Shown here: one piece after another, positions 1 to 64,000 of the stretch
Position numbering within the stretch: the stretch's first letter is position 1
Layout: every line of letters starts with the position of its first letter
Source: Methanogenium sp. S4BF
Lineage (GTDB): Archaea > Halobacteriota > Methanomicrobia > Methanomicrobiales > Methanomicrobiaceae
NCBI RefSeq assembly: GCF_029633965.1
Contig: NZ_CP091277.1
Span: 310,001-374,000 of the forward strand
Direction: 5' to 3'
DNA length: 64,000 nt
The notes under the pieces: model-generated
What the model saw: the letters and a program-made list of their open reading frames with translations, nothing else
Database searches by the model: none
Told to the model about the DNA's origin: nothing
Position numbers and translations under genes: made by a program

Positions 1-35
1 CCTGGGAGGTTGAACACTACCTGGCAAGATACTAA
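1..35 (+). CDS. glnA: C-terminal end of glutamine synthetase (partial)
   Basis: Only the last ten codons are inside the window. From base 3 they read WEVEHYLARY followed by TAA at 33-35. Many GlnA proteins end in a very similar way (the Bacillus enzyme ends WEREQYMSQY), and amt and glnK directly downstream are the usual companions of glnA. Glutamine synthetase makes glutamine from glutamate, ammonium and ATP. The call rests on a ten-residue tail plus context, so it is probable rather than certain. Confidence 0.6.
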   Translation, partial: WEVEHYLARY

Positions 36-44
36 AAGAAATCG

Positions 45-67
45 AGGGGAGACTTGTCCTCTCCCCT
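45..67 (+). terminator. hairpin after glnA
   Basis: AGGGGAGA pairs perfectly with TCTCCCCT around a 7-nt loop, beginning 9 nt after the glnA stop codon. There is no strong T-run behind it, so it may be a 3'-end stabiliser or a weak terminator between glnA and amt rather than a full stop. Confidence 0.35.
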
Positions 68-102
68 ATTAAGAAATTTCCCGTATAGTAGAAGAAACGA
101 GA

Positions 103-124
103 ACTCCAGATCTTATTTTGGAGT
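103..124 (+). promoter_or_regulatory. inverted repeat in the amt promoter region
   Basis: ACTCCA and TGGAGT form a perfect 6-bp inverted repeat with a 10-nt AT-rich spacer, ending 24 nt before the amt start. It is placed where a repressor could block transcription. It does not match the published methanogen NrpR half sites (GGAA/TTCC or GGTA/TACC), so the bound protein is unknown. Confidence 0.3.
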
Positions 125-148
125 CATTGGTTAAAAAAGGTATGATAA

Positions 149-1345
149 ATGGCAATTAACAGTGGTGATACCGCCTTTATTATAATCTGCACGGCACTGG
201 TCATGCTTATGACCCCGGCTGTGGGGTTGTTCTATGGCGGAATGGTCAGAAGGAAGAACATTATCTCAATGATTGGGCTTGCCTTTGTGGCATTTGCAGT
301 CGTGAGTATTCAGTGGGTGGTATTTGGGTACAGCCTTGCATTCGGGCCTGATATTGGTGGGTTCATTGGTGGTCTTGACCATTTCATGCTCGCTGGTGTC
401 GGTCTCGATGGGGATGGCATTCCTGACATACTGTTCATGGTCTTCCAGCTGGTATTTGCTGCACTGACTCTGGCAATTATCACATCTGGTGTTGCTGAAC
501 GTGTGAAACTCAGTTCGTTCATCGTGTTTGGTCTGTTGTGGACAACGCTTGTCTATGATCCCCTTGCACACTGGGCATGGGGTGGAGGATGGGCTTCACA
601 ACTCGGTGCACTTGATTTCGCAGGTGGAACTGTAGTTCACATAAGTTCGGGTTTCGGGGCTCTTGCTCTGTGCCTGGTCCTTGGTGTCCGTAAGGGCTTC
701 GGGAAGTACGGGATGGAGCCATACAATGTTCCGATCACCCTTCTGGGTGCAGCACTGCTGTGGTTCGGCTGGTTTGGATTTAACGCAGGCAGTGAACTTG
801 CAGCAGACGGCATTGCAGCCAACGCATTTGTCGTGACAAACACTGCTGCAGCAGCTGGTGCACTTGCCTGGATGGCTGCATCATGGATACGTGGGAAGCC
901 TGCAACACTCGGCATCGTATCCGGTGCGCTGGCGGGGCTTGTTGCAATTACGCCTGCAGCAGGGTTCGTTGACGTGCCTGCTTCAATCGCCATCGGTGCA
1001 CTTGCCGGATTAATCTGTTACTCTGCACTCCTGTGGAGACAGAAAAAGGGCATTGATGAATCGCTGGATGCATGGGCGGTCCATGGGGTCGGCGGCCTGT
1101 TTGGTGCCCTTGCAACGGGTATCTTTGCAACAGCAGTAATCGGCGGTGTTGACGGTCTGATATATGGTAATGTGAACCAGTTCCTTATCCAGCTGCTGGA
1201 TGCAGTGGTTGCAATGGTCTATGCCTTTGTTGTGACCTACATCCTTGCAAAGGTTGTTGACAAGGTGATGGGCCTTCGTGTTGATGAGAAGGAAGAATAT
1301 GTCGGTCTGGATATTTCGCAGCATGGCGAAGCCGTGGACCCATAA
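149..1345 (+). CDS. amt: ammonium transporter Amt
   Basis: Amt/MEP/Rh-family channel for ammonium uptake in the cell membrane; 398 residues with about 11 hydrophobic segments, the normal family size. Family hallmarks are visible: the conserved Asp in [13 protein letters not shown], the first pore His in VVHISSGFG and the second pore His in [10 protein letters not shown]. The ATG is preceded by GGTATGAT, a good archaeal ribosome site. glnK starts 14 nt after the stop, the classical amt-glnK pair in which GlnK plugs the channel when nitrogen is plentiful. An inverted repeat and a hairpin separate it from glnA. Confidence 0.95.
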
Positions 1346-1359
1346 GGAGTGTGAAATAA

Positions 1360-1680
1360 ATGAAGAAGGTAGAAGCAATCGTACGACCTGAAAAGGTAGA
1401 GGATGTGAAGGCTGCCCTTGATGAAGGGGGATATTTCGCAATGACCATAACAAAGGTTCATGGCAGAGGGGCACAACGCGGGATTTCTCTCCAGTATCGC
1501 GGAAAGAAAGTCAATGTTGACCTGATACCGAAGACAAAAATCGAGATGGTCGTTGAAGATGATGAAGTCGAAGAGATAACGAAAATCATCCGGAGGGTGG
1601 CAGTAACGGGTGAGGCAGGCGATGGCAAGATATTTGTTATCCCTGTTGATACATCAATCAGTGTCAGGGATAAGGAGTAA
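1360..1680 (+). CDS. glnK: PII nitrogen regulatory protein GlnK
   Basis: A 106-residue PII signal protein. PII trimers bind ATP/ADP and 2-oxoglutarate and control Amt and nitrogen enzymes by direct contact. Visible signatures are VEAIVRPEKVEDVKAAL at the N terminus, the T-loop region YRGKKVNVDLIPKTKIE and TGEAGDGKIFV. The T-loop Tyr that enteric PII uses for uridylylation (YRGAEYMVDF) is Val here, which fits control by effectors rather than by covalent modification. Start: ATG with GGAGTGTGA upstream, 14 nt after amt. A T-run at about 1704-1711 follows and may end the transcript. Confidence 0.95.
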   Translation: MKKVEAIVRPEKVEDVKAALDEGGYFAMTITKVHGRGAQRGISLQYRGKKVNVDLIPKTKIEMVVEDDEVEEITKIIRRVAVTGEAGDGKIFVIPVDTSISVRDKE

Positions 1681-1728
1681 AAAATAAAATTACTCTGCCC
1701 ATCATTTTTTTCAAAACATAGATAAGAA

Positions 1729-1738
1729 GGAATCTTCC
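1729..1738 (+). promoter_or_regulatory. GGAA-N2-TTCC palindrome before nrpR-I
   Basis: GGAATCTTCC lies immediately upstream of a TATA-like stretch (CCTATAATCATATG, 1737-1750) and 66 nt before the nrpR-I GTG start. The half sites equal the GGAA/TTCC halves of the Methanococcus NrpR operator, but the spacer is 2 nt instead of 6. The same GGAA-N2-TTCC form lies upstream of the glutamate synthase operon (8105-8114). Autoregulation by NrpR is an inference. Confidence 0.35.
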
Positions 1739-1803
1739 TATAATCATATGGATGAATTGTTCTCATTTCTGCACTGCTGCTATGGTTCCGGGGTGGTTGC
1801 AAA

Positions 1804-2763
1804 GTGACTTTTGAACGTTCTGAGAGAAAATCTGTTGAGATTATGCGTATTCTTTCAGAACAGCACGATCCTCTCGGAGCTAAACGGCTCAGCGAGCTTA
1901 TGGCTGAACGGGGATTTGCGATGTCTGATCGGGCGGTGCAGTATTATCTTCAGTACCTCGATGAGAAGGGATTCACTCGTAAAGTCGGGAATAAAGGGCG
2001 GATTCTGACGACTGAGGGATTTTCCGAGGCTGAGGATGCCCTGGTTGACGATCGGATGGGATATGTGATCTCCCGCCTGGAACAGCTTTCATTCAATGTC
2101 TCATTTAATCCGGAAACGTTAACCGGAGATATTGCATACAACCTTACTTTTGTGCCGTATGATGAGATTAGAAAGGTCACGCGGGCATATGATGAGGTGA
2201 TTGCCTGCGGTTATAATTTTTTCAGAGGCTATTCAATTACGGATAATGATCCGCGCCTTCCTCCGGATACGGTCGGGTTTATCTCTGCCTGCTCCATAAC
2301 GATGGATGGCGTGCTTCAGAATAACGGGATTGGTGTCGATATTGTGTATGGGGGGAGATTCCGGATTGCTGACAATAAACCCGTTTGTTTTGATGACCTG
2401 ATCGGTTACCGGGGAACAACCATTGATCCGCTTTCCCTTTTCATTAATGCAGGCATGACTTCTCTCCAGAGTCTTGTGCATACTGGGAGCGGGGTTGCCC
2501 TTGCAAATGTCAGGGAAGTGACTGTTCAGGCAAAGGACCGGGTTGATGGAATTATTGATGATATGGCAGAATGTGGGTTTGTCCGTCCCATTGGTATCGG
2601 GACGAGTCCGTTTAACCTGCGCCCAAATCCATACCGCCTTTCCATTGTCTTTTTCAGCGGCATGAATCTGGTGGCAAATGCTGTTGAGTGCGGATGCAAT
2701 ATTGCCACTGAAATCGGGGCCGGAATTATACCGTTTTCGAAGATAGCAGAGAATGGGAGATAA
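1804..2763 (+). CDS. nrpR: nitrogen repressor NrpR-I (winged helix plus one NrpR domain)
   Basis: A 319-residue regulator. Residues 1-75 form a winged-helix DNA-binding domain (SVEIMRILSEQHDPLGAKRL onward) and residues 85-319 one NrpR effector domain. In methanogens NrpR represses nitrogen genes and is released by 2-oxoglutarate, a signal of nitrogen shortage. The architecture matches the Methanosarcina split form, in which NrpRI carries the helix-turn-helix and a second protein supplies the other effector domain. That second protein is encoded convergently just downstream (2768-3514), only 4 nt away. The start is GTG at 1804. Its place between glnK and the glutamate synthase block supports the role. 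Confidence 0.88.
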   Translation: MTFERSERKSVEIMRILSEQHDPLGAKRLSELMAERGFAMSDRAVQYYLQYLDEKGFTRKVGNKGRILTTEGFSEAEDALVDDRMGYVISRLEQLSFNVSFNPETLTGDIAYNLTFVPYDEIRKVTRAYDEVIACGYNFFRGYSITDNDPRLPPDTVGFISACSITMDGVLQNNGIGVDIVYGGRFRIADNKPVCFDDLIGYRGTTIDPLSLFINAGMTSLQSLVHTGSGVALANVREVTVQAKDRVDGIIDDMAECGFVRPIGIGTSPFNLRPNPYRLSIVFFSGMNLVANAVECGCNIATEIGAGIIPFSKIAENGR

Positions 2764-2767
2764 TCAT

Positions 2768-3514
2768 CTACTCAATCTCATCAATATGGACCAGCTGTGA
2801 TACAGGGATCAGCCCCTTCATCGCGGTTGTATCGGCCCATTTTCCTGATTCAATAAATGCACCGATGGGATTTGCTCCGCCAATCATGACGATGCCTTGA
2901 TAATTTGTTGTTATCGGGACACCAAACATGGATCTGTTTGGGCTGCTGACATCCAGGATGCCGGTAAAACCAACTGACTGAAACTGGTCGAGAATCTCAA
3001 AGAGGAGTGGTTCTGCCTCCATATGTGATTCCCGGATATTTGCAAGTATGCTGCCTCTTCCCGACTGGATTACTCCCATGATGGCGGTCGATCCCTGATC
3101 GATCAACACCTGTGTCGGATCAATCGTTGTCGCATCATATCGTATCAGGGACGTAAATCTGCGGGGTGTGTGATCTCTTATTTCCAGCAGTCCGCCGCCA
3201 ATGGGATTGATGGGGATGCCGTTTCTCAGCAGTATCGCATCAAGGGTGATGCTGCACATGGTAACGATGCCGCAATGGCCCTTTGGTATGGTCTTCTCTC
3301 CAATCTCCTCTCCCTCATCAGCAACGAGCATCCTGTCACTTACACAGATTCCTGCTTTATGTGACTGGTGAATGATATCAACTGCATAATTGCGATCTTC
3401 CGCTTTGATAAGGGTGAGATTAAAGATCACTTTGCCGTTTTCTGTTGCCGGATCGTAGGTAACCTGAAGTGCATATTCATCGATGCGATGATTGACAAAT
3501 TTTAATTGTTCCAT
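2768..3514 (-). CDS. NrpR-II, stand-alone NrpR effector domain
   Basis: A 248-residue protein that aligns by eye with the effector half of the convergent NrpR-I: shared blocks are VGFISACSITMDG against CGIVTMCSITLDA, YRGTTIDPLSLFI against YDATTIDPTQVLI, and GSGVALANVRE against GRGSILANIRE. It has no DNA-binding domain. In Methanosarcina the equivalent NrpRII binds NrpRI and is needed for repression, so a co-repressor role is inferred here. It lies on the same strand as, and 108 nt behind, the FrhB-like and glutamate synthase genes, with its own TATA-like box at 3605-3618. Confidence 0.85.
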   Translation of the reverse strand: MEQLKFVNHRIDEYALQVTYDPATENGKVIFNLTLIKAEDRNYAVDIIHQSHKAGICVSDRMLVADEGEEIGEKTIPKGHCGIVTMCSITLDAILLRNGIPINPIGGGLLEIRDHTPRRFTSLIRYDATTIDPTQVLIDQGSTAIMGVIQSGRGSILANIRESHMEAEPLLFEILDQFQSVGFTGILDVSSPNRSMFGVPITTNYQGIVMIGGANPIGAFIESGKWADTTAMKGLIPVSQLVHIDEIE

Positions 3515-3604
3515 GGTAGGTACCCTCTGGCTGATACCGGGTAATTCAAATAATGATATTGTGGTGTAATCATCCAGAAACTTATGCAGTTCTTAATTAG
3601 GATT

Positions 3605-3618
3605 TTTATATATAAAAA
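3605..3618 (-). promoter_or_regulatory. TATA box for nrpR-II
   Basis: On the minus strand TTTTTATATATAAA lies just behind the stop codon of the FrhB-like gene and about 90 nt before the nrpR-II ATG. This suggests that nrpR-II can be transcribed independently of the glutamate synthase operon, with a leader of roughly 65 nt. Confidence 0.4.
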
Positions 3619-3622
3619 GAGG

Positions 3623-4660
3623 TTATTTGTGGATCCGTTCTGATTTTTTCTGTGAGAGCTTTCCGATGGCATTCAGATCGCATGTATGCTCTGCAATGAC
3701 CAGTCTGCCGGTTTTCTCTGCATGATGTACAAATCCCTCCCCGGCAGTTGTCCTGACGATGATGGTTGTTTCACCATCGGGGCTTCCGATGGAACCTGCG
3801 GATATGTCTGAATCAACTGCTGTGAGGTCACCACATGCATGGCATCCGTTTCGGACACAGTCATCAAGGGCGTGCAGAGGAATTTCTCTGGTAGTATTGT
3901 CAGTGCAGGTAAGAATCAGTTTTCCCCGCACGTCAAGCTTTGATATCTGCCATGGCTCAATTGCCATTTCATGAACGATTTTATCCTGGATGAGCATTTC
4001 ATAATCGAATGTTTCTGTGCAGAATAGCCCGATAATCAGCCGGATTGCTCTTCCGAACGGTCTGAGCAGATCATGATCTGACGTCTTCATGACCCGGGCT
4101 GCTGATGCAGCACAGGGGACGCCGACAATAGCAATCTTTTCGATTTTTTGTGTTATAACCGTGGATTTCAGTGCTGCAAGTGTGGGAACCCACCAGGCAT
4201 ATCTGCTGCCTGCGGTAGCGATTAATGCTTCTTTTTTTGTAATAACGACTGATTGTGGTTTCTGCGTCCATGGGTCGGCAGTTACTGTTATTACTGCATC
4301 AATAAGCCCCTCTTCGAGGGCGTTTGCAAGAATTGCTGTTACTGCACCGCCGCTCTGTCTTTTTTCGACATCGAATCCGGAGTGGGCAGCAAAAATTCGT
4401 GTATATTTGCCAAGACCTGTCTTTTCCATCCGGGATTTCAGCTGCTCTCTTGTTCTTGGGCAGACTGCGTAACATGCGCCACATGGCACATTGTCTGTTA
4501 CTTCCTTACAGTAGCCGGTCTGGATGGGTGATTTGCTGTTTTTATCATGGGCAAATATAATGGCATCTGCAGGGCACACCGCAACGCATGCACCGCATCC
4601 CGAACAGATATCCGTGTCCCAGACTTCTTCTTTAAGATTCTGATAATTTTTCCCTGACAT
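3623..4660 (-). CDS. FrhB-like F420-dehydrogenase subunit linked to glutamate synthase
   Basis: A 345-residue protein. Residues 15-70 hold a ferredoxin-like region (CSGCGACVAVCP, then CGACYAVCP), followed by the FrhB N and C domains (QSGGAVTAIL, GVPCAASAARVM, GLFCTETFDYEML). FrhB-family subunits bind FAD, iron-sulfur and coenzyme F420 in hydrogenases, formate dehydrogenase, Fpo and Fsr. It ends a tight minus-strand operon with the three glutamate synthase pieces; the preceding gene stops 6 nt before its start. The context fits the F420-dependent glutamate synthase (FGltS) proposed from FrhB comparisons, with F420H2 replacing NADPH or ferredoxin as donor. Family membership is clear; the electron donor is inferred. 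Confidence 0.85.
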   Translation of the reverse strand: MSGKNYQNLKEEVWDTDICSGCGACVAVCPADAIIFAHDKNSKSPIQTGYCKEVTDNVPCGACYAVCPRTREQLKSRMEKTGLGKYTRIFAAHSGFDVEKRQSGGAVTAILANALEEGLIDAVITVTADPWTQKPQSVVITKKEALIATAGSRYAWWVPTLAALKSTVITQKIEKIAIVGVPCAASAARVMKTSDHDLLRPFGRAIRLIIGLFCTETFDYEMLIQDKIVHEMAIEPWQISKLDVRGKLILTCTDNTTREIPLHALDDCVRNGCHACGDLTAVDSDISAGSIGSPDGETTIIVRTTAGEGFVHHAEKTGRLVIAEHTCDLNAIGKLSQKKSERIHK

Positions 4661-4666
4661 TCACTT

Positions 4667-5416
4667 TCACTCCCAACAATATTTTCCCGCAAATGGCCGG
4701 GCACTCGAAGGCCCGATATGAACATACTCATCGGTGAATAATTCCGGCTCATCAACATTGAATTCCCTGCAGTATTTTTCGATATATGGGCGGATTTTCT
4801 CCCGGTCATCTTCTGTAAAGGGTTTTTTCGCTGCACCGATTCCCAGCAGGTGATTGGGGACCTCTCCGCGTATAAAAAGTTCTCCTCCGTGAATCCCGGT
4901 TCCCACTCCCCGTTCGTCAACAGGGGTTTTGTCCTTCCCCCGTCCAAGGACGATGAGAATTCCTCCGGCCATGTATTCTCCCAGAAATGCCCGGGTACCA
5001 CCGCCAACGATGAGTGCCGGACATTTATCCTTGTATTCTTTCATATGGATGCCGCCACGGTATCCTATGCTGTCACGGACATATACCTCTCCGCCCCGCA
5101 TTGAGTGGGCAACGGCATCTCCTGCAGTTCCATGGATGAATATCTCTCCACTGTCCATGGTGTTTCCGGGGGCATGTTCGGCGTTTGCGTGTACAATGCA
5201 CGTTGGGCCTGACATGAACATGCCGAGGTCCCCGCCGGGTACGCCATTGATGATGATTGTTACATCTTCACCACGGAGTCCGTTCCCGATAAACCGTTGA
5301 CCATTAACATTTTCAAGAATGATCTCTGTTACGCCTTCTTTTACTGCTGCACGTATCTCCTGGTTGAGTGGTGTATAGTGCATGCCTTTTGCATCGATAA
5401 TCCGGGTCTGTTTCAT
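4667..5416 (-). CDS. glutamate synthase, GXGXG (C-terminal) domain protein
   Basis: A 249-residue single-domain protein equal to the C-terminal right-handed beta-helix of bacterial GltB. The periodic Gly pattern is plain (RFIGNGLRGEDVTI, GDLGMFMSGPTCIVHANAEH, GEIFIHGTAGDAVAHSMRGG). In the large enzyme this domain supports the ammonia tunnel between the glutaminase and synthase sites. In archaea it is a separate subunit. Its start overlaps the end of the FMN-domain gene by 4 nt (ATGA), so the two are translationally coupled. Confidence 0.9.
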   Translation of the reverse strand: MKQTRIIDAKGMHYTPLNQEIRAAVKEGVTEIILENVNGQRFIGNGLRGEDVTIIINGVPGGDLGMFMSGPTCIVHANAEHAPGNTMDSGEIFIHGTAGDAVAHSMRGGEVYVRDSIGYRGGIHMKEYKDKCPALIVGGGTRAFLGEYMAGGILIVLGRGKDKTPVDERGVGTGIHGGELFIRGEVPNHLLGIGAAKKPFTEDDREKIRPYIEKYCREFNVDEPELFTDEYVHIGPSSARPFAGKYCWE

Positions 5417-6933
5417 TCAGCACCAGCTCCGACTGTCTTCACATCAAGGACAGAGAGGATGTTTTCATCAAGCATGTATCCCCTGAGGCGGTCACGGTTT
5501 CCACGCAGGCTTTCTATGGAATTAATGCCTGCAGCACCCATCAGCTCTGCGATTTCAAGGGTCCATCCGTGTATCAGGTTTGACACATTTTTATACATGA
5601 TGTCAGGATCAATCCGTGCGGTGAGATCCTCACGCTGTGTTGCAATTCCCCATGGACACATATTGCGGTAACAGCTTCCGCACACCCTGCATCCGAGTGA
5701 CACCAGTGCAGCGGTGCCGATGTAGACTGAATCCGCACCGAGTGCAATCGCTTTTGTCACATCCGCGCTGTCACGGATGCCTCCTGATGCAATGATTGAC
5801 ACTTCATTGCGAATCCCCTGCTTGTTGAGTTTCTGATCCACTGCGGCAATGGCTGCTTCAATGGGTATTCCGACATGGTCGCGGAATACGCGGGGTGCTG
5901 AACCGGTGCCTCCACGGAATCCGTCAATAACAACGGCGTCAGCAGATGAACGTGCAATGCCGGCCGCAATTGCTGCGACATTATGGACTGCCGCAATCTT
6001 AACGAAGACGGGTTTTTTCCATTCGGTTGCCTCCTTCAGGCTACGGACAAGCTGGGAAAGATCTTCGATGGAATAGATGTCGTGGTGTGGAGCCGGGCTG
6101 ATTGCGTCACTGTAGAGGGGAATCATACGTGTTTTCGACACCTTTTCATCGACCTTTTCTCCCGGCAGGTGGCCGCCGATTCCCGGTTTTGCCCCCTGTC
6201 CGATTTTAATTTCGATTGCCGCACCACGTTCGAGGTAATCGATGTCCACACCAAAACGGCCGGATGCTATCTGGACAATCATATTGTCTTGGTATGGGTA
6301 GAGGGATTTGTGCAGTCCGCCCTCCCCTGTCCCCATAAATGTCCCTTCTTCTGCTGCCCCGCGTGCCATTGAACGCTGGGCGTTGAGTGATATGGCACCA
6401 TAACTCATGTGCCCTATCATGATGGGAGTTTCACATTTCAGGTTGGGCGCGAGTTGAGTGGCAAGGTCAATGTCGCCTTCAGCTGTTTTCTTAACTGAAA
6501 TCTGTCGGGGCTTTTTCCCGATGTAGGTCCTGAGCTCCATCGGCTCCCGGAGGGGGTCAATGGATGGATTGGTTACCTGGCAGGCATCGAGCAGGAGCCG
6601 GTCAAAGATTGGTGGAACATTGAGGGTATTTCCCATTCCGGTCAGGATGATCTTTCCTGACTGTGCCTGATTGTAGATTGCCTCGCGTGCTTCTCTCGTC
6701 CATACCGGGTGTGTGCGGTAATCAACCGGTTTTTCTTCGATATCGATGGCATCACGGGGGCACATTGCCACACAGCGGTGGCACCCGGTACATGCACGTG
6801 AAAAGGTCATGATTTTGTTGCCTTCACGGCGGAATGTTCCATAGGGACAGTTTTCAATGCACCGTTCACAGAGCATGCAGAGGTCGTTGTCGATAGTCAC
6901 TTTATATTTTGGCGGAACGCTTCCAATCGGCAT
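5413..6933 (-). CDS. gltB: glutamate synthase, ferredoxin plus FMN-binding synthase domain
   Basis: A 506-residue catalytic subunit. Residues 15-65 carry two [4Fe-4S] motifs (CMLCERCIENCP and CTGCHRCVAMCP). The rest is the FMN-binding TIM barrel that turns 2-oxoglutarate and ammonia into glutamate: PIMIGHMSYGAISLNAQ, GTGEGGLHKSLYPYQ, KIGQGAKPGIGGHLPG, and the Cys-rich GCRVCGSCYRNMCPWGIATQ that ligands an iron-sulfur cluster. It is the archaeal stand-alone form of GltB domain 2. It abuts the glutaminase gene (shared base 6933) and overlaps the GXGXG gene, so all three subunits should be made together. Confidence 0.93.
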   Translation of the reverse strand: MPIGSVPPKYKVTIDNDLCMLCERCIENCPYGTFRREGNKIMTFSRACTGCHRCVAMCPRDAIDIEEKPVDYRTHPVWTREAREAIYNQAQSGKIILTGMGNTLNVPPIFDRLLLDACQVTNPSIDPLREPMELRTYIGKKPRQISVKKTAEGDIDLATQLAPNLKCETPIMIGHMSYGAISLNAQRSMARGAAEEGTFMGTGEGGLHKSLYPYQDNMIVQIASGRFGVDIDYLERGAAIEIKIGQGAKPGIGGHLPGEKVDEKVSKTRMIPLYSDAISPAPHHDIYSIEDLSQLVRSLKEATEWKKPVFVKIAAVHNVAAIAAGIARSSADAVVIDGFRGGTGSAPRVFRDHVGIPIEAAIAAVDQKLNKQGIRNEVSIIASGGIRDSADVTKAIALGADSVYIGTAALVSLGCRVCGSCYRNMCPWGIATQREDLTARIDPDIMYKNVSNLIHGWTLEIAELMGAAGINSIESLRGNRDRLRGYMLDENILSVLDVKTVGAGAE

Positions 6934-7979
6934 TATTCTATCCTCCCGATCACCGGTTCTCCGGCGCGCGGCATCCAGACCCGGTCCAGGGCTGGTTCCG
7001 CAACGCGGATGGCTGCTTCTTCACTTGAGAGATACAGGCGGTCTCCTGCCTCTGCCGCAACGAGCGGGCGAAGTTTGATTCTGTCAGTAATTCCTGCAAT
7101 CCCTTCTGAATTTGCCACGACGATTGCAAAGGGCCCGTTCATCATGGCAGGGCCATATGCCATCCTCAGGGCTGTATTGAATGTCCGTTCTTTTTCAGGC
7201 ATTCTGTCAATGTCATCCCAAAACGGTGGTGCAAGTGCTTTGAATGCCAGTTCTGCCGGAAGATTGTGTTGTCTCTGGAGGAGGTCTGTCAGATATGCAA
7301 CCACTTCTGTGTCGGTATGCATCGTGCATACGTAGCCAAAACTCTCCAGATAGCGTTTGTTTGTCCCGTATGAGGTGATTTCACCATTGTGAACAACCGT
7401 CCAGTCGAGCAGATTAAATGGATGCGCACCTCCCCACCATCCGGCAGTGTTTGTTGGATATCTGTTGTGGGAGAGCCAGATGTATCCTTCATAATCCTGG
7501 ATGCGATAGAAATCGGCCACTTCTTCCGGCCAGCCGGCTGCTTTGAATACGGCAATGTTTTTACCGGTTGAGTAAATGAGTGCCCCGGGGATGGTGGTAT
7601 TTACCTTTGTCATGAGGTATACCAGAATGTCTTCTTCGGAGACTGATGTGCCAAGGGCCATCACATTTGGTTTAAAAAAATATCTCCATGGGATATGACG
7701 TTTCTTCAGGTTGGGTTGTTCAAACGTTGGGATCTCTTCCTGATGTTTTACTGTGCCCAGTTTTTCCAGTTCCTCTTCGACGGCAGTTTTTGGCCCGATG
7801 AGATCGTCATAAAATACATGGATGGCATAATAATCTGCAAATTCGGGAAAAGCTCCGTAGACTGCATAGCCTGATCCTTCGCCATTGCCCCTTTCATTCA
7901 TTATGGAAAGTGATTCTTTGATTGCCGAACCATCCATGGGATTTTTTTTACGATCGATGACGCTTATTATTCCGCACAT
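6933..7979 (-). CDS. glutamate synthase, class II glutaminase domain
   Basis: Class II (Ntn) glutamine amidotransferase that releases ammonia from glutamine for the synthase subunit. I choose ATG 7979, giving MCGIISVIDRKK, because the catalytic Cys must be residue 2 so that it becomes N-terminal after Met removal. A GTG at 7988 would add three residues and bury it. That GTG is in fact part of GTGAT, a good ribosome site 4 nt before ATG 7979. Other family motifs are LSHNRYPTNTAGWWGGAHPF, VVHNGEITSYGTNK and MHTDTEVVAYL. It is the first gene of the operon. Length is 348 residues, normal for the split archaeal form. Confidence 0.92.
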   Translation of the reverse strand: MCGIISVIDRKKNPMDGSAIKESLSIMNERGNGEGSGYAVYGAFPEFADYYAIHVFYDDLIGPKTAVEEELEKLGTVKHQEEIPTFEQPNLKKRHIPWRYFFKPNVMALGTSVSEEDILVYLMTKVNTTIPGALIYSTGKNIAVFKAAGWPEEVADFYRIQDYEGYIWLSHNRYPTNTAGWWGGAHPFNLLDWTVVHNGEITSYGTNKRYLESFGYVCTMHTDTEVVAYLTDLLQRQHNLPAELAFKALAPPFWDDIDRMPEKERTFNTALRMAYGPAMMNGPFAIVVANSEGIAGITDRIKLRPLVAAEAGDRLYLSSEEAAIRVAEPALDRVWMPRAGEPVIGRIE

Positions 7980-8084
7980 AATTATCACAAATTGTTAAGA
8001 GATCCTTGGGATCTGATTTGAACCTTTTCTCTCACGTGGTTTGATTGGTCAATACTCTATGTTGTTTATCATAAATAATTGCAT

Positions 8085-8114
8085 ACCTTTATACAAGGTT
8101 GATGGGAAGTTTCC
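8085..8114 (-). promoter_or_regulatory. promoter region of the glutamate synthase operon
   Basis: On the minus strand GGAA-AC-TTCC (8105-8114) is followed by TTGTATAAAGG (8087-8097), a convincing TATA box that itself sits in an inverted repeat (ACCTT/AAGGT arms, 8085-8099). Transcription would start near 8063, giving a leader of about 85 nt. A second AT-rich stretch at 8065-8080 (TTATTTATGATAAA) is an alternative TATA box. The GGAA-N2-TTCC element repeats the one before nrpR-I, so control by NrpR is plausible but untested. Confidence 0.4.
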
Positions 8115-8426
8115 TTCGCATGTGGTGATTTATACCAGTTCCATTGTGCCAGAGGGTAGCAAAATCAGGTTTTTTCTTTTTAGTTTCATGAAATCAGGTG
8201 AGATATAAAAAGCATTGGGCAGAAAAAATGGAGCTTCAGGCGAATTTCAATAAATGAATCGGCAATTTGAACTTTTGTATGGTACTCTGACTCTTTATCT
8301 CAAAAGATGGACGAGCCGTCGCATTCTTTATACAGATTGTATGTCCTGCCTACCGGCACTCCCCTATAGTATAAAAAAAATTCGAATTATTGATATGTAT
8401 GCACATGTATATTATATAAAAATATA
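8115..8426. other. non-coding region between the glt promoter and ygiQ
   Basis: No convincing gene. On the plus strand GATATAAAAAGC (about 8201-8212) looks like a TATA box and points to a start near 8235. A GC-richer stretch with short pairing segments (about 8308-8362) is followed by an A-run and AT-rich sequence. A small plus-strand RNA is possible but I have no family match. An open frame from 8254 runs into the antisense of ygiQ and has no recognisable features. Confidence 0.25.
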
Positions 8427-10220
8427 TCAATCGCGGTACTTCTTGAGGTTTCCCGTTTTTTTGTGGGTCATCTTGGTTTTATTTCGGGGATCTTTTTTTG
8501 CATCATGTTTGTGGCCATCAGGTTTCTTTGCATTGATGTCACCGTTGATGATTTTGAACTTTCGCTCTTCCAGGATTTTGGTATTTTTTTCCGTGTGTGT
8601 GATTTCCCCGGTAACCGGATCATACCCTAAATAGTACATCGCCGTCGAGCGGGTGAGGGGAGTCGGGGTAAATATCTGCACCTGATTTCCGTATAATTTG
8701 GTTTTATTCAGAAACCGGATGGTCTCTTCCGTTTCAGTGATTTCTTCTCCGGGATGTCCTGCAATGATGTATGGTGTTACTTTGAGTGGCATATCTTCTT
8801 TTAAGGAGATATTTTTGGCCCGTTTCAGAAACTCCATAAATTTTTTTGATGCAGGTTTGCCCATAAGACGGAGCACCTTCTCACTGCCTGATTCAGGTGC
8901 AATCTTTATTCTACCGGGGGTGTGGTGCCTGATGCATGCACGGATGAGTTCATCGTCCATAAGTGCCGGGTCAAACCGAAGTCCCGAACTGATAAACACA
9001 TGTTTAACTCCCCTGACATCTCCTGCATTTTTTAGTACCTCAAGATAATCTTTGGTTCCTGAAATGAGATTTTTGCATGCAGACTCTTCTTTCAGGCAGT
9101 CATGGTCGCGGCATCCCCCTATTTTGCAGGATGATGCATACATATTTGCTGACGGCCCTCCGATATCGGTAATCGTCCCGGTAAATCCGGTTTTGGATGC
9201 TATTTGCTCTATCTCCTGCATAATTGATTTTTTGCTGCGGGACACAATTTCCGGTCCCTGGTGTGCTGTAATTGAGCAGAATGAACACCGCCCATAGCAT
9301 CCCCTGTGTGAAGTAACTGAATGTTCTATCATCCGGAATGCCGGTATGTCTCTGTAGCGTGGATGTGGCTCCCGCTTAAACGGAAGGGCATAGACTGCAT
9401 CAAGCTCTTCCGGCGTCAGCAGGCGGCGTGGGAACTGAACAAGGCTGCGGGTATCATGAGGCTGAACAAGTGTTTTTATGTCTCTATTCTCGTAAAAAAG
9501 TGTAAATGCCTCCTGAAATGCTTCTTTCTTCTCCTTCACATCTGCAAATGAGGGGAGTGCAACTGCATCGGGGATACCTTCAGTTGATTTTCTTATGACT
9601 GCTGTCCCGAAAATCTCCATAGTATCCGGATTTTGCCCCTCGGATAACGCCCGGATACAGTCAACAAGGGGGTATTCGCCCATTCCGTAGATAAGAATGT
9701 CAGCTTTGGAATCGAAGAGTATGCTTCTCCTCACAGAATCCGACCACCAGTCGTAGTGTGCAATTCTTCGCATCGATGCTTCAATGCCGCCGATAATGAT
9801 TGGCACGTCACGACACACACTTCGAATCTGGCTTGTATAGACATTTATCGTTCTGTCGGGTCGAATCCGGTATTTTTTTGCATCTCCTTTCTGCGAGAAA
9901 TAGGGTTCCCCCTTCTCGCAGTACGCATCATCGTTGCGGGGGATTTTTGATGCGGTGTAATTCATCACCATTGAATCCATCGCTCCGCCGGAGACGGCAA
10001 AAGCGATCTTTGGTATCCCTAATTCAAGGAAGGACTGGGGATCTTTCCATTTTGGCTGGGATATAATGCCCACCCGGTATCCCCTGGATTCAAGCATTCT
10101 CCCGAGGACTGCCATTGCAAACGAGGGGTGGTCAATGTAGGCATCCGGAGTTACAATTACCACATCGCACTGGTCCCATTTGCGGTTCTTCATCTCTTTT
10201 TTGGTTGTTGGAAGGAACAT
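8427..10220 (-). CDS. YgiQ-family radical SAM protein
   Basis: A 597-residue radical SAM protein of the YgiQ family. The N-terminal B12-binding-like fold (CDVVIVTPDAYIDHPSFAMA) is followed near residue 310 by the radical SAM cluster motif CYGRCSFC inside SVTSHRGCYGRCSFCSITAH. Downstream come HVFISSGLRFD, KIAPESGSEKVLRLMGKP and the YgiQ C-terminal segment FTPTPLTRSTAMYYLGYDP. The tail is strongly basic. The reaction of this widespread family is unknown. It is a single gene with intergenic regions on both sides and no operon partner to suggest a substrate. Confidence 0.92.
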   Translation of the reverse strand: MFLPTTKKEMKNRKWDQCDVVIVTPDAYIDHPSFAMAVLGRMLESRGYRVGIISQPKWKDPQSFLELGIPKIAFAVSGGAMDSMVMNYTASKIPRNDDAYCEKGEPYFSQKGDAKKYRIRPDRTINVYTSQIRSVCRDVPIIIGGIEASMRRIAHYDWWSDSVRRSILFDSKADILIYGMGEYPLVDCIRALSEGQNPDTMEIFGTAVIRKSTEGIPDAVALPSFADVKEKKEAFQEAFTLFYENRDIKTLVQPHDTRSLVQFPRRLLTPEELDAVYALPFKREPHPRYRDIPAFRMIEHSVTSHRGCYGRCSFCSITAHQGPEIVSRSKKSIMQEIEQIASKTGFTGTITDIGGPSANMYASSCKIGGCRDHDCLKEESACKNLISGTKDYLEVLKNAGDVRGVKHVFISSGLRFDPALMDDELIRACIRHHTPGRIKIAPESGSEKVLRLMGKPASKKFMEFLKRAKNISLKEDMPLKVTPYIIAGHPGEEITETEETIRFLNKTKLYGNQVQIFTPTPLTRSTAMYYLGYDPVTGEITHTEKNTKILEERKFKIINGDINAKKPDGHKHDAKKDPRNKTKMTHKKTGNLKKYRD

Positions 10221-10473
10221 GGATTATTCACGTTTTAATTTATTCTTGAGTTCATGTCAAAACCGGCTGCTCACTCGGGGACTGTTCTGCAGTGAAGTGA
10301 GCTTTTCAGGGAGGGAGTATGCATTTGCGTATAAAAATTACTGAATACTAATTTGTTGCCTGAATAAAAGAATGTCTGGTACACTGCATATATTGCCGTT
10401 TTAAATTTTGGTGATTACTGATTTTTTTCCTTCATATATGAGGTGGCATGGCATTTTAGTGGTTCTGATGGAT

Positions 10474-11721
10474 TTATACCCAGCCACGCAGTTTCATCGC
10501 GTCAACAACACGGGATACGGCGACAACATACGCTCCCATACGCATATTTACCCCGTATTTTTTTGATGTATACAGCACTTCATGGTATGCTGTGGTCATT
10601 TTTTTGTCAAGACGCTGATACACCTCCTCCGCAGTCCAGTAGAACATGTACCTATTCTGGACCATTTCAAAGTATGATGCTGTTACTCCTCCTGCATTGC
10701 AGAGGATGTCGGGAATTACGTGAACTCCATTTTTTAAGAGAATTTCATCAGCTTCCGGCGTGGTCGGGCCATTTGCAAGTTCTGCGAGTACCTTTGCTTG
10801 TATATTACCTGCGTTCTCTTTTGTGATTACATTATTGAGGGCCGCTGCAATAATGATGTCAACATCAAGTTCAAGAATTTCGCTGTTTGTTATTGTTTTG
10901 GTATTTGGAGCGTTTATAACGGATTTGGTCTTTGCCTTGTGTTCTATAACCTGTTCAACATTCAGGCCATCAGGGTTGTAGATGCCGCCTTTTGAGTCAC
11001 TGACAGCCACAATCTCTGCACCAAATAACTCCTGTGACAGTCGTGCAGCAGGGGCACCTGCATTTCCAAATCCCTGAACCGCAATGGTGGTTTTTGAGAG
11101 ATCAATATCCAGTTCCTTAGATGCCTCACGAATGGTATACATGCCGCCCATGGCCGTTGCAACACTCCGTCCGGCTGAACCACCGACTAAAACGGGCTTC
11201 CCTGTTACCACGCCAAACTGGTTTTTCCCGGATATCTTTGAGTATTCATCCATCATCCAGGCCATGATCTCCGGAGTTGTATACACATCCGGAGCGAGAA
11301 TATCAACTTCAGGGCCGATGAATTTCCAGATACGGTCGATATATGCGCGGCTCAGGCGTTCCAGTTCGTGTTCTGAGAGTTCTTTTGGATTACAGATGAT
11401 GCCGCCCTTACCACCTCCAAGGGGGAGATTCAGAAGTGCACATTTCCATGTCATCCATGCGGAAAGTGCCTTTATGGTATCGACTGTTTCTTCGGGGTGG
11501 AAACGGATGCCCCCTTTTGCAGGACCGAGTACATTGTTGTACAGTATCCTGAACCCGGGGAAAACCCGGGTAGTTCCGTTGTCCATTTTAAGCGGAACAG
11601 AGACCTGAACCTGCTGCATCGGTTCTTCAAGGATTCTTACAACATCATCTTCCAGATTAAGAATTTCGGCACATGCATACAGTTGCTCCTGTGCCATTTC
11701 AAAAGGGGTGGTTTGTTGCAT
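10474..11721 (-). CDS. gdhA: glutamate dehydrogenase
   Basis: A 415-residue Glu/Leu/Phe/Val dehydrogenase that interconverts 2-oxoglutarate plus ammonium and glutamate with NAD(P)H. Diagnostic stretches are VPLKMDNGTTRVFPGFRI, GPAKGGIRFHPE, the catalytic-Lys motif PLGGGKGGI, DILAPDVYTTPEIMAWMMDE and the Rossmann segment TIAVQGFGNAGAPAARL. It provides a second, low-affinity route to glutamate beside the glutamine synthetase/glutamate synthase genes of the same region. The upstream region has AT-rich TATA candidates and a TGCAT-N7-ATGCA inverted repeat. Coenzyme preference cannot be read with confidence. Confidence 0.95.
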   Translation of the reverse strand: MQQTTPFEMAQEQLYACAEILNLEDDVVRILEEPMQQVQVSVPLKMDNGTTRVFPGFRILYNNVLGPAKGGIRFHPEETVDTIKALSAWMTWKCALLNLPLGGGKGGIICNPKELSEHELERLSRAYIDRIWKFIGPEVDILAPDVYTTPEIMAWMMDEYSKISGKNQFGVVTGKPVLVGGSAGRSVATAMGGMYTIREASKELDIDLSKTTIAVQGFGNAGAPAARLSQELFGAEIVAVSDSKGGIYNPDGLNVEQVIEHKAKTKSVINAPNTKTITNSEILELDVDIIIAAALNNVITKENAGNIQAKVLAELANGPTTPEADEILLKNGVHVIPDILCNAGGVTASYFEMVQNRYMFYWTAEEVYQRLDKKMTTAYHEVLYTSKKYGVNMRMGAYVVAVSRVVDAMKLRGWV

Positions 11722-11938
11722 GTCTGACCTTCTGAAATACTGTGATCAATTTGATGTTTTAAATGATTATGCATTGAAGTGATGCACTGTTTCGTGGGAA
11801 ACCCTGTGGAGTGACCTGAATCATGAAAAAAGGGACGGAATGCGGAGAATATCCCGTTGTGATCCCGCTGCTGTTGAAAAAGGGGTTTTGCGATGATGAT
11901 TTTTCTGCCTGCGGCCTGATGGGATGAATTCATTTATT

Positions 11939-13699
11939 TCATGAACGGTAAAACCTGACCGGATCTGTTTCAATATCAATAATTGTTGGGATGGTGTTTC
12001 CAATGGCCTCTGTCAATGCATTTTTGAGTGATGCAGGGTCTTCAACCCGTATTCCTTTTCCCCCGCAGACTGATGCGAATGCAGCGAAATCCGGATTATA
12101 GAGATCTGTGCCATAATTCGGATACTGCTCCATCATCTGTTCAACCTGTATCATCCCCAGTTCGTGGTTATTCAGAATAATTATTACCATGGGCAGATTG
12201 TATTTGACAGCGGTGACAAAATCGGCCATTGCCATGGAAAATCCCCCATCACCGGTGATGCAGAAGACATCTTTTTCCGGGCAGGCAAGCTTTGCAGCAA
12301 TGGCTCCCGGAAGGCCGAATCCCATCGCACCCAGATATCCTGACATAACAAACCGCTGTTTTTTCATCCGGAAATTTCTTCCAAACCACCACTGGTTTTC
12401 CCCAACGTCAAGAGAGATGACCGCATCTTCAGGGATGACTTCAGAGAGTATTTTCATGATATAGGGAGGGCGGATGGGTTTTTTGGATGCATCTGCTTCA
12501 GCATCCCGTAATCTGTTCCATTCTGACTGCATCGCGGTTATTTTTTCCCTGTTTTTTTCTATATTGCGATTTTTTATCAAAGGAAGCAGGGCGTTGATAA
12601 TCAGGCCGGCATCACCCCAGAGGGGTGTTGATTCGGGAGAAATGCCCAGCTTAAGAGGGTCAATATCAATCTGAAGCATGGGTTTTGTGAGCGGGACGTT
12701 GGTATATTTTGAAAATCCTACGCCAAGTGTAATCAGAAGATCAGACTCATTGACCCAGTCCCGTGCCGCTGGCGAGCCCACATTGCCAAGTATTCCCAGA
12801 TTCCAGGGGTGGCTGTCCGGCAGAACTCCTTTTGCACGGAAGGTGGTAATAACGGGTGCACTCGTTTTCTCTGCGAGTGCTGCAATATGATCCGGATATC
12901 TGAATGCCCCCCATCCTGCAATGATCACCGGGTTTTTGGCACCATTGATCATCGTTGCGGCACGGGTGATGGTGTCTGAATCAGGCAATACCAAAGAATC
13001 AGTGCACTTCTCTCTCTTGCATTTTTTTATTTCAAGGGGCATCTTCTGGATGTTGTTCGGCACTGACAACTGAGCGACACCATGCCGGATGGTAGCATAT
13101 TTCAGGGCGCGGGTAAGGAGGAGGACGGTTTTATCCCGGTCGTAGATGGTATTGTTGTAGACGGAAACGGGCCGGAAGAATGCATCCTGATCGATCTCCT
13201 GGATGCCGCCCGGTCCTGAATACTGGGCTTCAACCTGTCCATTAATGGAAATGACAGATGCATGATCTTCCTTTGCGTCATAAAGCCCGGTTGCACAGTT
13301 GGTGGCACCGGGACCCGCAATGGTGAGGCAGGCGGCAATGTTTCCTGTCAGTTTGTTATATGCAGATGCCGCCATTGCCGCGTTCTCCTCATGACGGACA
13401 ACAATATACCGGACAGCATTGTTTTTTCTGATAGCTTCCACAAGGCCAAGGGATGATGTGCCCGGTAGACCAAAAACCAGTTTAATTCCCCATGCAGAGA
13501 GCTCAGAGATAATGACGTCTGAAACGGTTTTTGTGGCTGATGCATGTATGTCGGTCTCATCAATCTTTTCAAATGCATCTTTTCCTGCACCACATACAGG
13601 ACATTTCCACTTCACCGGCAGATCGGTGAAGGGAATTTTTGATGATATTTCAGATTCGTTGTAGATGTATCCGCATATTTTGCATTTCCACGATGACAT
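11939..13699 (-). CDS. rubredoxin-fused thiamine-diphosphate enzyme
   Basis: A 586-residue fusion. Residues 1-48 are a rubredoxin-like domain (WKCKICGYIYN and WKCPVCGAGKDAFEK, four Cys for one Fe). From residue 55 follows a complete TPP enzyme of the acetolactate synthase/pyruvate oxidase superfamily: GLPGTSSLGLVEAI, the catalytic-Glu segment VVRHEENAAMAASAYNKL, and the TPP motif GDGGFSMAMADFVTA continuing to ILNNHE. The substrate cannot be told. No regulatory small subunit (IlvN) gene adjoins, so a biosynthetic acetolactate synthase is not supported. A rubredoxin head suggests an electron-transferring, oxidase-like or oxygen-defence reaction, as an inference. A TATA box (TTTTATTTTATAACAG, 13733-13748) gives a short leader. 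Confidence 0.85.
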   Translation of the reverse strand: MSSWKCKICGYIYNESEISSKIPFTDLPVKWKCPVCGAGKDAFEKIDETDIHASATKTVSDVIISELSAWGIKLVFGLPGTSSLGLVEAIRKNNAVRYIVVRHEENAAMAASAYNKLTGNIAACLTIAGPGATNCATGLYDAKEDHASVISINGQVEAQYSGPGGIQEIDQDAFFRPVSVYNNTIYDRDKTVLLLTRALKYATIRHGVAQLSVPNNIQKMPLEIKKCKREKCTDSLVLPDSDTITRAATMINGAKNPVIIAGWGAFRYPDHIAALAEKTSAPVITTFRAKGVLPDSHPWNLGILGNVGSPAARDWVNESDLLITLGVGFSKYTNVPLTKPMLQIDIDPLKLGISPESTPLWGDAGLIINALLPLIKNRNIEKNREKITAMQSEWNRLRDAEADASKKPIRPPYIMKILSEVIPEDAVISLDVGENQWWFGRNFRMKKQRFVMSGYLGAMGFGLPGAIAAKLACPEKDVFCITGDGGFSMAMADFVTAVKYNLPMVIIILNNHELGMIQVEQMMEQYPNYGTDLYNPDFAAFASVCGGKGIRVEDPASLKNALTEAIGNTIPTIIDIETDPVRFYRS

Positions 13700-13787
13700 A
13701 CTCTCCCCCGCTAGTATGCCACCCCATTCTCTGTTATAAAATAAAAAAGATACGTCACTTTAGAAGGCAGAACTATTTTCCTGAAGG

Positions 13788-14096
13788 TTATTCTGATGAA
13801 AATGATTCTGTTTCAAGCATGAGATTTCCAAATATTATTTTCTCAAGGATCTGGGCAACATATTTCATCTTCTGCATTTCGTCACTGTCTACATACCGGT
13901 GAATATCCGCATATACCTGAAGGCGCACGAGCGCGAAGCGGAAATGATCAGCGTCAGCCTCTGTGAGTCCAACGGCTTTGAGATATATTGGTTCAATTGA
14001 CTGAGGTAATACCTCAATGTTTTCAAGACAGGGAATGAGCATTTGATATATGTCAAGTGCCTCTCCATTCCCGGTAATAATCCTGATATATTCCAT
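13788..14096 (-). CDS. conserved-looking small protein, unknown
   Basis: A 102-residue acidic, soluble, mostly helical protein (MEYIRIITGNGEALDIYQML at the start). No domain recognised. It has an ATG start, sits between the TPP enzyme and the Mrp ATPase on the same strand, and its composition resembles real local genes. It has no Cys cluster, membrane segment or helix-turn-helix that I can see. Confidence 0.65.
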   Translation of the reverse strand: MEYIRIITGNGEALDIYQMLIPCLENIEVLPQSIEPIYLKAVGLTEADADHFRFALVRLQVYADIHRYVDSDEMQKMKYVAQILEKIIFGNLMLETESFSSE

Positions 14097-14188
14097 GGAA
14101 TACTATTCCAATGTCTACGGTGTTATTGGTTTCTGACGGTAATACTGACAGGTATTATAATGAGTCATGGGAAAAAAGAGAAGTTGTC

Positions 14189-15085
14189 TTATTTGTTGAT
14201 TTCTTTGAGAATGTTATCCATTACAGCATCAACTTTTTCCCATGTTGCCTGATGCTGGTCGTCTCCTGCTTTTCTGATGATGAAGGGCCGCCCTTCATCG
14301 CCTGCTTTGCGCATTTCAGGATCGATTGGGATTGAACCCAGATATGGAACGTTCAGTTCCTCTGCAGCTTTTTTGCCTCCTCCCTTTCCAAAGAGGTCGA
14401 TTTCGTCACCGCAGTGGGGGCAGATCATGCCGCTCATATTTTCTATAATTCCAATGACGGGTAAATCAAGCTGTTGAATGAATTTTACCGCCTTTGTTGA
14501 GTCCATTACGGCAACGTCCTGAGGGGTCGTGACTACTACCGCCCCGTCAATGTTTGGTGCAAGCTGTGTAATTGCAAGTGCCTCATCACCTGTGCCGGGG
14601 GGGAGGTCGACAATGAGATACTCCATATCTCCCCAGTTTACATCTTCAAGGAACTGTTTGATTGCGGTAAATTTCATAGGACCGCGCCAGACGACAGGGC
14701 TTGATGTATCCGGGAGCAAAAAGGCCATAGAAACGACACCGAGTGTTCCGGTGAGACGGACCGGTTCGATCGTTTTTCCGTCACGTGATTCGAGGCGTTT
14801 GTCTTCAACACCCAACATCTTGGGAATGTTGGGCCCATGAATGTCGAGATCCACAATCCCGGTGTTATAGCCCTTATTCGCGAGTGACATGGCGAGATTT
14901 GTTGCAACAGTGCTTTTTCCGACCCCTCCCTTACCGGAGAGAACAAGAATAATGTGTTTTACATTGATCTTTACCCGCTCTATTCCGGTGGTTTTTTTAT
15001 TTGGGTCATTACACGTTGATCCACTTGCACACGAGGAACATTGTCCGTCGCATGCCTGCTGTGCATTATCTGTATTTTCTGTCAT
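14189..15085 (-). CDS. Mrp/NBP35-family iron-sulfur carrier ATPase
   Basis: A 298-residue P-loop ATPase of the Mrp/Nbp35/ApbC family, which assembles [4Fe-4S] clusters and hands them to apoproteins. The N terminus has the NBP35-type Cys group CDGQCSSCASGSTC; the deviant Walker A is SGKGGVGKSTVATNLA; VDLDIHGPNIPKMLG and VDLPPGTGDEALA follow; the C-terminal CPHCG provides the bridging CxxC. It is a stand-alone gene. Methanogens need large amounts of iron-sulfur protein and use this carrier widely, so the role is well supported. Confidence 0.93.
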   Translation of the reverse strand: MTENTDNAQQACDGQCSSCASGSTCNDPNKKTTGIERVKINVKHIILVLSGKGGVGKSTVATNLAMSLANKGYNTGIVDLDIHGPNIPKMLGVEDKRLESRDGKTIEPVRLTGTLGVVSMAFLLPDTSSPVVWRGPMKFTAIKQFLEDVNWGDMEYLIVDLPPGTGDEALAITQLAPNIDGAVVVTTPQDVAVMDSTKAVKFIQQLDLPVIGIIENMSGMICPHCGDEIDLFGKGGGKKAAEELNVPYLGSIPIDPEMRKAGDEGRPFIIRKAGDDQHQATWEKVDAVMDNILKEINK

Positions 15086-15215
15086 ACTATTCTCCTAACT
15101 ATATGTTTGTTATCTGAAGTATGAATGATTTCTTTCATTCGTCATTCATAAACCTATATATGTTCTCAATATTCTGGCGAATAAATTTGCTTTATTTTCA
15201 GGGTGCATATCTGTG

Positions 15216-16109
15216 TTAACATTTTGAGTTCGTTTTGGTTTGTGTTTTCGGGATTGTATCCAGATCAATAAAGGGTTTTATATCCAGTACCGGTGTATTA
15301 TCGATTGCGTCCAGTCCACGGACGATTAATACTGTTCCACGTACCTGAACCAGATCAACCAGTTCAAGTCCAATGGGATTCGGGCGTCCCGGTGATCTGA
15401 TGGAAAAGACGCCCCGTTCTTCACTTTGTCCTGGTGGTGTTGCCCTGAGCAATGTTCGCTCTGCTCTGTCAAACCAGCATAGTACAACGAGGTGGGTGCA
15501 TTTTTCAATGGTGTGCAATGCATCTGCATATTCGGGGAAGATATGAATCTCGGCCAACTGGTCAGAAAGTCGTCCCTGCCGGGGTGCATCCCCTGGTGTT
15601 GCATATGAAGATCTGACTATTCCCACTGGTTTGATCTGAATTTCTTCTCTGCTGAATATCTCTTCATGTACCGGTATCTTTTCTCCCTTTTCTCCCTTTT
15701 TTACCTTGTCCAGTGTTTCATTGCACATTTTGTCAACGATGCTGATGGTCTTATTTGAGCGCGGTACATTTTCAAAAGAGACTGAATCTAATGTATTGAC
15801 GATTCCAATCGTTTTTATATACAGCTGTCTCAGGCAGCTGTCTCTGACTTTGTATTCTCCTCTAAGCTGACGAACTATCAGTTCGCTATCTGAGTAGAGA
15901 ATAATATTCCTGAACCCCTGCTGTGCTGCATCGGATAGTGCATTTATGACTGCAAAATATTCTGCCTGGTTATTTGTTGCATATCCGCAGAATCCGGATT
16001 TCTTTGCTGCAATTGTCCCATTATTCAGTATGATATAGGCCCATGCTGAATTTCCCGGATTTCCCCGGGAGGCACCGTCTGTATATATAATTGCAGATGT
16101 ATCCTTCAT
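15216..16109 (-). CDS. fusion of an RNase H-like domain and a TrmO (TsaA) methyltransferase
   Basis: A 297-residue two-domain protein. Residues 1-130 have the RNase H fold with all acidic markers: YTDGASRGNPG (Asp), NNQAEYFAVINAL (Glu) and LYSDSELIVRQL (Asp). A charged linker (about 135-152, KKGEKGEKIPVHEE) leads to residues 155-290, a TsaA/UPF0066 domain (VGIVRSSYATPGDAPRQG, HLVVLCWFDRAER, GVFSIRSPGRPNPIGLELVD). In bacteria TrmO N6-methylates t6A37 of tRNA using SAM. The RNase H part resembles the plant/archaeal reverse-transcriptase-like type. The frame is continuous through the linker. Joining RNA binding or cleavage to tRNA methylation in one chain is unusual. Confidence 0.88.
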   Translation of the reverse strand: MKDTSAIIYTDGASRGNPGNSAWAYIILNNGTIAAKKSGFCGYATNNQAEYFAVINALSDAAQQGFRNIILYSDSELIVRQLRGEYKVRDSCLRQLYIKTIGIVNTLDSVSFENVPRSNKTISIVDKMCNETLDKVKKGEKGEKIPVHEEIFSREEIQIKPVGIVRSSYATPGDAPRQGRLSDQLAEIHIFPEYADALHTIEKCTHLVVLCWFDRAERTLLRATPPGQSEERGVFSIRSPGRPNPIGLELVDLVQVRGTVLIVRGLDAIDNTPVLDIKPFIDLDTIPKTQTKTNSKC

Positions 16110-16264
16110 ATCCAGAGTTATTGGTGAACTAGATATTTAATTCGATTATCGGACTGGTGGTTTCCCGTAAGGAATCCGGTTTAAAAGAGTCTGGATGATC
16201 CCGCTGCTGCAGATGACTGAATTTCAGTCTGCTTCACGGTGTATACGGTTATGCCGAAAAATGT

Positions 16265-16579
16265 TCATTCCCTGATTTCTTTCTGGACACATGTGCAAAT
16301 GTCACAGATGGTAACCGTTCTGTCGCCATTGATTAATGACCACGTCCACCGGTCAATGACTTCGTTGAGATCGTCTGAGATCTCGATGCATTTGCATCCA
16401 CGTTTTCTGCTGACATACTGGCATACCGCCGCAGGGGTGAGACCCATATATCCTGCAACGCATTTCTGAGAAAGCCCTCTCTGAATTACCATTCTGGATA
16501 CAACTTCAGCCCGTATCTGGGGGAGATACTGCCGTACCATCTCATCGCAAATCATTATGTCGCAGAATGGCTGCTTCAT
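16265..16579 (-). CDS. small Cys-containing XRE-like transcriptional regulator
   Basis: A 104-residue protein with a helix-turn-helix at about 33-58 (RGLSQKCVAGYMGLTPAAVC then QYVSRKRG), of the archaeal COG2522 type. Cys residues occur before, within and after the helix-turn-helix and at the C terminus (CDICTC), so a thiol switch, zinc or iron-sulfur sensing is possible but not shown. Its ATG overlaps the stop codon of the upstream winged-helix gene (ATGA), so the two regulators should be co-translated. Confidence 0.78.
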   Translation of the reverse strand: MKQPFCDIMICDEMVRQYLPQIRAEVVSRMVIQRGLSQKCVAGYMGLTPAAVCQYVSRKRGCKCIEISDDLNEVIDRWTWSLINGDRTVTICDICTCVQKEIRE

Positions 16580-16842
16580 GCCGTCGCCTTCTGCGCTTCT
16601 TCAGAAGTGAGTACGTCCTTGACCTGATACAGCACCTGGCGGGCGTCTCTGAAATTAAACTTCTCGATGATAAGTCCACTCTCTTTCAGTTTCTTGATTG
16701 CATACCTGACTGTCCGTGGTGAGATGTCTATCTCCTCTGTCACCTGCTTGAATGTCCTTGGGCTTCCATCCTTCAGAAGGGTTAACACCCGCTGTGAGGA
16801 GGGGGGCAGCCGCACTTTGTTAACGCTGTTAATGGCTTGCAT
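16576..16842 (-). CDS. winged-helix transcriptional regulator
   Basis: An 88-residue protein made up almost entirely of one winged helix: RVLTLLKDGSPRTFKQVTEE, then ISPRTVRYAIKKLKESGLI and a wing with FRDARQVLYQVK. It is the first gene of a two-gene operon. Its own promoter carries a perfect 15-bp palindrome between the TATA box and the start codon, and a weaker copy lies just inside the coding region, so autoregulation is likely. The targets are otherwise unknown. Confidence 0.8.
   Translation of the reverse strand: MQAINSVNKVRLPPSSQRVLTLLKDGSPRTFKQVTEEIDISPRTVRYAIKKLKESGLIIEKFNFRDARQVLYQVKDVLTSEEAQKATA
16820..16832 (-). promoter_or_regulatory. secondary operator-like palindrome inside the winged-helix gene
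   Basis: TTAACGCTGTTAA shares the TTAAC and GTTAA halves with the perfect palindrome 32 nt away, which is about three helical turns. It covers codons 4-8 of the winged-helix gene. Paired sites at this spacing could be bound cooperatively. Confidence 0.4.
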
Positions 16843-16850
16843 AACTCTTA

Positions 16851-16872
16851 ATTAACGCCGTTAATATAAATA
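16851..16872 (-). promoter_or_regulatory. TATA box with a perfect palindrome (operator)
   Basis: ATTAACGCCGTTAAT (16851-16865) has perfect 7-bp arms around one base and overlaps the downstream edge of the TATA box, read on the minus strand as ATTTATATTAA (about 16862-16872). The start codon follows within 10 nt, so the leader is very short. A dimeric repressor here would block initiation directly. Confidence 0.55.
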
Positions 16873-17153
16873 CTTGTCGTGATACTGCCTGACACAAAAC
16901 AGTTTTTTAATCTGAATACTACGATTTTCTTGGTTATTCTAGATAACCGGGGGTCCATACCGGTCTGATGCGTCTCAGTCCGGATTGTATACCACTCCCC
17001 ATTGCTCTCAAAAAAAGGAGCAGATATTTATGCACCAAAACGAGGTGCCTGTGTGCACTCATCAGATTGCAGCAGAAGAATATGCCTGACAAAGCACGGG
17101 AATACCCCGAAGGGAACGCACATTTTATTCCGGGAGGGAAAAAATAGATACAT
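16873..17153. other. intergenic region upstream of the two-regulator operon
   Basis: No recognised gene. A 19-codon open frame (ATG 17030, after AAGGAG) is too short to call. The last 20 nt hold the ribosome site GGGAGG of the following small membrane protein. Confidence 0.3.
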
Positions 17154-17348
17154 ATGGTTAAACTCGACAGAATTGAATTTGTTAAACTTCTGGTTTCTGT
17201 TGGTGCCGGAATAATCGCGGGGAATTATGCCCGGGGATATTTTGGAGATCAGATTGCCGGCCTCTTTGTAACGGTTGTTGTTCTGGTCGTTGTATATAGT
17301 GCACTCGATGTCGCAAACCGCGCATATGTGCGCAAATGTAAAAAATAG
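17154..17348 (+). CDS. small membrane protein, unknown
   Basis: A 64-residue protein with a hydrophobic stretch near residues 10-24 (VKLLVSVGAGIIAG), a longer one at 33-52 (LFVTVVVLVVVYSAL) and a basic tail (YVRKCKK), consistent with one or two membrane passes. The ATG is preceded by GGGAGG at good spacing. No family recognised. An opposing frame covers the same DNA but has no comparable features, so the plus-strand gene is preferred. Confidence 0.6.
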   Translation: MVKLDRIEFVKLLVSVGAGIIAGNYARGYFGDQIAGLFVTVVVLVVVYSALDVANRAYVRKCKK

Positions 17349-17564
17349 GTTTTGGATTCGTTCAGACTCCTGCAGAGCCTCACGGACTTCCATTTTTCAT
17401 TGGCTGCAGTATAATGCTGCTGAGGCACGATTTAAAAAACCAGGTCCCGTGAATAATGAGTGGGTGCCTGCTCATTATCGCCTGTTTTTCTGTGCTCATT
17501 TTCATCCGTTTTTTGGTGAAAGAAAGGCATTAATGCAATTGGCCACACAGGGATTATCTGTAAG

Positions 17565-19658
17565 GTGGGAACTGCGGTGGAAATGCTTGTTGAACAGGAC
17601 ATTATGCTTATTGTTTTTCTGCTGTTGATTGCTCTTCTGTCAGTGATATTTTTCAAATGGCTCAAAATACCGTATACCATTGGGCTTATTGTTATCGGGG
17701 GGTGTATTGCTTATCTCTCTGATCTGATCGGATTCCCTGGCCCACTTATTTCATTTACGTTGTCACCGGAGATCATCCTGTTTCTTTTCCTGCCTCCCCT
17801 GGTGTTTGAAGCGGCATACCGAATGAACAGCCGGCTGTTTTTCAGAAATATTGTTCCTGTTCTGATACTGACACTTCCCGGAATTATTGTTTCAATGGTA
17901 ATTATTGGAGGGATTTCATCTCTTCTTACACCGATCCCGATTTTTTCAGCCTTTCTTTTTGGCGCACTCATATCAGCCACGGATCCTGTTTCGGTGCTCG
18001 CTGTGTTCCAGGAGCTTGGCATTTCCGAACGGCTGAAAACGCTTGTGGAAGGAGAGAGTCTCTTCAACGATGCAACCGCTATCGTGTTGTATAATGCTGT
18101 TATCGTAATGGCTGTATCCGGCATTGTTACAGCAACTGATGTAACATCGGGTCTTGTACAGATTACCGGCGATTTTGTGGGTGGTATTCTGAGCGGTTGT
18201 CTGACAGGGATTGTGATTGGGTATCTGATTCTCTTTTCCCGGGACAATATGGCATTTGCAGAAACGGTATCACTCATTGTTGCATATGGGGCCTATCTTG
18301 TTGCTGATGTATTGTTTGGGGTGTCCGGTGTGATCTCAGTTGTTTTTGCCGGCCTGACACTCGGATGGATTGCATCGCTGACTCTGAAACCGCCTGAACG
18401 GGAGCACATGACGGAATTCTGGCAATTTATGGGTTTCATCTCCAATAGCCTGATCTTCCTGCTTATCGGTATAACTGTGATTAATCTCTTTGAGATAACC
18501 GGAACCGGTACGATGATCCTTCTTCTTGGTGCTGTTGCCATTGCTGCGGTGCTCATCGGGCGAATTGTGGTTGTGTATGGACTGACAGCAGTATACAATT
18601 GCGTACCCGGTTCTGAAAATATCAGTATCCGGTATCAGCATATTCTCTTCTGGGGCGGGCTCCGGGGTGGGGTGGCACTTGCGCTGGCATTGAGTATCCC
18701 TGCAACGGTGCCATTCAGGGATCAGATCCTTCTGATGACAATCATTGTCACTCTCTTTACCATTCTGGTGCAGGGCTCGACGATTCGTTTCCTCCTCAAT
18801 CGTCTCAATCTGAACCGTCCGAGTAATCTTGCCTGGGTTGAATACCTGGATACACGGCTCGCTACAAAGAGAGAGGCACTTGCTCTGCTTGAGAAAATTC
18901 ACGCTACCCGTGATATTGAGCCACAGATCTACGAATCCGTCCATAGGGAGTATATGCATGCTGTGCAGCGGTATGAGCTGGATTTCAGGATGTTTGAAAA
19001 ATCGCTGAATCCGACGCCGAAGATGATTGAACAGGCATTCTGGTCACGTCTGCTTTCCGTTCAGAAAAAATCGTATCGTGAATTATATGACAAATCCCTG
19101 ATCTCAGAATTTGTTTTTGATCTTCTGTCCTATTCCCTGAATAATCGGTATGCACGTATCAGAAATCAGGAAACTCCTGAATTCCGTATTGACGAAAAAT
19201 CTCCTGAGATTATCGTTCTCCAGCGGGTGATATCGGTGATTAACCGGGTGGCACCAAAAGCTGAAGCAGCCAAAAATCTCCGAAAATTTTCTCTCAGTAT
19301 CGAGTATCAGACCCTTATTTCAGAAGCGGGGAGTGCCGGCAGGGCACTGGAGAGCATTGATACGATTTCACATGATTTTGCCATTCCTGATGAACTGCTG
19401 GCTTCTGTCCGGGATCTCTATTCAGGGCATATTACACAGTGCAATACCGCAGTAAAGGGGATGGCGGATACTTATCCGGAGCTTGCAGCGGATATCGAGA
19501 ATTACTATCTGCGTATGACCCTTATTCTAAGGGAAGAGGATATCATCCGGGGCCTTGCAGATGATGGTACCATATATGAAAATGTCCGGGACGACCTCCT
19601 GAGGGATCTTGAAACAGAAAGAGAAGCCCTGGAAAAACATGTGTATAATATTCTTTGA
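17565..19658 (+). CDS. CPA1-family Na+/H+ antiporter with long cytoplasmic tail
   Basis: A 697-residue protein. About 12 membrane segments fill residues 12-410, with the CPA1 ion-site motifs ATDPVSVLAVFQELG and GESLFNDATAIVLYNAV, the latter with the NDA Asp. FWGGLRGGVALALALS also matches NhaP/NHE-type exchangers. Residues 420-697 form a hydrophilic, helix-rich tail with no recognised domain, probably regulatory. It exchanges Na+ for H+ across the cell membrane, relevant to methanogens that use sodium gradients. The start is uncertain: GTG 17565 opens the frame, but ATG 17583 gives MLVEQDIMLIVFLL and is equally likely. Confidence 0.92.
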   Translation: MGTAVEMLVEQDIMLIVFLLLIALLSVIFFKWLKIPYTIGLIVIGGCIAYLSDLIGFPGPLISFTLSPEIILFLFLPPLVFEAAYRMNSRLFFRNIVPVLILTLPGIIVSMVIIGGISSLLTPIPIFSAFLFGALISATDPVSVLAVFQELGISERLKTLVEGESLFNDATAIVLYNAVIVMAVSGIVTATDVTSGLVQITGDFVGGILSGCLTGIVIGYLILFSRDNMAFAETVSLIVAYGAYLVADVLFGVSGVISVVFAGLTLGWIASLTLKPPEREHMTEFWQFMGFISNSLIFLLIGITVINLFEITGTGTMILLLGAVAIAAVLIGRIVVVYGLTAVYNCVPGSENISIRYQHILFWGGLRGGVALALALSIPATVPFRDQILLMTIIVTLFTILVQGSTIRFLLNRLNLNRPSNLAWVEYLDTRLATKREALALLEKIHATRDIEPQIYESVHREYMHAVQRYELDFRMFEKSLNPTPKMIEQAFWSRLLSVQKKSYRELYDKSLISEFVFDLLSYSLNNRYARIRNQETPEFRIDEKSPEIIVLQRVISVINRVAPKAEAAKNLRKFSLSIEYQTLISEAGSAGRALESIDTISHDFAIPDELLASVRDLYSGHITQCNTAVKGMADTYPELAADIENYYLRMTLILREEDIIRGLADDGTIYENVRDDLLRDLETEREALEKHVYNIL

Positions 19659-19752
19659 TCTGTTTTGATGCCGGATGATTGTGTCTGGATCTCCCCGATT
19701 CCTGTCAGACCGGAATTTTTTTGGTATTTACTGATTAAGAGAAAATATTCGC

Positions 19753-20267
19753 ATGAAACAGGGATATATTCAGGTCTACACCGGAGACGGCAAAGGAAAG
19801 ACAACGGCGGCTCTTGGCGTCAGCGTCCGGTCTCTTGTTGCCGGGCACCGGGTCTATTTGCTCAGTTTATCAAGGGGGTGCGGACCGGAGAACTTTCTCT
19901 TCCGGAGTCGTTCCCGGAATTTACCATTGTCCAGTACGGAGAGGGCCGGTTTATTGACGGCCATCCGGATGAAAACGATATCGTTGCGGCCCGGAAGGGG
20001 CTTTCTGTTTGTGCTGAAGTACTCCGCTCCGGAGCGTATGATCTGGTTGTTCTGGATGAGATTAATGTGGCACTCCACTATGAGCTCTTTGATCTGTCGG
20101 AGGTTATGGCTGCTCTCACCGGCAGAGCTCTTCATGTTGATGTTATATGCACCGGGAGGTATGCTCCACCAGAATTGATTGAAGCAGCAGATCTGGCAAC
20201 GGAGATGAAAAAGGTAAAACATTACTATGCGGCCGGCGTGCGGGCCCGCAAAGGTATTGAGTTTTAA
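19753..20267 (+). pseudogene. cobO: cob(I)alamin adenosyltransferase, single-base frameshift
   Basis: The frame from ATG 19753 gives MKQGYIQVYTGDGKGKTTAA, the P-loop start of CobA/CobO, up to GHRVYL. The family continuation AQFIKGVRTGELSLPE is in another frame, which then runs to TAA 20267 with the family segment YDLVVLDEINVALHYEL. One base is missing between 19860 and 19861 (Leu codon TTG followed by CTCAG where GCTCAG is expected). Joined, the product would be about 171 residues, normal for the enzyme that adenosylates corrinoids. Everything except this base is well conserved, so the cause is either a sequencing or assembly error or a very recent mutation. Confidence 0.85.
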
Positions 20268-20272
20268 CCGGA

Positions 20273-20860
20273 TTATCCTGAATTTAAGACCGGTTCGTCC
20301 GGGTATTCGGGGAGAAATCCCCGTGCAATGATACGTGCCACACGGACCGGCTCCGGGATTTTTCCCTGAGCGGTAAAGATATTGCAGGCATGGGTGGCAT
20401 CATCGAGGGAGATGCCTTCTGCACGGAGGTATACGGTCACCCCTGTTGAGAGCTGGCAGGTTGTTCGTTTCCCAAGAGCGATGTATGCGGAGAGTCGTTT
20501 TTCGTCGCTGGGGAAGTGGTGGCTGATATCGTCTTCAAGACCGGGGGAATCCTCATAGGTTACGGAGATGACGGGCAACCCAGTGCGTTCGTGCACCTGC
20601 GTGATATCGATGACATTAAACCAGGAAATGACTGTGCCCCCCAGCATGATGGCCTGTATATCATCCCGTGCAAGGTGGTTCCAGATGCCAAGAACAGCGT
20701 CTGTTGCGTCCATTCCCCCGACGGTGGCCCGTGAGAATGCACATCCGTCAATTATTCTGTCCCGCCGCATCACAATGCCGCAGATGAGGGATTGTTCTCT
20801 TCCCCGGTAACTCTCCGCGATTCCAAGGATTCTGATGCCTTTTTTCTCGAAGTGAAGCAT
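20273..20860 (-). CDS. DUF99 (UPF0215) family protein
   Basis: A 195-residue archaeal protein of the DUF99 family, which has an endonuclease V-like fold. Matching features are the start GIRILGIAESYRG, then MLGGTVISWFNVIDI, HERTGLPVISVTYE and the C-terminal PEPVRVARIIARG. Function is unknown; a nucleic-acid role is suggested only by the fold. It converges on the cobalamin adenosyltransferase gene with 5 nt between stop codons. Upstream on its strand lies a purine-rich leader containing a long G-run just before the ATG. Confidence 0.85.
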   Translation of the reverse strand: MLHFEKKGIRILGIAESYRGREQSLICGIVMRRDRIIDGCAFSRATVGGMDATDAVLGIWNHLARDDIQAIMLGGTVISWFNVIDITQVHERTGLPVISVTYEDSPGLEDDISHHFPSDEKRLSAYIALGKRTTCQLSTGVTVYLRAEGISLDDATHACNIFTAQGKIPEPVRVARIIARGFLPEYPDEPVLNSG

Positions 20861-20961
20861 TTTTCTCCCCCCCCTCTCCTCTGATCTGATTTTCTTCTCT
20901 CTTTCCTCTGTCTCTTCCCGGATTTCCTTCTCCTGTCTCTCTCTCTCCTATTTTCTTTTCT
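20861..20961 (-). repeat. purine-rich low-complexity tract
   Basis: About 100 nt between the TPR protein stop and the DUF99 start are almost purely A and G on the coding strand (C and T on the plus strand), including a run of nine C on the plus strand at about 20867-20875. It may act as a leader with an overlong ribosome site, or simply be a slippage-prone simple sequence. Confidence 0.55.
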
Positions 20962-21763
20962 GCAGGAATATGGCGCCGGCCCCGATTGCGAGAATGGCAA
21001 CGGCGGCAGTGATGATCAGGCCAACCGGTGCCTTGTTTTCATCATACAGCCGCTGGGCGGTAATAAGGTTTTCTTCGGGAGGGACTGTATCGGGGTACGG
21101 GGCAATATACCCGTCCGGTGATACCGTTGCCTGAGTCAGTATGGTGACGGCATCTGCATATTTTCCCAGCTCCATGAGGACCATCCCCTTGGTATTAAGG
21201 TAATGCGCATGCTCAGGCTCTGCAGCAAGGGCGGTATCGATGGCAACCAGGGCATTTTTGGGGTCGCCTTCTCCCAGGAGGCCGGATGCGATGACATTGT
21301 ATGCAGTAGCGTTGAACGGCTCGAGCCGGAGTGCCTCTTCTGCATCAAAGCGTGCATTCTGGTACTCACCGAGCGCCAGGTAGGTGTATCCCCGGTTCAG
21401 ATAGACCACCGCAATGTCCGGTCCTTTTTCAACGGCAGCAGATGCGGCAACAAGGGCCTCGTCATACTTCCCCATCTTCCGGAGTGAATATCCCCATTTG
21501 CACCAGACATCGGCGGATGCATTTTCATCATTTTGTGTGATCAGTTCTGCATATGCAGCGGCACGCGGCCAGTTTCCTTTATCAAATGCTGTATTCATCG
21601 TTGCAATGGCATTGGTTATGTTGATTTCAGCCGGTACTGCTGTGAGGCCGGGTTTGGCTGTGGCCGCGAGTGCTGGATGTGCGGCGATGATGGCGAATCC
21701 TGCGATGAGGATAAGGATGAGGAGAACGGGTTTTTTTGGGTTTGGATTTTTCATATTTTTCAT
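20948..21763 (-). CDS. TPR-repeat protein with signal peptide and C-terminal membrane anchor
   Basis: The open frame begins at 21874, but I choose ATG 21763 because it begins MKNMKNPNPKKPVLLILILI, a typical signal peptide ending in AHPALAA. The body (about 60-230) contains tetratricopeptide repeats (YAELITQNDENASADVWCKW, VYLNRGYTYLALGEYQNA, FNATAYNVIASGLLGEGDPK, YLNTKGMVLMELGKYADA). A final hydrophobic helix (VGLIITAAVAILAIGAGAIF) with a QKRK tail anchors it in the membrane, so the repeats face outward and probably mediate protein contacts. 271 residues. Probably co-transcribed with the DUF99 gene. Confidence 0.85.
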   Translation of the reverse strand: MKNMKNPNPKKPVLLILILIAGFAIIAAHPALAATAKPGLTAVPAEINITNAIATMNTAFDKGNWPRAAAYAELITQNDENASADVWCKWGYSLRKMGKYDEALVAASAAVEKGPDIAVVYLNRGYTYLALGEYQNARFDAEEALRLEPFNATAYNVIASGLLGEGDPKNALVAIDTALAAEPEHAHYLNTKGMVLMELGKYADAVTILTQATVSPDGYIAPYPDTVPPEENLITAQRLYDENKAPVGLIITAAVAILAIGAGAIFLQKRK

Positions 21764-21912
21764 TGCTGGTCGTTCAGGTATACGAGGGGGAAAATAAATA
21801 ATTAATGAATGGGGGTTGGAGGGGTCAAAGCCACTTTGTTCTCTTTTTTGTTCTCTTCGATTGGATACTCGCAATGGTTACTGCAGTTCTGGAAGCGTTT
21901 TGACTCTTATAG
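21764..21912. other. non-coding region upstream of the TPR gene
   Basis: Holds the TPR gene promoter region and degenerate sequence merging into transposase debris. Nothing else recognised. Confidence 0.3.
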
Positions 21913-22239
21913 GGGGAACCGTTTCTGGTGTCCTCTCTAACTGGACTATACAGAGGCAGCATTGAAACGATAGCACCGCACCCACAAGAAGCTTTGAAGG
22001 ATATGATAAGAAAGAGATTTTCAACAGATGACAGAAATACAGAATCTGCTAAACAAATTATGGTTGCAGGAGCACACGTTATGGATTTAAGGTATAATAA
22101 TTGATGGAGTCCTCTCACTCACAGAGGATTGACAAAGGTGAAGGAAACGTGCCTCCTTTATGTGATTGCCCACAATTACGGTGTAATCTGCAGGAATGTG
22201 TCGATTGAAAGAATCTATACCATCAATCCAATCCGGTAA
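21913..22239 (+). pseudogene. decayed transposase fragment
   Basis: A plus-strand frame without a start runs from TAG 21910 to TAA 22237, interrupted by TGA at 22102. The part after the TGA, HRGLTKVKETCLLYVIAHNY, closely resembles the C-terminal end of IS4/IS5/IS1182-type DDE transposases (RGL-KVK---LL--IAHN pattern). The upstream part is not diagnostic. No terminal inverted repeats or target duplication were found. This is the only mobile-element trace in the window. Confidence 0.5.
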
Positions 22240-22438
22240 ACATCTGAACATGGCACATGTTCTGCAAATCGGGTCACATTTTCACCTGAAGAAGGGTGCC
22301 TGTTGTGGCACTGTTGTCAAAAAACAGTGTCAGGTTATTGAATTCAAAATTGCATTGCAAGAAAAAAAGAATGAGGCATTTGAGTTCTTTCACTACCTGT
22401 TTTTTTAAAACTGTGGTTATTGGTGAAATACAAACTCT
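22240..22438. other. degenerate intergenic sequence
   Basis: Follows the transposase scrap. A 70-codon plus-strand frame (22196-22408) has no recognisable content and partly overlaps the scrap, so I do not call it a gene. Confidence 0.3.
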
Positions 22439-22825
22439 TCAGATCTCATAAATTTCAGCAATCCGGTTGACAACAGAGAGCATATACCCTTTTTTAATAA
22501 TATCTGTAATCTCTCCCGGCATCATCCGGTCAATCCTGACGTGGACCGTAAGAATGCGGCGGATGGTCTCTGTCTGTGCAACACAGAGGAGCGATGGCTG
22601 TTCAAAATATCCGGTCGTTTCATCTGCCCAGTCCTGCCAGCGCGTGTTAATGAGCCAGTTGTTATCATAGAGCATCCGTACAAATTCGTTTACCGGGGGG
22701 CATGAGCCGGTGTTTTGAATCTCTTCCTCATGGCCTCTGAGGATTGCTGCTCCGTCTAAAAGCCCCCGGTAGGCAAGCACTGCCTCAAAATTTTCAGGGG
22801 TTGGTGTTTCTGATTCACGGTGCAT
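22439..22825 (-). CDS. DUF6508-like protein
   Basis: A 128-residue soluble protein. FVRMLYDNNWLINTRWQDWA, then TIRRILTVHVRIDRMMPGEI and a C-terminal helix match the pattern of the DUF6508 family found across bacteria and archaea, of unknown function. ATG start, single gene. It sits between transposase debris and a tRNA gene, a place where accessory genes often settle. Confidence 0.65.
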   Translation of the reverse strand: MHRESETPTPENFEAVLAYRGLLDGAAILRGHEEEIQNTGSCPPVNEFVRMLYDNNWLINTRWQDWADETTGYFEQPSLLCVAQTETIRRILTVHVRIDRMMPGEITDIIKKGYMLSVVNRIAEIYEI

Positions 22826-22913
22826 TCAGAAATGTACTGCACTAACCAGTGATAAATAGATTGATACTTTCCTCTCTTTTAAAATGAGATGACAAAATAA
22901 CCGTAAAAATGTA

Positions 22914-23022
22914 TGCTGTCGATGGGATCCGAACCCACGACCTCCAGATGTCTCAGATAAAGCGCTCCGAAATTGCTCAAACCCTATGAGTCTGGCGCCC
23001 TAACCAACTAGGCCACGACAGC
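22914..23022 (-). tRNA. tRNA-Met (CAT) with a 35-nt anticodon-loop intron
   Basis: On the minus strand the acceptor arms GCTGTCG (ending at 23022) and CGACAGC (22915-22921) pair perfectly, with discriminator A at 22914 and no encoded CCA. The D arm is GCCTAGTTGGTTAGGGC and the T arm carries GGTTCGGATCC. The anticodon stem CCAGA/TCTGG holds loop CTCATA-A with anticodon CAT (22986-22988), interrupted after position 37 by an intron from 22984 down to 22950. This is the canonical archaeal site for removal by the splicing endonuclease. The first base pair is not that of archaeal initiators, so elongator Met is preferred; tRNA-Ile2 (CAT) is the alternative. Confidence 0.88.
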
Positions 23023-23303
23023 ATCTAATTACGCACACAATGTGCATAATAAGAACGCCGGGCGTCGTATTAAATCTTCTGATATTGGTTTTGTGTCTTT
23101 TGAAGTGGCGGGTATCAGGGACGGTCTTTCAGTATTCCTGTTCCCTTTGTTTTCAGGGGACATTGCCCGGGATGGTCTGTTTTTTGAACTCATCCGCTGG
23201 AACCATAAAATCTCTGATTATCTTCTGGTGGTGGGGTTCTGCCAGCAGCAGGATGGTGGTACAAGATTCAAATGGGCAAAAAAAGAGATCCAAACAGAAC
23301 TAT
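23023..23303. other. intergenic region between the tRNA and pycA
   Basis: Contains a TATA-like TTCTTATTATGC upstream of the tRNA on the minus strand. Plus-strand frames here run into pycA antisense and look spurious. Confidence 0.35.
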
Positions 23304-24785
23304 TCAGTTCTTGTTCTGGGTCTGTGAGATATAGACACTCACTGCAGCAGATATCGCCGCTGCTTCCTTACCGTGGCGCAGTGAGTCTGCAAGGGTCTGC
23401 ATGCGTGTCTCTTCCTCCCGGAGGTAGCGGCTGAGATTCTCTCGCATATGCTCCTCCTGCAGGAAATGCGTGTGCGTATTTCCGGCGATGAAGTGACGGT
23501 TATTCATGATGGCGTGATGAAGCGGCAGGGTAGTCTTCACCCCGAGGATCACATATTCAAAGATCGCCCGCCGCATGCGCTCAATGGATTCCGTTCTCGT
23601 ACGGCCCCACCCGCAGAGTTTTGATATCATCGAATCATACATCGGGGGAATAGAGTATCCCATGTGAATTCCGGAGTCCACCCGGATACCGGGTCCACCC
23701 GGAGAACGGTAGCGCACAATCTTTCCGGGGTCTGCCTGGAAGTTATTCAGTGGGTCTTCCGCATTAATCCGGCACTCGATTGCATGGCCATTCAGGGTGA
23801 TGTCGTCCTGTTCAAAGGGGATGTCCTCTCCTGCGGCGATGGCGATCTGCTGGCGCACCAGGTCAATTCCTGTCACCATCTCGGTGACTGTGTGCTCAAC
23901 CTGGAGGCGGGTGTTCATCTCCATGAAGTAATACTCCCCCTCTGCATAGAGGAACTCCACCGTACCTGCATTATAGTATCCCGAAGCTTTTGCTACCTTC
24001 AGGGCTGATGCTGACATCTTCTCCCGGAGCTCCTCTGTCATGATAGGGCAGGGTGCCTCCTCCACGAGTTTCTGGTGGCGCCGCTGGATGGAACACTCAC
24101 GGTCATAGAGGTGAATCCGGTTCCCGGACTGATCCGCAAGCACCTGAAACTCGATGTGGCGCGGTTTGACCAGATACTTCTCAATAAAGACTGTAGAGTC
24201 CCCGAATGCAGAAGCGGCAATGCGCATGCCCTTCTCGATTGCTTCCTCGAGGCCGGCCTCATCCTCCACAATCTGCATCCCGATACCACCGCCGCCTGCT
24301 GAAGCCTTGACAATCACCGGATAACCGATTGCAGCAGCGATCTTCTTTGCCTCATCAAGGGATGTAACTCCGTCCGGGGTATAGGGCAGGACAGGGACGC
24401 CTGCCTTCTCCATCATATGTTTGGAGCCTAATTTAGAACCCATCGCCTCAATGGAGCGCCAGGACGGGCCGATGAATGTGAGGCCCTCTTCCTCGCACCG
24501 GTGGGCAAAGACACTGTTTTCAGCAAGGAACCCGTATCCGGGATGGATCGCCTCTGCACCGCTCTTCTTTGCGATATCAATGATGCGCTCCTGGTTCAGG
24601 TAACTCCTGGACGGGTGTGCCTCTCCGACGAGAAATGATTCATCCGCATACTTGACATGGAGAGAATGTTTGTCCGGTTCTGAATAGATGGCAACAGTCT
24701 CAATTCCCATCTCACGGCACGCACGCATAACGCGGATTGCAATCTCTCCGCGGTTTGCAACGAGCACCCTCTCGAAATACGTCAT
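23304..24785 (-). CDS. pycA: pyruvate carboxylase subunit A (biotin carboxylase)
   Basis: A 493-residue ATP-grasp biotin carboxylase that carboxylates the biotin on PycB with bicarbonate and ATP. Full set of family motifs: [101 protein letters not shown] and [13 protein letters not shown]. Its start overlaps the pycB stop by 4 nt, so the two subunits are translationally coupled. The complex makes oxaloacetate for the incomplete TCA pathway of methanogens. Acetyl-CoA carboxylase is excluded by the partner. Confidence 0.95.
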
Positions 24786-26521
24786 TCGATCACCAGCAGG
24801 ACATCTCCGTTCTGGACGGCGTCACCCACATCCACAAAGATGCTCGTAACCTTGCCATCTGTCGTTGAGACGATGGGGTTCTCCATCTTCATTGCCTCAA
24901 GAACGACGAGGGTGTCTCCTTTTTTCACTTCAGCGCCGATACGGGTCTCAACTTTCAGGACCATTCCCTGGATATTTGATCTGATCCCGCCTTTTATTGC
25001 CGTCCGCGGGATCTGTTTTGCTCCCATGGATGCGGCATCCCTGAGCTCACCGCCGTCAACCGAGAGAATCCTGACAGCGAATATCTCACCGTCAACTTCA
25101 ACGTCCATTGAGGTGGGGATAACGCCTGCCTGTGCGGCCCCGGCATCCACCTTCCGCGGAATAACCTCTGCTACCCGCTCACCACGCAGAAATGATGGTG
25201 CAATTGCCGGATAGAGGATGTAGGTGAGGATGTCCTCATCCTTTGAAACGATGCCTTCTTCCCGTGCCTCAGCTGCCATTCTCTCATACGCAGGCTCAAG
25301 GAGGTCTCCAGGCCGCCCGGTGAATGGCTCCTCATCACCGATGATAAGGGTGCGAATCTCATCGGAGATGGGGCCCGGTGGTTTCCCATAGAGGCCGAGG
25401 ACATAATCCTTCACTTCTTTGGTGACATTTGAATAGCGTTCGCCACCCATCAGCACATTGAGGACTGCCTGAGTCCCAACAATCTGACTGGTGGGTGTCA
25501 CAAGCGGCGGATATCCAAGGTCTTTTCGTACCTGTGGGATCTCCTTATGGACCTCTTCTATCCGGTCAAGCGCATCCTGTTCCTTCAGCTGTGAAACCAG
25601 ATTTGATATCATACCGCCTGGCAGCTGATAGATGAGCACATCACTGTCAACCCGTTCCGAGATCGGGTTCACCAGCGGTGCGTATTTCTCACGGACAGCA
25701 AGGCAGATGTTTCGTACCGGTCGGAGTTTCATCAGGTCGATACCGGTGTCACGGTCTGTTCCGATGAGGCTTGCAACAATACTCTCGGTCGGGGGCTGTG
25801 ACGTTCCCATTGAAAACGGGGACATTGCGGTATCCAGGATGTCGACCCCTGCCTCGATCGCGGTCTGATAACTCATCGGTGAGATACCGCTTGTAGAATG
25901 GCTGTGGAGGTCAATCGGAATGTCTATTTCGCGTTTAATCCCGGTAATAAGTTCCCGTGTTGCCTCCGGCATAATAAGGCCTGCCATATCCTTGATGCAG
26001 ATGGAGTCACATTCGTGGGCATAGAGATTCCGTGCCTGTTCGATAAAGCCCTCTGTGGTGTGCACCGGGCTGGTGGTATATGATATTGTGCCCTGGAGGT
26101 GTGCACCGATATTTTTGACAGCCTCCATGGATTTTTCCATATTACGGATATCATTGAGCGCATCAAAAATTCTGAAGATATCAACACCGTTTCTGCCGGC
26201 TGCGTCTACGAATTTTTCCACCACATCGTCCGGGTAGTGCCGGTATCCGACAAGGTTCTGTCCCCGAAGGAGCATCTGTATCGGTGTATTCTGAAGTCCG
26301 TCTTTTAAGGTGCGCAGGCGCTGCCACGGGTCATCGTTTAAGAATCGTATCGCGCTGTCAAAGGTTGCGCCCCCCCATGCTTCAACAGAGAAGAATCCGA
26401 CGGAATCGATGGCATGCGCCAGTTCTGTCATGTCCTCTGTTTTTAGGCGGGTTGCAATCAAAGACTGGTGTGCATCCCTGAGGGTAGTGTCAGTAATTTT
26501 TACAGGATTGGCAGTACTCAT
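24782..26521 (-). CDS. pycB: pyruvate carboxylase subunit B (carboxyltransferase plus biotin carrier)
   Basis: A 579-residue protein. Residues 8-290 are the HMG-CoA-lyase-like carboxyltransferase barrel ([49 protein letters not shown]); a conserved middle domain follows; the last 70 residues are the biotinyl domain with [10 protein letters not shown], biotin on Lys545. It transfers CO2 to pyruvate to form oxaloacetate. The oxaloacetate decarboxylase alpha subunit is similar, but the adjacent biotin carboxylase and lack of membrane subunits support carboxylation. The biotin import and ligation genes lie directly upstream on the same strand. Confidence 0.94.
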
Positions 26522-26582
26522 AAAACACCTCTAAGGGGCAGGATATTGATATTGTCGAGCCTTTACTAAGTTGCTCCTGACT

Positions 26583-27224
26583 CTATAAATACCCAGCGAA
26601 AGATACGAAAACGGCTGCAATAATGAGTAATGAACCAAAAAAGGCGAAAATATCATTTTTGGAACGACTGAATGAGGGGGAGTATGTCCCCCCCCCACGG
26701 TATCCCCGCGTTGCAAGTATGATCCCCTGTTCCCGTGCCCGGTAAATCTGCATTATGGTGAGGGTGAACCCAAGTGATATCAGGTCATGGACTACCCCTC
26801 TGCTCCCTTTCAGCCGCAGGGCATTTCTGATATCATGGATATCTTTTTCTATGCGTCTGAGGGAGGAGATGGCCATTTCAGCAGTCAGGCCGAGGTCAAA
26901 ACCCATGCGGTCCCCGAAGGCCCAGACGGCAGTGTTCATCAGATCCCCCCCGCGTCCGGACCCGAATGCCCAGAATGCAATGAGAGTGACAACTGTCATG
27001 CGGAATCCGTATGATATGCCGTCTCCCCCGAATGCCTGCGTAAATCCGGCGACAAGAATGATTGCGCCGAATATGACTGAAGCGGCCTTCCTCCCCGGGA
27101 GGTTACGTTCACCACGGGCCACGACTGCCCACCAGAGTGCCGCAAGCACTGCTCCGATGACGGAACTGAATGCGGCGAATGAGAGGAGCAGTGTGGAGGC
27201 AATTCTCAGGCGTGCATCCTGCAT
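26583..27224 (-). CDS. ECF transporter transmembrane subunit EcfT (BioN type)
   Basis: A 213-residue integral membrane protein, the coupling subunit between the BioY substrate binder and the two ATPases. About five hydrophobic segments. The cytoplasmic helices carry EcfT-type Ala-Arg signatures, seen as RNALRLKGSRG and LATRGYRGG, which contact the ATPases. It overlaps the EcfA2 gene by 19 nt and lies 61 nt before pycB. Sequence identity to well-studied EcfT is weak outside these motifs; the operon position makes the call firm. Confidence 0.85.
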   Translation of the reverse strand: MQDARLRIASTLLLSFAAFSSVIGAVLAALWWAVVARGERNLPGRKAASVIFGAIILVAGFTQAFGGDGISYGFRMTVVTLIAFWAFGSGRGGDLMNTAVWAFGDRMGFDLGLTAEMAISSLRRIEKDIHDIRNALRLKGSRGVVHDLISLGFTLTIMQIYRAREQGIILATRGYRGGGTYSPSFSRSKNDIFAFFGSLLIIAAVFVSFAGYL

Positions 27225-27919
27225 AGCGCCTCCTCTGCATCATGCAACCTGATATTCTTCGGGCGTGCCCCCTCTTCAAGGGCGCGGGCAAGATACCGGG
27301 GTGCTCCCTTCCATGCAGGGATCGCTTCCGGAACGCTCCCCCGGCAGACAAGGGCATTTCCTTCAATCTCCCAGATGACGTCTGCAGCCGGAAGAACTGC
27401 CTGTTCATGGGTAAAGATGATCACGAGCGGGTGTTTCTTCTCTTCGATTGCAGCGCAGATTCGTGTTTTCTCCCTGCAGTCAAGTCCTGCAAACGGCTCG
27501 TCCAGTATCACAGCATCCCAGTTCCCGCCGAGAAGGCAGGTGAGGTGCAGGCGTTTGAGTTCTCCCCGCGAAAGAGTGAGTGTCTTCACATTCTGCCTGC
27601 CGGTAAGACCTGCCTTAAGGAGTGTCTCTTCAACCGGAAGGTCCCATGAGCGGACTTCATCTTTGACCAGAAATCCGGTCACATGATACTCCGGAAACTG
27701 CATGGAAAGCGTAAGATGGGTGATGTCTTCACGGATGATTCGTCCGGCTGCAGGTTCAAAGATCCCGGCAAGGGCTGATGCAAGTGTTGTCTTCCCGCTT
27801 CCCACCGGCCCGGTGACGAGGTGCACGCCCGGACGGAAGACTCCTTCGGCTGTAAGTGCCCATCCTTCGTGCGTGAGGGAGAGATGTTCTGCGGTCAGAT
27901 GCATTCGGCTATCCTCCAT
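27206..27919 (-). CDS. ECF transporter ATPase EcfA2
   Basis: A 237-residue ABC ATPase: Walker A GPVGSGKTTLASALAG, signature LSRGELKRLHL, Walker B VILDEPFAGLD, and the switch His in VIIFTHEQA. The start is either ATG 27919 or ATG 27904; both lie inside the preceding ATPase gene, showing tight coupling. It forms the energy module with EcfA1 and EcfT, here very probably serving BioY. Confidence 0.9.
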   Translation of the reverse strand: MEDSRMHLTAEHLSLTHEGWALTAEGVFRPGVHLVTGPVGSGKTTLASALAGIFEPAAGRIIREDITHLTLSMQFPEYHVTGFLVKDEVRSWDLPVEETLLKAGLTGRQNVKTLTLSRGELKRLHLTCLLGGNWDAVILDEPFAGLDCREKTRICAAIEEKKHPLVIIFTHEQAVLPAADVIWEIEGNALVCRGSVPEAIPAWKGAPRYLARALEEGARPKNIRLHDAEEALCRMHA

Positions 27920-28572
27920 AACGATGGGTACATCGCTGTTTCATGCAGGTGGGAAAAGACCTCTTCAGGTGTTCCGACATATTGGGGGCGGCCTTTCACA
28001 AAGTATACCACCCGGTCAGCACGGGATGCGGTGTCCATATCCTGTGTGCACTGAAGAATGGCGGGTGCAGGCCGCCTTCGTATGATGGTTTCCAGGGTGT
28101 CTGCCGCGTTCCGGTCAAGGTGGGTGTCTGTCTCATCGAGGATGAGTACTTCCGGAGAGAGGGCAAGGGCTGCTGCACACGCGACGAGCATCTTCTCCCC
28201 CCCGGAGAGGGTATGGCTGACGCGGTTGTGCAGGTGGCGGATTCCCATCTCAGAGAGGACTCTGCAGGTTGCCGGCCCGATATCTTCTGCCGGTGTTCTT
28301 TGGAACCGGAGGCCGGATGCCACTTCATCCCCAACGGTCCGGAAAACAAGGTTATTGTCCGGGACTTCACCGACCCATCCGGTATGCACTACCCGCGGCT
28401 CTTTGCCGGCGATGGTAAGCGTCCCGTGGCGGGGGAGTTCAATTCCTGCGCATAGCTTCAGGAAGGTTGTTTTTCCACTTCCGTTTGGGCCGATGATGGC
28501 AGTATGTCCCTGCCCAATCCGGAGAGATTCAATCTCCAGTGTCCGGTGGTACAGGTTTTCTGCATGAATCAT
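27895..28572 (-). CDS. ECF transporter ATPase EcfA1 (BioM type)
   Basis: ABC ATPase with Walker A GPNGSGKTTFLKLCAG, signature HTLSGGEKMLVACAAAL and Walker B VLILDETDTHLD. The open frame extends to 28692, but I choose ATG 28572 (MIHAENLYHRTLEIESLRIG) because the 40 extra residues are Cys-rich, unlike any ABC start, and antisense-free family homology begins there. ATG 28572 also shares its A with the bioY stop codon (TGATG), ideal for coupled translation. 225 residues. Confidence 0.9.
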   Translation of the reverse strand: MIHAENLYHRTLEIESLRIGQGHTAIIGPNGSGKTTFLKLCAGIELPRHGTLTIAGKEPRVVHTGWVGEVPDNNLVFRTVGDEVASGLRFQRTPAEDIGPATCRVLSEMGIRHLHNRVSHTLSGGEKMLVACAAALALSPEVLILDETDTHLDRNAADTLETIIRRRPAPAILQCTQDMDTASRADRVVYFVKGRPQYVGTPEEVFSHLHETAMYPSLWRIAECI

Positions 28573-29078
28573 CAGATTCGTTCTCCGATAATAAACGCGG
28601 CAATTCCTTTCAGTACATCTCCCGCAATGAATGGCACCATCCCAAGGAGCACTGCCTGTGCCAGTGCCATCCCCGTTGAGTATGACATCCATGTAATGCC
28701 AAAGAAGTAGATGATAAGTGTGCCCGCAGCAATGCCGCCTGCACGTATTACTCTGTTCTCCTGTTCATAGGCAAGGCCTGCTACAAGAACTGCGGGGATA
28801 AATCCAATCAGATATCCTCCTGTAGGACCCATGAGGACACCGATTCCTGCGAGTCCGTTGTGAAAGACCGGCATATTCAGCATTCCGAGGAGCAGGTAGA
28901 CGAAGACCGGCAGGAAGGCATATCTGCCCATCACCACTGCCGCTAACAGAACAAAAAACGTCTGCAGGGTAACCGGTACCGGGGGGATGGGTAGCGATAC
29001 CCATCCACCAACGGCAATCAATGCCACAAATGCTGCCGTCAGGGATACCAGGTGGCTTCGTTGTTCGTTACCGTACAT
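28572..29078 (-). CDS. bioY: biotin transporter substrate-binding subunit BioY
   Basis: A 168-residue S component of the ECF biotin transporter, with six membrane segments. The family core is visible: SLPIPPVPVTLQTFFVLLAA, GMLNMPVFHNGLAGIGVLMG and PTGGYLIGFIPAVLVAGLAY. It binds biotin and delivers it to the ECF module encoded directly downstream. Upstream, 39 nt away, is birA, which links import to ligation. No biotin synthesis genes are in the window, so the organism may scavenge biotin, as an inference. Confidence 0.95.
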   Translation of the reverse strand: MYGNEQRSHLVSLTAAFVALIAVGGWVSLPIPPVPVTLQTFFVLLAAVVMGRYAFLPVFVYLLLGMLNMPVFHNGLAGIGVLMGPTGGYLIGFIPAVLVAGLAYEQENRVIRAGGIAAGTLIIYFFGITWMSYSTGMALAQAVLLGMVPFIAGDVLKGIAAFIIGERI

Positions 29079-29117
29079 GTCAACCCAATATTGTTTGCAG
29101 GTTGACGAGAAAAAGAT

Positions 29118-30098
29118 TCAGGCCGGAGTGCAGTCCCCGGAGAATACCCGCTCAACCTTGCCATTATCGCGCCGTACAATCAGGGCGCCATACTCATCAA
29201 TGTCAATTGCTATTCCTTCAAAGGATTTGCGGGGGGTTTTAATCTTCACTCGTTTGTCAAGCGTCAGTGAGAGGCTCTTCCATTCGCGCACAATGGAGTC
29301 ATATTCCCCTGCCTCAATCAGCCGGAACCGCCGTTCAAACTCACGCAGCAGGTATGCCAGGAATGCCGCCCGGTCAATGGGTTCACCATATTCAGCCATC
29401 AGTGATGTGACCGGTGTATTCAGATCCCCGGGAAGGGCCTGTGGTGGAATGTTTGCATCAATTCCAATCCCCAGGATGCAGTGTTTGACGTCTTCTGCTT
29501 CTGCTGATATTTCAAGCAGAATACCTGCCACTTTTCGGTCACCGATGTAGATGTCATTAGGCCACTTTATGAGGGCACCTATCCGGTACAGTTTCCGGAT
29601 GGTCCGGACAAGTGCGATGGAACAGGCCATTGTCACCATGAATACATGGTCAACGGGAATCTCCGGTTTCAGGATAATCGTCGTCCAGATGCCTCCGGGA
29701 GGGGAAGCCCATGGGCGCCCGAGACGCCCGACGCCGCCTGACTGCTCTTCTGCGATAACCACGGTTCCGTTCAGTTCTGCAGCCGGTGTCTTTGCACACA
29801 GTTCCTTTGCAACCCCGATGGTTGAAGGAACGGATGCGTAGTATTCAATCCTGTGCCCAATGAAGTCTGTCTTCAGGTGCCGTTTCACTTCGTATGGGAG
29901 GAGCCTGTCTGAGCGCCGGACCAGGTGATAGCCTGCGGGCCGGGATGCTTCTATTTCATATCCCAGTTCCCGCAGTTCCTTAATATTTTTCCAGACTGCT
30001 GACCGTGTCACACCTGTCTTTGTGCTTATATCTTCACCGGAGACTGGTTCTCCGGCTTCTTCAAGAATACTGAGTATCTGGTTTGCGGTCGTATTCAT
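29118..30098 (-). CDS. birA: biotin-protein ligase with N-terminal winged helix (BirA)
   Basis: A 326-residue protein. Residues 1-65 are a winged helix (GEDISTKTGVTRSAVWKNIK) and residues 80-325 the ligase domain with the biotinyl-AMP loop EEQSGGVGRLGRPWASPPGG, LIKWPNDIYIGDRKVAGILL and GIGIDANI. It attaches biotin to PycB. The DNA-binding domain suggests it also represses the biotin uptake operon, as in E. coli. The loop is GVGRLGRPW rather than E. coli GRGRRGRKW, normal variation. Confidence 0.94.
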   Translation of the reverse strand: MNTTANQILSILEEAGEPVSGEDISTKTGVTRSAVWKNIKELRELGYEIEASRPAGYHLVRRSDRLLPYEVKRHLKTDFIGHRIEYYASVPSTIGVAKELCAKTPAAELNGTVVIAEEQSGGVGRLGRPWASPPGGIWTTIILKPEIPVDHVFMVTMACSIALVRTIRKLYRIGALIKWPNDIYIGDRKVAGILLEISAEAEDVKHCILGIGIDANIPPQALPGDLNTPVTSLMAEYGEPIDRAAFLAYLLREFERRFRLIEAGEYDSIVREWKSLSLTLDKRVKIKTPRKSFEGIAIDIDEYGALIVRRDNGKVERVFSGDCTPA

Positions 30099-30103
30099 TT
30101 ATA

Positions 30104-30535
30104 TCACTTCTTTGCGGCCACGGCCTCACTGGGGAGGGGGCAGGGGTCCTTGCCGCAGACCTGTTTGAGAATTGTTGACTGGTGTTCCATAAGGGTTGCA
30201 AGGTCAAAGATGCCGGTGATGTCCACCAGTCCTATGGCAGCAATTGCCGTTCCGTCGCTGTCCCGGATCGGGGCAACGACAACCGGTACGTTTGCATATG
30301 CCCCGTTCTTCGGAGAAATTTTGATCAGCTGGTTCTTTTCCATTGCCATTTCAAGAACCGGTCCGGTATATGCATTATCAATCACCACACCGCCCTCAAT
30401 CCTCACTCCGGGATTGTTCCGGGACCGTGCTGTCACAGGCAGGCGGTTAATGATTTCATGGATTGCAAGGGCAACTTCTGCAAGGTCGCCTGCATCTGAA
30501 TCAGCGGAGATGATATAGCCACTCATAGATAACAC
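30104..30535 (-). CDS. DUF2111 protein
   Basis: A 143-residue methanogen protein of the DUF2111 family (ISADSDAGDLAEVALAIHEI at the start, RIEGGVVIDNAYTGPVLEMA, VPVVVAPIRDSDGTAIAAIG). The core looks like a small PAS/GAF-like sensor fold. Function is unknown. ATG 30535 or 30526 could be the start. It ends 5 nt before the birA start on the same strand and probably shares its transcript, so a link with biotin metabolism is possible but unproven. Confidence 0.8.
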   Translation of the reverse strand: MLSMSGYIISADSDAGDLAEVALAIHEIINRLPVTARSRNNPGVRIEGGVVIDNAYTGPVLEMAMEKNQLIKISPKNGAYANVPVVVAPIRDSDGTAIAAIGLVDITGIFDLATLMEHQSTILKQVCGKDPCPLPSEAVAAKK

Positions 30536-30573
30536 CCAAAGGTTCGGAACTAAAAAAATAGAATGACTGAATG

Positions 30574-31152
30574 TTAAAATAAGGTTTCGCTTTCACAGGT
30601 ACAAAAATGGCGCAAAAATCCGCGTGAGGGATATTCATGTATGGTTGTCACAATTACGGTCCCTTTCCCCACAGGGTAGGAGACCATGATAGCCCTTCCG
30701 TCATCGGTCTGTGCCAGAATGTCCCCCTCGGGGTTTTTGATGTAGCCGTCACAGTCGATCTCACTGGTGTCAAAATCTTCAAGAATGGTTGCAAGGGGGC
30801 TTTTTGCGTCTACATGCACCGGACTGCTGAAATATTCGCTCACATAGGTGACCGGAACCGGAAGCCAGTCGTAGCGGTCTTTTTCCGGCGACATCGCACC
30901 GAAGACAATGACACGTCCGCCCTTTTCCAAAAATTTTTTAATTCTTCCTGACGATGCCCTGAGTGCCGGAAGGAGACCGGAATATGCAGAATTCCCAAAC
31001 CCTGTCGGGATGATGAGAGAGACCATGTTTCCCCGGTAATAGGGTGCCCCCATCATATGCGGCGTTATTAACTCACAGGCAATGCCGGTGTCTTCGATGT
31101 ATCTGATAAACGGCACAGAACATTCCCATGCGAGCCCTGTTTTCTGTATCAT
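30574..31152 (-). CDS. class I glutamine-amidotransferase-like protein
   Basis: A 192-residue protein with a flavodoxin-like GATase1-type fold (YIEDTGIACELITPHMMGAP; LIIPTGFGNS; FLEKGGRVIVFG). No clear nucleophile Cys stands at the expected elbow (IPTGFGN), so it is probably not an active amidotransferase. Its ATG overlaps the rtcB stop (ATGA), so it is co-translated with the RNA ligase. Conserved function unknown. Confidence 0.65.
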   Translation of the reverse strand: MIQKTGLAWECSVPFIRYIEDTGIACELITPHMMGAPYYRGNMVSLIIPTGFGNSAYSGLLPALRASSGRIKKFLEKGGRVIVFGAMSPEKDRYDWLPVPVTYVSEYFSSPVHVDAKSPLATILEDFDTSEIDCDGYIKNPEGDILAQTDDGRAIMVSYPVGKGTVIVTTIHEYPSRGFLRHFCTCESETLF

Positions 31153-32609
31153 CCTTTGATTACTCCTATTGGATTGAGTCGGGCTACCTTTGCGGATATG
31201 CCTGCTTCATGAACCACTTTCACCACTTCGCCTGATGGTTTGTAGGCGTCCGGGGCTTCTTCTGCGATGGAACCTGCTGATGGTGCGAGAACAGTGATGC
31301 CGCTTCTCCCGAGGGATTCCTGAATGCTCTCCCCTGAAGCGCGTTTCTTTGCCTGTGATCGGGAAAGGACCCTGCCTGCGCCATGGCAGGTGCTGCCGAA
31401 TGTCTTCTCCATGGCACCCTGTGTCCCTTTCAGGAGATATGATGAGGATCCCATGCTCCCGGGGATAATTACCGGCTGACCAATTGCATCGCAACCCGGG
31501 GGCAGGTCGTGGGTGTTCGGACCAAATGCCCGGGTAGCCCCCTTCCGGTGTACACAGAGTGTTGTGCGTTTCCCGTCCACCAGATGCTCCTCAATCTTTG
31601 CGACATTGTGGGTCACATCATAGACAAGCGGCATCTCCTCTGCTGAAAGGGAAAAATTACGTGACAATACCTCCCGTGTCAGGTGCATGATCATCTGGCG
31701 GTTTGCCCATGCATAGTTCGCGGCGCACGCCATTGCTGAAAGATATGCCTCTCCTTCGGGGCTTGTCAGAGGTGCACAGGCGAGCTGTTTGTCTGCAAGA
31801 GGAATGTGGTATTTCTTTGCCGCGTCCTCAAGAATCTTCAGGTGGTCAGTGCAGATCTGGTGGCCAAGCCCCCGTGATCCGCAGTGGATCATGATGCATA
31901 TCTGGCCTGCCTCAATGCCGAATGCCTGAGCTGCCTCTGGGTCAAAGATCTCCTCCACACACTGGACTTCAAGGAAGTGGTTTCCGGAACCAAGGGTGCC
32001 GCACTGCGGCCTGCCGCGTTTGCGCGCCTTCTGGCTGACATGGGAGATGTCAGCACCTTCGATGCAGCCCTGCTCCTCGCACCAGAGGAGGTCACGGTCT
32101 GTGCCATACCCCTCCTCCACCGCCCATCGGGCGCCTTCTGTCATTATTTTGTTGAGATCCCTGTCTGCCACCGTGATGCAGCTTTTTGTCCCGACGCCCG
32201 TTGGCACGGTGTCATAGAGCTCCTGCATCACCTTTTTAATCTGCCCCAGATCACGGCGGTGCAGCGGGGTCGCCAGCAGCCGCACGCCACAGTTGATGTC
32301 AAATCCTACCCCTCCGGGTGAGATGATTCCTTCGTCCATGGTGAAGGCTCCCACTCCTCCGATGGGAAATCCATATCCCCAGTGGATATCCGGCATTGCA
32401 AGAGCGTTTTTGCATATTCCGGGCAGCGTTGCGATATTCGCAAGCTGCTCCACTGCTCCTTCCTCCAGGGTTCCCATCAGTTGCTGTGAAAGATAAAACC
32501 GGCCCGGCACCCGCATGCCCGGAACGGTACCAATGGGAACCTCCCATTCGTATTCTCCCCTCTGAATAATTTTCTCCATCATTCTCTGCCACGTCTCCTC
32601 GTTATACAT
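31149..32609 (-). CDS. rtcB: RNA-splicing ligase RtcB
   Basis: A 486-residue Mn2+- and GTP-dependent ligase that joins tRNA exon halves (2',3'-cyclic phosphate to 5'-OH). Hallmarks: GISPGGVGFDINCGVRLLAT, GSGNHFLEVQ, CIMIHCGSRGLGHQICTDH and the guanylylated-His region near PGSMGSSSYLLKGT with SCHGAGRVLSRSQA. Full family length and no intein. The start is MYNEETW at 32609, overlapping the archease gene by 8 nt; ATG 32582 is an alternative. An intron-bearing tRNA in the same window is a natural substrate. Confidence 0.96.
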   Translation of the reverse strand: MYNEETWQRMMEKIIQRGEYEWEVPIGTVPGMRVPGRFYLSQQLMGTLEEGAVEQLANIATLPGICKNALAMPDIHWGYGFPIGGVGAFTMDEGIISPGGVGFDINCGVRLLATPLHRRDLGQIKKVMQELYDTVPTGVGTKSCITVADRDLNKIMTEGARWAVEEGYGTDRDLLWCEEQGCIEGADISHVSQKARKRGRPQCGTLGSGNHFLEVQCVEEIFDPEAAQAFGIEAGQICIMIHCGSRGLGHQICTDHLKILEDAAKKYHIPLADKQLACAPLTSPEGEAYLSAMACAANYAWANRQMIMHLTREVLSRNFSLSAEEMPLVYDVTHNVAKIEEHLVDGKRTTLCVHRKGATRAFGPNTHDLPPGCDAIGQPVIIPGSMGSSSYLLKGTQGAMEKTFGSTCHGAGRVLSRSQAKKRASGESIQESLGRSGITVLAPSAGSIAEEAPDAYKPSGEVVKVVHEAGISAKVARLNPIGVIKG

Positions 32610-33009
32610 CGAAGAGAACCAACGTACACCATCCGTCGTCAGTTCTCGTGATCTCCATTCCTGAGAGTGATATCCCCTTCACTTCGGTCCCGCCTCCATG
32701 CCTCTCCCTGCTGTATGGCTCCCCGAAGAGCTCTGCTGAAAGGCCGGACGGAGTAAATGTCATTTCCGCCCGGCAGAGTGCCACACATTCAACCTCAGCG
32801 TAAAAAAGGATTTCTGAGAGGAATTCATGAAGCAGGCGTTCCTCACCCTCAGCACTGAGAGAAAAATGAATCGTGACCTCTTCCTTTGTGCAGGAAGGAA
32901 ACATCACAGAAAAAAGGGCCCGTGCCGATTCTTCATAGAGTTCTTTTTTTGTTGCACCGCATACATGCATCAGGATGTCTGCTGTGTGTTCCCGTTCAGA
33001 AAATGGCAT
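32602..33009 (-). CDS. archease, RtcB activator
   Basis: A 135-residue archease: EHTADILMHVCGATKKELYE (metal-site His and Asp), LLHEFLSEILFYAE and a C-terminal metal-binding acidic segment. Archease speeds RtcB guanylylation and allows multiple turnovers. Gene order archease-rtcB with overlapping ends is a common archaeal arrangement. ATG start. Confidence 0.95.
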   Translation of the reverse strand: MPFSEREHTADILMHVCGATKKELYEESARALFSVMFPSCTKEEVTIHFSLSAEGEERLLHEFLSEILFYAEVECVALCRAEMTFTPSGLSAELFGEPYSRERHGGGTEVKGISLSGMEITRTDDGWCTLVLFDV

Positions 33010-33026
33010 CGTATCTATACTGGTTC

Positions 33027-33296
33027 TTAGAGATAATCACAGTATGCAGGGACCATATCCATATCGATTCTGTCCAGGTACCGGGCCTGATAGATGGAGA
33101 CATAGATAATATTGTCGCCAACATATATTTCATAATCAGATGGTTTCGGGGGTTTTACTGTCGTGGAAAGAAGAACTGGTCCTCCGCAGGATGTACATAC
33201 CCTGAAATCAATATTTCTCTGAAGAATATAGGATTTAACGTCATCAGAGACAACAATGTCGTGCCCAATGGCACAATTGTCATCACAATTTTTCAT
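33027..33296 (-). CDS. small CxxC protein, unknown
   Basis: An 89-residue protein with CDDNC near the start and CTSCGG in the middle, so four Cys that could hold zinc. The rest is beta-rich (YEIYVGDNIIYVSIYQARYL). No family recognised. It precedes archease by 17 nt on the same strand and so may belong to the RNA-ligation operon. Confidence 0.6.
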   Translation of the reverse strand: MKNCDDNCAIGHDIVVSDDVKSYILQRNIDFRVCTSCGGPVLLSTTVKPPKPSDYEIYVGDNIIYVSIYQARYLDRIDMDMVPAYCDYL

Positions 33297-33350
33297 ATCT
33301 GTAACAGGTTGAATACCGGGGTAAAAATAGGTTTTGTTAAGGCACAGCAG

Positions 33351-33665
33351 TTATACTGCCTGAATAAGTGCGCTGACCATGTCTGTGTACTTATCCTTGA
33401 GTATATAGACGCTCGTTGAATTGTCGTTTTTCTTCTGCACACTGAGAATTCCGATCCGTGAGGCGACAGTCCCAATCATTGACGCAACGGACTGAAGGGT
33501 GATCGTAAATTTCGTTTTCAGCTGTTCAAATGCCTCCGGGATGGTTACAGATCTGGTTTTTATAAAGATACTCAGGAGTTCATGACGAATACCTGATGTG
33601 TCCCGTTTAAGGTAGCCTTTTAAACGGCGCTCAATCTCATGCTTCAGATCAGCCGCAGATCGCAT
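33351..33665 (-). CDS. DUF2551 winged-helix protein
   Basis: A 104-residue protein of the DUF2551 family known in methanogens: LKHEIERRLKGYLKRDTSGI, then TIPEAFEQLKTKFTITLQSV and MIGTVASRIGILSVQKKND. The fold resembles a winged-helix regulator. It starts the minus-strand group leading to the CxxC protein, archease and RtcB, and is divergent from secF. Targets unknown. Confidence 0.8.
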   Translation of the reverse strand: MRSAADLKHEIERRLKGYLKRDTSGIRHELLSIFIKTRSVTIPEAFEQLKTKFTITLQSVASMIGTVASRIGILSVQKKNDNSTSVYILKDKYTDMVSALIQAV

Positions 33666-33868
33666 ACACGCTCATTTGAATGAATGATATTTAATTTTAT
33701 CGAATCGGTAGTGATTAATCATGACAATTTCCCGAATGGTGGTAATAAGCAGTATCACGGCGGTCTGCGTTATCCTTCTTATACTCCCACCAAATGGGGG
33801 GGAATCCGGCTGACTCCATCTGTGGGATGCATCATATTTAATCTCTTCATTTCCAAATATTTGTCTGT

Positions 33869-34723
33869 ATGAATTTTCCTACTTATGATATCAGTAAATA
33901 CACGGTTCGGCAGCTGGTTACTCTGCCGATCGCATTACTGATAATCTCATTTCTTTTCCTTGGGTTCAATACCCTCACAACAGGCATGCCTGTTGACCCG
34001 GGAATTGATTTTGCCGGGGGTGTTGCTGTGACGATACCGCCTACAGCAGATTCTCAGGCAGACGTTGAGGCATATTTCTCTGATTTCCCTCTGAAAAGTG
34101 TTGGAGACGGGGTGAACGGAGGATATTATGTGGTCTTTGAGAATATGCCGGATAAGGACTTCCTGGCCCTGTCTGAGCTTATAAATGCCCGTTATCCGGA
34201 TGCAAAAGTTGATCAGATTGGAGAGACGTTTGGAAAGACTCTGCAGACACAGGCACTCTGGGCACTTCTCTTCTCGTTTATCGGGATGGCCATCGTTGTG
34301 TTCCTTGTCTTTAAGAACTTTGTTCCGTCCATTGCTGTCGTAATCTCGGCATTCTCTGATATTGTGATCACTGCAGCACTCATGGATGTAGTCGGCATTA
34401 CGCTTACTCTTGGTACGACTGCGGCCCTGCTGATGCTTATAGGATACTCAGTTGACAGTGATATTCTGCTGACAACACGTGTTCTGAAACGGAAAGGGAA
34501 ATTTTCCGAGAAGATGCAGGGGGCATTTCGTACCGGGTTTACCATGACATCCACAACCATCAGTGCGGTTGCCCTCATGTTTGTTGTCTCATGGGTTGGA
34601 CAGATAGATGTTATTCGCGATATTTCAGCCGTTCTTTTACTCGGTCTTTTCATCGACCTGATGAATACCTGGATGCTGAATGCAGGAATTTTAACCGGGT
34701 ATGCAGGAGGTGACAAGAGATGA
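33869..34723 (+). CDS. secF: protein-export membrane protein SecF
   Basis: A 284-residue RND-type membrane protein with six membrane segments and a large first external loop (PVDPGIDFAGGVAVTIPP). Conserved blocks: ALWALLFSFIGMAIVVFLVF, DIVITAALMDVVGITL and LLMLIGYSVDSDILLTTRVL. It works with SecD to finish Sec export using an ion gradient. A TATA-like CATATTTAATC (about 33832-33842) gives a short leader. Its stop overlaps the secD start (ATGA). secF before secD is the archaeal order. Confidence 0.95.
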   Translation: MNFPTYDISKYTVRQLVTLPIALLIISFLFLGFNTLTTGMPVDPGIDFAGGVAVTIPPTADSQADVEAYFSDFPLKSVGDGVNGGYYVVFENMPDKDFLALSELINARYPDAKVDQIGETFGKTLQTQALWALLFSFIGMAIVVFLVFKNFVPSIAVVISAFSDIVITAALMDVVGITLTLGTTAALLMLIGYSVDSDILLTTRVLKRKGKFSEKMQGAFRTGFTMTSTTISAVALMFVVSWVGQIDVIRDISAVLLLGLFIDLMNTWMLNAGILTGYAGGDKR

Positions 34724-36204
34724 GTGATGAAAACGAAGGCGGTCTGGTTCAGACATTAAAAGACTGGCGTGTTGCACTGATGCTCCTCTTGGTGGTCTTC
34801 TCGATTGTGAGTATCTATGTGATTCCACCGGGTATATCCAACGGGATGACCGGAAACCTTCAGCTTGGGCTCGACCTTGAAGGTGGTTCATGGATCCAGT
34901 TATCATTCCGTTCAGAAGTTGTCCGGTTTGAAACGGATCAGGATCCGGAGATATTTGCGGCACGCATCGGTGAGGCACTGGATGCCGAGGTCTTCCTCTT
35001 TGAAGAAGACCGGCTGGAGATCCGGGCGCCGTTTACGCGGGAAGAGCTGGAACCGGTCTTTGCAGAGAACGGCGGGTCTATCGTCACCTATGAAACCGGC
35101 GTCTCAAAGGATACTGCTGACCAGATTAAACTGATTTTAGAGAATAAGGTCAATAATCTCGGTACAAAGGATGCGCGTATCAATACGATCACCGGGCTCA
35201 ATGGTGTGACCCAGTATATCCGGCTCGAACTCGCAGGAGTTGACATCTCAACAGCACAGGAGATCGTCGGTGCGCAGGGTAAGTTTGAGATTCGGATACA
35301 GACTGTCGGAAATGAGTCTGAACATGTGCTCTACGGTGACTCAATCAAGAGTGTCTCCACGCCGACACAAAGTCCGCCGGGCAGTGATATCTGGGGTGTC
35401 GGTTTTACCCTCAGTCAGGATGGCGCCATTGCATTCCAGGAGGCTGCGAATACCTATGGTGCAACCACCAATCCGGAAGCCCATGAAATAATGATGCTTC
35501 TGGATGACAATATCGTCTACAGCGCGAGCCTGAATCCTCAACTGGCGGCAGAACTGAAGACTGCTCCTGTCCGTGAACTTCGCGCAACGACCGGCGCGGG
35601 TGAAGAAGGGCTGGAAGACGCAAAAGCGCTTGAAATCCACCTGCGTGCAGGGGCACTCCCGGTCGATGTGGAGATTGCAGGGTCAGGTTCAGTATCTGCA
35701 AGCCTGGGGGAGCATTTCAAGACGATGTCTGTTATTGCAGGCATTCTTGCCCTCATGGCTGTTGCAGCTACCGTGTACTACTGGTATCGTGAACCGGCAA
35801 TTGTGCTTCCGATGATCGGGACCAACATTGCAGAAATCATCATTCTGCTGGGCATTGCGACCTATCTTCAGCAGCTTGACCTTGCAAGTATTGCAGGTCT
35901 TATTGCTGTGCTTGGAACCGGTATTGACCAGCTGGTGGTTATTACTGATGAGGTCATCTATGAAGGCCGTGTCCCGTCACAGAATCTGTATCTGAAACGG
36001 TTCAACCGTGCATTGGGTATTATTATGGTGGCAGCGTGTACCACGGTCATCGCGATGCTGCCGTTAGCGGTAATGGATCTTGCAAACCTTCGTGGATTTG
36101 CCATTATCACCATTCTGGGTGTGCTAATTGGTGTCCTCATCACCCGGCCCGCCTATGGTAAGATCATTATGGCAATCCTTTCAAAAAAACCGGGTGACCG
36201 CTGA
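34720..36204 (+). CDS. secD: protein-export membrane protein SecD
   Basis: A 494-residue partner of SecF. An N-terminal membrane helix, then GNLQLGLDLEGGSWIQL and the P1 head domain, then five helices at the C terminus with GLIAVLGTGIDQLVVITDEV and GFAIITILGVLIGVLITRPAY. It moves proteins outward through SecYEG together with SecF in organisms lacking SecA. Length normal for archaea. Confidence 0.95.
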   Translation: MSDENEGGLVQTLKDWRVALMLLLVVFSIVSIYVIPPGISNGMTGNLQLGLDLEGGSWIQLSFRSEVVRFETDQDPEIFAARIGEALDAEVFLFEEDRLEIRAPFTREELEPVFAENGGSIVTYETGVSKDTADQIKLILENKVNNLGTKDARINTITGLNGVTQYIRLELAGVDISTAQEIVGAQGKFEIRIQTVGNESEHVLYGDSIKSVSTPTQSPPGSDIWGVGFTLSQDGAIAFQEAANTYGATTNPEAHEIMMLLDDNIVYSASLNPQLAAELKTAPVRELRATTGAGEEGLEDAKALEIHLRAGALPVDVEIAGSGSVSASLGEHFKTMSVIAGILALMAVAATVYYWYREPAIVLPMIGTNIAEIIILLGIATYLQQLDLASIAGLIAVLGTGIDQLVVITDEVIYEGRVPSQNLYLKRFNRALGIIMVAACTTVIAMLPLAVMDLANLRGFAIITILGVLIGVLITRPAYGKIIMAILSKKPGDR

Positions 36205-36269
36205 AATCAGCGGGCTCCCATCACAATACTTATATTTCTCTTATTCTCACAACTGGATGAGGATCTTTT

Positions 36270-36542
36270 ATGGCAAAACCAGTATTGATGGATTTTTTCG
36301 CAGTATGGTGCGGACCCTGCAAACTTCAGACTCCTGAACTAGAGAAACTCAAAGAGATGATGGGAGATGCGGTGGAGATAAAGAAGATCGATGTGGACGA
36401 CAACCTTGACCTTGCACAGAAGTATGGGATTATGGTTGTGCCGACACTGATTATCGAGAAGGACGGGCAGGTAAAAGAGCGTCTTGAGGGTGTGACTCCT
36501 GCTGATACGCTCATGCGTATGCTCGAGCCCCTGACAGAATAG
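36270..36542 (+). CDS. thioredoxin-family protein
   Basis: A 90-residue thioredoxin fold with active site WCGPC (LMDFFAVWCGPCKLQTPELE) and cis-Pro motif VVPTLIIEKDG. It reduces disulfides in the cytoplasm. It is shorter than E. coli thioredoxin by removal of N-terminal elements, typical of archaeal small thioredoxins. TATA-like ACTTATATTTC and ribosome site GAGGATC precede the ATG. Confidence 0.93.
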   Translation: MAKPVLMDFFAVWCGPCKLQTPELEKLKEMMGDAVEIKKIDVDDNLDLAQKYGIMVVPTLIIEKDGQVKERLEGVTPADTLMRMLEPLTE

Positions 36543-36568
36543 CGCTGTCCCTGACAGAACGGGTCGGT

Positions 36569-37192
36569 ATGATTCCGGAAGAGAAGAAGGCAGAACGAAT
36601 TATAACCCTTTTTCAGGGGTTATATGGTGAAATTGAGTGGTGGCCGGGTGGGCCTGAAGAGGTGCTTATTGGTGCTGTGTTGACCCAGCAGACCCGGTGG
36701 GAGAATGTTGAGACTGCCCTAAAACGGCTGCAGGAGGCTGGCATCTGTTCTCTTCGGGGAATACACGAGGCCTCTGATCGTGCGGTAGAGGAAGCGATTT
36801 TTCCGACCGGGTTTTACCGGATAAAGCGTGAGCGGCTGAAATGCCTGGCATCTACTGTTCTCTCCTGCGGCGGGATGAACCATCTCGCGGGCTATCCGAC
36901 TCTTCGTCTGCGCGCCTTTTTTCTTGCGATAAAAGGGGTCGGTCCGGAAACTGCGGATAGTATTCTCTGTTACGGATTCAGCCGTCCTGTTTTTGTCATT
37001 GATGCCTACACCCACCGGATTTGTGCGTGTGCCGGCATCTCCCTGAAAGGGTCTGATCTGCAGGAGCTCTTCCAGCGCCTGCTGCCCGAAGAACACCAGG
37101 TGCATCGGCACTGCCATGCCTGGTTTGTTGAATATGCAAAACAGTATTGTCTTAAAAAAAGGTGTGAAGAATGCATGATATCGAGTTTCTGA
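36569..37192 (+). CDS. endonuclease III-related DNA glycosylase
   Basis: A 207-residue HhH-GPD protein close to the COG2231/MagIII group. The helix-hairpin-helix and catalytic Asp are visible (IKGVGPETADSILCYGF and VFVIDAYTHRICACAG). The Lys of bifunctional endonuclease III (GVGRKTA) is Glu here (GVGPETA), so a mono-functional glycosylase for alkylated or other damaged bases is more likely. The C-terminal cluster is incomplete: CLKKRCEEC then stop, lacking the fourth Cys of a [4Fe-4S] loop. Its end overlaps the start of the aldolase gene by 22 nt. Confidence 0.85.
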   Translation: MIPEEKKAERIITLFQGLYGEIEWWPGGPEEVLIGAVLTQQTRWENVETALKRLQEAGICSLRGIHEASDRAVEEAIFPTGFYRIKRERLKCLASTVLSCGGMNHLAGYPTLRLRAFFLAIKGVGPETADSILCYGFSRPVFVIDAYTHRICACAGISLKGSDLQELFQRLLPEEHQVHRHCHAWFVEYAKQYCLKKRCEECMISSF

Positions 37193-37707
37193 ATGTCGGA
37201 ACGCGGCTTCACCAGGAAGGGCTGGTGACGTCGGTCTTCGGCAATATGAGCAGGCGTGTGGAAGGCGGGTTTGAAATTACCCCGACAGGTTCGTTTCTGG
37301 ATGTCCCCGCACGGCCGGTATTTGTCTCAGATGAAGGTGTGCCTGAGGCTGGTGCATCCAGCGAATACCGTGTCCATCTCCAGGTCTACCGGAGGACGGA
37401 TGCGGGGGCGATTGTCCATGCCCATCCACCGTACGCTGTGGCATTATCGCTCTCCTGTCCGACCATTGTTCCGGTTGACAGTGAGGGTAAGATGCTCCTG
37501 CCGGAGATACCGGTTGTTGACGGTGAACCGGGCACAGAGACGCTTGCAGAGAATATCGGGGCCGCACTTGTCTCCTCCCCTCTCGTCATTGCGCGGGGCC
37601 ACGGGACCTTTGCACGGGCAGAAACACTTGTCGACGCGTATATCCTGACGGCTGTTGCTGAGCATGCTGCACGGATACTCTCTATTTCGGCGGCTTCTGA
37701 CTTTTAA
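37171..37707 (+). CDS. class II aldolase/adducin-family protein
   Basis: A 178-residue zinc aldolase of the fuculose-1-phosphate type (MJ1418-like). Metal ligands are seen in VHAHPPYAVAL and ARGHGTFA; the N terminus LVTSVFGNMSRRVEGGFEIT binds the phosphate. In Methanocaldococcus a relative makes fuculose 1-phosphate or lactaldehyde for F420 synthesis, so such a role is possible. It overlaps the glycosylase gene upstream. It also converges on the glycosyltransferase gene, with 26 nt of tail-to-tail overlap. Confidence 0.88.
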   Translation: MHDIEFLNVGTRLHQEGLVTSVFGNMSRRVEGGFEITPTGSFLDVPARPVFVSDEGVPEAGASSEYRVHLQVYRRTDAGAIVHAHPPYAVALSLSCPTIVPVDSEGKMLLPEIPVVDGEPGTETLAENIGAALVSSPLVIARGHGTFARAETLVDAYILTAVAEHAARILSISAASDF

Positions 37708-38605
37708 GGCTCTGAATCTCTCTCCTGAGCTCCTGCTGGTTTGAAAGCATAATGTCACTCAGGATACCAAACATAAAGACCTGGATGCCCCCCATGACAA
37801 GAAGGGCGGTGAGGATGGTCAACGGCAGGTGCTCGATACCATTCAGCCATTCATAGACCACATACACGCCGGTCAGCGCACCCAGAATGGTGATGACACC
37901 GCCGATCATTCCGAAATAAAACATCGGGTTGCTGCGCTTTGCAAGACGGTAGAGAGTTGATATTATTTTTGCTCCGTCATGGAAGGGGCGGAGTTTTGTG
38001 GCTGTCCCCGGCCGTTTCACATAATGGACAGGGACTACGTGTATCTTCTGCTGGTTTCGGATGGACTCAGACGAGATCTCTGTTTCTATTCCGAATCCCT
38101 CTTCCCGGAGATGCATCTGGCGGATGCTTTCCAGCGTAAATGCGCGGTATCCGGACAGGATGTCGGCCAGATAACGGCCATGGGCCATGCGGAAGAGGTC
38201 ATTGATTACCTTATTGCCAAAGAGATTGAGGTGTGACAGCGCACCTTTCTCCGGGAACTCAAGCCGGTTTCCGATGACATGGTCACAACCGGAAAAGAGG
38301 GGTTCGAGCATCAGTTCCGCATCTTCCGGCAGATAGGTCAGGTCCCCGTCCAGCATCAGAATATACGGAAACCGAAAGTGTTCAATGCTCTCGATGATTG
38401 CATTGCCCTTGCCGCGTGATTTCTGGAGCACCACTTCAGCACCGGCTTTTTCTGCAAGCTCCGCAGTCCTGTCCGTACTGTTCCCGTCCATGACAAAAAT
38501 ATGTGAATATCCCCGTTCCCGGAACCGGGATATGAGCTCTCCGATTGTCGGCTCTTCGTTGAGGGTCGGAATAAAGATACAGACCTGACTGCGGTCGATA
38601 AGCAT
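37682..38605 (-). CDS. membrane-linked family 2 glycosyltransferase
   Basis: I choose ATG 38605 (MLIDRSQVCIFIPTLNEE), where the GT-A fold begins; the open frame goes on to 38896 but the extra 97 residues look like antisense noise. Motifs: HIFVMDGNSTDRTAELAEKA, ILMLDGDLTYLPEDAELML (DxD-like) and LSGYRAFTLESIRQMHLREE. Two C-terminal membrane helices (MFYFGMIGGVITILGALTGV; LTILTALLVMGGIQVFMFGI) suit a dolichol-phosphate sugar transferase such as AglJ, which starts archaeal N-glycans. The sugar and acceptor are unknown. 307 residues. Confidence 0.88.
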   Translation of the reverse strand: MLIDRSQVCIFIPTLNEEPTIGELISRFRERGYSHIFVMDGNSTDRTAELAEKAGAEVVLQKSRGKGNAIIESIEHFRFPYILMLDGDLTYLPEDAELMLEPLFSGCDHVIGNRLEFPEKGALSHLNLFGNKVINDLFRMAHGRYLADILSGYRAFTLESIRQMHLREEGFGIETEISSESIRNQQKIHVVPVHYVKRPGTATKLRPFHDGAKIISTLYRLAKRSNPMFYFGMIGGVITILGALTGVYVVYEWLNGIEHLPLTILTALLVMGGIQVFMFGILSDIMLSNQQELRREIQSLKSQKPPK

Positions 38606-39200
38606 TGTATATGGAGTTTGTCGCCACTCTGTTATAGTCTTGAAGGTCCTGAGATGCGGATTATCTCGCAGTAATATGGTAGACGAATGGATCTGAAGAT
38701 CTCCCCCAAATTGTTTCTGACCCGGTATGACGACGTTCCGATCTCGATCGATCTTTTCCCTGACGTGATTGCGTAAAATGCATGGATGCGGTTCGAGCAC
38801 CCGGATGGCAGAGGGAGATGTGGTGTCCACACTGATCAAAGCCCTGTTCGATCCAAACAGCAATATCGGGCAGCGGGCGCAGAGGCATTTGATCATCTCA
38901 ACATTGTGGATTCTGTCCCCTGAATCCTTTTTTTCACCTGAAGATGAAGATCATTATTTCCGGATATCGCATTGCTTGTAGATCCTAATCCGAAGACAGA
39001 CTTCAATGGTGATGGCAGAGTGGCTAACACATATGCAGGATAATTGGATTGCATACATTTTTTAGGAATGATTTACGGCCTCTGATTTGTTTTAAGATGC
39101 ACTGAGAGTCTTATTCCTTGTTTTTTAGCTATTGTACTCACAGAGATAAGATTGTCGCCTTTTCCACAGGGAATACAAAATTATAAATTTTGATATACAT
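38606..39200. other. long intergenic region before the giant surface protein
   Basis: About 600 nt without a credible gene. Short frames exist on both strands (for example TTG 38769 to 38981 plus, and a 29-codon frame at 38689-38778). None has a ribosome site or recognisable motif; they may be gene remnants. The last part is AT-rich and leads into the promoter of the giant protein. Confidence 0.35.
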
Positions 39201-39205
39201 TGATA

Positions 39206-39248
39206 AAATATATTTAATATACTTCATCCGGTTCGGTCCGGTCCGAAC
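39206..39248 (+). promoter_or_regulatory. promoter and inverted repeat of the giant protein gene
   Basis: A strong AT-rich TATA region (AAAATATATTTAATATAC, about 39206-39223) is followed by the perfect inverted repeat GTTCGG-N6-CCGAAC at 39231-39248, near the expected transcription start and 38 nt before the ATG. The position suits a repressor site or a 5' hairpin. Confidence 0.45.
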
Positions 39249-39286
39249 ATACATCTTCTAACACTATTTCAGAGAGGTAATCGATT

Positions 39287-42200
39287 ATGACGAGACAGAG
39301 ATCAATGGTAAAAATCTTTACAGTGCTTATCCTCTGCACCTGTATCATAGCCGGGGTGCAGGCCGCTGAATCATATGAATTTGTCACAAAATGGGGCTCA
39401 TACGGCTATGGTGACGGGCAGTTTATCAGGCCGGAGGGAATTGCGGTGGACGTTGAAGGCAACGTCTATGTGACGGATCCGGGCAACAACCGGATGCAGA
39501 AATTCAGCAACACCGGTGATTTTATCACAAAATGGGGTACCCTCGGCGATGGCGCCGGTCAATTCTCGTATCCCAAGGGCGTCGCGGTGGATGGCGAAGG
39601 CAATGTCTATGTCGTCGAACAGACCAATAACCGCGTCCAGAAGTTCGATGCAGATGGCACCTATATCACCAGATGGGGTACCCAGGGATCAGGTGAAGGC
39701 CAGTTTAACAGCCCGGGAGGTATTGCGGTGGACAATGCCAGCAATATCTATGTGGCAGATACCGTCAATCATCGTGTCCAGAAGTTCGATGCAGATGGCA
39801 CCTATATCACTACATGGGGGTCGCAAGGTTCGGGTGACGGACAGTTCAGATTCCCCCTTGCCATTGCAATAGGTACGAATGACAGTGTGTATGTTGGTGA
39901 CGAGAATTATCGAATCCAGAAGTTTGATTCAAACGGCACCTTCATCACCAAATGGGGTTCAGAAGGCATGGGCAACGGCCAGTTTACCTACCCACCAAGC
40001 GGTGCTGCGACAGATGATCAGGGCAATCTCTTCGTTGCTGAAGGGCAATGGAATACCGGAACCGGCCTGCTGTACCGTGTCCAGAAATTTGATTCAAACG
40101 GCACATTCATCACCAAATGGGGATACCGGGGCTCAGGAGACGGGGAGTTTCAGTATCCAAAGGGCGTTGCAGTGGATAGCGGGGGATATGTCTATGTGGC
40201 AGACGGTGAGGCGCAGAGAGATTATCACCGCATCCAAATGTTCTCATCGCTTCCGTTTGCCAACTTCACCGGAGAGCCAACAGAAGGGAATTTCCCTCTG
40301 CGGGTGAACTTTACCGATACATCCCGGGGGTCGCCCACTTCATGGATCTGGGATTTTGGGGATGGGAATTCCTCTGTTGAACAGCATCCATTCTCCATCT
40401 ATACCGTACCTGGTGTCTACAATGTGTCACTTTCTATAGAGAACGCAGTCAGTAGTAACACAACAACGAAAAATGGTTACATAACCGTCCTTGACTGGGT
40501 CAAAGCGAACTTCACCATGAACACCACCGAGGGTGTTGCACCCCTTACCGTACAGTTCACTGACACCTCAACCGGTGGTCTTGCACCCCCCGACACATGG
40601 GAGTGGAGTCTGGCACGCTATGATGATCCCGAATGGTCGTACACAACTGACGAGCAGAACCCGAACTACACTTTCATGATACCTGATTGGTATCTTGTGT
40701 CATTATGGGTCGGCCGTGACAATCTGAGTAATATAAGTGTATATAGTGGTCACATCAGCGTAACCCAGCCACCACCTGTCACCAGTTTTACCGGGTATCC
40801 CACTGTTGGCTCTGCTCCGCTGACCGTCCAGTTCAACGACACCTCGGCCGGGAATGCCACACAATGGTTCTGGGACTTTGGGGATGGGAACACCTCAACA
40901 CTTCAGCATCCGACCAAAACCTATGAGATACCCGGTTTATACACTATATCACTCAATGCAACCAATGATGCCGGAAGTAACAGTTCCACACGGGAATCCT
41001 ATATTAACGTCACCAATTTCCCGGTAATCCCTGTATCTGACTTTATTGGAACTCCCACATCCGGCAGAATTCCCCTTGCCGTTCAGTTCACTGACACCTC
41101 TGCCGGTGGTCCTACGGAATGGTTCTGGCAGTTTGGTGATGGAACGACGTCAACTGAGCAAAATCCGGAGAAGACCTACACAACCCATGGTACCTTCACC
41201 GTCTCACTCAATGCAACGAATGTCGACGGGAGCAGTATTGCTACTAAGGCAGATTACATAACAGCCACCGACACCCCGACACCACCGGTTGCCAACTTCA
41301 CCGGTACACCGACCAATGGAACCGCACCACTGACCGTTCAGTTCACCGATCTTTCGACGGAAGGACCGACTGAGTGGTTCTGGGAGTTTGGTGACGGAAC
41401 GAATTCGACCGACCAGAACCCGCAAAAGATCTACACAACTGCGGGCATCTACACCGTATCACTCAATGCAACAAATGCCGACGGCAGTAGTACGGAAACA
41501 AAAACGGATTTCATATCGGTAATTGATATCCCTATATCACCTGTTGCCAACTTCACCGGGACTCCCACCATCGGAAGAGTCCCTCTTACCGTTCAGTTCA
41601 CTGATCTCTCGACGGGAGAGCCGACAGAATGGTTCTGGCAGTTTGGTGACGGAACCAATTCAACCGACCAGCACCCGCAGAAGACCTACACAACTTTGGG
41701 CACCTACACCGTCTCTCTCAACGCAACAAATGCCGACGGCAGCAGCACGAAAACACGGGAGAATTACATAACGGTCACTGATGATCCGGTACCACCGGTT
41801 GCCGACTTCACGGGGGCGCCTGTCAATGGAACAACTCCTCTTTCCGTGCAGTTTACCGATCTCTCAACCGGTGGGCCGGCACAGTGGCTCTGGGAGTTTG
41901 GTGACGGAACCAATTCAACCGACCAGAACCCGCTGAAGACCTACACAACTGCGGGCACCTACACCGTCTCACTCAATGCAACAAATGCCGACGGCAGCAG
42001 CACGAAAACACGGGAGAATTACATAACGGTCACTGATGAACCGGCGCCACCGGCTGCCAACTTCTCCGGGACACCCAAAACAGGAATCGCCCCTCTTACC
42101 GTGCAGTTTACCGATCTCTCAACAAGAGAGCCGACAGAGTGGTTCTGGGAGTTTGGTGACGGAACCAATTCAACCGACCAGAATCCACTGAAGACCTACA

Positions 42201-45200
42201 CAACTATTGGAACCTACACCGTCTCACTCAATGCAACGAATGCACAGGGGAGCAGTACCGTCACAAAGGTGAATTACGTAAACGCCACCGATGTTCCCAC
42301 ACCGGCAGACTTCAGATTCATCTCAGAGTGGGGGTCCAGAGGCACAGCTGACGGAGAGTTTACGTATCCAGATGGTATCGTCAGAGACACTGCCGGTAAC
42401 ATATATGTGGTGGATTCCGGCAATGACCGCATCCAGAAGTTCAATAGCACGGGTTCCTTCATCACCACATGGGGCTCTTCCGGATATTCCGGAGATGGGG
42501 AGTTCAACATGCCACATGGCATTGCAGTGGATTCTGACAGCAACGTCTATGTGACAGATACCTGGAATTGCCGCATCCAGAAGTTCAATAGCACTGGCAC
42601 TTTCATCACCAAATGGGGATCATATGGCACTGGTGACGGACAGTTTGACTTTCCACAGGGCATCGCCATTGATGCAGAAGGCTACGTCTATGTAGCAGAT
42701 AATGCGAATCAACGCGTCCAGAAGTTTGATTCAAACGGCACCTTCATCGCCACATGGGGATCGTATGGCACCGATGACGGCGAGTTTGACCGCCCCCATG
42801 GTATTGCAGTGGATGCAGACGGCAACGTCTTCGTATCTGATGCAGTGAATAACAACATCCAGAAATTCACCAGTACCGGCACGTTCATTACGAAATGGGG
42901 AACTGCAGGCTCAGGCGACGGACAGTTCAATGTACCAAGGGGTGTTGCGGTGGATTCGAGGGGGAATGTCTTTGTGGCAGATTCCCTGAACCATCGCATA
43001 CAGATATTTGATACCAACGGAACCTTCCTGACAGAATTTGGTTCGTATGGCACAGGCGTCGGGGAGTTTAACGAGCCATGGGATACCCTGGTGGACAGCG
43101 CCGGCAACGTCTATGTAACAGATGCACGGAATCACCGCATCCAGGTATTCGCACCCATTCCCGAAGGAATGCCAATCGCGAACTTCACTGCTCTGCCAAC
43201 CGCTGGTACAGCCCCGCTGACTGTTTCGTTCACCGATGAATCATCCGGAGAACCTACGGAATGGAACTGGGCCTTTGGGGATGGTACTACCTCTACTGAA
43301 CAGAACCCGACAAAGACGTATACGATACCCGGCTTCTACACCGTCTCGTTAACAGCAACAAATGAAGTTGGAAGCGACACCAAAACAAAGAATGACTGCA
43401 TAACAGTGAGTCCTCCGGCAGAAGACTACGAATTCGTCATGAAATGGGGATTATATGGCGATGGTCGGCTCCTCGGTCCAATGGGCATTGGGGTGGACGC
43501 TGCCGGCAACGTCTATGTGGCAGACGCCAATAATCTCCGGATCCAGAAATTTGACAGTAACGGTACCTTTAGCACCACATGGGGTTCTCCGGGCTCCGGC
43601 GACGGGGAGTTTGGATGCGACTATGATTCTTATTCTGAGAATGGACCGTATGGCGTTGCGATGGATACTGCCGGCAACGTCTATGTGGCAGACCGCTATA
43701 ATAATCGGATCCAGAAGTTTGATTCAAACGGCACCTTCATCACGAAATGGGGATCGTATGGCTCCGGCGACGGGGAGTTTTCTGATCCGCGTGGTATCAC
43801 CGTGGACAGTGCCGGCTACCTCTATGTATCAGATTACTGGAATAACCGTATCCAGAAGTTTGATAGTTCCGGCACTTTCATCACAAAATTTGTATTCTCT
43901 CAGGGCTCTGGCGACGGACAATTCGGGCTGGGACCAGATAGCGTTGCAGTAGACGGTGCCGGCAACATCTATGTGACAGACTCCATTAATTCCCGGATCC
44001 AGACATTCGACAGTTCCGGCACCTTCATTGCCGCATGGGGTTCATATGGCGCAGGACTCGGGCAACTCCGTTCTCCGACAGGCATCGCAGTGGATGCAGA
44101 CAGCAACATCTACGTGGCTGATTCTGGCAATAATCGCATCCAGGCATTCACCAGCACCGGCACATTCCTTGCCGCGTGGGGCCTGCGGGGCACCGGGGAC
44201 GGAGAGTTTGAACAGCCGCGTGGCATCGTTGTTGATGCAGAAGGCTACGTCTATGTAACCGACCACTATAATAACCGCGTCCAGAAGTTCGATACGAATG
44301 GCACCTTCATCACCGCATGGGGCTCTGAGCCGCCTGCTGGAAGCGAGTTCTCATACCCTGAGGGTGTCGCGATTGATGATGCCGGCAATGTCTATGTGGC
44401 AGATACCAACAATCACCGCATCCAGAAGTTCGATGCCAATGGCACCTTTATCACAACATGGGGCCACGAGGAATCACCATCTTTACCCGGTGAGCTTCCC
44501 GTGATCGAAGCGAATGGAAACTTCTCCTTCCCGAAAGGAGTCGCTATCGATGGTGAAGGTTTTGTCTATGTGGCAGACTCAGGCAATAACCGTATCCAGA
44601 AGTTCGATGCCAACGGCACCTTCATCACGAAATGGGGAGGGGCGATTGGCTATGGCGATGGGCAGTTCAGTGGTCTGCGTGGCATCGCTGCGGATGAGGA
44701 CGGATTCATCTATGTGGCGGATGCTGAAGAATACACCATTGCGCGGGTACAGAAGTTCGATTCCAACGGGACCTTCATCACGAAATGGGGATCGTATGGC
44801 ACCGGCGACGGGGAGTTCATGGATCCGCAGGGTGTCGCGACAGATCCTTTCGGCAATGTTTATGTGACAGACGAATATGGCAGCCGGATTCAGAAATTTG
44901 ATTCAAACGGCACATTCATTGACACATGGGCATCAGATGACACGGGAGTCAGGCAGCTCCTCTCTCCTTCCTGTATCACAACGGACGATGCAGGCAATGT
45001 CTATGTGACATCCTTTGATCTCTATACGGCATCCTCTGATATCCGGAAGTTTACCGGCAATGGTATCTTCATCACCTCATGGGGGGGCCCGGGCCCCGGT
45101 GATGGTGAGTTTTCAGGGCTGCTCGGTGTTGCAGTCAATGGTGACGGCCTTGTCTATGCAGCGGATGAATACAATAACAGGATACAGGTGTTCAGATCAT

Positions 45201-46753
45201 ACACCCCCGCCACCCCTCCTGTTGCCGCCTTTATTGCTAATGTCACAAGCGGTTCTGCTCCCCTCGCAGTGCAGTTCACCGACATGTCTACAGGAAATCC
45301 GGCATCATGGGTATGGAACTTTGGTGACGGGAACACATCAACCGTTCAGAACCCCTCGCATCTCTACACGATGGAAGGCACTTTCAATGTGAGTCTGAAT
45401 GTCTCCAATGCAGGCGGTTCGGACACCATAACAGAGGTAAATCTGATAACCATTTCCGCACCTGTACCAGAGGCACGGTTTGATCTGAACCGTAACTTTG
45501 CCGCATCAACTGAGAATGATACATTTGTACCGGGGAGTTATCCTTCCTTCCAGACATACAGACTGCATGCCGAGAATCTGGATGAAACAGTATCCCTCGG
45601 AAATCTGACATATGTTGCAGGCGTTGCAAATATCACCTCTGTTGAGTATGATGATTATGCAACATGGAACTCAACCTATGCAGAGTGGAATTTCCCGTCA
45701 GATTATGTAATCGGGCCCCAGAGTGCGTTTGATACACGGGCAGACACCTCATTTGCAGAGGTTAGATCATTCACCCATACATTGACACGAAACTGCAGTC
45801 AGATAACATTTACAGCACCTGGAATTCAGGAGACAAATATCACGTTAGTATTGGATGACCTTGATTTTGAGTCAGTATTTGTCGGGTTTGCATCAGCAAA
45901 AGACCATAATATGACAACTGAAATTATCAACTCGTCGTTTATGACAAATGCACCTCTTTCAACGCCTCTTCTGACAGACGGTAGTTATCACCTGAAACTT
46001 GACAAATCTGCTCTTGTAATCGGAGCAGAGTATTACTTCAGGTTTGATACAGCTATCATTCCCAATGGGACTGCCGTGATGCATAAACCGATAGCATATG
46101 TCTGGGAAGGTCAGAACAATGGCAATGCCGACTTGGGGGTAATGAATAAGGCTGAAATACCTGCATCTATGCTGCCATCGGATGCATCTGAGTTTTCGGT
46201 TCAGACGAATACGTCATGCAACTGGGGTGTTGTATGGCAGGACAACCTTCTCTCAATTCTGAAAGGAGTGTCCGTCAGAGTGACTCTCCCTCCTGCGGCA
46301 AACTTTACTGCCGATCCTCTCCAGGGATATATCCCTCTTACAGTACAGTTCACTGACACCTCAACCGGCAATGTCACCTCATGGTTCTGGAACTTCGGTG
46401 ACGGCACAAACTCGACCGAACAAAACCCGGTTCATGTCTTTACCTCACCCGGCAGCTATTCCGTTCTGCTCTCGATTAACGGGGATGAAGATATCTTTAC
46501 GAAGCCCGACTACATCAGGGTCACTTCAGGGGTTCTTCTCGGCGATGCAAATAATGACGGCGAGGTAAACCAGGCTGATACCCTGCGTGTGCTCAAAGAG
46601 GTTGTAGGAATAACGGAACTGCCTGCGAAGAATACGGATGATTTTGAGCGCACCGATGTCCACTGGAACGGTGCTGTCGAAGTTGGCGATGCGATGTTCA
46701 TCGCCCAGTATAATGTGGGACTGCGGGACGCGTGGTTTAGGGTGATTGAATAA
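39287..46753 (+). CDS. giant secreted NHL-propeller/PKD protein with C-terminal dockerin-like domain
   Basis: 2488 residues. A signal peptide (MVKIFTVLILCTCIIAGVQA, residues 7-26) precedes: six NHL blades (about 29-322); eight PKD domains (324-1003); six NHL blades (1004-1291); one PKD (1292-1378); twelve NHL blades (1380-1973), enough for two six-bladed propellers; one PKD (1974-2061); an unrecognised 275-residue domain; one PKD (2337-2415); and a dockerin-like double calcium motif (GDANNDGEVNQADTLRVLKE, then GAVEVGDAMFIAQYNVG). Blades follow GDGQF-P-GIAVD--GNVYV-D--NNRIQKFD; PKDs carry W-WEFGDGTNST. It is surely exported and probably N-glycosylated (many NGT/NST). An adhesive or scaffold role is inferred. 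It is transcribed alone. Confidence 0.9.
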   Translation: MTRQRSMVKIFTVLILCTCIIAGVQAAESYEFVTKWGSYGYGDGQFIRPEGIAVDVEGNVYVTDPGNNRMQKFSNTGDFITKWGTLGDGAGQFSYPKGVAVDGEGNVYVVEQTNNRVQKFDADGTYITRWGTQGSGEGQFNSPGGIAVDNASNIYVADTVNHRVQKFDADGTYITTWGSQGSGDGQFRFPLAIAIGTNDSVYVGDENYRIQKFDSNGTFITKWGSEGMGNGQFTYPPSGAATDDQGNLFVAEGQWNTGTGLLYRVQKFDSNGTFITKWGYRGSGDGEFQYPKGVAVDSGGYVYVADGEAQRDYHRIQMFSSLPFANFTGEPTEGNFPLRVNFTDTSRGSPTSWIWDFGDGNSSVEQHPFSIYTVPGVYNVSLSIENAVSSNTTTKNGYITVLDWVKANFTMNTTEGVAPLTVQFTDTSTGGLAPPDTWEWSLARYDDPEWSYTTDEQNPNYTFMIPDWYLVSLWVGRDNLSNISVYSGHISVTQPPPVTSFTGYPTVGSAPLTVQFNDTSAGNATQWFWDFGDGNTSTLQHPTKTYEIPGLYTISLNATNDAGSNSSTRESYINVTNFPVIPVSDFIGTPTSGRIPLAVQFTDTSAGGPTEWFWQFGDGTTSTEQNPEKTYTTHGTFTVSLNATNVDGSSIATKADYITATDTPTPPVANFTGTPTNGTAPLTVQFTDLSTEGPTEWFWEFGDGTNSTDQNPQKIYTTAGIYTVSLNATNADGSSTETKTDFISVIDIPISPVANFTGTPTIGRVPLTVQFTDLSTGEPTEWFWQFGDGTNSTDQHPQKTYTTLGTYTVSLNATNADGSSTKTRENYITVTDDPVPPVADFTGAPVNGTTPLSVQFTDLSTGGPAQWLWEFGDGTNSTDQNPLKTYTTAGTYTVSLNATNADGSSTKTRENYITVTDEPAPPAANFSGTPKTGIAPLTVQFTDLSTREPTEWFWEFGDGTNSTDQNPLKTYTTIGTYTVSLNATNAQGSSTVTKVNYVNATDVPTPADFRFISEWGSRGTADGEFTYPDGIVRDTAGNIYVVDSGNDRIQKFNSTGSFITTWGSSGYSGDGEFNMPHGIAVDSDSNVYVTDTWNCRIQKFNSTGTFITKWGSYGTGDGQFDFPQGIAIDAEGYVYVADNANQRVQKFDSNGTFIATWGSYGTDDGEFDRPHGIAVDADGNVFVSDAVNNNIQKFTSTGTFITKWGTAGSGDGQFNVPRGVAVDSRGNVFVADSLNHRIQIFDTNGTFLTEFGSYGTGVGEFNEPWDTLVDSAGNVYVTDARNHRIQVFAPIPEGMPIANFTALPTAGTAPLTVSFTDESSGEPTEWNWAFGDGTTSTEQNPTKTYTIPGFYTVSLTATNEVGSDTKTKNDCITVSPPAEDYEFVMKWGLYGDGRLLGPMGIGVDAAGNVYVADANNLRIQKFDSNGTFSTTWGSPGSGDGEFGCDYDSYSENGPYGVAMDTAGNVYVADRYNNRIQKFDSNGTFITKWGSYGSGDGEFSDPRGITVDSAGYLYVSDYWNNRIQKFDSSGTFITKFVFSQGSGDGQFGLGPDSVAVDGAGNIYVTDSINSRIQTFDSSGTFIAAWGSYGAGLGQLRSPTGIAVDADSNIYVADSGNNRIQAFTSTGTFLAAWGLRGTGDGEFEQPRGIVVDAEGYVYVTDHYNNRVQKFDTNGTFITAWGSEPPAGSEFSYPEGVAIDDAGNVYVADTNNHRIQKFDANGTFITTWGHEESPSLPGELPVIEANGNFSFPKGVAIDGEGFVYVADSGNNRIQKFDANGTFITKWGGAIGYGDGQFSGLRGIAADEDGFIYVADAEEYTIARVQKFDSNGTFITKWGSYGTGDGEFMDPQGVATDPFGNVYVTDEYGSRIQKFDSNGTFIDTWASDDTGVRQLLSPSCITTDDAGNVYVTSFDLYTASSDIRKFTGNGIFITSWGGPGPGDGEFSGLLGVAVNGDGLVYAADEYNNRIQVFRSYTPATPPVAAFIANVTSGSAPLAVQFTDMSTGNPASWVWNFGDGNTSTVQNPSHLYTMEGTFNVSLNVSNAGGSDTITEVNLITISAPVPEARFDLNRNFAASTENDTFVPGSYPSFQTYRLHAENLDETVSLGNLTYVAGVANITSVEYDDYATWNSTYAEWNFPSDYVIGPQSAFDTRADTSFAEVRSFTHTLTRNCSQITFTAPGIQETNITLVLDDLDFESVFVGFASAKDHNMTTEIINSSFMTNAPLSTPLLTDGSYHLKLDKSALVIGAEYYFRFDTAIIPNGTAVMHKPIAYVWEGQNNGNADLGVMNKAEIPASMLPSDASEFSVQTNTSCNWGVVWQDNLLSILKGVSVRVTLPPAANFTADPLQGYIPLTVQFTDTSTGNVTSWFWNFGDGTNSTEQNPVHVFTSPGSYSVLLSINGDEDIFTKPDYIRVTSGVLLGDANNDGEVNQADTLRVLKEVVGITELPAKNTDDFERTDVHWNGAVEVGDAMFIAQYNVGLRDAWFRVIE
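41033..42297 (+). repeat. 255-bp tandem repeats encoding PKD domains 4-8
   Basis: Five consecutive PKD units begin at about 41033, 41288, 41543, 41798 and 42053, exactly 255 bp apart (85 codons). Units 6 and 7 are nearly identical at DNA level over their last 75 nt or so, including silent positions, which points to recent duplication or gene conversion. Copy number may vary among strains, and the region is prone to assembly collapse. Confidence 0.8.
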
Positions 46754-47088
46754 TTTTTCCCACAGGCAGAGAAAGAACCCAATTTCTCCGATTATTTTTT
46801 CCTGCATCGCATATTCAGGATCGGCAGTGAATCCGATTTTTTTGCATCGGGTCAGGGTCTTCTGCATGTTCTTTCGGGATTAAAATGGCTAAATTGCCAC
46901 CAAATTTTTAACCATCTCTTCCTCCTCATTACATTGCGGTCCGTCTCTGAACCTAATATCGATTCTATCGCTACCCTTTTACAGCATAGATGGTGTCGGT
47001 GGTACACATATGCACTCTGAGGATGCAGGAACCCTACGACTTCATCATCGCAGGAGAACTGCCATCCGAAACGTATATTCAAAAAAGA
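46754..47088. other. intergenic region after the giant protein
   Basis: Contains two T-rich stretches (about 46793-46800 and 46836-46842), each followed by TGCATCG, so a loose direct repeat that may act in termination. No gene is supported. Confidence 0.35.
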
Positions 47089-47457
47089 TTAGTGGTTACG
47101 TCCTTTGCGTTTCAGCTCATCAGATTTTTTGATGGAACACTCTTCACACCTGAACTCCGGTTCCGGATCATCTGAACGGTCATAGGTCTGTGTCCTGACC
47201 AGCCGGTATCCCCGTGTCGTTTTTCCACAGTCAACACAGCAAATATTCTCCTTTACTTCCCATTGTGCGTCCAGTGTCTCTGAGGTGAAGATGAACCTGT
47301 CGACCCAGAAGAAGATGAGGCCACCAATCAGATTTGCGACAATTGCCGCCGTAAGGGCCCCCATTGATGCGAGTACTATGCCCACTCCTGCGAGGATTGG
47401 TGTGGATAACTGCCATCTGACAAGATAGAGTCCATACCGTTTGAGGTTTACCTTCAT
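47089..47457 (-). CDS. membrane protein with C-terminal zinc ribbon
   Basis: A 122-residue protein: two adjacent membrane helices at about 18-52 (LSTPILAGVGIVLASMGALT; AIVANLIGGLIFFWVDRFIF), then a cytoplasmic four-Cys metal site (CCVDCGKTTRGY and FRCEECSIKK). Function unknown. Minus-strand gene with its start near 47457; no clear operon partner. Confidence 0.72.
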   Translation of the reverse strand: MKVNLKRYGLYLVRWQLSTPILAGVGIVLASMGALTAAIVANLIGGLIFFWVDRFIFTSETLDAQWEVKENICCVDCGKTTRGYRLVRTQTYDRSDDPEPEFRCEECSIKKSDELKRKGRNH

Positions 47458-47507
47458 TCCGCAAACCTTATACCTGAATCTATATGAATCTCATTTTTGA
47501 GGAAAGA

Positions 47508-48005
47508 TTATACTTCCATGGAATCCCGTGAAATCACGGTTTCGGTTGCTGTTTTGATTATGTCGACCCTGATGACGTCCCCCGGATGAATAAATCCGTC
47601 TGAGAGGTCGATTCGCAGCATCTGGTTGTAGTTCCATGTCTCGCCGGATCCTCCGTACCCTTTGAGGGTTTTAACCCCGTAATGAGCCGTGGAGATGAAG
47701 TCATGCGTATTGAGTGTCTGGATGGTGCAGGGGAGCAGTGCATCATCGCTGTATATCTTTGCAGAGAGCTCCTTGTTCTGAAAATCTTTTTTCACCACAT
47801 TTCTCAGGAATACCTGACTCTCAAAAGTTGGGGGCGCACTGCTGATGGATTCAATTTTAAAGATCACAGGCGGTTCGGTGTATTCCCAGTTAAGATTGGG
47901 CATATGAAACATCAGCAAAAGAATGATCGCGAGAATAACCGTGATTACCACAAGCAGGAGGTGTGCGGTCATCTGTGACGTTGCACTCTCGTTATCACTC
48001 TGCAT
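47508..48005 (-). CDS. archaeal type IV pilin-like protein
   Basis: I choose ATG 48005 (MQSDNESATSQMTAHLLLVV). The open frame extends to 48116, but the preceding 37 residues do not look like protein. A short polar start before a hydrophobic helix (LLLVVITVILAIILLLMF) and a C-terminal beta-rich domain fit the archaeal type IV pilin N-terminal family (DUF1628), processed by an EppA/PibD-type peptidase. 165 residues. A surface filament or adhesion role is inferred. Confidence 0.7.
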   Translation of the reverse strand: MQSDNESATSQMTAHLLLVVITVILAIILLLMFHMPNLNWEYTEPPVIFKIESISSAPPTFESQVFLRNVVKKDFQNKELSAKIYSDDALLPCTIQTLNTHDFISTAHYGVKTLKGYGGSGETWNYNQMLRIDLSDGFIHPGDVIRVDIIKTATETVISRDSMEV

Positions 48006-48040
48006 ACTGTTATCAAAGAAAAAAGAGGGGAAATAAGTTT

Positions 48041-48385
48041 CTATTTTTCTTCGTACTCCTCGATAGCAAGCTGATACATCCAGTCGAGGAGCAAGGGGCA
48101 GACAAGCACTTCGCATTCTTCTTCACAGCAGATGCAGGGGAGAAGTTCCCCCCCCGCAATCAGAAGCGCCGGGTCTACTGCAGGTTTTTTTGCTTTCAGG
48201 AGATAGGTCCGTTGTCCTTCTCTCCGGTATTCAATCCGTTCTACTTTTCCGTCGTCAAGGAGTGCTTTTATGATCCGTGAGCATTTTCTGCTGTCGATTT
48301 CAAGCAGCTTCCATAGTTCACTCTGTAGAACTCCCTCCGGATGTGACTGGATTTCCCTGAGTGCTTTTTCTGCAAGGTCTGTCAT
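48041..48385 (-). CDS. winged-helix regulator with C-terminal Cys cluster
   Basis: A 114-residue protein. Residues 1-66 form a MarR/Lrp-like winged helix (ALREIQSHPEGVLQSELWKL; DSRKCSRIIKALLDDGKVER; wing RREGQRTYLL). Residues 84-97 carry CICCEEECEVLVC, a likely metal or iron-sulfur site. It starts 12 nt after the LSm gene on the same strand, so the two are co-expressed. Effector and targets unknown. Confidence 0.8.
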   Translation of the reverse strand: MTDLAEKALREIQSHPEGVLQSELWKLLEIDSRKCSRIIKALLDDGKVERIEYRREGQRTYLLKAKKPAVDPALLIAGGELLPCICCEEECEVLVCPLLLDWMYQLAIEEYEEK

Positions 48386-48397
48386 ATTACGTGCCTT

Positions 48398-48640
48398 TCA
48401 GAGTACGGGTGCAATGGTCAGAATGTTGCTTCCTCTGATAACAACAGTCCCAAGCGTCCTTCCTCTCTGGCCGTTTGTATATTCACTCGTCTGGTCCATC
48501 TGAATATTGAGGTGCTCATCCACTGCGACAAGCCGCCCCTGAAGCATCCGCTCGTCGTCCTTTATTTCAACAGTAATCTGAGAATCCACGAGAGCGAATA
48601 CCTTTTTGATCGGGAGGACAATACTGTTTACCATCTTCAT
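48398..48640 (-). CDS. LSm/Sm-like RNA-associated protein
   Basis: An 80-residue protein with the Sm fold: Sm1 region VFALVDSQITVEIKDDERML then QGRLVAVDEHLNIQMD, and Sm2 region GTVVIRGSNILTIAP. Archaeal LSm rings of six or seven subunits bind U-rich RNA and assist RNA processing. Paired in an operon with a Cys-cluster winged-helix regulator. Confidence 0.88.
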   Translation of the reverse strand: MKMVNSIVLPIKKVFALVDSQITVEIKDDERMLQGRLVAVDEHLNIQMDQTSEYTNGQRGRTLGTVVIRGSNILTIAPVL

Positions 48641-48765
48641 TTAAGTGGTGTTATACTATAGTTAAACTTTTCTTTGGACTGTGTGGGAGGATGAGAGAAA
48701 TCTCTCTTCTGCCCCCCATCCGCGGCCCCGGCTATTCGATGGAATTGCCTGAAGAGCAGATGGCA

Positions 48766-49665
48766 TCAGCATCCTTTCATGCAGGATTCTGCTGATTCAA
48801 TGATGCTTTTGCTCCCCACGTAAATCGGTGTACGGTGATCCGGCTTCTCCGGCACGACGGTGAGGAGATCCTGTTTCCCGTCACTGATTGCTCCGCCTGC
48901 CTGTTTTGCAATGAAACCGATTGGGTTTGCTTCAAAGACCAGCCTGAGTTTTCCTTCGGGTTTTCCTTGGGCTGCCGGGTAGCAGTAGACGCCGCCATAG
49001 GTCAGTATCTGGTGGAAATCAGCGACAAATGAACCGGAATATCTTAGTTTTCCGCCTTTCTGCTCGCAGAGCGTGATGAAATCCTGGTGGGCCGAGAGCC
49101 ATTCATTCCGGATGCCGCCGCTTCCGAAGAGTTTGCCCTCAGGCATCTGAATGTTCTCTTTCAGGAGCACAAAGAGGCCCTCTGAGTTTAAAGCAAAGGT
49201 GTTTACGCCATTTCCTGTCGTTATTGTGAGAACCGTCATCGGCCCATAGAGCATATACATGGCAACCGCAAGGTCTTCTCCCTTCTGCAGTGCCTCCCCT
49301 CCCCGGAAGATGCCGATGATGGTGCCGACTGCGAGATTGACCTGAATCAGGGACGATCCGTCGAGGGGGTCCATTACGACCGCATAATCACCAAATGCAT
49401 CGGGGAATTTGACGATGTCTGCCTGTTCCTCTGAAGCAATTGCCTTTACAAAACCGGATTTTCCCAGAACAGAGATGAGGTGACTGTCTGCCCATTTATC
49501 GAGGGCTGCCTGTTCTTCCCCATAGGTGTTCTCGGTTCCCGCATATGTCTGGTTGTCGATGAATGCATCCCGGATGGGAATGGACTGGTACGCGATGAGC
49601 TCAATGAGGTCTTTGAGCGGTTCCTCACATGGAGTGTCATCAAGGTATTGCCGCAGGGTCTTCAT
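48766..49665 (-). CDS. fbp: class I fructose-1,6-bisphosphatase
   Basis: A 299-residue class I FBPase that hydrolyses fructose 1,6-bisphosphate in gluconeogenesis. Metal and substrate motifs: AIASEEQADIV, VVMDPLDGSSLIQVNLAVGT, TLCEQKGGKLRYSGSFVADF and RLVFEANPIGFIAKQAGG. Many archaea rely on the bifunctional class V enzyme, so a class I enzyme is a lineage-restricted trait. Near its N terminus the sequence PCEEPLKDLIELIAY is normal. Single gene. Confidence 0.94.
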   Translation of the reverse strand: MKTLRQYLDDTPCEEPLKDLIELIAYQSIPIRDAFIDNQTYAGTENTYGEEQAALDKWADSHLISVLGKSGFVKAIASEEQADIVKFPDAFGDYAVVMDPLDGSSLIQVNLAVGTIIGIFRGGEALQKGEDLAVAMYMLYGPMTVLTITTGNGVNTFALNSEGLFVLLKENIQMPEGKLFGSGGIRNEWLSAHQDFITLCEQKGGKLRYSGSFVADFHQILTYGGVYCYPAAQGKPEGKLRLVFEANPIGFIAKQAGGAISDGKQDLLTVVPEKPDHRTPIYVGSKSIIESAESCMKGC

Positions 49666-49747
49666 GCATCGTGATATATCTTCAGTGGTAATTATCCGTT
49701 CCTCTCTTTTCGGCGGTTATGCCTCATATCCGGGTGTCTTCATTCGG

Positions 49748-50185
49748 TCATTCTTTTTCGTTTCTTATCCCTTCTTTTTTGTAGGTGAACTCAATTACGC
49801 CGTTTTTGTAGGTCTGAGTGAGGGAGTCCGGCGCCGCCTCATCAATCGGGTATGCCGCGCGGTAGATTACTTTATCTGCACGTGCCGCGAGGTAGAGCAC
49901 CCTTCCGTAAATGGCATAGCGTATATCTTCCCGGGCTGTGCCCGGAAGATCTGCCGTGATTGTCACGATACCGCTGTGTTCATACCGTTCTGATACCGGT
50001 TCGCGTATATCGGGTTTCTGCCAGCCTTGCTGAGTCTCTGTTTCATTATCTGTCGGTACACTTGCTGCAGCGATGATGATACTGATCTCACCCGGGAGCA
50101 TCTCACCTGTCTTCATTGCCTCTTCAAAGAGCCTGCGTATCAGTTCTGCGTACTGATTCACCCGCTCGTCCGGTTCTTCTGCCAT
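49748..50185 (-). CDS. Hsp20/alpha-crystallin-like protein (GvpH-like)
   Basis: A 145-residue protein. The N-terminal helix-rich part (VNQYAELIRRLFEEAMKTGE) is followed by an alpha-crystallin-type beta domain (SGIVTITADLPGTAREDIRY; GRVLYLAARADKVIY; VIEFTYKKEG). It lacks the classical IxI tail. Small heat-shock or GvpH-type chaperone role. It lies 27 nt after the CDC48 stop on the same strand, so the two chaperone-like genes are probably co-transcribed. Confidence 0.78.
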   Translation of the reverse strand: MAEEPDERVNQYAELIRRLFEEAMKTGEMLPGEISIIIAAASVPTDNETETQQGWQKPDIREPVSERYEHSGIVTITADLPGTAREDIRYAIYGRVLYLAARADKVIYRAAYPIDEAAPDSLTQTYKNGVIEFTYKKEGIRNEKE

Positions 50186-50212
50186 TTAATTCACGTTTTT
50201 TTTGTTCTGGGA

Positions 50213-52681
50213 TCAGGATTCAAGAAGCCGTTCAAGAGTCTCTGTCTGCTCCTTAATTGCTGGGAAATCTTTTTTCTTCCCGAATGTGGCGCTTCGGAGT
50301 GTGTTCCGTACGTTCTGGATCTCCTCATTGTCCTGGTGGCCGAATCCCGCACGGGTGAGCATAGATCCTGCCTTTTCCAGGACTGAGCGTTCCTCCTCAT
50401 TGTAGAGGATGCTCCATGCAAGCCGTTCGTTCTTTTCGATGGCTTCCCGGTCAAGGGTTGCCTTCACTTTCTTCATCGCATTCTCAAAGTGCTTCTTTGT
50501 GACGCGCACATTGGTGAGGGCGTCGGCGCGTTCAAGGTCACTCTTCTTTGCCATCGCAGTGATGAACTCCCGCATTGCACCGAGTTTTGCTTCCCTGATG
50601 AGTGCCTCGATATCCGCACCGACATACCCTTCTGTTGCCTCAACCAGTGCTTCCGTGTCAACGTCACCTGCAAGGACGGATTCATCCTCATCCAGGTATA
50701 CCGCAAATATTTTCCTGCGTGAGTCTTTGTCGGGCGGGGGCACATAGACTATCCGGTCAAACCGGCCCGGGCGCATCATCGCGTCGTCAAGCATATCCGG
50801 CCGGTTCGTTGCACCAAGTATGGTGACATTGTTCAGCTCTTCGAGCCCGTCGAGTTCGGTCAGGATCTGGCTGACCACGCTCTCAGTGACGTGGGATGAA
50901 CCCTCGTAACTGCCCCGCCGGGGAAGCAGTGAGTCAATCTCATCAAAGAAGATGATTGACGGTGCTGCCTGCCGTGCCTTCCGGAAGATGTCCCTGATTC
51001 CCTTCTCAGATTCGCCAACCCACTTCGAGAGGAGTTCAGGACCCTTTACGGAGATGAAGTTGCACTCGCTTTCATGGGCGACAGCCTTTGCGAGCAGGGT
51101 CTTGCCCGTGCCTGGCGGTCCGAAGAGCAGGATCCCGGCCGGCGGCCGGGTGCCCAGCCGTTCGAATATCTCAGGGTATTTCAGCGGCCATTCAACCGCT
51201 TCAGTGAGTTCAGCCTTGATGTCTTCAAGGCCACCCACATCATCCCAGGTGACGTCCGGTATCTCGACGAGCACCTCGCGCATGGCCGAGGGCTCGACAT
51301 TGCTGAGCGCTGCCTCAAAGTCGCCTTTTGTCACCCGGAGGGTGTCGAGGATCTCAAGAGGGATCTCCTCATCCATCTGGATGCCTTCCATGCTCTTGCG
51401 CAGTGCATGCATCGCAGCCTCCTTCACCAGCAGCGCAATGTCTGCACCGACAAATCCGTGCGTGGATGCGGCAAATGGCTTCAGGAATTCCTTTCTTCGG
51501 CGTTCTTCATTCGTTCCCCCGTCGTCTTTTCCGGGATGCTCATCTTCCGGGAGCGTGACAGATTCAAGATCCAGCGGGACGCCGCGGCTGTGGACCTGGA
51601 ATATTTCAAGCCGCCCCTTTTTATCCGGGATGCCAATCTCAATCTCCCGGTCAAACCGGCCGCCTCGCCTGAGTGCGGGGTCAATATTGTCCGGCAGATT
51701 GGTGGCGGCAATGACAATGACCTCGCCGCGGCCCTTGAGCCCGTCCATGAGTGCAAGGAGCTGGGCAACGATCCGCTGTTCAACTTCACCCTTCGTCTCT
51801 GCGCGCTTTGGTGCGATTGAATCGATTTCATCGATGAAGATGATCGTCGGTGCATTCTCCTGTGCCTCCTCGAAGACCTCCCTGAGTTTTCCCTCGGACT
51901 CTCCGTAGTACTTGCTCATGATCTCAGGGCCTGAGAGGGTGATGAAGTGTGCATCCACCTCGTTTGCAACCGCCTTTGCGATCAGGGTCTTGCCGGTGCC
52001 CGGGGGGCCGTAGAGAAGCACACCCTTGGGCGGTTCGATCCCGAGCCGCTCAAAGATCTCCGGATGGCGCAGGGGAAGTTCGATCATCTCACGCACCTGA
52101 TCGAGCTCACGTCCGAGTCCGCCGATGTCCTCATAGTGGATGTCCGGCAGATCGGTTGCCTTCTTTCCTTCTTTTGGACTGTATGGTTCCTCTTTTAGCT
52201 CCACTTCTGTATTCTGGGTGACGATGCCCACGCCCTTTGGGGAGAGTTTTGTTATCACAAACGTGAGCGTGGTGCCCAGCAGGGCGACACGGAACTGCTG
52301 TCCTTCGACAACCGGGCGGCCTGCAATAATCCGTGCGAACGACTGTTCAAATCCACTGAGGCGGACAGGGTGTGTCGGCTGAATGACCACTTTCTTTGCC
52401 TCATGCACCTCGGCCTTCCGAATTTTCACCTTCTCGTCAATTCCAACCCGGGCATTTCCCCGGATATTTCCGTCAATGCGGATGATCGCCCTTCCGCGGT
52501 CTTCCGGAAATCCCGGCCAGGTGATGGCTGCAGCCTTCTCGCGGCCGCAGATTTCAATCACGTCACCGCTTCGCAATCCGAGCGTGTTCATTACGTCAGT
52601 ACTGATGCGTGCAATGCCACGACCTGCGTCTTCATGTGCTGCTTCTTTTACGGTAACTTCTACGGGTGATAATGATGTCAT
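50213..52681 (-). CDS. CDC48/VAT AAA+ ATPase
   Basis: A double-AAA unfoldase. ATG 52681 is chosen ([20 protein letters not shown]) because GAGGTTATC, a near-perfect archaeal ribosome site, precedes it; the open frame itself extends 24 codons further. N domain 1-180; D1 with [19 protein letters not shown] and [15 protein letters not shown]2 with [19 protein letters not shown] and [15 protein letters not shown]; a C-terminal helical tail. A 23-residue acidic insert in D1 (around [19 protein letters not shown]) is larger than usual. It unfolds proteins for the proteasome. 822 residues. Confidence 0.95.
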
Positions 52682-52822
52682 AATGATAACCTCTGTGTGA
52701 TATTTACCAATAGTAAGTGTGTGAATATATAAAAATGTTTGTGTCGTTGGCAATGTCTGGTATCCACGGCGCAGGTATGTCGGATCCTAAAAATATGGGC
52801 AAAATGTCCCTTATATCTGGTC

Positions 52823-53418
52823 TTATTTCTGTAAATGGTGCAAATCGCGGTGATCTGAAAAGATGGTGGCTCCTGACTCTGTCACCACTGCATTCAGCGT
52901 CTGGTCGGTTGGTTCATGAGGGATATGTTCACACTCCTGCAGTGCAAAAGCGACACCAACCGTTGGAAAATGCGTGTTTTTTGCAAGGAACCGGTCATAA
53001 TATCCGGCACCATACCCGATGCGGTTGCCGTCCGTGTCAAACCCGGGGAGGGGAATCAGTGCCACCTCTCTCTCTTTTGGGTTTGCCGGAATCTCATTTC
53101 CGAGAGGTCCAGGCACATGGAAGGTGCCTGGCACCAGCACATCCACAGTCCTGATGTACGAGAGTCTGAGGCTGCAGTCTGGATTATTGGCACGATGACC
53201 TGCTTCCCTTCCCCGGGAAGTGCGGCAATGAGCGGCCGTGTGTCAACCTCCGGAGGCTTGGATGAGTAAACAAGGATTGTCTTAAAAGGCCTCAGGACAT
53301 CTATGAGCTTTCGTGCTATCTCTGCACAGCAGATAGCATACTGTTCCGGTGAAATCTCCTGTCTGCGCAGACGCAGTGCATCCCGCAGTGCTTCTTTATT
53401 GGATTTGGTTGCGTTCAT
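52823..53418 (-). pseudogene. 5-formyltetrahydrofolate cyclo-ligase, single-base frameshift
   Basis: The N-terminal frame (MNATKSNKEALRDALRLRRQ, ending VIVPIIQTAA) and the C-terminal frame (LRLSYIRTVDVLVPGTFHVP, then GFDTDGNRIGYGAGYYDRFL) together make one ordinary MTHFS protein of about 198 residues. One base is missing between 53170 and 53171. Both parts keep all family motifs including the ATP loop GYGAGYYDR. The enzyme converts 5-formyl-THF (or a folate analogue) to the methenyl form using ATP. The damage is recent or an artefact. The downstream frame alone has a possible ATG (53146) but would lack the substrate site. Confidence 0.85.
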
Positions 53419-53486
53419 GGTGTTTTTGTTCCGTGTGCTTCTCAGGGTGCAGATATTTTGAAAGTCCGGAACCGGAAATCAGCTGG

Positions 53487-54104
53487 TTATTCAAGCAGGT
53501 GCAGTATCTCCCGCATCTCTTTGATATGGTACTGCCCCACTGCTGTCGGCGCTCCAAAATGGCAATATACCATCTCTGATCCAAAGAGGCCGGCAAGAAC
53601 CCTGCCGTATCTCAGCTCTGTTCCCATAGTCCCGGTACATATTGGGCCTGAAGCAGCAACTGTGAGACTCAGCAGGCGCAGGAGGTCGTCTTTGGAACGG
53701 GGGGTCGTGATTATTTTCGGGATGTCCCCATATTCCCGGAGACTCTTCTCACAGGCCTGCAGTGTTTCCGTATCCGGCGTATCGGCCAGATGGAGGGATG
53801 CGATGACACCGGGGCCGCGCGTTTTGACCTCGCGTGCGTACACTGAAAACTGCTGTTCGATGTCAATGTATGCCGCATATCGGCACCACGGTTCAACGAT
53901 GCTCCACCATTCAGCCGGACTCCCGGAGAACATCCCTCCTTCGGCACTGCTCCTGAGCGTTACAATAAAGGGTACATCGTCTCTTCGGCAGATTGTTTCC
54001 GGTTCTCCATGGAAGAGATCGATACGCAATTCAATATAATCTGCACCTGAATCGGCTGCCGCATCAATATCTGCCGGATTCGTCAGGGCTACCACTGTCT
54101 TCAT
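53487..54104 (-). CDS. aroD: 3-dehydroquinate dehydratase type I (AroD)
   Basis: A 205-residue enzyme of the shikimate pathway making 3-dehydroshikimate. Type I active-site residues are present: the Schiff-base Lys in GDIPKIITTP and the His in VIASLHLAD; DYIELRIDLF and PFIVTLRSSAEGGMF form the substrate site. Length is slightly short but typical of archaea. It lies 68 nt upstream of the cyclo-ligase gene on the same strand. Confidence 0.94.
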   Translation of the reverse strand: MKTVVALTNPADIDAAADSGADYIELRIDLFHGEPETICRRDDVPFIVTLRSSAEGGMFSGSPAEWWSIVEPWCRYAAYIDIEQQFSVYAREVKTRGPGVIASLHLADTPDTETLQACEKSLREYGDIPKIITTPRSKDDLLRLLSLTVAASGPICTGTMGTELRYGRVLAGLFGSEMVYCHFGAPTAVGQYHIKEMREILHLLE

Positions 54105-54221
54105 GGCTGTTCAGTCAGTATGGGTTTGTGCGCGTGTGGTATTAAGTGTCGTTTCTGCACGGTAGGCGAACGGTGGCATTGAGAGAATTGAAACCTTCAA
54201 GTGAGTTTGGACCGAACATAT

Positions 54222-55001
54222 ATGATATCTGGTGGTCTGTTGAACATTAATTTTGGAGGATTTGTTCCGATAAGTACCGTTGACTGGAGAGGGCGGTCGG
54301 TCTGCACGGTATTTCTGCGGGGATGTCCGGTTCACTGCCACTATTGCCATAATCCAGAACTTCAGGGGGGTGCGGATCTTCGCACTGCAGAGGAGATTCT
54401 TGACCTGATTCAGTCCTCCCGGATGCTCATCTCCGGAGTTATTTTCTCCGGCGGCGAACCGACGATGCAGAAAGACGCATTAATTGCGCTTGCTGAAGGG
54501 TGCCGTGCGATGGGCCTGAAGGTCGGTGTCCAGACGAATGGCGTCTTTCCCGAAACTCTGGAGGAGCTTGTCAGCCGATCCCTCATCGACCTTGTTCATC
54601 TTGACCTTAAAACCCGGTGGGAACATTATCCCAAACTGCTGAAAGTGAAACCTGAGGTGACGGCAAAAGTGCAGCGCTCGCTTGCCTTCTGCCGTGAGGC
54701 ATATCAGAAAGGAACGCTCTCTGAGTTTCAGGTGGTGGTCACCCTCTTCCCGGGCCGTGAAGATGATGTGGCGTATATCTCCCGGGAGGTGCCGGATGTT
54801 GACTTTGTATTGAACCAGGGTGTTTCCGGTGAACTTACGCCCCTGTCGTTTAATGAGCTGAAGGGCCTTGCAGACAAAATTCAGCGTCCTGTCCGGATAC
54901 GGACACGTGAGGACGGTGAAGTCACCTATAAAAACGGGCAGATCATCATTGCTGATTCGATTGTTTTGACAGACATTCTTCAGGCCCGGCGAAAATACTG
55001 A
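54222..55001 (+). CDS. nrdG: anaerobic ribonucleotide reductase activating protein-like radical SAM enzyme
   Basis: A radical SAM activase: the cluster motif is RGCPVHCHYCHNPELQGG (C-x3-C-x2-C), followed by SGVIFSGGEPTMQKDALIAL and DLVHLDLKTRWEHYPKLLKV. In archaea this group (COG1180/NrdG type) activates the class III ribonucleotide reductase NrdD by forming a glycyl radical. NrdD is not in the window. ATG 54222 gives MISGGLLNINFGGFVPISTV; a TTG with a GGTGGT site a few codons on would start at the family-typical NINFGGFVP. About 260 residues. Confidence 0.82.
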   Translation: MISGGLLNINFGGFVPISTVDWRGRSVCTVFLRGCPVHCHYCHNPELQGGADLRTAEEILDLIQSSRMLISGVIFSGGEPTMQKDALIALAEGCRAMGLKVGVQTNGVFPETLEELVSRSLIDLVHLDLKTRWEHYPKLLKVKPEVTAKVQRSLAFCREAYQKGTLSEFQVVVTLFPGREDDVAYISREVPDVDFVLNQGVSGELTPLSFNELKGLADKIQRPVRIRTREDGEVTYKNGQIIIADSIVLTDILQARRKY

Positions 55002-55020
55002 AAAGAGGATATATATACAG

Positions 55021-55572
55021 ATGAGAGTAATCGGAGTCGTCGGCCTTCCCGGAAGCGGAAAAGGTGAGTTTTCACGTATTGCAGGAGAACTTGATATCCC
55101 TGTTGTGGTGATGGGGGATTCCATCCGGGAATATGTCCGCACATCAGGGCAGACAATGTCAGATATCTCGATGGGTGAAGCGTCAGCACAGCTTCGTGCA
55201 GAGATGGGGCGGGATGCGATTGCACAGCTTACCATTCCGCGTGTGGAGGCGACCGTGGCAGAGGTGGTAATCATCGACGGAATACGTAGTGAAGCAGAAG
55301 TGCTTCTTTTCAGAGAGCATTTTTCCGATTTCTATCTGGTGGGTGTTGCCTGCCCCTTTGCGGTGCGGCTGGAACGAATCTTTGGCCGTGGCAGAGAGGA
55401 TGATGTCGCCACAGCTGAAGAGCTGACCGCCCGTGATGAGCGCGAATGCGGCTGGGGGCTGGAAGCCGCCCTTGCGATGGCAGATGTGACCGTCACCAAT
55501 GACGGGAGTATTGAGGAGTATGAGACCGCGGTACGGGCACTGCTTCACCGGTGCCTGGAGGAGGTTGCATGA
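55021..55572 (+). CDS. UPF0200 P-loop kinase-like protein
   Basis: A 183-residue nucleotide-binding protein related to dephospho-CoA and nucleoside-monophosphate kinases: P-loop VVGLPGSGKGEFSRIAGELD, then VMGDSIREYVRTSGQTMSDI and IIDGIRSEAEVLLFREHF. The UPF0200 family is archaeal; the substrate is not settled. It starts 19 nt after the NrdG-like gene and overlaps the next gene by 4 nt (ATGA), so it is the second gene of a four-gene operon ending in RNase Z. Confidence 0.85.
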   Translation: MRVIGVVGLPGSGKGEFSRIAGELDIPVVVMGDSIREYVRTSGQTMSDISMGEASAQLRAEMGRDAIAQLTIPRVEATVAEVVIIDGIRSEAEVLLFREHFSDFYLVGVACPFAVRLERIFGRGREDDVATAEELTARDERECGWGLEAALAMADVTVTNDGSIEEYETAVRALLHRCLEEVA

Positions 55573-56342
55573 CGCTCTCTCTCTATTTCGCCTCATCCTC
55601 CAAGGTATGGTCATCGCCGGAGTGGGTATATGGCATCGAAGAGTGCGGGTATGACGGCTGGGAAATTTCTGCTGACGGCAATTACCGGCTGGACAACCCG
55701 AAGGCGTTTGCTGCGGTAACAGAGATTATTGAGACCACAGGGCTTTCCGTCAGTGTCCATGCGCCATTCACGGATCTCAATATCGGGTCACTGAATGATC
55801 CTATCTACCGGGAATCCATCCGCCAGATGCAGCTCTGCGTCACCAAGGCCGCAGACATAACGGATGTGGTGACGATACATCCGGGATATGTCTCACCCCA
55901 CGGACGCCTGGTGCCGGATAAGGTATGGAACCTCCACAAGGAGGCCCTCCGGGAAATCGGTGCAACCGGTATCGATTGCGGGGTCCGCGTATGTCTTGAA
56001 AACATGCCGAACATTCCGGATTTCCTCTGCATGCAGGCAGATGAACACTACGGGATGATCGAAGGGGCGGACGGCATCTATGCAACGATAGATCTGGGGC
56101 ATGCGAATACCACCGGGCAGGTAGGGGCCTATCTGAAACGAATCGGAACCGCAACCCATCTGCATATTCATGACAACCACGGGCGTTCGGATGAACATCT
56201 TGCCCTGGGGGCCGGCACCATTGACTGGGATGATGCCGGTGCCCGAATCAGTGCTGCATATCATGGTATCTGCGTGGTGGAAGGACGCAATCTGGATGAA
56301 GCCGCTGTGAGCAAAGAAATCTTCCGGAGGTGTTTCCGATAG
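55569..56342 (+). CDS. sugar phosphate isomerase/epimerase-like TIM-barrel protein
   Basis: A 257-residue xylose isomerase-like TIM barrel (COG1082). Metal ligands of the fold are seen in VCLENMPNIPDF, ATIDLGHANTTGQV and THLHIHDNHGRSDEHLALG, ending with CVVEGRN. ATG 55569 overlaps the previous stop (ATGA) with GGAGGTTGC in front, so it is preferred over the in-frame GTG-type start at 55551. Substrate unknown; endonuclease IV has the same fold but a different set of ligands. Confidence 0.85.
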   Translation: MTLSLYFASSSKVWSSPEWVYGIEECGYDGWEISADGNYRLDNPKAFAAVTEIIETTGLSVSVHAPFTDLNIGSLNDPIYRESIRQMQLCVTKAADITDVVTIHPGYVSPHGRLVPDKVWNLHKEALREIGATGIDCGVRVCLENMPNIPDFLCMQADEHYGMIEGADGIYATIDLGHANTTGQVGAYLKRIGTATHLHIHDNHGRSDEHLALGAGTIDWDDAGARISAAYHGICVVEGRNLDEAAVSKEIFRRCFR

Positions 56343-57277
56343 CCGGAGAGACGCTTCAGGTCTACTTCCTCGGAACAGCGGGGGCGCTTCCCACCCCCTT
56401 CCGGAATCCGGCATGCATTATGATCCGGCGGGGATCAGATACCCTGCTCTTCGATTGTGGTGAGGGTGCGCAGCAGCAGATGATGCGGGCACGAACCGGG
56501 TTCACGGTCGATGCCATTTTCATCACCCACTGGCATGCAGACCATTATCTGGGGGTTCCCGGTTTGATTCATACGCTCTCGTTTATGGGCCGTACCGAGC
56601 CTCTTGTCATCTACGGGCCCCGCTGGGTGGATGGATTTGTCAACGGCATTCTGGCGCTTGCAAAGAAGCCGCCCGGATTTCATATCGAACCACGGACCCT
56701 GAATCATGGGGATGTGGTGTCATTTGACGGTTATCAGGTTCGGGCGTTCTCTGCTCAGCATGGGATTCCGGGGCTGGGGTATATCCTTGAAGAGAATTCC
56801 CGGCCCGGCAGATTTAACCGTGAGGAGGCAATCCGCCTTGGTGTGCCGGAAGGGCGCCTTTTTGGAAAACTCCAGCGCGGGGAGGATGTCACGGTCGAAG
56901 TTGACGGACACGAAACGGTCGTGACTGCAGATCAGGTGGTCGGGCCTTCGCGGTCTGGCAGGAAGGTAATTTACAGCGGTGATACCCGGCCGAATGTGCG
57001 CTCATGGCTTGGCTGGGGTATGGATGCAGACCTGTTGATTCATGATGCCACCTTTGACGGTAGTGAGACCGAACGTGCATCAGAGGTGTATCACTCAACT
57101 GCAGCGGATGCGGGGATGGTTGCAGCCCAGATTGACGCCTCCCGCCTTGCCCTCGTTCATATCAGTTCTCGATATACTAATACAACAACTCATATAGAAG
57201 ATGCAGGGAAACACTATGCAGGACAGGTGTTAGCACCTGATGATCTCGAAATGATTGAGATCCCATTTAGGAGCTGA
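56330..57277 (+). CDS. rnz: ribonuclease Z
   Basis: A 315-residue metallo-beta-lactamase that cuts tRNA precursors just after the discriminator base. Zinc-binding ITHWHADHYLGVPG, the start VYFLGTAGALPTPFRN, KVIYSGDTRPN, LIHDATFD and the C-terminal ALVHISSRYT are all family hallmarks. GTG start at 56330, overlapping the TIM-barrel gene by 13 nt. It fits the encoded tRNA, which lacks CCA. Last gene of the operon before the transporter pair 19 nt further on. Confidence 0.95.
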   Translation: MFPIAGETLQVYFLGTAGALPTPFRNPACIMIRRGSDTLLFDCGEGAQQQMMRARTGFTVDAIFITHWHADHYLGVPGLIHTLSFMGRTEPLVIYGPRWVDGFVNGILALAKKPPGFHIEPRTLNHGDVVSFDGYQVRAFSAQHGIPGLGYILEENSRPGRFNREEAIRLGVPEGRLFGKLQRGEDVTVEVDGHETVVTADQVVGPSRSGRKVIYSGDTRPNVRSWLGWGMDADLLIHDATFDGSETERASEVYHSTAADAGMVAAQIDASRLALVHISSRYTNTTTHIEDAGKHYAGQVLAPDDLEMIEIPFRS

Positions 57278-57296
57278 TGAGAGATGACAGGGGAAG

Positions 57297-58502
57297 GTGA
57301 TGAAACTGCAGCTGCAGATATCAAGCCGGATCCGGCTATTTCTGACTGGATTTATTGCTCTTCTTATCTGTGCGTTTGCCGCGAGCGCAGCCGGCATTTA
57401 TCTCGGTTCAGTGAGTGATGTCATCTATCTTCTGCCGGGACTCATGGTCATGGTGCCTCCGTCCATTAACATGCGGGGGAGTATCTCAGGTGTGCTTGCG
57501 TCCCGGCTTTCATCATCAATGCACCTTGGGGCATTTGATGTGGAATTTTCCCGTGAGTCTGTGCTGGGATCAAATCTGAGGGCTTCGTTTTTATCAACGG
57601 TCATCATTGGCTTCTGGCTGGGGCTGATTGTCTCCGTTATCTGCCTTGTCTTTGGTATTCAGGGTCTCAGTATCATCGATTATGTGGTGATCTCTGTCGT
57701 GTCGGGTATCATCTCCGGGCTCATTGTTATGGGTATCACGCTTATTGTGGTGCTTATCAGTTACCGCTTCGGTCTGGACCTCGATATGATTGCAGCGCCT
57801 ACCGTGACAACCGCCGGGGATATCGTCACCCTGCCGGTCCTTGTTCTTACCACCCTCTTCTTTGTTGCAATGGGGCCGCTCGTGCTCAATGTCCTCTTTA
57901 TCATGGTTCTTCTTGTGGCAGCTGCCTGTATTGTCTATTCAGTATATCTTGATGAACCGGTCTTTGAGATAAACAGGGAAATTCTGCCGCTTCTTCTGAT
58001 TCTCTCCTTTGTCGGAACACTTGCAGGGCTAACTTATACGCTTGATATCGAGCAGCTCATCGAATTTGCCGTATTTCTGATCATTATCCCGCCCTTTACC
58101 GGCCTGTGCGGATCTATAGGGGGGATTCTCTGTTCCCGGCTTGCAACCGGTATGCACATGGGTGAAATTGATGTGAAGGTTTACCCTCAGCGGTCGGTGC
58201 TGGGGCAGTTTGGCGGTTCATATCTCTATGCAGTGTTTGTCTTTCCCCTGATTGGTCTGATTGCTCAGGGAGCTTCAGGGCTGATGGGTATATCCTCACC
58301 CGGCCTTTTGGCACTCATGAGCATCTGTACGGTGTCAGGGCTTGTTGTCATAACGATTGTAAATCTTATCGCCTATGCAACAGCAGGATTATCCTTCCGG
58401 TACGGGCTTGACCCGGATAATTTTGGCATTCCCGTGATAACCAGTACAATAGATTTGGTTGGTGCGGGTATCCTGGTTGCCGTTATTAATATACTCATAT
58501 AA
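57297..58502 (+). CDS. MgtE/SLC41-type divalent cation transporter, duplicated, without cytoplasmic domains
   Basis: A 401-residue membrane protein with two MgtE transmembrane repeats: first PPSINMRGSISGVLASRLSS with MHLGAFDVE, second TGLCGSIGGILCSRLATGMH with MGEIDV. About ten membrane segments. It lacks the N and CBS domains that gate bacterial MgtE, as do eukaryotic SLC41 transporters. Probably carries Mg2+. GTG 57297 or the next codon, ATG 57300, starts the protein. The PhoU/RCK-C gene follows after 55 nt. Confidence 0.88.
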   Translation: MMKLQLQISSRIRLFLTGFIALLICAFAASAAGIYLGSVSDVIYLLPGLMVMVPPSINMRGSISGVLASRLSSSMHLGAFDVEFSRESVLGSNLRASFLSTVIIGFWLGLIVSVICLVFGIQGLSIIDYVVISVVSGIISGLIVMGITLIVVLISYRFGLDLDMIAAPTVTTAGDIVTLPVLVLTTLFFVAMGPLVLNVLFIMVLLVAAACIVYSVYLDEPVFEINREILPLLLILSFVGTLAGLTYTLDIEQLIEFAVFLIIIPPFTGLCGSIGGILCSRLATGMHMGEIDVKVYPQRSVLGQFGGSYLYAVFVFPLIGLIAQGASGLMGISSPGLLALMSICTVSGLVVITIVNLIAYATAGLSFRYGLDPDNFGIPVITSTIDLVGAGILVAVINILI

Positions 58503-58557
58503 GGATATACGATAATATTAGATACGACAAAGTGTATCATGAAAGGACTATACGCCC

Positions 58558-59742
58558 ATGAGTGATTTAGAGTACCAGCCGGTCAGTTTTAAAGATGTAC
58601 TGATTGAGATGAAGGACATCTCAGAACTGATGGTTGATCTTTCTTATTCTGCAATTCTTTTTGAAAGCCGGGAGATTGCCCAGGAAGTTATCACCCTTGA
58701 AGAACGGATGAACCAACTGGTCTACCAGGCACGGATACAGAGTATCCTCGGGTCCCGGAGGGTTGAAGAGGCTGAGGCAATGAGCGGCATGCTGCAGGTT
58801 AGTGAAGCGGCCGAAAAAATCTCAAATTCTGCGTCTGAAATTGCCACCATCATCCTGAAGGATGTGAAGTTTCCTGCAAAACTCAGAATTGCGATGCCTG
58901 ATGCTGAAGAAGTTACCGAACGCGTGGTTGTTGCCAAAGAGAGCACTATTGATGGTGTGACTTTAGGCGAGCAAAAACTCCAGAGCAGAACCGGAATGCG
59001 TGTCATTGCAATCAGGCGTGGAGTGTCGTGGATTTATGACCCCGAGCGCGACACCCGGATTCTTGACGGTGATATCATCATCGCAAAAGGTCCTGAGAGC
59101 GGGATTGATCCGTTATATGACCTTTGCGGAGCAGAGATCCCGGCAAACGATGAGTTTCCGGAAGGAAGTGTTGTAACAGACCTTGACCGGGCGGTTCGTC
59201 TGATTGTCAAGATGAAGGATATCTCTGAGCTTGCCGTCGGTCTTGCCTATACATCGCTGCTCTTTAACAACAGGGAAGTGGCTGATGAGGTGGTCTCCCT
59301 TGGCACCCGGATGGATGACATGCGGTATAAACTGGATCTCTGGATTCTTGAAGCCGCGAAACGCATCTCGAATGTTGAGTATCTCCGTGGTTTGCTCTAT
59401 ATGTCATCATTTGCGGATAATATTACCAATGCCGCAGGTTCGATTATCGATGTCATTTTACGGGACATCGAGATTCCGCCGGTATTTAAGAAGATTGTAC
59501 GTGAGTCTGATGAGATCATTTCACGGATTGAAGTTCAGGAGGGTTCTGAACTTGCCGGAAAAAGCCTGAAAGAAGCTTCGCTGAGCACGGTGTCCGGTAT
59601 GGTCGTCCTTGCTGTCCGGCACAAGAATAAATGGAAATATCGTCCGAGAAAGGATGAACAGTTACGATCCGGAGATATTATCATCGCCAAAGGGCGCCGG
59701 GACGGAGAATGCCGTCTGTATGACCTCGCCCGCGGAACATGA
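58558..59742 (+). CDS. tandem PhoU plus RCK-C (TrkA-C) regulatory protein
   Basis: A 394-residue soluble protein with a PhoU-like helical domain (about 12-105), an RCK-C domain (about 118-190: VVAKESTIDGVTLGEQKLQS, GMRVIAIRRG, LDGDIIIAKGPES), then a second PhoU (about 210-300) and a second RCK-C (about 315-392: SELAGKSLKEASLSTVSGMV, LRSGDIIIAKGR). RCK-C domains gate transporters by binding ligands; PhoU domains couple phosphate or ion status. Coming directly after the cation transporter that has no gating domain, it probably gates it in trans. Inference. Confidence 0.85.
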   Translation: MSDLEYQPVSFKDVLIEMKDISELMVDLSYSAILFESREIAQEVITLEERMNQLVYQARIQSILGSRRVEEAEAMSGMLQVSEAAEKISNSASEIATIILKDVKFPAKLRIAMPDAEEVTERVVVAKESTIDGVTLGEQKLQSRTGMRVIAIRRGVSWIYDPERDTRILDGDIIIAKGPESGIDPLYDLCGAEIPANDEFPEGSVVTDLDRAVRLIVKMKDISELAVGLAYTSLLFNNREVADEVVSLGTRMDDMRYKLDLWILEAAKRISNVEYLRGLLYMSSFADNITNAAGSIIDVILRDIEIPPVFKKIVRESDEIISRIEVQEGSELAGKSLKEASLSTVSGMVVLAVRHKNKWKYRPRKDEQLRSGDIIIAKGRRDGECRLYDLARGT

Positions 59743-59796
59743 AACGAACGTGAATATTCAAATTGCAGAACGAAATGAGCCAGAGTGTGAAATAAA

Positions 59797-61632
59797 ATGA
59801 GTAATGGAGAAATGACTGTTTACAACCTCTCTTCCGCATGTGATGTGGGAGATGTGGAAGAAGGTAAGGTATATGTTGTGCGTGTACAGGGGTTCGCTGA
59901 CTTTGGCACATTTGTGTACCTGAATGACCGGATTAAGGGTCTGATACACAAATCCAATGTGAAAACCCATCATCAGGAAGGGGAGACGGTATTCGTTCGT
60001 GTACGGCAGGTGCGCAAGAACGGCAATATCGATCTCGAGGAGATCGTCCCGACAAGGTACCGGACAGAGACAGTGGCAAAGAAACTCTCAACCATCCGGC
60101 TCAGTGACCTCCCGGATAAGGTCGGCAGGCATGTCACCATTGAAGCGGAAGTCGCCCAGATTAAGCAGACTTCAGGCCCCACGATATTCACTATCGTTGA
60201 TGAGACCGGGTCAGAGGATGCTGCAGCATTCATTGAAGCGGGTGTGCGTGCCTATCCTGAGGTTGAACTTGAGGATATGGTCTCAGTCTCGGGTGAGGTC
60301 ATGCTCAGGAACAACCGCCTTCAGATCGAGGTTTCAAATATGCGTGTTCTCTCCGGTGAAGAACGGGAGAATGTGGAAAAGCGTATTGCAGAGGCACTTG
60401 ATCTGCGCGCTGAACCGGAAGACATCCCGTTCATGATCGAAAGCGAGGTGTTGGAACGCCTCAAACCTGAGATGCAGAAGGTAGCCAAAATAATCCGGAA
60501 GGCTATCTTTACCGCCCAGCCGATTGTGCTGCGCCACCATGCTGATGCAGATGGCATTACCGCCGCGGTCGCTGTTGAACGTGCAGTCACCTCTCTTATT
60601 CGTGAGAACGGCGGTGATCCTGACACAGAGAGCCATATGTTCAAGCGTGCTCCCTCCAAAGCCCCATTCTATGAGATTGAGGATATCACCCGTGACCTCG
60701 ACTTCGCCCTGAAGGACTTTGTCAGATTTGGCCAGAAACTGCCGCTCATCGTCATGATGGACAATGGCTCCACCGAAGAGGATGAGCCGTCCTACCGGAT
60801 GGCGAAGATATACGATATCCCGATTGTGGTCGTTGACCATCACCACCCCGATGAAAGCACGGATGCGTATCTCGATGCACATGTGAACCCATACCATGTC
60901 GGCGGAGACTTTGGTGTGACAGCAGGTATGCTCGGCGCTGAGCTTGCCCGCATGATCTTCCCGGGTGTGGAGAATGAGATCCGCTATTTCCCCGCAGTAG
61001 CAGCAGTGGGAGACCGGAGTGAAGCACCGGAACGCCAGCAGTATCTGGACCTTGTGGCGGGCGAATGGAGCGAGGAGCACTGCAAGAATATCGCCCTTGC
61101 TCTTGATTACGAACAGTTCTGGCTCCGGTTTAATGATGGGCGTGAAATTGTAAAGGATATCCTCGGTGTCAATGGAAACCGGGATAGACATGAGCGTCTG
61201 ATTGCACTGCTCGTAAAGGAAGCAAATCTTGCTATCGAAGAGCAGCTGAGTGCGTCAATGCCGCATGTCATCGAACAGGACCTTTCAAACACTGCGAAAC
61301 TCTTCATGCTGGATGTGGAAATCTATGCACACCGGTTCACCTTCCCGCCACCCGGAAAGACCTCCGGCGAAGTGCATGACATCCTCTGCAGGCGCAATGA
61401 GGGCGCACCGGTGGTGACGCTGGGTATCGGGCCCGATTTTGTTGTCATCCGGTCGCGTGGTGTTCTGATGAACATTCCGAAGATGGTGCGTGAACTCAGG
61501 GAAGAGGTAATCGGCGGCGGCGTGAACGGCGGTGGTCATCTTGTCGTTGGAAGCATAAAATTCGTTGAAGGAATGCGGGAAACCGTTATTAAGAGCCTCA
61601 TAGCAAAGATTGAGGAGTTTCCTGTAGAATAA
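59797..61632 (+). CDS. archaeal RecJ-like DHH phosphoesterase with S1 and OB domains
   Basis: A 611-residue protein. An S1 RNA-binding domain (about 18-80: VEEGKVYVVRVQGFADFGTF, IKGLIHKSNVK) and an OB domain (about 105-185) precede a DHH domain with motif I RHHADADGITAAVAVERA, FPVV-type IVMMDNGSTEED and motif VVDHHHPDES, then DHHA1 with GGGVNGGGHLVVGS. Such proteins cut single-stranded DNA or RNA. S1 plus OB suggests action on RNA or hybrid substrates. ATG 59797 opens the frame; ATG 59812 has the better ribosome site (GGAGA). Single gene. Confidence 0.88.
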   Translation: MSNGEMTVYNLSSACDVGDVEEGKVYVVRVQGFADFGTFVYLNDRIKGLIHKSNVKTHHQEGETVFVRVRQVRKNGNIDLEEIVPTRYRTETVAKKLSTIRLSDLPDKVGRHVTIEAEVAQIKQTSGPTIFTIVDETGSEDAAAFIEAGVRAYPEVELEDMVSVSGEVMLRNNRLQIEVSNMRVLSGEERENVEKRIAEALDLRAEPEDIPFMIESEVLERLKPEMQKVAKIIRKAIFTAQPIVLRHHADADGITAAVAVERAVTSLIRENGGDPDTESHMFKRAPSKAPFYEIEDITRDLDFALKDFVRFGQKLPLIVMMDNGSTEEDEPSYRMAKIYDIPIVVVDHHHPDESTDAYLDAHVNPYHVGGDFGVTAGMLGAELARMIFPGVENEIRYFPAVAAVGDRSEAPERQQYLDLVAGEWSEEHCKNIALALDYEQFWLRFNDGREIVKDILGVNGNRDRHERLIALLVKEANLAIEEQLSASMPHVIEQDLSNTAKLFMLDVEIYAHRFTFPPPGKTSGEVHDILCRRNEGAPVVTLGIGPDFVVIRSRGVLMNIPKMVRELREEVIGGGVNGGGHLVVGSIKFVEGMRETVIKSLIAKIEEFPVE

Positions 61633-61787
61633 TAATTTAAGGGTTATTTTAGGAAATTACCCTTCGATTTCTGATATATCCGTACATCGGATATGGCAAT
61701 CAATTCTGACCTATTTTCAGTGTTTTAATCAAAAAAATCGTAAATTCTGTCTGAATAGGCCAATAAATGGCATATTTTCCAGAAACA

Positions 61788-61818
61788 TTTATATTATAGT
61801 AATTTCTAAATGGAAATT
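61788..61818 (+). promoter_or_regulatory. TATA box with inverted repeat before the DUF7123 gene
   Basis: TTTATATTATAG (61788-61799) is followed at once by AATTTC-N6-GAAATT (61801-61818), a perfect inverted repeat between the TATA box and the ATG at 61836. The position suits a repressor, possibly the winged-helix product itself. Confidence 0.45.
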
Positions 61819-61835
61819 GCTCCCGGAGTGAAACG

Positions 61836-62087
61836 ATGAATCATAAAAACCGTATTTCTGACCGGTATACGGCAACACAGGGGAAGATCATCTCATATCT
61901 GGTGCAGGGTCTTACAGCGGGAAAACATTACTTTAAATCAAAGTACATTGCAAAAGACCTGGGTCTGTCACCGAAAGAAGTGGGTACAAACCTGGCAATT
62001 CTTTCTGATATCTGTGACGAACTTGATATCTCCCGCTGGAGTTACTCGAACAGCACTACATGGCGTGTTCTTCCGCGTTCTGCGTAA
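61836..62087 (+). CDS. DUF7123-like winged-helix protein
   Basis: An 83-residue protein. IISYLVQGLTAGKHYFKSKY, IAKDLGLSPKEVGTNLAIL and the C-terminal RWSYSNSTTWRVL follow the pattern of DUF7123, best known in haloarchaea (YF-SK-IA--L-LS-K-VG, then WGRS-STTW-V). It is a single winged helix, so a DNA-binding role is likely. The palindrome in its own promoter hints at autoregulation. Confidence 0.8.
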   Translation: MNHKNRISDRYTATQGKIISYLVQGLTAGKHYFKSKYIAKDLGLSPKEVGTNLAILSDICDELDISRWSYSNSTTWRVLPRSA

Positions 62088-62204
62088 TTATTCAGTAATG
62101 CTCAGGCCATGCGCCTGAATCATCCAACCCTCTTATCCTCTGTTTTCCTCTCAGGTCGGTTATTAAACCAAAGCATTAACTTGATTACGGGAAATTTCTT
62201 GTAC

Positions 62205-62417
62205 ATGGCTGATAAAATCGTGGAATTTGTATCTGATATCGAATTCGTCGCAAACATCGATGAAAATAAGGACTGTCTCATGAATCAGGGCACCCAGTCT
62301 GATGAGGTCACTGCTACAGAGGGCAATCCACTTGGCCTCTGGTATAACATTGATGTGCCCAAGGGGCACGGGCTGAAGGCCGGTGACAAAATACGGATCA
62401 TAATTGAGAAGGTTTAG
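62205..62417 (+). CDS. small acidic protein, unknown
   Basis: I take ATG 62205 (MADKIVEFVSDIEFVANIDE); the frame opens at 62109, but the first 32 residues look non-coding. 70 residues, beta-rich, with two Cys-free halves except one Cys (KDCLMNQG). The end GHGLKAGDKIRIIIEKV resembles small nucleic-acid-binding or beta-barrel folds, but nothing specific. Function unknown. Confidence 0.6.
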   Translation: MADKIVEFVSDIEFVANIDENKDCLMNQGTQSDEVTATEGNPLGLWYNIDVPKGHGLKAGDKIRIIIEKV

Positions 62418-62497
62418 AGTGGCAGAAGTAAACGGGGGTATGCGCCTCTGCTATTGTCCGTGCCGAATAAAAAATAATCCGGAGGCATTATAATCCG

Positions 62498-63100
62498 ATG
62501 ACTACATCATGGCGTGCCTATGGTGCTCTCCTCTTTCTCTTTGCAGGCATCTGTATCTGCGGATGTGTTACTGATGAAGGGGCATACTCTTCGGCATTAT
62601 CTTTGTATCAACATGCAGAGACGAGAATCAGTGAAATTGACTGGGATACCAGTCCGCCTGAACTCACGGATGCGAAACTTCAGGGAGCAGAAGTGGACCT
62701 GAACGAGGCCCTTGTGATTGTGGATACCCTTCAGCCGGACCCTGCATCCGGCAAACCCAGCGCTGAATATGCCCTGCGCGAACTGATTTTCGCAAAACAG
62801 GCATATGTCTCTGCTGCCCGAGATGTGTCATCTGCTCAGATGCACATCCTGAATGCAGGTGATGCAGCAGAACTCTACCAGTATGCTGACTGGTATCTTG
62901 AGATGCATGCTGCGATGGGGAATCTTGCCCTTGCAGACGCGGCACTCTCTCTTTCTGACAGCCGCATGAACGGCATTAAAATGGGCATGGTCCCGGTAGA
63001 AATGCGTTCTGATATTGCTGAGGCAAAAGGGCTGAATGCTAATTTCGCCGGGCTCATCACTTCTCTTGAACGCTCAGTTGAACTGGCCCTTGAAGAGTGA
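62498..63100 (+). CDS. helical lipoprotein, unknown
   Basis: A 200-residue protein with a lipoprotein signal: WRAYGALLFLFAGICICGC, lipid Cys at the end of this stretch. The mature part is long helix-rich sequence (YSSALSLYQHAETRISEIDW; AKLQGAEVDLNEALVIVDTL; YALRELIFAKQAYVSAARDV), reminiscent of substrate-binding or signalling four-helix bundles. ATG start with GGAGG ribosome site. It is membrane-anchored on the outside of the cell; partner unknown. Confidence 0.75.
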   Translation: MTTSWRAYGALLFLFAGICICGCVTDEGAYSSALSLYQHAETRISEIDWDTSPPELTDAKLQGAEVDLNEALVIVDTLQPDPASGKPSAEYALRELIFAKQAYVSAARDVSSAQMHILNAGDAAELYQYADWYLEMHAAMGNLALADAALSLSDSRMNGIKMGMVPVEMRSDIAEAKGLNANFAGLITSLERSVELALEE

Positions 63101-63129
63101 GACTCTGAAGGGTGCGGGCATCCACTTTT

Positions 63130-63819
63130 TTACGCTGTGTTCAGGAATGCAGTGAGTCGGCGGATTGGCGGCTGGATCCGGGCTTCACCATACTGTGCTT
63201 TTGTCGTCTCCAGGGTGAAGGCATACCCGTTCACATCCTGTGCACTTACGATGAAGTAAAATGCCTGACCTGATGCCTGGACTGTTTTTAGCACGTGTTC
63301 TTTGTAGCGCATCTGGTTGCCGGTGAGAATGGTGCCGGTTTCAGCGTCCACAAGTACCCAGGTCAGCCGGGAACTTTCCGGTTTGGTGACGGCAGTCATG
63401 CTGGCATTTATCCGCCAGAATCCAAACGGAATATGAAACGTCTCTGAAAACCCGTTGCCGGGGCCGGTATACTGTGCAAACCGGACAATCTCTCCCTGTC
63501 TCCAGATCTCAGTATTTTCCGGGTCTGACGCACCAAAATGCGTCATGTCAGCCGGAAAATCCGTGACCGGGTATCCTCCCGCGCCGCTCACATAAATCGT
63601 GTTCAGATTGGTATTTTTTGGGATATTCCATACCTGTGGTTTCCCCTGCATCGTATAGAACGGAAGTTCGCCTGCAGGACTTTTATAGGGTGAATCCGGC
63701 TGAGAATATCCGGGATTTGTGCCAATTCCGGGAATACTGTCGATACCCTGTGAGGTGACTGCGATAATGACCACAATGATGATCGCACCTGCAAAGGTGA
63801 GGATGTCTGCCCGTTTCAC
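63130..63819 (-). CDS. membrane-anchored extracellular protein, unknown
   Basis: The open frame runs to 63918, but the TATA-like TATTATTTTAAATACAC (63890-63906) lies inside that extension, so I choose GTG 63819, where AGGTTATGAT precedes and VKRADILTFAGAIIIVVIIA forms an N-terminal membrane anchor. The outer part is beta-rich (FSETFHIPFGFWRINASMTA; SRLTWVLVDAETGTILTGNQ). No family recognised. About 229 residues. Confidence 0.65.
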   Translation of the reverse strand: MKRADILTFAGAIIIVVIIAVTSQGIDSIPGIGTNPGYSQPDSPYKSPAGELPFYTMQGKPQVWNIPKNTNLNTIYVSGAGGYPVTDFPADMTHFGASDPENTEIWRQGEIVRFAQYTGPGNGFSETFHIPFGFWRINASMTAVTKPESSRLTWVLVDAETGTILTGNQMRYKEHVLKTVQASGQAFYFIVSAQDVNGYAFTLETTKAQYGEARIQPPIRRLTAFLNTA

Positions 63820-63889
63820 ATCATAACCTTGTACAGCTTTTCTGATAACGTTTTGTCTGTATCTCAGGGAATGAGGCGGAATCTCAGAA

Positions 63890-63906
63890 CGTGTATTTAA
63901 AATAAT
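63890..63906 (-). promoter_or_regulatory. TATA box for the 63130-63819 gene
   Basis: TATTATTTTAAATACAC on the minus strand, about 70-85 nt before the chosen GTG. Its position is the main reason for rejecting the upstream ATG at 63918. Confidence 0.4.
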
Positions 63907-63930
63907 ATCGGGCTGCACCTTTTGTTATCT

Positions 63931-64000
63931 ATGGACCTGCAGGAATCACGAACCTGGATTCTCTTTTATCTGATTTCATTTGTGGTACTTCTGGTCTCTG
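63931..64000 (+). CDS. membrane protein, start only (partial)
   Basis: ATG 63931 opens a frame running off the window: MDLQESRTWILFYLISFVVL, a hydrophobic first membrane helix. Divergent from the preceding gene. Too short to assign. Confidence 0.5.
   Translation, partial: MDLQESRTWILFYLISFVVLLVS

Follow-up and report, generated by a model that had tools for sequence, protein, structure and literature searches.

The window analysed here, 64,000 nucleotides of the genome of Methanogenium sp. S4BF, contains a giant gene whose product combines many propeller blades and PKD domains with a dockerin-like end. What could such an end dock to in a methanogen, and how did the gene reach its present site? 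Non-cellulosomal cohesins and dockerins are known in archaea, many of them in ANME archaea, and they are thought to link surface proteins (PMC9012536, PMC5244752). Among the ANME dockerin/cohesin proteins described by Chadwick et al. 2022, scaffoldin-like proteins carry up to five cohesins and the cargo consists of transporter-binding proteins (PMC9012536). A preliminary description of the window gene had proposed a cohesin-type partner on the cell surface, hinting at a cellulosome-like or S-layer-bound scaffold. We asked whether the genome holds such a partner and what kind of system the two could form.

Architecture of the window protein and its dockerin

The gene (39287..46753, + strand) is a single open frame of 2488 codons with an ATG start and no internal stops, as the preliminary description had it. 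Its product matches Pfam NHL, PKD and Dockerin_1 and begins with a probable signal peptide (aa 1-26, MTRQRSMVKIFTVLILCTCIIAGVQA; 39287..39364), an N-terminal hydrophobic stretch judged by eye. On the same strand follow NHL set I with 6 blades (aa 27-325; 39365..40261), 8 PKD domains (aa 326-1010; 40262..42316), NHL set II with 6 blades (aa 1014-1300; 42326..43186), PKD 9 (43196..43420), NHL set III with 12 blades (aa 1385-1983; 43439..45235), PKD 10 (45242..45472), a segment we call domain X (aa 2063-2335; 45473..46291), PKD 11 (46292..46516) and the dockerin (46526..46750). Motif counts give 24 blade cores, in sets of 6 (aa 58-306), 6 (1037-1279) and 12 (1407-1960), and 11 PKD cores (8+1+1+1, WxFGDG core, the second one degenerate). 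These are exactly the numbers first proposed, and Pfam agrees: the matches to NHL (PF01436, E 7e-169) and PKD_4 (E 2.5e-167) are such that the repeats are not chance, and the PKD assignment (PF18911/PF00801) has both the profile match and the core motif. Domain X (272 aa) had no match in the Pfam search. Both domain X and the fact that the locus is an island (see below) had been missed initially. The genes on both sides face the other way, so the gene has no operon partner, as had been noted. The names ScyF and polycystin, suggested by NCBIfam, were rejected, because the matches stem from common NHL or PKD repeats and not from membership.

The structure model is confident for the blades and of low confidence for domain X and the dockerin. 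Within the modelled run of 12 blades, residues 5-284 align with six-bladed NHL rings (Z ~42, rmsd 1.2-1.3 Å over 266-269 residues), indicating that the first half of the run closes as a six-bladed ring; the second six blades probably close in the same way. Of the four complete six-bladed propellers proposed earlier, the six-bladed units and the ring fit in the first half of the long run thus stand, and closure of its second half is an extrapolation. With both the PF01436 profile and the ring match, the window protein has the same six-blade ring as TRIM-NHL, Thin, PknD and the designed Pizza6 (1.2-1.3 Å over ~270 residues). It differs from them in having four such sets in one predicted secreted chain, separated by PKD domains.

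The dockerin-like end is borne out by several lines of evidence. It spans aa 2418-2475 and scores 18.9 bits against Pfam Dockerin_1 in the whole-protein scan, slightly under the 22.9 cut-off, and 25.6 bits, above the cut-off, in the genome search. The top PDB entry by sequence is the xylanase Y dockerin of Clostridium thermocellum (2ccl_B, E 2.9e-5). The window dockerin has a canonical F-hand in loop 1, DANNDGEVNQAD, and a nearly canonical one in loop 2, DVHWNGAVEVGD, with H at position 3; two F-hand calcium loops and a profile match are what characterise a type I dockerin (PF00404). The module belongs to a class that we call DocA, whose profile also has dockerins as its best PDB matches. DocA scores at least 98 bits in 20 of 150 genomes of the order and 42.8 bits in the next one, with 71% mean column identity and 30 invariant columns over three families. 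Judged by sequence, DocA is one sharply bounded dockerin class.

Five proteins of the window genome carry DocA: the window protein, a subtilase, a papain-like protease that also has a lectin-like domain, PKDs and domain X, a 3361-aa Kelch-propeller protein, and a DUF3344 protein. None of the five has a Pfam glycoside hydrolase or carbohydrate-binding module. The Kelch/BNR-propeller protein (G000:C1:1008291-1018376, L034), with PKDs and DocA, is a second giant propeller cargo of the class. NHL sets and DocA also share one frame in Methanogenium marinum DSM 15558 (G107) and in two further genomes (G040 and G132), so the combination is recurrent.

A four-gene cohesin operon

The window genome, a single contig of 2,513,916 bases, has two sites with Pfam cohesin matches above the cut-off and two with weaker matches. 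The predicted cohesin-type partner thus has candidates in the genome; absence of any cohesin, named beforehand as grounds for dropping the idea, was not seen. Four genes lie in a row at C1:185.2-198.6 kb. Gene A encodes the DocA-bearing subtilase, with CARDB, cohesin and dockerin; gene B a cohesin, a TED/cyclase-like domain and a dockerin of another kind; gene C a protein of 241 aa with a cohesin, a linker and a C-terminal helix; and gene D a protein of 1131 aa with an N-terminal cohesin and a C-terminal helix. Each of the four proteins shows one cohesin. The order A-B-C-D is kept in the nine loci compared, from three families, and at 9/9 of them proteins C and D end in a hydrophobic helix, as expected for a membrane anchor.

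The cohesin assignment of B and D comes from profile searches: protein B matches PDB cohesins (3l8q, E 1.7e-5; 2xdh, E 0.001) and protein D matches NagJ cohesin modules (E 3e-4). Because Pfam gave no match for protein C, its structure was modelled. The model has a confident core of 110 residues, which is structurally closest to the Archaeoglobus fulgidus cohesin 2xdh (Z 12.1, 2.1 Å over 102 residues), with about 40 cohesins next; 34 Foldseek matches at E<=0.001 are also mostly cohesins. The sequence profile of protein C found no match in the PDB, and the likeness is seen by fold. The predicted structure shows that protein C has a cohesin fold. The window genome hence combines dockerins with a cohesin-fold protein, the mark of an archaeal non-cellulosomal system.

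Two further observations concern the repertoire of plugs and sockets. Elsewhere in the genome (G000:C1:1219251-1224900, L033), a 4330-aa frame with ~16 PEGA repeats, PKDs and a C-terminal membrane helix has one cohesin above the Pfam cut-off, perhaps a second, and could be a further anchored cohesin. The dockerin of gene B (L032:6566-10378; homologues in L171-L183) is self-symmetric, e.g., SIDSLYILHFVVGN / AIDALYISHRVVGN, and its repeat varies in step in both halves between genomes. Such a pattern of residues is as expected for a dual-binding plug that co-varies with its own socket.

Are DocA and the predicted anchored cohesins found together? Protein C was detected in 17 of the 150 genomes, and all 17 are among the 20 with DocA (Fisher p 1e-19, with related genomes counted as independent). 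Part of this co-occurrence is linkage, since gene A itself carries DocA. DocA occurs outside the operon in 16 genomes, and 14 of these have an anchored cohesin. The DocA genomes lacking protein C are G003, G039 and G104, and in G039 a homologue of D was also not detected. G009 and G027 are two genomes of another family that carry the window gene, and their two anchored cohesins are only 30-43% identical to those of the window genome; a common socket across families is thus an assumption.

An island shared between methanogen families

The gene lies within an 8.4-kb island (38648..47083) that is absent at the syntenic site of three congeners. There, 19-25 unrelated bp take its place between the DNA left of 38647 and that right of 47084. 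The difference could be either an insertion in the window genome or a loss in all three congeners. Its core of 7.8-8.0 kb (39064..47021) has counterparts in G027 and G009, with 90.1-90.5% DNA identity over 39064-46865/47021. The G009 and G027 copies are 95.2% identical in DNA and occupy non-homologous sites. For the neighbouring SecD protein, identity is 92% with the congeners and 64% with G009/G027, and the DNA of the SecD region is 75.6% identical between G009 and G027. Such a pattern of identities is not readily given by vertical descent.

Codon composition bears on the source of the gene. GC3 is 0.545 in all three copies, within the range of the window genome (0.43-0.64) and below that of long ORFs near SecD in G009/G027 (0.64-0.84), whose genus has ~60% GC, a value that would suit Methanofollis, as a guess. 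Hence, either the gene would have entered those two genomes from a lineage of ~50% GC, perhaps a Methanogenium relative, or a third source would have given it to all three. Nothing that we recognised explains the movement: there is no recognisable transposase within the island, an IS element as carrier was rejected because the 639 bp left of the gene are single-copy in the genome, and an 11-bp direct repeat flanking the core (39027 and 47004) was discounted, as we estimate that ~0.06 such repeats are expected by chance over these stretches. The G009 copy (L167, G009:C1:2424500-2444400) adjoins a frame that resembles, by eye, a CRISPR-associated HD nuclease/helicase, and the G027 copy adjoins an Imm5-like immunity gene; a small ORF beside the latter copy (L166:13857-14192) had no family match. 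Directly left of the conserved core, at 38978-39043 of the window, an in-frame VDPNPKTDFNGDGRVANTYAG followed by a stop resembles one dockerin calcium loop, which may be chance or a remnant of another dockerin gene.

The protein has been under purifying selection, as indicated by a dN/dS of 0.185 for the whole gene against the G027 orthologue (L166) and of 0.10 for the dockerin, the lowest segment together with PKD10. Against the same orthologue, dS is 0.11-0.16 in PKD10 and domain X and 0.24-0.46 elsewhere, which suggests later recombination within the gene. More distant relatives show how the parts have been reassorted. Methanocalculus-type genomes (G006, M. taiwanensis, and G036) and G080 have retained the body at 52-69% identity, all with the same plan of 6 blades, PKD array, 6 blades, PKD, 12 blades and PKD. 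The relatives in G006 and G036 differ in having another dockerin class and no domain X in that protein; the contig of G080 ends before the tail. Domain X is found at 82-83% identity in another Methanocalculus protein and at 55-57% in other Methanogenium DocA proteins. Recombination has thus joined body, domain X and plug in different ways, and body and plug are separable modules.

Docking model, alternatives and implications

We propose that the window protein is a surface cargo with propellers, exchanged horizontally, and that it docks via DocA onto anchored cohesins, a reading to which we give a probability of roughly 0.62. The protein would be secreted and displayed outside the cell as six-bladed NHL propellers with PKD spacers, and its C-terminal DocA would plug, with calcium, into a cohesin at the cell surface. 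The likeliest socket would be one of the two putatively membrane-anchored cohesin proteins, C or D. The same socket would serve the DocA-bearing subtilase, papain-like protease, Kelch-propeller and DUF3344 proteins, and the propellers would present binding surfaces to a partner, presumably in adhesion. The gene and its own upstream region would pass from one methanogen family to another as a unit. This differs from the scaffold first envisaged: the window protein has no cohesin of its own, which makes it cargo. Binding to the S-layer is not borne out either, since the predicted anchors are C-terminal membrane helices.

The other explanations that we considered differ in where DocA docks, and in whether docking matters at all. 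DocA could dock on the soluble cohesin of protein A or B, placing the propeller protein in a released extracellular protease or matrix complex that is not tied to membrane anchors. Proteins A and B each bear a cohesin and a dockerin, and the different, self-symmetric dockerin at the end of B would allow chains of the type A-B-anchor. Yet the same operon holds two predicted anchored cohesins and DocA is present in all genomes in which protein C was detected, and we regard a released complex as unlikely. It is more doubtful still that the dockerin is a calcium-stabilised cap or a vestige, and that the propellers or domain X hold in place what would be a common type of secreted matrix or S-layer-associated adhesin. 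Such an explanation has some appeal because many archaea have dockerin-like ends without proven partners (PMC5244752, PMC9012536), but it fits poorly with the strong constraint on DocA, in dN/dS and in invariant columns, and with its presence nearly only where anchored cohesins are. Finally, since a lyase (3fvz, Z 32) and receptors such as the PknD sensor domains also have NHL rings, the propellers could be an enzyme or a receptor, e.g., lyase-like or for proteins or glycans, with docking being secondary. A catalytic signature was not found in the propellers, and fold alone shows no function; we consider this very improbable.

How does docking onto anchored cohesins compare with known systems? 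Of the cellulosome-like character proposed earlier, the docking principle holds and the enzymatic content does not, as Pfam finds no glycoside hydrolase in the DocA proteins of this genome, which are propellers, proteases and a DUF3344 protein. With bacterial cellulosomes (the type I cohesin-dockerin pair of C. thermocellum), DocA has in common the plug-and-socket principle and the first rank of the xylanase Y dockerin in the PDB. It differs from them in that we found neither a multi-cohesin scaffoldin for the class nor a glycoside hydrolase on DocA proteins, and a cellulosome was rejected because the five DocA proteins have no Pfam match to glycoside hydrolases or carbohydrate-binding modules. 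The archaeal non-cellulosomal systems (the A. fulgidus cohesin 2xdh; ANME archaea; Timmers et al. 2017, PMC5244752) likewise pair a cohesin fold with dockerins and lack a cellulosome. Unlike them, the window genome has a conserved four-gene operon with two putatively membrane-anchored single-cohesin proteins, one bounded dockerin class, propellers and proteases as the docked proteins, and among the cargo genes one that moves between families. Our literature search returned no paper describing the operon or the window protein; a 2009 survey of non-cellulosomal modules (PMC3035643) lay outside it, and an earlier mention is possible. Archaeal cohesins and dockerins are known, but the literature searched mentioned neither the anchored operon nor the bounded class, nor the passage of a giant cargo gene from one family to another.

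For the question of what cohesins and dockerins do in archaea that lack cellulosomes, this locus offers a concrete pair: the five DocA proteins and the four cohesins of the operon, all in a single cultured genus. That two families have a dockerin cargo gene of 7.5 kb in common at 90% DNA identity suggests that the gene moved as a whole from one methanogen family to another and that surface parts are traded as plug-in modules. More tentatively, and at less than even odds, DocA and the anchored cohesin could form an inter-species docking standard, in which lone cargo genes would work on arrival wherever the socket exists and the exchange of dockerin tails would open other socket communities. If docking is true, methanogens would remodel their surface by trading plug-in proteins.

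Follow-up and report, generated by a model that had tools for sequence, protein, structure and literature searches.

An SLC41/MgtE-type transporter and a tandem PhoU-RCK_C protein as a candidate two-gene cation transport module in Methanogenium and related archaea

INTRODUCTION

The described systems closest to the membrane protein considered here are bacterial MgtE (PF01769; Thermus thermophilus structures 2ZY9, 2YVX, and 4U9L) and the SLC41 family. In bacterial MgtE, the Mg2+-binding cytosolic N-lobe and plug shut the pore, and MgATP binds to the CBS domains, as set out in passages of a 2022 review (PMC9276622). A double, CBS-less MgtE of archaea is already in print in the same passages, in a tree that includes Methanoculleus thermophilus; the SLC41 family is said there to be one that "might be differently regulated," comparative genomics is called for, and these passages name no regulator (PMC9276622).

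For the soluble protein, the closest described relative is PH0236 of Pyrococcus horikoshii (PDB 1vct, 2bkn, 2bko, and 2bkp), a protein of 205 aa with a single PhoU-RCK_C unit. The titles of its PDB entries give no proven function, and no published function for this structure was found in the open-access literature. The RCK_C fold is also that of KtrA/TrkA, MthK, KhtT, and BusR. KtrA, TrkA, and KhtT are separate soluble subunits; in the gating-ring subunits KtrA, TrkA, and MthK, the ring is built by the RCK_N (TrkA_N) domain, and RCK_C domains act as dimers. PhoU, the accessory protein of PstSCAB, typically contains two PhoU domains; it is a partner that reports the state of the Pst transporter and does not serve as a pore gate.

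Here, a pair of neighboring genes that brings these protein types together is described from a 64,000-nucleotide stretch of the Methanogenium sp. S4BF genome (contig NZ_CP091277.1, positions 310,001 to 374,000), referred to below as the window. No paper on a pairing of an MgtE-type transporter with a PhoU-RCK protein was found in the open-access literature, and in the part of PMC3087415 that we drew on, MgtE, TrkAH, and PhoU are mentioned in separate sections only. As far as these searches show, the transporter type (archaeal, double-domain, CBS-less, and SLC41-like) is known and its coupling to a PhoU-RCK protein is new to the open-access literature.

RESULTS AND DISCUSSION

Genomic context of the pair

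The two genes lie on the same strand, 55 bp apart (Table 1), with an RNase Z gene upstream and a HAN nuclease homolog downstream. The latter (window 59797-61632, + strand) scored 769.9 bits, slightly under the NCBIfam cutoff of 840. No pst operon gene stands beside the PhoU-RCK gene, whose flanks are RNase Z, the transporter, and the HAN nuclease homolog, and a search for RNA families close to the pair, Mg2+ riboswitches included, gave no match. The transporter start was taken as the ATG at 57300, with an alternative GTG at 57297. The genome containing the window has just two PF01769 matches, both within this transporter, and no MgtE_N anywhere. The nearest public relatives of the soluble protein, among 80 loci listed, are from Methanogenium contigs (94 to 95% identity).

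Table 1. Features of the gene pair in window coordinates
Feature	Coordinates	Strand	Basis
Gene for the 400-aa SLC41/MgtE-type transporter with two MgtE domains	57300..58502	+	ORF, Pfam, AlphaFold2 model (mean pLDDT 90.2)
Transporter half 1, residues 1-189, five-helix MgtE unit	57300..57866	+	Pfam, half alignment, model; split relatives end here
Asp174, half-1 counterpart of the pore aspartate	57819..57821	+	D in 59/59 aligned sequences
Linker membrane helix between halves, residues 190-218	57867..57953	+	Model, hydropathy; absent from split relatives
Transporter half 2, residues 219-400	57954..58499	+	Pfam, profile match, VIA-align
Asp385, aligned to 2yvx chain residue 455	58452..58454	+	D in 59/59 aligned sequences
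Gene for the 394-aa soluble protein with tandem PhoU-RCK_C units (putative regulator in trans)	58558..59742	+	ORF, Pfam, model
PhoU domain 1, residues 10-100	58585..58857	+	Pfam, model, VIA-align
RCK_C domain 1, residues 118-190	58909..59127	+	Pfam, model
PhoU domain 2, residues 209-301	59182..59460	+	Pfam, model, VIA-align
RCK_C domain 2, residues 318-391	59509..59730	+	Pfam, model, VIA-align

A double MgtE unit without gating domains

The MgtE domain PF01769 matches the transporter in two stretches (whole-protein E value, 4.1e-31), and neither MgtE_N, CBS, nor any other Pfam domain matches it at an E value of ≤1; the transporter therefore lacks MgtE_N and CBS domains. Its halves share 54 identical residues of 164 aligned (Z score of 19 against 500 shuffles), a repeat far above chance, and the preliminary description of a transporter with two MgtE repeats and no gating domains is thereby borne out. 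The protein resembles bacterial MgtE in its membrane fold and in the pore aspartate motif of half 2, but it carries two units in one chain, whereas MgtE is a homodimer, and it also differs in lacking the MgtE_N and CBS domains, in having an extra linker helix, and in having GS for GN in the first motif. SLC41 proteins and the archaeal double-motif MgtE proteins share with it the two MgtE units in one chain and the lack of CBS domains. Compared with the published double MgtE, a soluble partner is proposed here, and two separate half-genes take the place of the single gene in many relatives.

In the AlphaFold2 model (59-row alignment; pTM, 0.87), each half has five long helices, and one additional helix, residues 193 to 216, lies between the halves. 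Residues 194 to 212 are the most hydrophobic stretch of the protein, with a mean hydropathy of 3.06. The top five VIA-align entries for the model are all MgtE (Z scores of 12.6 to 15.1), with 4u9l being the best (Z score of 15.1; rmsd of 3.6 over 177 residues); the first non-MgtE entry is an MlaFEDB subunit (Z score of 11.8). A Foldseek search with the same model placed MATE proteins ahead of MgtE, with no match at an E value of ≤0.001. When a profile was built from the 59 sequences, it matched the membrane domain of MgtE (E value, 1.1e-4), and this alignment pairs Asp371 and Asp385 with the two Asp residues of the last MgtE helix. Provided that the 473-residue 2yvx chain includes a 23-residue tag, Asp385 presumably corresponds to D432 in MgtE of T. 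thermophilus. Two motifs, PX6GN and P(D/A)X4PX6D, are named in the passages of the review cited above (PMC9276622). The latter is exact in half 2, with each fixed position conserved in 59/59 aligned sequences; in half 1, its first P is replaced by L in the window protein and is present in 17/59 sequences. PX6GN itself is lacking, both halves of the window transporter having PX6GS, and its N is found among the 59 sequences in 29 for half 1 and 14 for half 2. The membrane protein, which is without the usual built-in control domains, is likely to be a magnesium transporter.

In many relatives, the transporter is encoded by two genes of about 185 to 214 codons each, often with a 4-base overlap. 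Among 71 half-size ORFs collected (38 N-halves and 33 C-halves), the match of the N-halves ends at window residue 188 to 190 in 37 cases and at 194 in one, and that of the C-halves begins at residue 217 or later in 32 cases, with one exception at 201. The linker helix is therefore absent where the halves are separate proteins. We take the exceptional C-half to be that of genome G010, a fused gene interrupted by an in-frame TGA; the G010 transporter (L081:1761-2969, - strand) has one such codon, immediately before the linker helix. From this we infer a rule whereby two five-helix halves in one chain would require an additional helix to adopt the parallel arrangement of two MgtE subunits.

A tandem PhoU-RCK_C protein

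The product of the next gene has the domain order PhoU, RCK_C, PhoU, RCK_C. Pfam matched TrkA_C/RCK_C and PhoU in two stretches each (E values of 9.9e-28 and 9.9e-12, respectively), and its halves share 65 of 176 aligned residues (Z score of 46 against 500 shuffles), confirming the earlier claim of a soluble protein in which both PhoU and RCK_C are internally duplicated. TrkA_N (RCK_N) has no match in this protein at an E value of ≤1. In a Foldseek search with its AlphaFold2 model (54-row alignment; pLDDT, 86.8; pTM, 0.86), PH0236 of P. horikoshii ranked first (1vct, 2bko, and 2bkn), with target TM scores of 0.93 to 0.95. The similarity to PH0236 extends over the whole PhoU-RCK_C unit (42% identity over 188 residues, rmsd of 1.6; E value of 1.6e-68 and VIA-align Z score of 19 for 1vct), but two such units stand in tandem in the window protein.

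The two PhoU domains jointly (residues 8 to 306) match whole PhoU proteins in VIA-align (4q25; Z score of 21.0 over 196 residues), as expected if they form one body, and the duplication therefore restores one PhoU body with a pair of RCK_C domains. The preliminary description had read the matching duplications as one PhoU/RCK_C half serving each MgtE half. This reading is weakened, since a PhoU protein normally has two PhoU domains, RCK_C domains are dimeric, and the model superposes on a whole PhoU, which gives the duplication a simpler cause. The predicted MgtE and PhoU folds speak for the joint module proposed below. Unlike PhoU, the window protein has one RCK_C domain separating its PhoU domains and another following the second of them, and no Pst genes adjoin its gene. 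PhoU domain 1 keeps the Glu/Asp-x-x-x-Asp pattern, which we take to be the metal motif of PhoU (E23 in 53/54 and D27 in 54/54 aligned sequences); in PhoU domain 2, the second position of the pattern is Gly in 49/54. In VIA-align, the RCK_C domain of the window protein matches MthK, KhtT, BusR, and KtrA. Compared with KtrA/TrkA, MthK, KhtT, and BusR, it lacks RCK_N and has PhoU domains, and its co-conserved partner is an MgtE/SLC41-type transporter rather than a K+ transporter.

Distribution and linkage of the two genes

The co-occurrence of the two genes is nearly obligate. With the window proteins as queries, 38 of 61 genomes of the class contained both genes, with a full-length PhoU-RCK match, 23 contained neither, and none contained only one; 9 of the 23 pair-less genomes showed short RCK_C matches only, in other proteins. 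The absences comprise all of one family and a portion of a second. Across 246 genomes of the phylum, PhoU-RCK (cutoff E value, ≤1e-10) was found in 210 genomes and PF01769 in 209; after sorting of these by hand, 202 genomes had both, including G168 and G228, whose transporters are cut by contig ends, 34 had neither, 8 had PhoU-RCK only, and 2 had the transporter only. The Fisher odds ratio for the phylum is 429 with kinship ignored, and such values overstate the co-occurrence because the class pattern reflects few independent gains or losses. The preliminary description had named frequent occurrence of one gene without the other as evidence against a two-component system. Single-gene genomes make up 0 of the 38 carriers in the class and 10 of the 212 in the phylum, so that the dedicated partnership stands, and the half-by-half pairing is the part of that proposal that has lost ground.

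The genomes with PhoU-RCK and no PF01769 match (G075, G140, G175, G224, G235, G255, and G259) are assemblies of 84 to 92% completeness, and the two with only the transporter (G203 and G211) belong to one genus and are 95% complete; searches with the transporter and PhoU-RCK profiles, respectively, agree with these absences. G221 lacks an SLC41-type transporter, and its PhoU-RCK frame, which lies beside a CBS-type MgtE gene, has unit 1 only, with the RCK_C domain cut at position 53 of 71; it is a decayed remnant of the regulator in a transporter-less genome. Where the sole PF01769 match is a single, strong one of the CBS/N kind, as judged from score and frame length (G002, G068, G086, and G201), PhoU-RCK is found in none of the four. 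MgtE_N was found in 12 of the 61 class genomes, 4 being among the 38 pair carriers and 8 among the 23 pair-less genomes (P = 0.043, kinship ignored). In G007, G008, G035, and G044, MgtE_N lies in frames of 425 to 494 aa without the PF01769 membrane domain. In G221 (L245:1670-2497, 2368-2916, and 3146-3814, + strand), a single MgtE unit precedes a separate gene that by eye is CBS-pair-like, and a PhoU-like gene comes next; this may be a further example of control of MgtE in trans.

In the 38 class carriers, the two genes are ≤500 bp apart in 27, 1.2 to 2.9 kb apart in 3, and far apart or on other contigs in 8. As a control for linkage, neighbors were compared at the 80 listed loci, all from the window's phylum judging by their titles, and the pair is linked in three arrangements. 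The 28 Methanomicrobiales loci with the window's arrangement have the transporter (cut by contig ends in some), PhoU-RCK, and the HAN nuclease in all 28 and RNase Z in 25. At 12 loci of Methanocorpusculum and near relatives, HAN is present in 12/12 and the transporter adjoins in 0/12; genus g16 is in the same unlinked state, with the transporter elsewhere in all six genomes. At 40 loci from other orders, the transporter adjoins PhoU-RCK in 32, and RNase Z and HAN are found in none; 4 of the 8 loci without an adjoining transporter have less than 600 bp of upstream sequence. The 32 linked loci carry two half-genes in 26 cases, a fused gene in 5, and a single half in 1, and the transporter is on the opposite strand in 6. 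In GC-rich, haloarchaea-like genomes, the pair is often unlinked (e.g., G128, G165, G176, G194, G253, G257, and G261), with the two genes adjacent in G225 and G237. Co-occurrence thus persists despite unlinking, inversion, and splitting of the transporter into half-genes. At L167 and L168, distant relatives of three more genes of the window block also lie nearby, and these extra conserved neighbors speak against an effect of the pair alone.

No natural fusion of the transporter with PhoU-RCK was seen among the relatives. Three long PhoU-RCK open frames from some GC-rich genomes (615, 749, and 777 aa) were considered as fusions, but they contain no further convincing Pfam domain (one additional sub-cutoff match among the three) and are probably over-long open frames. 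An 813-aa frame around the transporter in G020 was likewise rejected, the two genes there being separate and about 2.9 kb apart.

Function of the pair

Since the PhoU-RCK protein is kept and lost together with the transporter, it is a strong candidate to supply the control that the transporter lacks, and the pair probably forms one divalent-cation transport module in which a dedicated trans-acting regulator replaces the CBS and N gating domains. The cation of this single archaeal module would most likely be Mg2+. The membrane protein would be of the SLC41 type, its two five-helix MgtE units being kept parallel within one chain by the linker helix, and one chain would therefore correspond to an MgtE dimer minus its cytosolic gating domains. 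The soluble protein would be a dedicated cytosolic regulator, in which the two PhoU domains would form one PhoU-like body carrying two RCK_C domains able to sense a ligand. It would contact the transporter, control transport directly, and act in trans in the role that the N and CBS domains have in bacterial MgtE.

The transporter may instead need the PhoU-RCK protein not as a gate but as an assembly or stability aid or a relay of its state, as PhoU is for Pst, which we regard as unlikely. The PhoU domains are predicted to fold like a whole PhoU, the role of PhoU in the Pst system fits, and a gate and a helper are not separable by co-occurrence, but the two conserved ligand-type RCK_C domains in each chain suggest, from the sequence, control by a small ligand. 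Decidedly unlikely is a reading in which PhoU-RCK regulates K+ transport through Trk/Ktr or K+ channels and accompanies an MgtE-like protein only through shared osmotic physiology. RCK_C usually serves K+ transport, many of the best RCK_C matches are K+ systems (KtrC, KtrA, MthK, and KhtT), and the title of PDB entry 1vct is "putative potassium channel related protein"; however, TrkH is present in 59 of the 61 class genomes irrespective of the pair and therefore does not track PhoU-RCK, the conserved neighbor is the MgtE-like gene, and RCK_N is absent. That both are merely conserved neighbors or core genes without joint function is very improbable, for although Methanomicrobiales keep the whole block from RNase Z to HAN and the class pattern rests on few independent losses, beyond this order the pair holds together in either orientation, fused or split, while RNase Z and HAN do not, it co-occurs even where unlinked, and the regulator is a remnant in one transporter-less genome.

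The proposed module would operate beside other Mg2+ transporters. CorA was found in 58 of the 61 class genomes; of the 3 without it, G001 and G058 have the pair and G051 does not. The window genome has two CorA genes (two adjoining pieces being counted as one), and the pair therefore need not be the main Mg2+ route there. CorA as a substitute for the pair was considered and found weak: genomes without the pair have a mean of 2.0 CorA genes and those with it 1.55 (P = 0.014, kinship ignored; split pieces counted once). In G038, a pair carrier, the sole CorA match (C1:1187616-1188480, + strand) is split over two frames, and this genome may therefore lack a working CorA.

The signal would be a metal ion or a nucleotide, with c-di-AMP being the best guess. 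Bacillus subtilis MgtE binds c-di-AMP, proteins with CBS or RCK_C domains are often c-di-AMP bound, and c-di-AMP and Mg2+ levels change in parallel during osmotic stress, as stated in parts of PMC8844918; RCK_C in place of CBS would, by analogy, preserve the same c-di-AMP signal. When the pocket residues of BusR given in a part of PMC8517857 were mapped by hand through the VIA-align register, the hydrophobic positions and an invariant Pro of the c-di-AMP pocket were present in RCK_C, and the polar contacts of BusR were not conserved. The c-di-AMP cyclase domain is uninformative as a discriminating marker for the pair, being present in 61/61 class genomes. The window genome has an ordinary DacZ. 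In a pair-less family of the same order, the DAC domain lies mostly in open frames of about 560 to 680 aa (L228:1478-3151, - strand; L229:214-1983, + strand; and L231:1-1698, + strand); the L228 and L229 frames, when scanned, showed a response-regulator receiver, PAS, and DAC, possibly indicating c-di-AMP synthesis under two-component control. That a trans-acting sensor of c-di-AMP (or metal), made up of PhoU and RCK_C, gates an SLC41-type Mg2+ transporter is put forward tentatively.

Implications

The pair provides a concrete candidate regulator for the question of how SLC41-type transporters without CBS and N domains, the human ones included, are controlled. In a 2014 study, as far as the parts consulted state, known Mg2+ uptake genes were present in only 52 of 80 haloarchaea, and alternate strategies were still to be discovered (PMC4230888). 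Most GC-rich genomes in the phylum sample, which we consider haloarchaea-like, have half-size MgtE genes together with PhoU-RCK, and these may explain part of the haloarchaeal Mg2+ uptake gap. If the proposed function is correct, the half-gene form would be a Mg2+ transporter perhaps overlooked by earlier haloarchaeal surveys, and archaea would couple Mg2+ to K+ and osmotic control by an exchangeable module, with CBS domains acting in cis in bacteria and PhoU-RCK acting in trans here.
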